The position numbers and the translations under genes are program-made. Below are positions 1-21,127 of a DNA stretch of 21,127 bases, piece by piece (position 1 is the first letter of the stretch; each line of letters opens with the position of its first letter). The DNA is taken from assembly GCA_003453515.1 (NCBI GenBank), contig DMLD01000133.1:1-21127 (forward strand), read 5' to 3'. The DNA is from Lachnospiraceae bacterium (GTDB taxonomy: Bacteria > Bacillota > Clostridia > Lachnospirales > Lachnospiraceae). The notes under the pieces are model-generated. The model had not been told where the DNA came from. It did not search any database and saw nothing but the letters and a program-made list of their open reading frames with translations.

Positions 1-359
1 GTTGATACCAGTATGTATTTCCTGCCCGTGACATAATCGAGCTGCAAAGGCTCCATGACATAAAACACATATAAATAAAGATATATGAAAAATGCGATAT
101 GCTGAGTTCCCCGGGAAATGTAGATATAAATGGAATCGACAGTCCCCACATAATTGGTGAGCATGTGATAGACGATACTGCCCACCGCCCCTGCCATAAG
201 GCACACTATCATCCCCTGAAGAAGGGAATAGTTTTTGCTCCTGACATTGTAGGCGACCTTCATCAATATCAAAAAAACAAGACATGTTGCAAGTACAACT
301 ATATCTCCGACCGGGGTATAATTCTCATAATAATAGACAACATCATTAAGTCTTTCCAT
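1..359 (-). CDS. Multi-pass membrane protein, N-terminal part (possible sensor region of a GGDEF/EAL protein); runs off the left edge
   Basis: The reading frame opens at ATG 359 behind an excellent ribosome site (GGAGGTGAT, 9 bases upstream) and is still open at base 1, so 119 codons are visible. The protein starts MERLNDVVYYYENYTPVGD and then shows at least three hydrophobic helices: around residues 19-35 (IVVLATCLVFLILMKVA), 50-66 (MIVCLMAGAVGSIVYHM) and 86-104 (HIAFFIYLYLYVFYVME). Short loops, one basic, separate them. From memory this opening (tyrosine-rich start, TPVGD, successive helices) resembles membrane sensor regions in front of GGDEF/EAL domains in Lachnospiraceae. No catalytic domain is inside the window, so that assignment is an inference. 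It lies 29 bases behind glpK on the same strand and may be cotranscribed with it. It could instead be an unrelated integral membrane protein. Confidence 0.75.
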   Translation of the reverse strand, partial: MERLNDVVYYYENYTPVGDIVVLATCLVFLILMKVAYNVRSKNYSLLQGMIVCLMAGAVGSIVYHMLTNYVGTVDSIYIYISRGTQHIAFFIYLYLYVFYVMEPLQLDYVTGRKYILVS

Positions 360-388
360 ACGCCATCACCTCCATGTCAGCGTTGAAT

Positions 389-1885
389 TCAGGGCTCACC
401 CATTATGAGCGCCGCGCGGATCGCTTTTTTCCATCCCTTTAGCCTGCTCTCCCGCTCATCTTCCTTGATCTGCGGTTCAAATGTACGATCCACACTCAGG
501 TTTGCGATTATCTCGGCTTCATTTTTCCAATAGCCCACAGACAGTCCAGCCAGGTATGCCGCTCCTATTGCCGTGCTCTCCAGCATGCGCGGTCTGACGA
601 CCTGTGTATCAATGATATCCGCCTGTGCCTGCATCAAAAAATCGTTGGCACTGGCTCCTCCGTCGACCCTTAGGGAGCTTATCTTTATCCCGGAATCCGC
701 CTCCATTGCCTCCAGGACATCATGCGTCTGATAGGCTATGGACTCCAAAGTCGCGCGAACTATATGATACTTGTTGACCCCTCTTGTAAGCCCGACGATG
801 GTTCCCCTTGCGTACTGGTTCCAGTAGGGTGCACCCAGTCCCGTAAATGCCGGTACCACGTAGCAGCCCTCGGTATCGGGATACTTCATCGCCATGTACT
901 CCGTATCGTCTGCCGCGTCTATCAGACGAAGCTCATCCCTTAACCACTGTATCGCAGCGCCCGCTATAAAAATAGACCCCTCCAGGGCATAATTTACTTC
1001 TCCGTCAACTCCCCACGCGATCGTCGTCACAAGACCGTTTTCGGAAAACACGGGCCTGGTACCGGTGTTCATCAGCAAAAAGCAGCCCGTACCGTAGGTA
1101 TTTTTGGCATCACCCTTTTTGAAACAGGTCTGTCCGAACAATGCCGCCTGCTGATCTCCCGCTATGCCCGCGATCCTTATACGTCCTCCCAGATACTTCG
1201 GATCCGTCCTTCCGTACACCTCGCTCGAGGGTCTGACCTCGGGCATCATCCTGAGCGGTATATCGAGCTCGCCGAGTATATCCTCATCCCACGTAAGAGA
1301 ATTGATGTTAAACATCATGGTTCGTGACGCATTCGAGTAATCCGTCACATGCACACGTCCTCTTGTCAGCTTCCATATAAGCCATGTGTCGACCGTACCG
1401 AAGCACAGCTCTCCTGCCCTTGCCCTGTTTCTGGCTCCCTCGACGTTATCAAGCAGCCACTTAAGCTTTGTCGCGGAAAAATAGGCGTCTATCACAAGCC
1501 CGGTCTTCATACGGATCTCGTCGGTCAGTCCTCTCTCCCTTAGCCTGTCACAAAACTCGGACGTCCTGCGGCACTGCCACACTATAGCATTGTATATGGG
1601 CTCACCTGTTTTTTTATCCCATACTATTGTCGTCTCTCTCTGATTGGTGATACCGATACCCGCGATGTCGTCCGCGCTTACCCCCGCCTTGGTCATCGCC
1701 TCCACGGCTACTCCAAGCATGGTCGACCATATCTCGTCCGGATCGTGCTCGACCCAGCCCGGCTTCGGAAAATACTGGGTAAACTCCTTCTGTGCAAGTG
1801 CGACGATGCGTCCGTTTTTATCGAATAAGATACATCTGTTGCTGGTCGTCCCCGCATCCAGAGCCATCATATACTTTTTTGCCAT
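389..1885 (-). CDS. glpK: Glycerol kinase
   Basis: ATP-dependent phosphorylation of glycerol to sn-glycerol 3-phosphate in the cytoplasm; FGGY carbohydrate kinase family. At 498 residues it has the usual length. The N-terminal phosphate loop is DAGTTSNR (residues 10-17). Glycerol-contacting residues are seen as QRE (82-84) and AYFSATK (134-140). [11 protein letters not shown] (242-252) supplies the catalytic Asp244, KNTYGTGCF lies at 261-269, and VDGGASAN (407-414) is the C-terminal FGGY adenine-site motif. ATG 1885 follows GGAGG at a spacing of 10 that lies inside the end of the upstream methyltransferase gene; the gap is 6 bases, so it is probably in one operon. In many Firmicutes this enzyme is activated by HPr phosphorylation of a His near residue 232. 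The matching stretch here reads DPKYLGG and has no His, more like the E. coli enzyme. No glpF or glpD is visible. Confidence 0.97.
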
Positions 1886-1891
1886 ATCAGA

Positions 1892-2629
1892 TCAGCCTCC
1901 GTACAACTCCTTCACCTCATCGGTGTATATCCCTTTACCCTCATATATGACAAGCGGCTTCTCGACCACCATCCCTGATCTGGCTCCCCGCACGCCCTCG
2001 ATGAGCACCATGTTCGGCTCCCTGTCAGCATACGGATAGACAAGCCTGAGTCTCTTGGGCTCTGATCCCGCCTCACACATCCTCTGTATGATCTCGGTCA
2101 GTCTGAACGGTCTGTGCACCATGAAAAAATGTCCCCCGGACACCAAAGCCTTGGTCCCGGCGCGCACGACATCCTCCAGCGTTGCGCATATCTCATGTCT
2201 TGCTATCGCCTTGTGATCGGCAGGGTTTATCAGTCCTCCCGTCTCGCTTAAGTATGGCGGATTGCACGTGATGACATCCATGGTAGAGGGCTTCACATGC
2301 TCCGACAGCTCCCTGATGTCACCGTTTATGATGGTTATCCGATCAGACAGGGCATTGTACTCCACGCTCCTTGCCGCCATGTCCGCTATGTCGGACTGCA
2401 GCTCGATCCCGGTAAAATGAGCACCCTCGCTTCTCGCCGACAAAAGCAGGGGTATTACTCCGTTGCCGGTGCACAGATCAAGACATCTGTCTCCCCTGGA
2501 TATATGCGCAAACGCCGACAAAAGCACTGCGTCCATCCCAAAGCAGAACCACTCCGGATTCTGTATGATCATCAGACCATCACGCTGCAGATCGTCCAGA
2601 CGTTCACCCGGTTTTAAATACTCACTCAT
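1892..2629 (-). CDS. trmN6: tRNA1(Val) (adenine37-N6)-methyltransferase family protein (YabB/TrmN6)
   Basis: SAM-dependent class I methyltransferase of the YfiC/TrmN6 group, known to make m6A at position 37 of tRNA1(Val) in E. coli; the Bacillus homologue is YabB. The Rossmann SAM loop is visible as CLDLCTGNGVIPLL and the adenine N6-methyltransferase signature as NPPY within TCNPPYLSE. The family-typical opening LKPGERLDDLQ then a GMDAVLL segment follows the start. The frame is open up to GTG 2653 and ATG 2650, but I chose ATG 2629 (MSEYLKPGERL) because homologues begin just before this motif and because it overlaps the ricT stop by 8 bases (ATGAGTGA), suggesting coupling. No start has a strong ribosome site. 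With 2629 the protein has 245 residues. Its position right after ricT matches the yaaT-yabA-yabB order of Bacillus with yabA missing. Confidence 0.9.
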   Translation of the reverse strand: MSEYLKPGERLDDLQRDGLMIIQNPEWFCFGMDAVLLSAFAHISRGDRCLDLCTGNGVIPLLLSARSEGAHFTGIELQSDIADMAARSVEYNALSDRITIINGDIRELSEHVKPSTMDVITCNPPYLSETGGLINPADHKAIARHEICATLEDVVRAGTKALVSGGHFFMVHRPFRLTEIIQRMCEAGSEPKRLRLVYPYADREPNMVLIEGVRGARSGMVVEKPLVIYEGKGIYTDEVKELYGG

Positions 2630-3533
2630 CAAGCTTTGACTTTCTTTCATCACGATCCATCTGCTCGAGTTTTTCTATCTCCTTGTCATGCTTGTCCTTT
2701 ATCTGCTCTCTGGGACCTCTGTGCTTAAAGCTCAGCTCCTTCACATCGTACTCTCTTATCTCACGCTCATCATTGTCCATATCGACTATCACGCGGACTC
2801 TCTGCTTGAGCACGCCCACGCTTGCGACCTCGCCCTTGAGCCCCTCGGGAGTCCTCACCCTCTCACCAACATTGGGAAGATGCGAGTTCAGCTCCTCATA
2901 CGCCAGCTCCTCATTTTTAAGACAACACATAAGTCTTCCGCACACACCTGATATCTTGCTGGGGTTGAGCGAGAGCGACTGCTCCTTTGCCATCTTGATG
3001 GAGACGGGCGCAAACTCGGAAAGATAGCTGTTGCAGCAAAGCTCCCTGCCGCAGATGCCGATACCGCCGCATATCTTGGTCTCATCGCGGACACCTATCT
3101 GGCGAAGCTCTATCCTCGTCCTGAACACTCCCGCAAGATCCTTTACAAGCTCCCTGAAGTCGACTCTTCCGTCTGCCGTAAAGTAAAACAACAGCTTGTT
3201 GCGGTCAAAGGTATACTCCGCTCCGATCAGCTTCATCTCCAGACCGTGTCTTGCTATCTTGGTCTTGCATATATCGAAGGCTTCCTTCTCCTTCTCCCGG
3301 TTTTCCTTTTCCTTTTCCTTGTCATTTTCATTGGCGATGCGGATTATCTTCTTTACAGTGTCCTTAAGCTTTTCCTCTTCCATTTCGGTATTGGGAAGAA
3401 TGACGGTTCCCATCTCGGTACCCTTGGCAGTACTTACTATGACATGTTCACCTCTTGCCAGCTCCTTACCCGCAGGATCAAAATAATAGACCTTACCCGC
3501 CTGTCTGAACCTGACACCTACAACAGTTTTCAT
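2622..3533 (-). CDS. ricT: PSP1 domain protein RicT/YaaT
   Basis: Homologue of Bacillus YaaT (RicT). With RicA (YmcA) and RicF (YlbF) it forms an Fe-S complex that affects RNA processing by RNase Y and, in Bacillus, sporulation and biofilm development. The 303-residue protein carries the cysteine-rich PSP1 core: Cys155, Cys161, Cys166-Cys167, Cys198, Cys203-Cys204, in the contexts CGGIGICGRELCC and GVCGRLMCC. A highly charged Lys/Glu stretch (about residues 71-85) precedes the core and is encoded by a purine-rich repetitive tract. ATG 3533 follows AGAGAGGAA at normal spacing. The gap to the upstream holB stop is 27 bases. RicA and RicF are not in the window. Presence of ricT does not prove sporulation, since non-sporulating Clostridia keep it. 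Confidence 0.95.
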   Translation of the reverse strand: MKTVVGVRFRQAGKVYYFDPAGKELARGEHVIVSTAKGTEMGTVILPNTEMEEEKLKDTVKKIIRIANENDKEKEKENREKEKEAFDICKTKIARHGLEMKLIGAEYTFDRNKLLFYFTADGRVDFRELVKDLAGVFRTRIELRQIGVRDETKICGGIGICGRELCCNSYLSEFAPVSIKMAKEQSLSLNPSKISGVCGRLMCCLKNEELAYEELNSHLPNVGERVRTPEGLKGEVASVGVLKQRVRVIVDMDNDEREIREYDVKELSFKHRGPREQIKDKHDKEIEKLEQMDRDERKSKLDE

Positions 3534-3560
3534 CCGTAGTTCCTCTCTGAATTTATTTCA

Positions 3561-4553
3561 TTATTCCTTCATGGTGGCAAACATAAGCTCCATTGTCACC
3601 TCAACATTTACATTTGCCTTTATCCTGACCTTTGCCTTGTCAAATCCCTGTATGATCTCCTCGATCTTCTCATAGGATCTGTGCTGCGCCTCATAGGCTA
3701 TTGCCTGTGACTCATTCTGAAAAATGAGCTGGTTGATGTTTTTCGTTGCCTTAAAAATGAGCACATCCCTGTACCACAGCATCATCAGGTCTATGTAGTC
3801 CCTCAGCTCCTCCTTCTTGGCTCCGAGACTCATCGCTGACTCGACCATATCGACCACATCAAGCCTGTCAACATTTTTGAGTACCTCCAGGATCTTATTT
3901 TTCCGGGAGACAAACTCATCCGAGGCATCGGCATACCTGATCGCCTTGCCTATGTTGCCCTGCGCGAAGGCGGCGCTCTCCTTTGCTATATAATCGGGCG
4001 TCTGGCACTGCGTGATCAAAAACTCCTCTACAGTCCCGGTGCTCAGCGGATGGAACTCCATCACAAGACATCTGGAGAGCACAGTCGGCAAAAGCTCTGA
4101 TATATTGCTTGTCAAAAGGATGAACACCGCGTACTCGGGCGGCTCCTCCAACGTTTTTAAAAGAGCGTTCTGCGACTCCTCCCTGAGTCTCTCCGCTTCA
4201 GGAATGATATATACCTTATACGGGGCTGAGTAGGGGCGGATATCCACAGTTCCGATGACCTGCTCCCTTATCTCATCCACGCCGTAATCCGTCTTGGCGC
4301 GCGTGACCCATATCACATCAGGTGAGCTCATGGACTCGACCTGCCTGCACGATATACACTCCTTGCAGGGCTTGTCGTGACCGTGCGAGTCCTGACACAG
4401 AAGACCGGCGGCAAAGGTCTTTGCCATCGTCTCCTTGCCCACTCCGACATCTCCGTCAAAGATATATGCGTGGAAAGGATTCTTCTTTTTGATCGCCTCT
4501 TCAAGATGAGACTTTATCTCTTCATGTCCGACTATCTCTGAAAATGCAAACAT
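3561..4553 (-). CDS. holB: DNA polymerase III delta' subunit
   Basis: Clamp-loader subunit of the replicative polymerase; AAA+ family. In its 330 residues the Walker A loop is GDVGVGKET (34-42), followed by four zinc-module cysteines (53, 63, 66, 69; CQDSHGHDKPCKECISC). The segment NALLKTLEEPP (129-139) is diagnostic for DnaX/HolB proteins, and the SRC arginine-finger motif is at 160-162 (TVLSRCLVMEF). The intact P-loop is noteworthy because delta' of E. coli has a degenerate one. ATG 4553 is preceded by AAGGGAG. It sits between yaaR (13-base gap) and ricT (27-base gap), as in Bacillus subtilis, where yaaR-holB-yaaT form one block. Confidence 0.96.
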   Translation of the reverse strand: MFAFSEIVGHEEIKSHLEEAIKKKNPFHAYIFDGDVGVGKETMAKTFAAGLLCQDSHGHDKPCKECISCRQVESMSSPDVIWVTRAKTDYGVDEIREQVIGTVDIRPYSAPYKVYIIPEAERLREESQNALLKTLEEPPEYAVFILLTSNISELLPTVLSRCLVMEFHPLSTGTVEEFLITQCQTPDYIAKESAAFAQGNIGKAIRYADASDEFVSRKNKILEVLKNVDRLDVVDMVESAMSLGAKKEELRDYIDLMMLWYRDVLIFKATKNINQLIFQNESQAIAYEAQHRSYEKIEEIIQGFDKAKVRIKANVNVEVTMELMFATMKE

Positions 4554-4566
4554 AGTCTCTCCCTTC

Positions 4567-5010
4567 TTAAGTAACTATATCCAACAATAGTCCTCTGATC
4601 TCGTCAACCTTGTCAAGTATGGCTATGGCATCCTTCTCATCCTTTATCAGCTCACCTGCCAACTCATCCAGCGCGGCATCCACCCTCTTTATCATACCGT
4701 ATACTCTGTGGCGGCCTCTCCTGTCCAGGAAATTCTCCCTGGAAAACTTGTGCGACCTGTTCACAACCTCGTTCAAAAACTCCTTGATCAGAGCTCTGTA
4801 ATGCTTCATGTCGCGTATGTCCATGCGCTTTCCGAGCTTCTTGCCCTGCTGGGTTATCTCCTTCATCATCCCCTCAAGGCGCTCCGCCAGACCGTCCTCC
4901 TCGATCTTGCTCATGAGAGTAAAGCGGAACTCATCATCCGAGGTTCTTGCCTGTCTTGCCTCCGTCGTCTGATTAATCTGCTGTGTGGCATCTATGCGGA
5001 TCTGTTCCAT
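4567..5010 (-). CDS. yaaR: YaaR family protein (DUF327)
   Basis: A 147-residue, highly charged, mainly helical cytoplasmic protein. The family is recognised by its size, the central [25 protein letters not shown] segment (residues about 56-76), the [25 protein letters not shown] segment (about 87-107), and its fixed position directly upstream of holB. The molecular function of the family is not known to me. ATG 5010 follows a near-perfect ribosome site (GGGAGGTGA, spacing 5). There is no signal peptide or membrane segment. Bacillus has yaaQ (the c-di-AMP receptor DarA) just before yaaR; that gene is missing here, and the kinase-like gene upstream ends 45 bases away. Confidence 0.9.
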
Positions 5011-5041
5011 AGCCTCACCTCCCGGTGCATTTCATACCCAT

Positions 5042-5070
5042 ATGATAACACATTTTTACAAATACTGCAA
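5042..5070 (-). promoter_or_regulatory. Candidate sigma-A promoter in front of yaaR-holB-ricT-trmN6
   Basis: On the minus strand TTGCAG (complement of 5065-5070) is followed after exactly 17 bases by TATCAT (complement of 5042-5047), which differs from consensus at one position. Start of transcription would fall near 5035, about 25 bases before the yaaR start codon. The -35 box overlaps the last codons of the kinase-like gene. The -35 match is only half, so this is a plausible internal promoter and not a certain one. Confidence 0.4.
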
Positions 5071-5640
5071 CATCATCTGTTCTATATTGGCAAGCGCTTT
5101 TTCCAGATCATCGTTTACGATGGCGTGATCGATCCCCGCGGATACCAACTTTTCCTCGGAAAAATCCTGTTCATCGGCAAGAAACCTCCTGCAGACCTCG
5201 GCAACACAGGGCTTCTTCTCCTTCCTCTCGCGGTTTAGCGCCCGCTCTATCCTCACCATGTCATCTACCTCTATGTATATCGGTATGACCTTGTCCTTGC
5301 CAAAGTAGTCCCTTACCCCCTCATAACCCTCGAGGGTAGTTATCATGATGTGATTCTCCTCGCCCGTGAGCTGGTCATCATCGACCGTAAAATAATACCA
5401 GTCGCCTCTCACCGTGTGGTAGCAGCGCGACTCGATGACCCTGCCCTCTCCCTCAAGCGAGCGCATGGTCTCCTCGTCCACAAAGTGATACTCCTCCCCA
5501 TCTCTCTCGCCCTCGCGTATGGGTCTCGTAGTATATGGGATCACGGGAGATATCTCAGGGTGATCACGCAGCAGGCGGGCATAGATCGTGTCCTTGCCCG
5601 TCGCACTTTTTCCCATTACTATAAAAATCCTGCCCTTCAA
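5056..5640 (-). CDS. Guanylate-kinase-like P-loop protein in the tmk position
   Basis: Guanylate kinase family (GMP + ATP to GDP + ADP), 194 residues from the chosen TTG start. Visible are a P-loop written GKSATGKDT instead of the usual GPSGxGKGT, the GMP-binding TTRPIREGERDGEEYHFV stretch, a C-terminal RRF-x5-DF segment, and the closing NDDL motif. The usual IDxQGA motif of guanylate kinases is replaced by ITTLEGYEG, so the protein is a divergent paralogue and its substrate is not certain. The frame is open to 5766, but that would overlap the decarboxylase gene and adds a poorly conserved tail. TTG 5640 has a strong ribosome site (GGGAAGGTGATGAG) and places the P-loop 9 residues from the start, as in the family. 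In Bacillus the same slot (after yaaO, before yaaR-holB) holds thymidylate kinase. Confidence 0.82.
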   Translation of the reverse strand: MKGRIFIVMGKSATGKDTIYARLLRDHPEISPVIPYTTRPIREGERDGEEYHFVDEETMRSLEGEGRVIESRCYHTVRGDWYYFTVDDDQLTGEENHIMITTLEGYEGVRDYFGKDKVIPIYIEVDDMVRIERALNRERKEKKPCVAEVCRRFLADEQDFSEEKLVSAGIDHAIVNDDLEKALANIEQMMLQYL

Positions 5641-5654
5641 CTCATCACCTTCCC
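5641..5654 (-). promoter_or_regulatory. Ribosome-binding site that fixes a TTG start
   Basis: The minus strand reads GGGAAGGTGATGAG directly before TTG 5640. AAGGTGAT is complementary to the 3' end of 16S rRNA and lies at normal spacing. No comparable site precedes the upstream ATG at 5766, which supports the shorter kinase-like protein. Confidence 0.65.
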
Positions 5655-5699
5655 AAGCAAATACGACCGTTTCCGATCCGGTGTCAACTCCGAGCGGCG

Positions 5700-5764
5700 G
5701 CGACATCAGCCGCACGACCGGCTTTATGCATCCTCCGCACGACCTGCCTACAGCGACATCAGCC
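5700..5764. repeat. Nested pair of short direct repeats around the end of the decarboxylase gene
   Basis: A 12-base word GCGACATCAGCC occurs at 5700-5711 and again at 5753-5764. Between them a 10-base word CCGCACGACC occurs at 5710-5719 and 5735-5744. The order is A-B-B-A, all in the same orientation, in a 65-base span that contains the decarboxylase stop codon (5748-5750). The copies of A are 53 bases apart, which is not a multiple of three. It looks like a local duplication at a gene end. Confidence 0.6.
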
Positions 5765-6878
5765 ACGCGGCAACTCTCTCGAGATGCGCCGCCTCATCGG
5801 CAGGCGATGTCATGAGTATCAGTCTCGTATCCTCGACTCTTTCCGGCTCTATGCCGTAGCTTCTAAGAGACGCTTCAAGCTCCGCGCCGTCTCCGCACAC
5901 TACTATCTTCGAGGGATCCCTGTTTTCGGGTCCCAGAACGATTCCTCTTCTTTTTCTTCCCCTTCTCTTCTCATCCACCTTATCGACCGCGTCATATATC
6001 TTTTTCAAACGGTCGTCATACAGCTTAAAGTGCTTTGTCCCCTCGCACTCCTGCCACTCCATGCACTGATCCATGGACGACATCAGGACATACGACGGCG
6101 AGCTGGTTATGAACACATCATGCCACTTCATCACCGTGTCGTCACTGACACGCTCCGTACAGCGGTGAAGCACCGAGGTCTGTGTCAGCGCAGGTAGAGT
6201 TTTGTGAAGGCTCTCTATCACGAGATCAGCTCCGAGCGCACAGGGGCTCTCAGGCCAATCAAGCTTTGTTCCATCGGTCCTTGCGGCAAGCCTTAAATGA
6301 GCTCCGTGGGCAGCATCAACTATCAATATCGCACCATAGGGATGCACCACATCCGCGATCCCCCGTATGTCGCTTACGACTCCCTCATAGGTCGGCGAGG
6401 TGATAACTATGGCTGCGGGCGGACGCCCTGCCGAGGTGAGGTGTCTGAACATCTCCTGCACATCCGAAGGTCTTATCGGTCCCGGGATCTGTGAGACATG
6501 GTCAAAGTCGGGTCTTACCACCCTGACGCTTTTCAGCCCCAGAAGCTCCTCCGAATTTGTCACCGAGCGGTGTGAATTGGCATCGATCACGATCACGTCA
6601 GAGCGCCTTGTAGACGACGCTATCGCTATCATGTTCGCCGAGGTCGAGCCGTTGACGCACAGATATGTATCCCTGGTGTCATAAAAATCGCGAAACCTGT
6701 TCATCAGCCGCCTTATCTCACCCGTGGGATGATGCAGATCATCCATCCCCTCCACCTCGGTGATATCGATGGAATACGGATTGTCCATGACAAAGGCGGG
6801 ATTTCTCTTGTGTCCCGGCATATGCATCGGCACTATACCGCGGCTTACATATCTTCGCAGCGAGTCGTAAAGTCCCAT
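5748..6878 (-). CDS. Orn/Lys/Arg decarboxylase family protein (YaaO-like), short at the C-terminus
   Basis: PLP-dependent fold-type I enzyme of the basic amino acid decarboxylase group, cytoplasmic. Motifs: MPGHKRNP (20-27), the VEGMDDLHHPTGEI stretch (42-55), NGSTSANM (76-83), DANSHRS (99-105), VDAAHGAH (187-194, with the PLP-contacting Asp and His), and the PLP lysine in SLHKTLPALTQ (Lys226). The protein has 376 residues, whereas YaaO-like enzymes are usually around 450-480. The sequence ends right after the MTSPADEAAHLERVAAWL segment, without the C-terminal piece that normally carries a PPGxPLLxPGE-like motif. Short direct repeats surround the stop codon. ATG 6878 follows GGGAGG with spacing 6; the gap to the MATE gene is 11 bases. 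Substrate cannot be read from the sequence, and activity may be altered by the missing tail. Confidence 0.88.
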   Translation of the reverse strand: MGLYDSLRRYVSRGIVPMHMPGHKRNPAFVMDNPYSIDITEVEGMDDLHHPTGEIRRLMNRFRDFYDTRDTYLCVNGSTSANMIAIASSTRRSDVIVIDANSHRSVTNSEELLGLKSVRVVRPDFDHVSQIPGPIRPSDVQEMFRHLTSAGRPPAAIVITSPTYEGVVSDIRGIADVVHPYGAILIVDAAHGAHLRLAARTDGTKLDWPESPCALGADLVIESLHKTLPALTQTSVLHRCTERVSDDTVMKWHDVFITSSPSYVLMSSMDQCMEWQECEGTKHFKLYDDRLKKIYDAVDKVDEKRRGRKRRGIVLGPENRDPSKIVVCGDGAELEASLRSYGIEPERVEDTRLILMTSPADEAAHLERVAAWLMSL

Positions 6879-6889
6879 TCGCGACCTCC

Positions 6890-8257
6890 CTAAGCTTTAG
6901 CCTGATCTCCCTTATCCTTAAACTTCTCCCTTATCTGCTTTCTCACGTGCAGATACAGGAAAAATGCAAATAATCCCGTCAGCACCCATGCCGAAGAATC
7001 AGCAGCTGCTGCGAGCAGGTACGACCCGAGCAGTATGGACAGTCCCGCCGTGGTGAGCCTTGCCACAAGCTCCACTACACCCAGCGATATCGCGAGCATC
7101 CCCCTGCCGCAGCCCTGGATCGTATTTCTGTAGACAAATATCATACTAAGTGTGATATACGTCGCAACGCACATATAAAAATAGGGCTTTGCCCACGGCA
7201 TGTACGGCGCTATATCCACTCCCGAATCAAAAAATATACTCATGAGCACAGGCAGAAGCGGTATGCCCACGACACCGACGATCACGCAATACACAACGCT
7301 TATCTTCATCGCATCCTTGGTTCCCTGATGTATCCTCTCCACATCCGCCTTGCCGTAGTTTTGCCCTGCGTAGGATGCACAGGTCTGCCCTATCGCCATC
7401 ATGCCCTGCGTGAGCAGTCCTCCGACCTTGCTCGCCGCGGTAAACCCGGTCACCGCGACCGAACCGAACTGATTGACAGCAGTCTGCATGACCATGGTCC
7501 CCGATGCGGTGATACCAAACTGCAGCCCCATCGGTATACCTATGTAGAGCTGCTGCCTTATATAATTTTTCTTGGGTCTCCAATGCCTTTTTTCCGGTCT
7601 CAGCACATCAGCCCTTTTGTAAATATATATAATACAAAAAACCGCCGAAAACGCCTGAGAGAGATTGGTCGCCCATGCCGCCCCTGCCACGCCCATCTTC
7701 ATAACAAGTATGAACAAAAGGTCGAGCGCTATATTGAGCGTCGCCGATATGACAAGCGCTACCAGCGGTATCCGGCTGTTGCCTATGGCTCTTAAAAATG
7801 CCGAAAAAAGATTGAAAAAAACTATTGAAAAAATACCCTTACATATGGTCGTTATATATGTGTAAGCATCATCGTATATATCCGCCGGCGTATTCATCAG
7901 ATGCAGCAGCGGATGCATGACCAAAAGTGTAAGGATCGTCATAAAGCTAAGTATCACCACCGATAAAAATATACCGTTTGTAAATGAGAACCTCGTACCG
8001 TCCTCATCACCCGCTCCGTACCTCTGGCTTGTGAGCACGGTAAAGCCCGTTGCCATACCGTTGCAAAGTCCTATCACAAGAAAAAATATGGTACCCGTCG
8101 AGCCTACCGCTGCAAGCGCACCGCTCCCCACGTAGCGGCCGACTATGATCGTATCGACCATATTATACAGCTGCTGGAAAATATTACCAAACAAAAGAGG
8201 GATCATAAACCGCAGCATCAAGGTCAGCGGGCGTCCCTCAGTCATTCGTGTATCCAT
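6890..8257 (-). CDS. MATE family multidrug/cation exporter
   Basis: Secondary transporter of the MATE (NorM/DinF-type) family with about 12 hydrophobic helices over 455 residues. Family features seen are the opening TEGRPLTLMLRFMIPLLFGN, then FQQLYNMVDTIIVGRYVG, the GxGxxxAT-type small-residue stretches, and the second-half copy FTAASKVGGLLTQGMMAIGQT followed by YAGQNYGKAD. This shows the internal two-fold repeat of the family. The open frame reaches GTG 8266, but AAGGGG lies 8 bases before ATG 8257, so MDTRMTEG is the likely start. The substrate is not predictable. It precedes the decarboxylase by 11 bases and probably shares its transcript. Confidence 0.95.
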   Translation of the reverse strand: MDTRMTEGRPLTLMLRFMIPLLFGNIFQQLYNMVDTIIVGRYVGSGALAAVGSTGTIFFLVIGLCNGMATGFTVLTSQRYGAGDEDGTRFSFTNGIFLSVVILSFMTILTLLVMHPLLHLMNTPADIYDDAYTYITTICKGIFSIVFFNLFSAFLRAIGNSRIPLVALVISATLNIALDLLFILVMKMGVAGAAWATNLSQAFSAVFCIIYIYKRADVLRPEKRHWRPKKNYIRQQLYIGIPMGLQFGITASGTMVMQTAVNQFGSVAVTGFTAASKVGGLLTQGMMAIGQTCASYAGQNYGKADVERIHQGTKDAMKISVVYCVIVGVVGIPLLPVLMSIFFDSGVDIAPYMPWAKPYFYMCVATYITLSMIFVYRNTIQGCGRGMLAISLGVVELVARLTTAGLSILLGSYLLAAAADSSAWVLTGLFAFFLYLHVRKQIREKFKDKGDQAKA

Positions 8258-8288
8258 ATTCCACACCCCTTCATAAGCTATAGGTATA

Positions 8289-9170
8289 TCACTTCAGATC
8301 CGAGTATATCTTATGACACGCCAGGCAAACAATTGTCATATACAGAATATCCAAAACTATAACTACAGGCGCCGCTCCCGTAAAGAATCCCATCTGAAGT
8401 AAAAACAGTGGAAGATATGCCAATATCTGAAGTATGATCGCCAACGGTACCATAAGTCTTCTGTAAATAACAAACGGAGGCGTCGCGGCGGGATCATTTT
8501 TCATCCTCTTCAACGTCTCTGCGGGAAGTATATCCTTTGGCTCATGCAGCCCGGTATATATAAATACTCCGAGCGCTATGTGCATACACATGGCAGCTAC
8601 CTGGGATACTCCGTCAAGGATTATCCTGTACACGGGCTCCGCTGCCTGAAGAGCTATCACCGACGCCTGTGAGGCACGCTGAGCCGTATCGGTTATGCTG
8701 CTCAAATATGCCTCGATGCCGGAGCCGTTTACGGTATAGGCTATGGCGAGATAGGTTATCGCCGAAACCCCTCCGTATATGAAGCAATACAGTCCCGACT
8801 TACCCAGCACCATGAAAAACATGTTCTCCTTCTCGATGCGGTCTCCCATGGTATATCTTAGCGCGATATACGTGGAAAACTGTATCAGAAAGCCGTTTAC
8901 TACCGCAGCATAGAGTGCCGCGTATACCGGGTGTACATTCGAGTCAAACAGCCCCTGTAGTCCGAGCAGCACGAGAAAGAACATATCGACCACGGTGCGC
9001 CCGACAACTATAAGCAAAAGAGACACACCTGTCCCGATAAAATATGAGGACAGCTTTGCCTTCTTTGACATAAAATAAAATACAAAAAACAATATGGGTG
9101 TAAGTATGCAAAGCACCACCGTGGTCCACAGTCCCGCTATCGCGGAATCCGGAAATATCACCTGTTCCAT
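8289..9170 (-). CDS. Multi-pass membrane protein, probable catalytically degenerate YhfC-family homologue
   Basis: A 293-residue integral membrane protein with about seven to eight hydrophobic helices (for example 15-34, 48-70, 85-105, 125-145, 240-260, 266-285). The layout resembles the YhfC family of putative intramembrane metalloproteases. There I expect a GxxEExxR-type motif, then GHGGxEAI, then a conserved His later. Here the first reads NGFLIQFSTYIALR (92-105), the second FIYGGVSAI (130-138), and the third keeps the His (MHIALG, His197). If the match is right, both acidic motif residues, the motif His and the glutamate are replaced, so protease activity would be lost. ATG 9170 has GTGGAG 7 bases upstream. 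It begins 3 bases after the zinc-ribbon gene, so the two are very probably one operon. Confidence 0.7.
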   Translation of the reverse strand: MEQVIFPDSAIAGLWTTVVLCILTPILFFVFYFMSKKAKLSSYFIGTGVSLLLIVVGRTVVDMFFLVLLGLQGLFDSNVHPVYAALYAAVVNGFLIQFSTYIALRYTMGDRIEKENMFFMVLGKSGLYCFIYGGVSAITYLAIAYTVNGSGIEAYLSSITDTAQRASQASVIALQAAEPVYRIILDGVSQVAAMCMHIALGVFIYTGLHEPKDILPAETLKRMKNDPAATPPFVIYRRLMVPLAIILQILAYLPLFLLQMGFFTGAAPVVIVLDILYMTIVCLACHKIYSDLK

Positions 9171-9173
9171 ATA

Positions 9174-9788
9174 TCAACTCCACCAATTGTAATCCGAGCC
9201 GTAGTTGCTCCACTGATCTATATTTTTAAAATAATCCTGAAGTCTTCCCTCTCTGAAAGCCTCCATAAATCCGACAAACGCGCCTGAAGCCATAAATATG
9301 ATAACGCTGAGTACGGATATCACTATGCCGACTATACCAAGCACTATACCCGCAGTTGCCATGCCGGGATTGTTCTCCTTTTTCTTGGAGCTCATACCGA
9401 CACATATGGCAGCTATACCGCAGCCTACTCCGAGAAGACACGTGCAGCAGCACACGACTGATACTATACCGAGTATAAGCGATATCACCGCATTTGGAGC
9501 GCTCTTGGTCACTGACGGCTTATACTGCTGTTGATAGTATCCCTGCTGAGGCTGATCCTGATACTGTCCTGCCTGATTCTCTGCCGCGCCGTTTGGCTGT
9601 GGCTGAGGCTCTGCCTGCATATCGGGCTGTGCCTGCTCCTGTCCAGCAACAGCAGACTCGGCATTTTCGACAGCCTGCTTGATCTCCTCGTTTTCTCTTA
9701 TGACCTCCTCGGGCACTATCGGCAGTCCGCAACTCCTGCAAAACTTTGCCCCTTCTTCATTCTCTGCTCCGCAGCTTTTGCAAAACAT
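9174..9788 (-). CDS. Zinc-ribbon membrane protein with DUF4190-like helices
   Basis: A 204-residue protein. The N-terminus is a zinc ribbon with CxxC pairs at Cys3/Cys6 and Cys17/Cys20 (CKSCGAEN, FCRSCGLP). A Gln/Pro/Glu-rich flexible linker (about 30-92) follows. Then come two to three hydrophobic segments in the DUF4190 style, about 98-132 (rich in Cys: VVCCCTCLLG) and about 142-168 (GIVLGIVGIVISVLSVII), with a KKKENNPG loop between. The tail is aromatic and polar and ends NWWS. The function of such proteins is unknown. The start is ATG 9788, since GGAGG lies 7 bases upstream; ATG 9794 would touch the ribosome site. The next gene, the YhfC-like membrane protein, follows after 3 bases, so the pair may act together. 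Confidence 0.85.
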   Translation of the reverse strand: MFCKSCGAENEEGAKFCRSCGLPIVPEEVIRENEEIKQAVENAESAVAGQEQAQPDMQAEPQPQPNGAAENQAGQYQDQPQQGYYQQQYKPSVTKSAPNAVISLILGIVSVVCCCTCLLGVGCGIAAICVGMSSKKKENNPGMATAGIVLGIVGIVISVLSVIIFMASGAFVGFMEAFREGRLQDYFKNIDQWSNYGSDYNWWS

Positions 9789-9839
9789 ATACATACCTCC
9801 ATCTGTTTTATTACATCTGTTTACAGCTTCCTCTTATAT

Positions 9840-9866
9840 GAAAGCACTGATATCATCAGTGTTTTC
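9840..9866 (-). terminator. Hairpin after the amino-acid ABC operon, possible terminator
   Basis: A 7-base perfect stem CACTGAT/ATCAGTG with a 3-base loop extends by GAAA/TTTC pairs past one mismatch (a G-T pair on the plus strand, A-C on the minus). On the minus strand it lies about 33 bases after the ATPase stop codon. The trailing U-run is short, so termination strength is doubtful. It could also serve as a 5' structure of the zinc-ribbon transcript. Confidence 0.4.
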
Positions 9867-9870
9867 TGCC

Positions 9871-9908
9871 TTTGATCTCTTACAATACCTTCGATCTCTT
9901 ACAGCACC
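9871..9908. repeat. Two-copy 19-base tandem repeat across the ATPase stop codon
   Basis: Bases 9871-9889 (TTTGATCTCTTACAATACC) and 9890-9908 (TTCGATCTCTTACAGCACC) match at 16 of 19 positions and are directly adjacent. The second copy contains the TAA stop codon of the ABC ATPase gene (9899-9901) and its last codons. The first copy lies just behind the gene. It looks like a small tandem duplication of a gene end. Confidence 0.6.
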
Positions 9909-10657
9909 TTTGAGAGAAATTCCTTAAGCCTCGGATCCCTCGGGTCATCAAAAAACTCACCCGGAGGACGATCCTCCTTTATCCTTCCCTCATCTATAAA
10001 AATGACCCTGTTGGCGACCTCCTTGGCAAAGCCCATCTCATGTGTGACGATGATCATGGTCATGCCCTCGTTCGCCAGCTCCTTCATAAGATCCAAGACC
10101 TCGCCGACCATCTCGGGATCGAGCGCCGATGTCGGCTCGTCAAAAAGAATCACATCAGGATTCATGGCAAGAGCCCTGACTATCGCGACCCTCTGCTTTT
10201 GTCCTCCCGAAAGGGTCGAGGGATACGCTCCCGCCTTGTCCTCCAGTCCGATCCTCTCGAGAAGCTCCATGGCGTTGGTGTTTTCCTCCGCCATTATCAT
10301 TTTTCTTGATTTTTTATCAAACTTTTTGTCGCTGTGTGTCCTGACATATATCGGTGCTAGCGATATGTTTTGCAGCACCGTTTTGTTGTTGAACAGGTTG
10401 AAATGCTGAAACACCATCCCCATATGTCTTCTGTGGATATTGATATCCACACTCATATCCGCTATGTCCACACCGTTGAATATGATCTGTCCCCCGTCCG
10501 GATCCTCCATACAGTTGAGACAGCGCAAAAATGTCGACTTGCCCGAGCCCGATGGTCCGGTGATCACGACGATATCGCCTTTATTTACATGAAGATCAAT
10601 TCCGTCCAAGACCCTTACGCCGTTAAAGTCCTTTTTAAGATCAATTACGTCTATCAC
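9899..10657 (-). CDS. Polar amino acid ABC transporter ATP-binding protein (GlnQ/HisP type)
   Basis: ATPase subunit of a polar amino acid importer, 252 residues, cytoplasmic face. Walker [10 protein letters not shown] is at 34-42, a Q-loop at VFQHFNLF, the ABC signature [11 protein letters not shown], Walker [13 protein letters not shown], and the switch His in VTHEMGFA. Compared with GlnQ there is an extra basic stretch of about 15 residues ([19 protein letters not shown]) between the Q-loop region and the signature. The start is GTG 10657, inside the permease gene (17-base overlap), with AAAGGAG 12 bases upstream, a longer spacing than usual. The overlap suggests coupled translation with the permease. 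Transported amino acid is not certain. Confidence 0.96.
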
Positions 10658-11351
10658 TTTTTCTCAGGCTCCTTTCCATAAAATGTATACCGATACTGAT
10701 GATCACCACCAGCACGATATATATTGCCGCCATCACAAGGTAAGGAACCATGAATTCATAGCTGTTGGTACCGATATAGTTAAACGCGGTATACAGATCG
10801 GTAGCACCGACAAAGCTTACGACCGACGTATCCTTGATCAGCATGATAAATTCATTACCGAGAGTAGGCAGTATATTTTTCACCGCCTGGGGTATAACGA
10901 TCAGCCTCATGGTCGTAACAAAGCTTAGGCCTACCGCGCGCCCCGCCTCCATCTGACCCGGGTCTACGGAAAGTATCCCGCTTCGCATGATCTCTGATAC
11001 ATATGCTCCGGAGTTCAGCCCGAATACAAGTATCGACACATTGACCGGAGACATCTTCGCCCCGAGTACGGGGAGCAGCACATAATACATGATCAGAAGC
11101 TGTACGACCATCGGAGTGCCTCTGAACAGTCCGACATAAAAGCTGCAGAACCCGTTCAGTATACGCATAATGAGCTTATACTTCGGCGCGACCCTGACAG
11201 CCGCTATGATCATGCCTATAAGTGTGCCTATTATCAGACCGACGACCGCTATGATAAGCGTGTTCCTCAGCCCCTCAAGCACCTTATCCGATCCGCCGTA
11301 ATTAATAAAAATATCAACAAATTGATCCCACTTTTGTCCGAAATCACCCAT
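10641..11351 (-). CDS. Polar amino acid ABC transporter permease (HisM/GlnP type)
   Basis: Inner-membrane channel subunit of 236 residues with about five helices. The opening contains [41 protein letters not shown] is the family's RGTP segment. The ATPase-contacting EAA loop reads [25 protein letters not shown] 11351 follows AGGAG at spacing 9. It lies 35 bases after the binding-protein gene and overlaps the ATPase gene by 17 bases. Together the three genes form a complete type I importer, probably with two copies of this permease, since no second permease gene is present. Confidence 0.96.
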
Positions 11352-11386
11352 GCTACAAAGCTCCTATCACAATACCGTTTCTACTG

Positions 11387-12265
11387 TCAATTCATGGAAT
11401 TGAGTGCATCCGTGATACACTTCGCGGGTGCGGAATCTATGATCACATAGTCGATATTTCCGTTGATCATATCCTGACATGCCAGTGACCCGTTCTTGTA
11501 TCCGACGGTCGAGACCGGAAGCTTCTCAAATCCGGCTTCCTCATCTCCCTCGCAGTACATCTTTCCGGTAGTACCGTTTTGCACACCGATCTTTACCGAC
11601 GAATCCTTTGCCATCAGCGCGGCATTTATGGAGGCTGCATCCTTCATGGCATCGAACTCGGTATCATCCCCTTTTACGATAAGTCGCTGGGATGCATTAT
11701 AATAGGGATCTGTAAACTCAACATACTTCCTGCGCGACTCCTTTATCGTGAGACCGCTCATGGCAATGTCGCATTTGTGCTGACCTATGGAAAGGCAGAC
11801 AGCATCAAAATCCATGTTCTGTATGACAAGCTCCTTGCCAAGCTTCTTGGCAAGAGCATCAGCTATCTCCATATCGATACCGAGGTACTTGTCACCCTTG
11901 GTATACTCAAACGGCTCGAAGCCCGCGTTGGTTGCCACAACGAGCTGATCCTTTGATTCATCCGGTGCAGCGGATGTGACCGCTACCGGCTCCCCATCAC
12001 CGAAATAGTGATTGCATATCTCGTCAAACTTACCGTTAGATACTATCTCCTTGATAAAATCGTTGGTTTGTTTAAGCAGCTCCGGCTGATCCTTGTCTAC
12101 GCCAAAGGCATACTCCTCACTTGAAAGGTCGACATCGATCACCTTAAGCGCTTTACCTGAGGTTTCTCCCTGATCCTTACCTTCCGAGCCTCCGCATCCT
12201 GTCATAAGCATCACACTCATCAGCGCCATAAGCATGATGGCGCCTGTCTTTTTTAATACTTTCAT
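11387..12265 (-). CDS. Amino acid-binding lipoprotein with circularly permuted SBP_bac_3 domain
   Basis: Substrate-binding lipoprotein of the adjacent importer, 292 residues. Signal peptide MKVLKKTGAIMLMALM... ends at a lipobox MTGC (Cys24). The domain order is unusual. Residues about 39-92 (KVIDVDLSSEEYAFGVDK, then LLKQTNDFIKEI, then GKFDEICNHYFGDG) are what normally ends an SBP_bac_3 protein. Residues about 107-292 are the usual beginning and middle: LVVATNAGFEPFEY, GIDMEIADALAKKLG, MDFDAVCLSI, DIAMSGLTIKESRRKYVEFTDPYY, KIGVQNGTTG, DYVIIDSAPA. The protein stops at ALNSMN, just where the moved piece should follow. Total domain length (about 240) equals one domain, not two. The frame is open to 12346, but ATG 12265 has GGAGG 8 bases upstream and gives a proper signal peptide. 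A strong promoter lies upstream. Confidence 0.93.
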   Translation of the reverse strand: MKVLKKTGAIMLMALMSVMLMTGCGGSEGKDQGETSGKALKVIDVDLSSEEYAFGVDKDQPELLKQTNDFIKEIVSNGKFDEICNHYFGDGEPVAVTSAAPDESKDQLVVATNAGFEPFEYTKGDKYLGIDMEIADALAKKLGKELVIQNMDFDAVCLSIGQHKCDIAMSGLTIKESRRKYVEFTDPYYNASQRLIVKGDDTEFDAMKDAASINAALMAKDSSVKIGVQNGTTGKMYCEGDEEAGFEKLPVSTVGYKNGSLACQDMINGNIDYVIIDSAPAKCITDALNSMN

Positions 12266-12325
12266 CTTTTTTTCCTCCATTATTTTCCTTGAAGATACAT
12301 GCATCCGAAATTCCGAATGGTAACA

Positions 12326-12354
12326 ATTATAACACATATTCATCACAGTAGCAA
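12326..12354 (-). promoter_or_regulatory. Sigma-A promoter of the amino-acid ABC operon
   Basis: On the minus strand TTGCTA (complement of 12349-12354), a spacer of exactly 17 bases and a perfect TATAAT (complement of 12326-12331). Transcription should start near 12319, giving a leader of about 54 bases before ATG 12265. The leader holds the GGAGG site. I see no riboswitch-like conserved core in it. Confidence 0.8.
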
Positions 12355-12384
12355 GGAAAAGATTTTACGCCACTGTCAGTCAGC

Positions 12385-12409
12385 GGAGCGCCGGATCGAC
12401 CGGTGCTCC
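12385..12409 (-). terminator. Hairpin between the methyltransferase gene and the ABC promoter, possible terminator
   Basis: GGAGC-x-CCGG, a 5-base loop, CCGG-x-GCTCC: two stem blocks of 5 and 4 GC-rich pairs separated by one mismatch (G-T on plus, A-C on minus). It lies 11 bases after the rRNA methyltransferase stop codon on the minus strand. No clear U-run follows on either strand. The perfect palindrome CCCTTAAGGG (12408-12417) sits beside it. It marks a likely transcript boundary, but the mode of termination is uncertain. Confidence 0.4.
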
Positions 12410-12420
12410 CTTAAGGGCTG

Positions 12421-13938
12421 CTACATCAATCTCCACCCGGGATGATATTTGTTCTTCAGCAGTGTTTTCGTCAGCTTCCCCCAGCCCAGAGGGTAGCCGT
12501 CAACACAGACCAGCACGTATCCGTCAGAGCCGCACTCGTCAGGCTGCACCCTTACAGACTCCCCCTTCAGATATCTGATGACTCTCTCGTCATCCGCATC
12601 CATATTCAGGGTATTCCTATACTCATCCTTCCTAAGCGCCATCGCAAGCGCCTGTGACGGTTCAAATCTGTTTTTTTTGCACTCCCCCAAAAACAAACCC
12701 TTTCGTATGAACCTAAGCCCCCTCACATCCGGCATATCACCTGTATTTCCATACAGCATGCCCTCATGTGACTCGATCAGCGCAGGATCCGGCTCCCATA
12801 TAAGTCCCGATGCAAACTCGCTCCACGCCCCTGACTCATCCTTGTTCATCCTTCCGGATCTGTTCGATCTGCCGGCAGTATCCCTTTTCCTGTCTGATCT
12901 CCTTCGGGAGCCATTCGCCTCGTGTCCCGGTCCGTCATAAGGCTTACCTTCCGTCTGACCACCTGCAATATCCGCCTTGTGAAACAGCGCCAGAAAATGT
13001 CCCTCGCCCTCCATCCTATGAGGAAATATCCTGGCACACTTTTTCAGGTCAGCTATGCCTCCTTCGACCGCCTCCGGCATACCGCTTACAAAGCCGTCGT
13101 ACCACTCGATGTCCGCGAGTGACAGGGTCGGATCCTCACTAAGTATCTTCATCACCGTTCCCTCATCCTCGACAGGAGAGAAGGTACATGTGGAATACAA
13201 AAGATATCCTCCCGGTGCAAGCATCGGAAGCGCATGCGAAACTATGTCATACTGCATCGCGGCGTACTGCGCGGGGGAATCCGGCGTCCACGACTTCACC
13301 ATGTCGGGATCCTTGCGAAACATACCCTCACCCGAGCACGGAGCATCGATAAGTATCTTGTTAAAATACCCCTTAAAATACTGTTCAAGCTTCTGCGGAT
13401 ATTCGGTCGTTATTATCGCATTTTTAACACCGAATAATTCGATATTTTTTTGCAATGCCTTCGCACGCTTTACGCTTATATCATTTGTTATTATTATGCC
13501 CTGCCTACCGTCATTATGTAGGCGCTTATCCTCCGGTCCATTGTCGTAGGATTTGCCTGTCATAAGTCTCGCCGCGAGCTCCGTCGACTTTCCTCCCGGA
13601 GCCGCACACAGATCAAGCACCCTGTCCCCGGGGGCTATCGGCAGTCTCGATGCGGGAGTCATGGCAGAGGGATCCTGCAGATAGTAAAGACCGGCGAAGT
13701 AATAGGGATGCTTCGCCGGTTTATACATATCGCCGTCATAATAATAACCGTTATTTATATACGGTATTTTTTTTATCGGAAAGGGGGCTATCCTTTCAAA
13801 CTCTTCGGGAGTTATTTTCAGGGTATTTACCCTGAGTCCATACAGCCTCGGCTTTTCAAACGCCCTTATATAATCAGGGTAATCCTCCTTCAAAAGGCGC
13901 TTCATATTCTCCAGATATTCATCGGGTAACGATATCAA
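12421..13938 (-). CDS. 16S rRNA m5C methyltransferase, RsmF/RsmB-like (NOL1/NOP2/Sun family)
   Basis: SAM-dependent cytosine-C5 rRNA methyltransferase, 505 residues. Domains in order: N-terminal NOL1-type region (1-90) with LYGLRVNTLK; the Rossmann core with QDPSAM (88-93) and SAM loop VLDLCAAPGGKST (107-119); DAPCSGEGMFRKD (198-210), holding the release Cys201; STCTFSPVEDE (249-259), holding the nucleophile Cys251; a basic, Gly/Ser/Arg-rich linker (about 323-370); and a C-terminal PUA-like part that closes with GYPLGWGKL and KNKYHPGWR. A loop insertion of about 20 residues lies after the SAM motif (125-147). The start is TTG 13938, with GGAGG 6 bases upstream. It follows the propeller protein gene after 30 bases and is the last gene before a hairpin, so it may be a passenger of that operon. 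Confidence 0.94.
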   Translation of the reverse strand: MISLPDEYLENMKRLLKEDYPDYIRAFEKPRLYGLRVNTLKITPEEFERIAPFPIKKIPYINNGYYYDGDMYKPAKHPYYFAGLYYLQDPSAMTPASRLPIAPGDRVLDLCAAPGGKSTELAARLMTGKSYDNGPEDKRLHNDGRQGIIITNDISVKRAKALQKNIELFGVKNAIITTEYPQKLEQYFKGYFNKILIDAPCSGEGMFRKDPDMVKSWTPDSPAQYAAMQYDIVSHALPMLAPGGYLLYSTCTFSPVEDEGTVMKILSEDPTLSLADIEWYDGFVSGMPEAVEGGIADLKKCARIFPHRMEGEGHFLALFHKADIAGGQTEGKPYDGPGHEANGSRRRSDRKRDTAGRSNRSGRMNKDESGAWSEFASGLIWEPDPALIESHEGMLYGNTGDMPDVRGLRFIRKGLFLGECKKNRFEPSQALAMALRKDEYRNTLNMDADDERVIRYLKGESVRVQPDECGSDGYVLVCVDGYPLGWGKLTKTLLKNKYHPGWRLM

Positions 13939-13968
13939 CTCCTGCCTCCAATCACATCTAGGGATCCA

Positions 13969-16488
13969 TCATCCCATGTATGACATAAACCTGTTGCCGT
14001 TATTTTTGAAAAATTCCTCGAACTTTGTCCTGCTCACAGTCCGCTTTCCGACATCGGGATCGTATATCACAAGCTCCTTTAACGTGTAGCCCGCGATAAC
14101 CACTCCCTTGTTGTCATATGTCATCGCGATCACAGGCTTGTTGTTGCTGACAAAGTATATGACCTGATCAAGCGTACACCCCTTGAGGTTCAGCGGATGC
14201 GCTATGTTTTCCTCCAGCATCTCATAGGGCGTCATCTTGGTCGCCGTCAGCACCTGAGGTGAGATATTGTTATCAGCGGCTACCTGGAGTATCATCGATG
14301 CGCACGCCGCGAGATTTGACACGTTGTTTCCGGTTTTGATAAGAGTTATATCACCTATATTGTTTTGGTTGAATGCTCCGCTTCTCTCCCATACGACCTT
14401 GTGGTCTCCGGATATGACAACTCCCATCTGCGCATCCGCCTCCTTGATCGCCTTTCTGACATCCTCATACGACTTGGTGATCCTTCCGTTCGCGGATACA
14501 TAATAGTTCATGACCTTGGGCGGCTCCAGCCTGACCATGCGGTTATTTGTCCTGATGTACTCTGGCGCGGTCACCTCCTTCGGCTTTGCGGGTATGGTAA
14601 AGGTCGACGGGAACTTTATATACCACTCGGTCAACGACTTTGTTGTAAGCCTTGATGTGTACGAGAATTTGGACGCCTGTATGGACGATCTGTTTAGTAT
14701 CGAATCCTCGCCGGCATTTTTGTAGCTGTCTCCCGACTTCTTGCACAGCTTGATCGTCACCACGTTTCCGGATCCGACTGCATTTTTCACGTAGTAGCCT
14801 TCGTTCTCATAGGTTTTTACGACCTCGCCCGACGTGTCTGATATCAGAAGCTTGTAGCAGGGTATGATCCTCGTTCCGTCAGCCTGTTTCTTGATATCAT
14901 TTTTATGTACATAGCCGTACACCACATTGCTTTCTATAGTGCCCAGCAGTCTTATGTAGGAGTCCTCATCGGGCGACTGTATGAGCTGATGCTCGTCGTT
15001 TTCGAGATTGTATATGGTTATGCTTTCACCGTACCCTCTGGTGAGCGAGGATGACCATACATAACAGTTGGAATTCTCCATGGTCTTAAACGAGATATCC
15101 TTTACATTTTGCTGGAGTACCTCGAGTCGCCCGCCTGAGATGTTGTATGCGTATACGGTATTGGCAACGGTGAAATAAAATACGTCTCTCGGACTTACGT
15201 AGCTGTAGTTTTCAAAGTCAACACTCAGCTGTCTGTACGAGGTATCCATGGGAAGATTTACCAGCTCTTCGAGCTCTCCCTCTGTCGTATATCTGTACAG
15301 AGCGATCCCGACATCGCCCTCATAGGCGCCTCTGGGCTGATATCCGACTACACAGAAGAACAGGGCGTCGCTTTCATCGACCGCCACAAGCCTGATATCA
15401 TTTTCATTGTAGGATCTTCTCAGATAGTCTGCATCCTCACTGTATATACTGTATAGAACATGCACCGTGTTGGATGACATATCGTAAAAATAAAGCTTTC
15501 CGTTTCTCGAATAATAAAGACCCTTTCCGTCCTTTGTCGGAAGAAGCTTTCCGCTTGTTTTGTTTGTTATGCCGAGCTTCAGCTGAGAGCCCGCAACGTT
15601 GGTCATCTGCACATCGTACTCAGCCTCCATCGTTCTCTCGAAGGCGAGCAAATAGTTGCTTCCCGATGCATGTCTGACGCGATAAAACTCTTTTATCTGA
15701 TAGTTCTCCGTCCCCGACGCGGTGTTGGCGCGCACAAAATAATTGTACTGCACGCACGCCGTCTCCATATTGTATTCCTTGATGGTTATATACTCATCCG
15801 ATATTATCTTCGGAGACATCCCCGCCCATGTTACAAGATCGGAGCTCGAGCCTATATTTACCCTCGCAAGCGAAGAATTCCTGTTGTTGAGATCGGGCTC
15901 AAGATACTTTGCGATCTCCTCCACCTTGCTCTTTTTGAAGGTATTATCATGAAATTCCTTTACAAATGCAAGCTTGTCATCGAGTCCCGAATCATCCATA
16001 TACAGCTTGATCCTCGTATAGTAGTGGACCTCTCTTCCGTCCGAGAGCACCCCCGAGAGATCCATGATATACTCGGTCGATGTCAGCATCGCATAAGACA
16101 ACACAAGCCTTACCTCTCTTTGTTCCGAGGTAAAGCCCTTCACTGTCTGTGTATCGTATACTTCCCCTGTTTCCTTATCTATGATCCTGTAGCCAAGCTC
16201 CGTCAGATAGGTATCAGCCTCACTTATGTGAATCGTCATGGTCTTTTTTTCATCAAGAGGGGTCATGGACTCCCTTATGACACCGACCGTGAGCGGCGCA
16301 TTGTAACCATACAGAGGATTGATCGTATGTCCTCCGGTCTCGACCATAAGTATCGGAAAGGTTTCCTTGCTCAGGCTCTGCGGATCAGCCTCGACCTCAT
16401 ACGAGGTCGTCATCCTCTGTCCGAAAAACAACAGCGCTCCCGCAAATACGATCAAAAGCCCGACTGCCTTATAAATGATCTTTGCCAT
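13969..16488 (-). CDS. Membrane-anchored extracytoplasmic protein: beta-propeller-like region plus degenerate C39/papain-like domain
   Basis: 839 residues, not assignable to a named protein. One N-terminal helix (about 7-23, AVGLLIVFAGALLFFGQ) without a lipobox anchors it with the bulk outside the cell. Residues about 45-170 look like a beta-sandwich. Residues about 300-570 hold repeated beta-strand units such as GLYYSRNGKLYFYDMSS, DVFYFTVANTVYAYNIS and ESITIYNLENDEHQLI, typical of a propeller. Residues about 720-839 resemble a C39-like peptidase: NLAACASMILQVAAD (Cys729), NKPVIAMTYDNKGVVIAGY, LVIYDPDVGK and KFEEFF. The position of the usual catalytic His (GHxVVIxGY) is Lys794, so it is probably inactive or binding only. 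ATG 16488 is preceded by AAGGAAG. The gap to the upstream EAL gene is 11 bases, so it belongs to the cyclic-di-GMP operon. Role unknown. Confidence 0.85.
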   Translation of the reverse strand: MAKIIYKAVGLLIVFAGALLFFGQRMTTSYEVEADPQSLSKETFPILMVETGGHTINPLYGYNAPLTVGVIRESMTPLDEKKTMTIHISEADTYLTELGYRIIDKETGEVYDTQTVKGFTSEQREVRLVLSYAMLTSTEYIMDLSGVLSDGREVHYYTRIKLYMDDSGLDDKLAFVKEFHDNTFKKSKVEEIAKYLEPDLNNRNSSLARVNIGSSSDLVTWAGMSPKIISDEYITIKEYNMETACVQYNYFVRANTASGTENYQIKEFYRVRHASGSNYLLAFERTMEAEYDVQMTNVAGSQLKLGITNKTSGKLLPTKDGKGLYYSRNGKLYFYDMSSNTVHVLYSIYSEDADYLRRSYNENDIRLVAVDESDALFFCVVGYQPRGAYEGDVGIALYRYTTEGELEELVNLPMDTSYRQLSVDFENYSYVSPRDVFYFTVANTVYAYNISGGRLEVLQQNVKDISFKTMENSNCYVWSSSLTRGYGESITIYNLENDEHQLIQSPDEDSYIRLLGTIESNVVYGYVHKNDIKKQADGTRIIPCYKLLISDTSGEVVKTYENEGYYVKNAVGSGNVVTIKLCKKSGDSYKNAGEDSILNRSSIQASKFSYTSRLTTKSLTEWYIKFPSTFTIPAKPKEVTAPEYIRTNNRMVRLEPPKVMNYYVSANGRITKSYEDVRKAIKEADAQMGVVISGDHKVVWERSGAFNQNNIGDITLIKTGNNVSNLAACASMILQVAADNNISPQVLTATKMTPYEMLEENIAHPLNLKGCTLDQVIYFVSNNKPVIAMTYDNKGVVIAGYTLKELVIYDPDVGKRTVSRTKFEEFFKNNGNRFMSYMG

Positions 16489-16499
16489 ATCCTACTTCC

Positions 16500-17966
16500 T
16501 TACGAAAAAGCCAGCTTCTCGAATTCGTTGACCGAAAGCGGCTTAAAAAATACATAGCCCTGTATCAGGTCACAATTCATATCACGTAAAAACTCCACCT
16601 GCTCGGTTATCTCGACACCCTCCGATACCGTCTTTAGATCAAGCGCCTGCGCAAGCCTTATCACGCTCTTGATGACATCCTTCCCTCTCTTGTCATCCTC
16701 GCTGCTCTTGAAAAATACTCTGTCGAGTTTGAGCGTGTCGACCTTCACATCCTTCAGCATATTCAGCGACGAGTAACCGCTTCCGAAATCGTCGATGGAG
16801 CAGGTCATACCGAGCTTATGTATCCTCGACACCAAATCGTTGAGCGCATCAAGATCGTTGTAAAACAGCGACTCGGTAAGCTCTATCTCGATAGACCCCG
16901 GCGGTATGTCATACTTCTCGTATATCGCCTCATAATACTCAAAAAAATCCGGTACCTCAAAGTGACATCTTGACAGATTTACCGAGACCGGTATCTGTCT
17001 GTAGCCCAGTGTGTTCCATCTGTCCACCATCTTGCAGACCTCTTCGAACATAAATATATCTATATTTATAACAAAGCCGTTCTGCTCGAAAAGAGGAATA
17101 AACTCATTGGGATATATCATTCCCTCCTCGGGATCCATCCATCTTATAAGCGCTTCCGCTCCCGCGATCCTGTCATTCGCAAGGTCGACCTTGGGCTGCA
17201 GGAAGGGGATAAAGTGTCCTCTCGCCATGGCGGTGTGCATCTTCTGCTCCAGGTCGCGATCCCTGTTCATCCGCTGGCGATCCTTGTCATCATATATACC
17301 GAGCGGCACGCGGTAGTTGTTGAACGAGATATTTTTCCTGCCGAGATTCGCCCTCTCCAGCATGGCTCCGACCTCGAGATCCTCCGCCGGGTCGATCACG
17401 TATACTCCATAAAACATGACGATGCCGTACGGTATGCCTTCCTTGTCAGAGAGCTCGGCAAACCTGTCGGATATCTTTTTAAGCCTCTCGTCCAGCTTAT
17501 CTATATCGAGATAGTGCATGAGTATGCCGAAGTTGTCCGCCATCAGACGCCCCGAGACCTCGTCCCATCCAAGCTCGCTGTCGATGATGCGCTGAATGCT
17601 TCTAAGTATTGAATCCCCCTCGGCGTCTCCGTAGGTATCGTTGATAAGCTTGAACCTGTCGATGTTTGCATGAACCATGACAAATGAATGGTTCGTGCCG
17701 ACGATGTTTTTGGCAAGCCTCTCAAACTGCTTACGGTTGTTGCCCCCGGTCACATCATCCCTTCCGAACTGTCTGTATATGAGAAGATACTTGGTAAAGA
17801 GTATGGCAACAAACGCACCTGCCGCGATGATCAGCACGACCACGCGCATGTACAAGTCACGCCCCTCCAGCCAGTATAACAACAGTAATAAAAATACCGC
17901 AGCCACCACAAGATCAGCCAGCAGCATAAAACCGATCATTTTTATCTTCTGTAAAAATACCCTCAT
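16500..17966 (-). CDS. Membrane-anchored cyclic-di-GMP phosphodiesterase with degenerate GGDEF and intact EAL domain
   Basis: 488 residues: two N-terminal helices (about 11-33 and 41-64) with a very short external loop, then GGDEF (about 68-225), then EAL (about 235-485). In the GGDEF domain the signature is MADNF (142-146) and the metal Asp of the LDIDxFK motif is Asn101, but DRFKLINDTYG is kept, so it cannot be expected to make cyclic-di-GMP and may bind GTP. The EAL domain has every key residue: Glu271 (EAL), Asn330, Glu362 (ELTES), Asp392-Asp393 (DDFGSGYSS), Lys413, Glu449 and Gln469. It should hydrolyse cyclic-di-GMP to pGpG. ATG 17966 has AGAGG 10 bases upstream; the gap to the other EAL gene is 18 bases. 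The short periplasmic loop suggests that signals come from a partner protein or from the GGDEF domain. Confidence 0.95.
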   Translation of the reverse strand: MRVFLQKIKMIGFMLLADLVVAAVFLLLLLYWLEGRDLYMRVVVLIIAAGAFVAILFTKYLLIYRQFGRDDVTGGNNRKQFERLAKNIVGTNHSFVMVHANIDRFKLINDTYGDAEGDSILRSIQRIIDSELGWDEVSGRLMADNFGILMHYLDIDKLDERLKKISDRFAELSDKEGIPYGIVMFYGVYVIDPAEDLEVGAMLERANLGRKNISFNNYRVPLGIYDDKDRQRMNRDRDLEQKMHTAMARGHFIPFLQPKVDLANDRIAGAEALIRWMDPEEGMIYPNEFIPLFEQNGFVINIDIFMFEEVCKMVDRWNTLGYRQIPVSVNLSRCHFEVPDFFEYYEAIYEKYDIPPGSIEIELTESLFYNDLDALNDLVSRIHKLGMTCSIDDFGSGYSSLNMLKDVKVDTLKLDRVFFKSSEDDKRGKDVIKSVIRLAQALDLKTVSEGVEITEQVEFLRDMNCDLIQGYVFFKPLSVNEFEKLAFS

Positions 17967-17984
17967 CTTACAAAAACCTCTGCC

Positions 17985-19934
17985 CTATGAATAATAAGGA
18001 TTGATCAGGCGCTTCTCAAACTCTTCCCTTGTAAGCGGTCTGTCGAACAAAAAGCCCTGCGCCATGGTACAGCCAACCCTTTTCAAAAAATCGACCTGTT
18101 CCTCGGTCTCAACACCCTCACACAAAACATGGCGGTTGAGATCGTGGATCATACGAACGATATTCTCGACCATCTTCTCCTCCTTGGGATCAGCCTGATC
18201 CCTCAAAAATGTACGGTCGAGCTTTATCACATCCATGTCTATATCACGAAGCAGTGAAAGCGATGAATATCCTGTTCCGAAGTCATCCATCGATGTATGG
18301 ATCCCTGCCTCTCTCATCTCCGATACGAAATAAACAAGTGCGTTCAGATCCTCGTAGCCCGATGACTCGGTAAGCTCCGCCTCCAAATAGTACGGATCAG
18401 CCCCGTATTTGTCGACCACCGAGAGCACATCCTTTGCAAAATCCTTGTTGTGAAGGTGAAGCTTGGAGAAGTTCGACGAGACCCTCACGGGCTGTATCCC
18501 TCTTCTTTGCCAGTCACCTATATCCCTGCACACTCTCTCGAACACATAGAAGTCAAGCTCCTGGACCTTTCCGTCGTTTTCGAGCACCGGGATAAATGAG
18601 CCCGGCGGAACAAGCTCGCCGTTTTTGATCCATCTTACCAACGCCTCACAGCCGCAAAGCGTACGCGTTTTCAGGTTGACCTTCGGCTGATAATAAACGA
18701 CAAATTCCTCCTCGTCTATCGCCTTGTGATATCCGCTTATGATCTCCTTGCGCCTTATCATCTCATCGCGGCGCTCCTGCCTGAACCAGACGTAGTCTCC
18801 GGTTCCGGAGAGTCTGGTCTCGTCTACCGCGATAAGTCCCGCGTTGATGGCATCGTAGATCGTATCGCCGGGATTTATCTGATAGATCCCGCACCTTGTC
18901 GTAAGAGTCAAACCCATCTTCTCTCCGACCTCTACGGGAACCTTCTCTATCTGCGATAAGAATTCATCCACGTGCTCCTTTTCGACAAGCGCTATGAAGT
19001 TATCGCCGCCGTTTCTGGCAAGCACCTCACCCTTATTCAGTCTGTCGTTCAGATACTTTGCATAGCCTTTGAGCACGAGGTCTCCTATGAGCGAGCCGTA
19101 CTCCTGGTTGATAAACTTGAAATCCTTTATCGATATCGCAAGTCCCGAATACATATCGAGTCTGTTGCGTCTTCTGCTTCTCGACATCCTCTCTCCGACA
19201 CGTATCATCTGGTCGAAGTTGGCAACCCCGGTGAGAAGGTCTCTGCTTATCATCTCGTTTGATATTCTCACACAGTATGATACATTGAACAGCGCTGCCA
19301 GTACGAGTGCCGCGAGTATCATCCTTGCGATGATACGCATGAGCTCGGTATTGCTCTTCATGTCGGACTTAAGCTCCGAGATATCTCTTTGAAGTATCTC
19401 GTCCATATTTTTAACGTGCTTGTTCATCCCGTTTACTATGGGTTCGAGCTTGGTCTGCATATAGTAGTGGGCTGTCTGCTCATCACCCTCCTGACTCAGC
19501 TCAACGACCATCTTGACATTTTTCATATAGGAGGTCATAAGGGAGAACATATCGTGGTATCCCGCCTCGTACTGAGTTCCGTGCACGTTCTCCTCAAATC
19601 TCTTCATGTTTTCCTTGAGGACGTTCTCGATCTCCCCGGCACGCTTTATCAGTTCCGATTTTCTGTCGGGCTTTTGCTCTGCCATATGATGAAAAATGAT
19701 CGCCTGGTGCTCATACACGCTGACCATGACCGCATCCATCATCTCGATATCCTTGTAATCAACATCTATTATCTTGTTATAATTGTCTATAAGATTACTC
19801 GTGTTGAGATAGGTAAGCTCTATGGTTAGGATCGAAAAAAGAGATGATATGATGGTAATAAAAGCTATCCGAAGAGATAATCTGTTCCGGCGGAATACTA
19901 TATTCTTTGCTTTCCTTGACTTAGCCTGACTCAT
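17985..19934 (-). CDS. Sensor cyclic-di-GMP phosphodiesterase: extracytoplasmic helical bundle, degenerate GGDEF, intact EAL
   Basis: 649 residues. Helix 1 (about 21-43), an all-helical extracytoplasmic region (about 44-200) of four-helix-bundle type as in chemoreceptors, helix 2 (about 201-222), GGDEF (about 230-385) and EAL (about 395-645). The GGDEF signature is GGDNF (309-313) and the metal site LDIDxFK reads ISIKDFK, so diguanylate cyclase activity is unlikely. EAL keeps Glu430, Asn488, Glu520, Asp550-Asp551 (MDDFGTGYSSL), Lys571, Glu606 and Gln626, as expected for an active phosphodiesterase. ATG 19934 overlaps the stop codon of the preceding solute-binding lipoprotein gene as ATGA, which points to coupled translation and a functional pair. 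The external bundle could contact that binding protein. The EAL halves of this and the next gene are clearly related, suggesting an old duplication. Confidence 0.95.
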   Translation of the reverse strand: MSQAKSRKAKNIVFRRNRLSLRIAFITIISSLFSILTIELTYLNTSNLIDNYNKIIDVDYKDIEMMDAVMVSVYEHQAIIFHHMAEQKPDRKSELIKRAGEIENVLKENMKRFEENVHGTQYEAGYHDMFSLMTSYMKNVKMVVELSQEGDEQTAHYYMQTKLEPIVNGMNKHVKNMDEILQRDISELKSDMKSNTELMRIIARMILAALVLAALFNVSYCVRISNEMISRDLLTGVANFDQMIRVGERMSRSRRRNRLDMYSGLAISIKDFKFINQEYGSLIGDLVLKGYAKYLNDRLNKGEVLARNGGDNFIALVEKEHVDEFLSQIEKVPVEVGEKMGLTLTTRCGIYQINPGDTIYDAINAGLIAVDETRLSGTGDYVWFRQERRDEMIRRKEIISGYHKAIDEEEFVVYYQPKVNLKTRTLCGCEALVRWIKNGELVPPGSFIPVLENDGKVQELDFYVFERVCRDIGDWQRRGIQPVRVSSNFSKLHLHNKDFAKDVLSVVDKYGADPYYLEAELTESSGYEDLNALVYFVSEMREAGIHTSMDDFGTGYSSLSLLRDIDMDVIKLDRTFLRDQADPKEEKMVENIVRMIHDLNRHVLCEGVETEEQVDFLKRVGCTMAQGFLFDRPLTREEFEKRLINPYYS

Positions 19935-21127
19935 TCCGTGATTCCTTTCACCATCTCATCCAACAATTCCTGAAGATCCCTCTTGTCAGGATTCCCGCTT
20001 CCCAATGTAACTCCGAACTTGGACGCAGCATCCCAAAACGGCGGTGCCACTCTTTGAAGCTCTGCATACTTCGACTGCTCTCCCAAAGCCATGACCGCTG
20101 CCGCTCCGGACACGACCTCCGAGTCCGCCACATTCAGATTGGCAGGTACCTCTCCGGTCTCCTTGAACTCCTCTATCTGATTCTCCGCCGAGGTATAGTA
20201 TTCAACAAAGGTCTCGCACCACTGCGCATGTGCCGAGTTCGCATTGATCCCGATGACCTTGTAGCCGGTATAGCTTGCCATCTGGACATCCTCGCCGCCT
20301 ACCCTGTAGGTCGGGAGCTTGACCGCCGCATAGTTCACTCCCCACGTCCTCATAACCTTTTCCGCGTTCCATGCGCCGTTCACTCCGGCAACGACCGTCC
20401 CATTTTGCACGCCCTTTATAAAATCATCATCCGCCATCGACTTGAAGCCTCGCTTTATGGAAAGCCTGCTTATCGCCTCCGCAACCTCAAGTCCCGTATG
20501 CTTGGTATCCTTTGCGTTCCAGTTACACACATTTTTCTTGCCGCTGCCATCAAGCTCAAGCGTGAGTCCCGCACCCTTAAAAAACGAATACAGGTACCAG
20601 CCGCTGCTCAGATCCATGGCAACACGCTTGTTGTCATTGCCCGCGATCTCGACCATGCGGTCAAGACTTTTGACATCCTCTGCCTTAAAAAACTTTTTAT
20701 TGTAATACATAAAATATCCGTTGGCTGTCTCCGGATAAGCATACATCTTTCCGTCCCTGACGACCGATCTGTATGCCACGGAATCCTTGCCGCCAAACGG
20801 TTCAAGGTCTTTTTCGGGATCGGCACTCAGCTCATAAAGCACGCCGGCGTCCTTAAGCTCGTCAAGCTGATCATCCGCAAACGCAAAAATATCAGCCGCC
20901 CCCTCGGGGTTACTGAGTATCGTTTCTTTACACGTATCCTCATCCTCTTTGCTTATGACATACTCTATATTGACCTCATCCTCGTGAAGCTTCTTGAACG
21001 CATCCAGCGAGCTCTCCATAAGCTTAAGCTTTGCCTCGGTCGTCCAAACGGAAAGCTTTATGGTCTCACGCGACTTCCCGCACCCTGCGAGCGAATATGC
21101 CATCAGCACGATCATAAGCAGAGCCAC
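19931..21127 (-). CDS. Extracellular solute-binding lipoprotein (SBP_bac_1, maltodextrin-type fold); start lies beyond the right edge
   Basis: 398 residues are visible and the frame is open at the window end. The visible beginning is the hydrophobic part of a signal peptide, ending in a lipobox LAGC. No positively charged residues precede it, so the true start is a few codons outside the window. The mature part has the features of family 1 sugar-type binding proteins: IKLSVWTTEAKLKLMESSLDAF, ADIFAFADDQLDEL, YAYPETANGYFMYYNKKFF and VQNGTVVAGVNGAWNAE, then IGINANSAHAQWCETFVEYY. No permease or ATPase gene follows. Instead its stop codon overlaps the start of a membrane phosphodiesterase (ATGA). 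It may therefore be a ligand-sensing subunit. A transporter upstream of the window cannot be excluded. Ligand unknown. Confidence 0.92.
   Translation of the reverse strand: MALLMIVLMAYSLAGCGKSRETIKLSVWTTEAKLKLMESSLDAFKKLHEDEVNIEYVISKEDEDTCKETILSNPEGAADIFAFADDQLDELKDAGVLYELSADPEKDLEPFGGKDSVAYRSVVRDGKMYAYPETANGYFMYYNKKFFKAEDVKSLDRMVEIAGNDNKRVAMDLSSGWYLYSFFKGAGLTLELDGSGKKNVCNWNAKDTKHTGLEVAEAISRLSIKRGFKSMADDDFIKGVQNGTVVAGVNGAWNAEKVMRTWGVNYAAVKLPTYRVGGEDVQMASYTGYKVIGINANSAHAQWCETFVEYYTSAENQIEEFKETGEVPANLNVADSEVVSGAAAVMALGEQSKYAELQRVAPPFWDAASKFGVTLGSGNPDKRDLQELLDEMVKGITE

Follow-up and report, generated by a model that had tools for sequence, protein, structure and literature searches.

Ordinary and permuted solute-binding proteins

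The ordinary family-3 solute-binding proteins (SBPs) of Clostridia (PF00497, which we take to be a type II family; GlnH, ArtJ and TmArgBP are examples) run in the order L1N-L2-L1C, with the closing segment last and the tether on lobe 1. Like the protein studied here they carry a lipobox and work with ABC partners. That protein, encoded in a 21,127-nucleotide stretch of Lachnospiraceae bacterium DNA (GCA_003453515.1, contig DMLD01000133.1; hereafter the window), shares the three segments and the ligand backbone residues of the ordinary members but not their order, which in the window protein is L1C-L1N-L2 (type A).

Circular permutation has been described in two other groups of SBPs. Treponema pallidum TpMglB-2 (Tp0684; 'Type Ic / Cluster Bc') is a naturally permuted lipoprotein of an ABC importer, with a topology that the authors place also in Gram-positive bacteria (PMC4990184). 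Its authors found TpMglB-2 to bind glucose and to change conformation (PMC4990184), so that permutation need not harm function. The window protein resembles this natural circular permutant in being one itself, whereas TpMglB-2 is a glucose binder of the type I fold, and a Pfam scan of the window protein to E 1 returns PF00497 and PF10613 only, with no type I family. Permutation has also been reported among the glycine betaine-binding proteins 2b4l, 1r9l and 1sw1 (the CPSARST paper; PMC2395249), which would be natural permutants among type II SBPs as are the two orders described below, with betaine as the ligand instead. The first of these, 2b4l, is Bacillus OpuAC. A model of the second permuted order found here (type B, L2-L1C-L1N) matches OpuAC in sequence order (residues 27-270, 212 residues, 17% identical), whereas the type A order of the window protein is cut at the other crossing. 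OpuAC was not among the best 50 structural matches listed for the window model, in which the rows recognised were SBPs, receptor domains and dehydratase fusions.

In GlnPQ (6h30) the end of SBD1 and the start of SBD2 align across their boundary with window protein residues 51-212, and by analogy a junction of this kind could have arisen naturally from such a boundary. GlnPQ, however, has two ordinary full domains in tandem fused to the permease, whereas the window protein is one permuted domain. Within the literature searched (titles and abstract openings, with most subscription papers outside its scope) no report of a permuted family-3 (PF00497) amino acid binder was found. Permuted SBPs are already known among betaine and glucose binders. 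Relative to the first-pass annotation, the main gain here is the apparent recurrence of permutation with two cuts.

Segment order in the window protein

Very probably the window protein serves a polar-amino-acid ABC importer as its lipid-anchored receptor, and has a two-lobed binding fold in which circular permutation has placed the ends at the second crossing between lobes (Table 1). The chain would start at this crossing and complete lobe 1 from its far end, pass through a short linker (residues 90-104) to the old N-terminus of lobe 1, and continue through the first hinge to end with lobe 2. Assembled in this way the protein would fold as one ordinary Venus flytrap, close on an amino acid and hand it to the permease, while the lipid tether would no longer enter at lobe 1 but next to the hinge and lobe 2. 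This could, as the first-pass annotation suggested, affect docking to the permease or closing of the lobes.

Table 1. Coordinates of the permuted SBP gene, its parts and its partner genes in the window
Feature	Position	Strand	Basis
Type A family-3 solute-binding lipoprotein, 292 aa, order L1C-L1N-L2	11387..12265	-	ORF 12265..11387, ATG start, clean reading frame; segment HMMs
Ribosome-binding site GGAGG, 8 bases 5' of the ATG	12274..12278	-	Read in the sequence
Signal peptide and lipobox LMTGC, residues 1-24	12194..12265	-	Cys24 in 35/35 aligned relatives; model helix 6-21
L1C, residues 40-89: the final hinge strand with the part that closes lobe 1, now in front	11999..12148	-	HMM 41.0 bits, 8.4e-12; 4zv1 chain end
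Linker, residues 90-104, old C-terminus to old N-terminus	11954..11998	-	Gap between segment models has a median of 12 residues in type A
L1N, residues 105-197: first part of lobe 1, with conserved Arg178	11675..11953	-	HMM 103 bits; R178 35/35
Residues 198-221, stretch separating the L1N and L2 matches	11603..11674	-	About 12 residues longer than in ordinary members
L2, residues 222-292: lobe 2 and new C-terminus, with Asp277	11390..11602	-	HMM 222-287, 57.3 bits; D277 35/35
Probable cognate permease, 236 aa	10641..11351	-	PF00528; HEQRo_perm_3TM above cut-off
Probable cognate ATPase, 252 aa	9899..10657	-	PF00005; nearest NCBIfam models GlnQ and TcyN, below cut-off

The order was read with HMMs for L1N (the start of lobe 1), L2 (lobe 2) and L1C (the final strand of the hinge and the helices that close lobe 1), built from 13 ordinary relatives cut in three. 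In these 13 proteins the order L1N-L2-L1C holds by construction; it is found as well in 43 ordinary rows outside the profile set, including all 20 of loci L192-L211. In the window protein the matches fall at residues 40-89 (L1C), 105-197 (L1N) and 222-287 (L2), so that the closing segment lies right behind the lipobox, as the first-pass annotation had proposed; the domain limits that it gave (39-92 and 107-292) are correct within a few residues. PF00497 (SBP_bac_3) scores 110 bits against a cut-off of 26.4 and does so in two stretches, not as the continuous L1N-L2-L1C domain expected of this family, the split matches in such proteins being due to the permuted order. The L1C-first order in the 190 rows named type A follows from the naming of the rows and carries no evidential weight. 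The L1C profile scores 35.4-83.5 bits on the N-terminal parts of 100 real type-A proteins, against at most 9.8 bits on shuffled N-terminal parts of the same proteins (2,000 shuffles).

The swapped order is recovered by a second route. A profile of 35 relatives, compared with PDB sequences, places residues 105-281 on positions 9-171 and residues 35-90 on positions 178-233, the chain end, of an ancestral Arg/Gln-binding protein (PDB 4zv1). The circular permutation suggested in the first-pass annotation is thus seen twice, as two matches in swapped order on 4zv1 and by the segment HMMs. The best full-length NCBIfam model, TIGR01096, aligns residues 96-281 with its positions 14-184 of 250 (113 bits, below cut-off), and because this match ends early residues 107-292 alone do not make a complete domain. 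The end-to-end profile match that the first-pass annotation had named as refuting was accordingly not seen. The protein was said to stop where the closing segment should follow, and it does: only 35 bases separate its stop codon from the permease ORF, leaving no room there for a hidden closing segment. The order L1C-L1N-L2, kept across many genomes, is confirmed as real at the level of sequence.

The lipobox Cys24, a predicted Gram-positive membrane lipid anchor, is invariant in the relatives and is likely the lipidated residue. Within L1C, residues Y52, F54, G55, D57, K58, N68, G78, F80, C84, Y87 and F88 are invariant in the 35 relatives. Cys84 in the moved segment and Cys157 in L1N, both invariant in this set, may be in contact or form a disulfide, which would be odd for anaerobes. 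The predicted structure of the window protein has a pTM of only 0.70. Between the L1N and L2 models the median gap is 12 residues in type A versus 0 in ordinary proteins.

Spread of the permuted orders and number of rearrangements

The order L1C-L1N-L2 is present in 118 of the 120 nearest proteins (the best 120 of 7,747 matches), therefore the window protein is no lone oddity, and the expectation that the trait is common to related gut Clostridia holds. The two exceptions are a fragment (P0011) and a protein with an exact internal repeat (P0078) that looks misassembled. Of 442 matches in a two-motif scan of GTDB genomes 426 were confirmed, and the best 80 are all type A (80/80; 43 loci are labelled Lachnospiraceae, 11 Eubacteriaceae and one a Chloroflexota bin, the last probably mislabelled). 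Among 397 genomes of the window's family, 40 have a match at E <= 1e-90, its own genome included, and G427 and G741 add two divergent matches; the 37 of these 42 genomes that were read are all type A (L085, L086, L104-L131, L185-L191). One of these loci, the long-branch L191 (G565:C4), has a frame that runs to the contig end with a membrane-like helix at its start, and could be a kinase-type fusion. A sample of 391 genomes of the class adds type A in 11 other families (33 loci, L242-L268 and L269-L274). G505, a 99% complete genome and the only congener searched, gave nothing at E <= 1e-25; the gene is therefore patchy in its distribution. Restriction of the permuted orders to one family, suggested by a phylum sample in which all 14 matches outside family f1 were ordinary (E <= 1e-30), was dropped, since the class sample has both permuted types elsewhere.

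Type B, the permease fusions and a kinase fusion are new relative to the first-pass annotation. Type B occurs free or fused to the permease, and the stop codons inside type-B matches do not mark split genes: in the 20 loci read, the frame holds all three segments and stops behind L1N. The cut lies between L2 and L1C in type A and between L1N and L2 in type B, and we take these two boundaries to be the crossings between the lobes in the type II topology; the breakpoint near the hinge that had been anticipated for the window protein is, on this topology, a cut at a lobe crossing. On the same topology the lipid anchor of type A would lead into the second crossing and its chain end in lobe 2, while the anchor of type B would lead into lobe 2 and its chain end at the first crossing, with the permease attached there in the fusions. 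The linkers that join the old ends have medians of 12 (A) and 15 (B) residues between segment models. Lipid anchoring as the sole reason for permutation, an idea from PMC4990184, was set aside, a lipobox being found also in 32 of 35 ordinary rows and in 96 of 102 free type-B rows. Among type-A rows only 112 of 157 match this simple pattern, and among type-B fusions only 8 of 16; the low type-A count may arise because the pattern allows no Cys inside the box.

The permuted domain also appears in larger proteins. L158:710-2854 (G626:C17) and P0241 are Ser/Thr kinases with a type-A-like permuted SBP as outer domain, in which L1C is weak and L1N clear by profile, and L2 and the membrane helix were recognised by eye; their cluster is named from Bariatricus sp. 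and includes contigs of up to 127 kb. In the window's own genome L002:1075-3318 (G000:C112) encodes 748 residues with, by eye, two type-B-phase SBDs in tandem fused to a permease; of these segments only the two L1N parts are picked up by the profiles. P0242 (1229 aa), again by eye, joins a run of four SBD units in type-B phase to a permease; L152 (G591:C2; 973 aa) does so with three ordinary SBD units that closely resemble one another.

The number of rearrangements was assessed on IQ-TREE trees in which the segments were aligned separately and set in one common order. A tree of 99 proteins (27 type A, 34 type B, 38 ordinary) requires 8 changes of order, and its starred branches require at least 5 changes for the ordinary group, 4 for type B and 2 for type A. 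Type A falls in three places (the window group with the adjoining L265; L185, L186 and L266-L271; L272-L274), with its main group on a long branch, and type B falls in five. The earlier tree of 84 rows requires 5 changes. The ordinary order is taken as ancestral from its spread over bacteria, and on this footing there were at least two rearrangements in Clostridia, one to each type, and probably three or more, the long branches and the seven AU tests calling for caution.

It is unlikely, though the best placed of the alternatives, that all permuted forms descend from one event in which a tandem array arose and its phase was later reset by lineage. Such arrays do exist, fused to permeases, in the ordinary phase (L152) and, by eye, in the type-B phase (L002, P0242), and AU tests do not reject type A as one clade (p 0.27 in the 99-protein tree and 0.14 in the 84-row tree). 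Against this, types A and B as one clade are rejected in both sets (p 0.0044 in the smaller, p 0.00072 in the larger), and the groups differ from one another in linker length and linker sequence. For type B alone, a single clade is rejected with 99 proteins (p 0.020, among seven AU tests made) but not with 84 (p 0.17), nor is it rejected for the 28 type-B rows outside one divergent set (p 0.295). A broader reading, which we consider likely, is repeated permutation of the Clostridia amino acid-binding flytrap with cuts at both lobe crossings; the hinge would then be a natural permutation hot spot, with the re-ordered forms serving as importer receptors, permease-fused domains and the outer domain of a Ser/Thr kinase. 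Replacement of one gene by another, considered from the near-exclusion of the main type A and a P0134-like gene (1 of 40 genomes shared versus 18.7 expected), was abandoned as confounded by taxonomy.

As to the route, tandem arrays of both phases (L152, L002, P0242) make duplication plausible. The more specific proposal of the first-pass annotation, tandem duplication with loss of the outer halves, would be one such route: tandem arrays and overlong database proteins of the expected shape exist, but the overlong form is absent among the matches listed from 397 genomes. Overlong proteins make up 55 of the 120 nearest proteins listed for the type-B query (43 L2-L1C-L1N-L2-L1C, 10 L1N-L2-L1C-L1N, one L1C-L1N-L2-L1C-L1N and one L2-L1C-L1N-L2), and the same forms would also be expected if a type-B gene and an ordinary gene had been misjoined within sequence common to both. 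With the overlong P0134 as query, 186 of the 397 family genomes were matched, and the matches listed (four candidates scored per genome) include no reading frame of 355-500 aa; the 30 loci given are 21 ordinary and 9 type B. The overlong proteins may therefore be chimeric assemblies. Among 118 comparable overlong pairs, 3 share the front and not the back and 8 the back and not the front, which suggests chimeras, while recovery of the same form repeatedly (51 pairs more than 95% alike at both ends) and the presence of 3 of the 55 on contigs over 20 kb suggest real genes. On these comparisons we lean towards chimeras, perhaps, rather than intermediates.

To our knowledge natural circular permutants have usually been described singly. 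Here one common receptor family has three segment orders in related bacteria, with the window's order accompanied by the usual permease and ATPase, which allows a direct comparison of how chain order and tether position affect folding, closing and transport. The permuted family-3 SBPs would also be ready-made scaffolds for amino acid sensors. If repeated permutation is correct, each order tethers a different lobe or the hinge, giving a natural series on tether position in ABC import.

Predicted function and alternative readings

Thr173, Arg178, Thr232/233 and Asp277 are invariant in the 35 relatives and presumably hold the amino acid backbone, with the roles of the Arg and Asp taken from HisJ/LAO. 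The best-scoring named NCBI model for the permease is a cystine permease, below cut-off. Relatives of the window permease and ATPase lie close downstream in 73 of 75 loci (those with 2 kb downstream), while the upstream methyltransferase is kept in only 4 of 67 related loci. The window protein is most likely, as predicted from its residues and neighbours, the receptor of a polar-amino-acid ABC importer. That it is instead a sensor or an orphan binder is distinctly improbable: a relative of the permuted domain does form the outer part of Ser/Thr kinases (L158, P0241), but the window gene directly precedes the conserved permease and ATPase, and its product has a lipobox and no kinase.

Still less probable is a truncated SBP (107-292, without its closing segment) preceded, at residues 39-92, by an independent N-terminal domain or by the decayed remnant of a neighbouring SBP. 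In favour of this reading, the structural alignments among the matches listed for the window model span residues 58-292 or less, and none covers residues 40-89. L1C, however, is as conserved as the rest of the protein, matches the complementary end of the profile and is modelled at high confidence. In addition, 11 of the 12 type-A proteins inspected have either both Cys84 and Cys157 or neither, which a contact between L1C and L1N would lead one to expect, although these sequences are related; the kinase-fused L158 has, by eye, only the first of the pair. An assembly error, frameshift or wrong start has next to no probability, since despite the fragmented assembly of the window's genome (62% complete) and the odd P0078 the same order recurs in many independent assemblies, including the single-contig genomes G432, G587, G996 and G968, and the gene has a clean reading frame and a ribosome-binding site.

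Elsewhere in the window, an 839-aa ORF without a Pfam match at 1e-8 lies at 13969-16488 (-). It is followed at 16500-19934 (-) by two adjoining GGDEF-EAL proteins, of which the one at 17985-19934 has a four-helix-bundle sensor.
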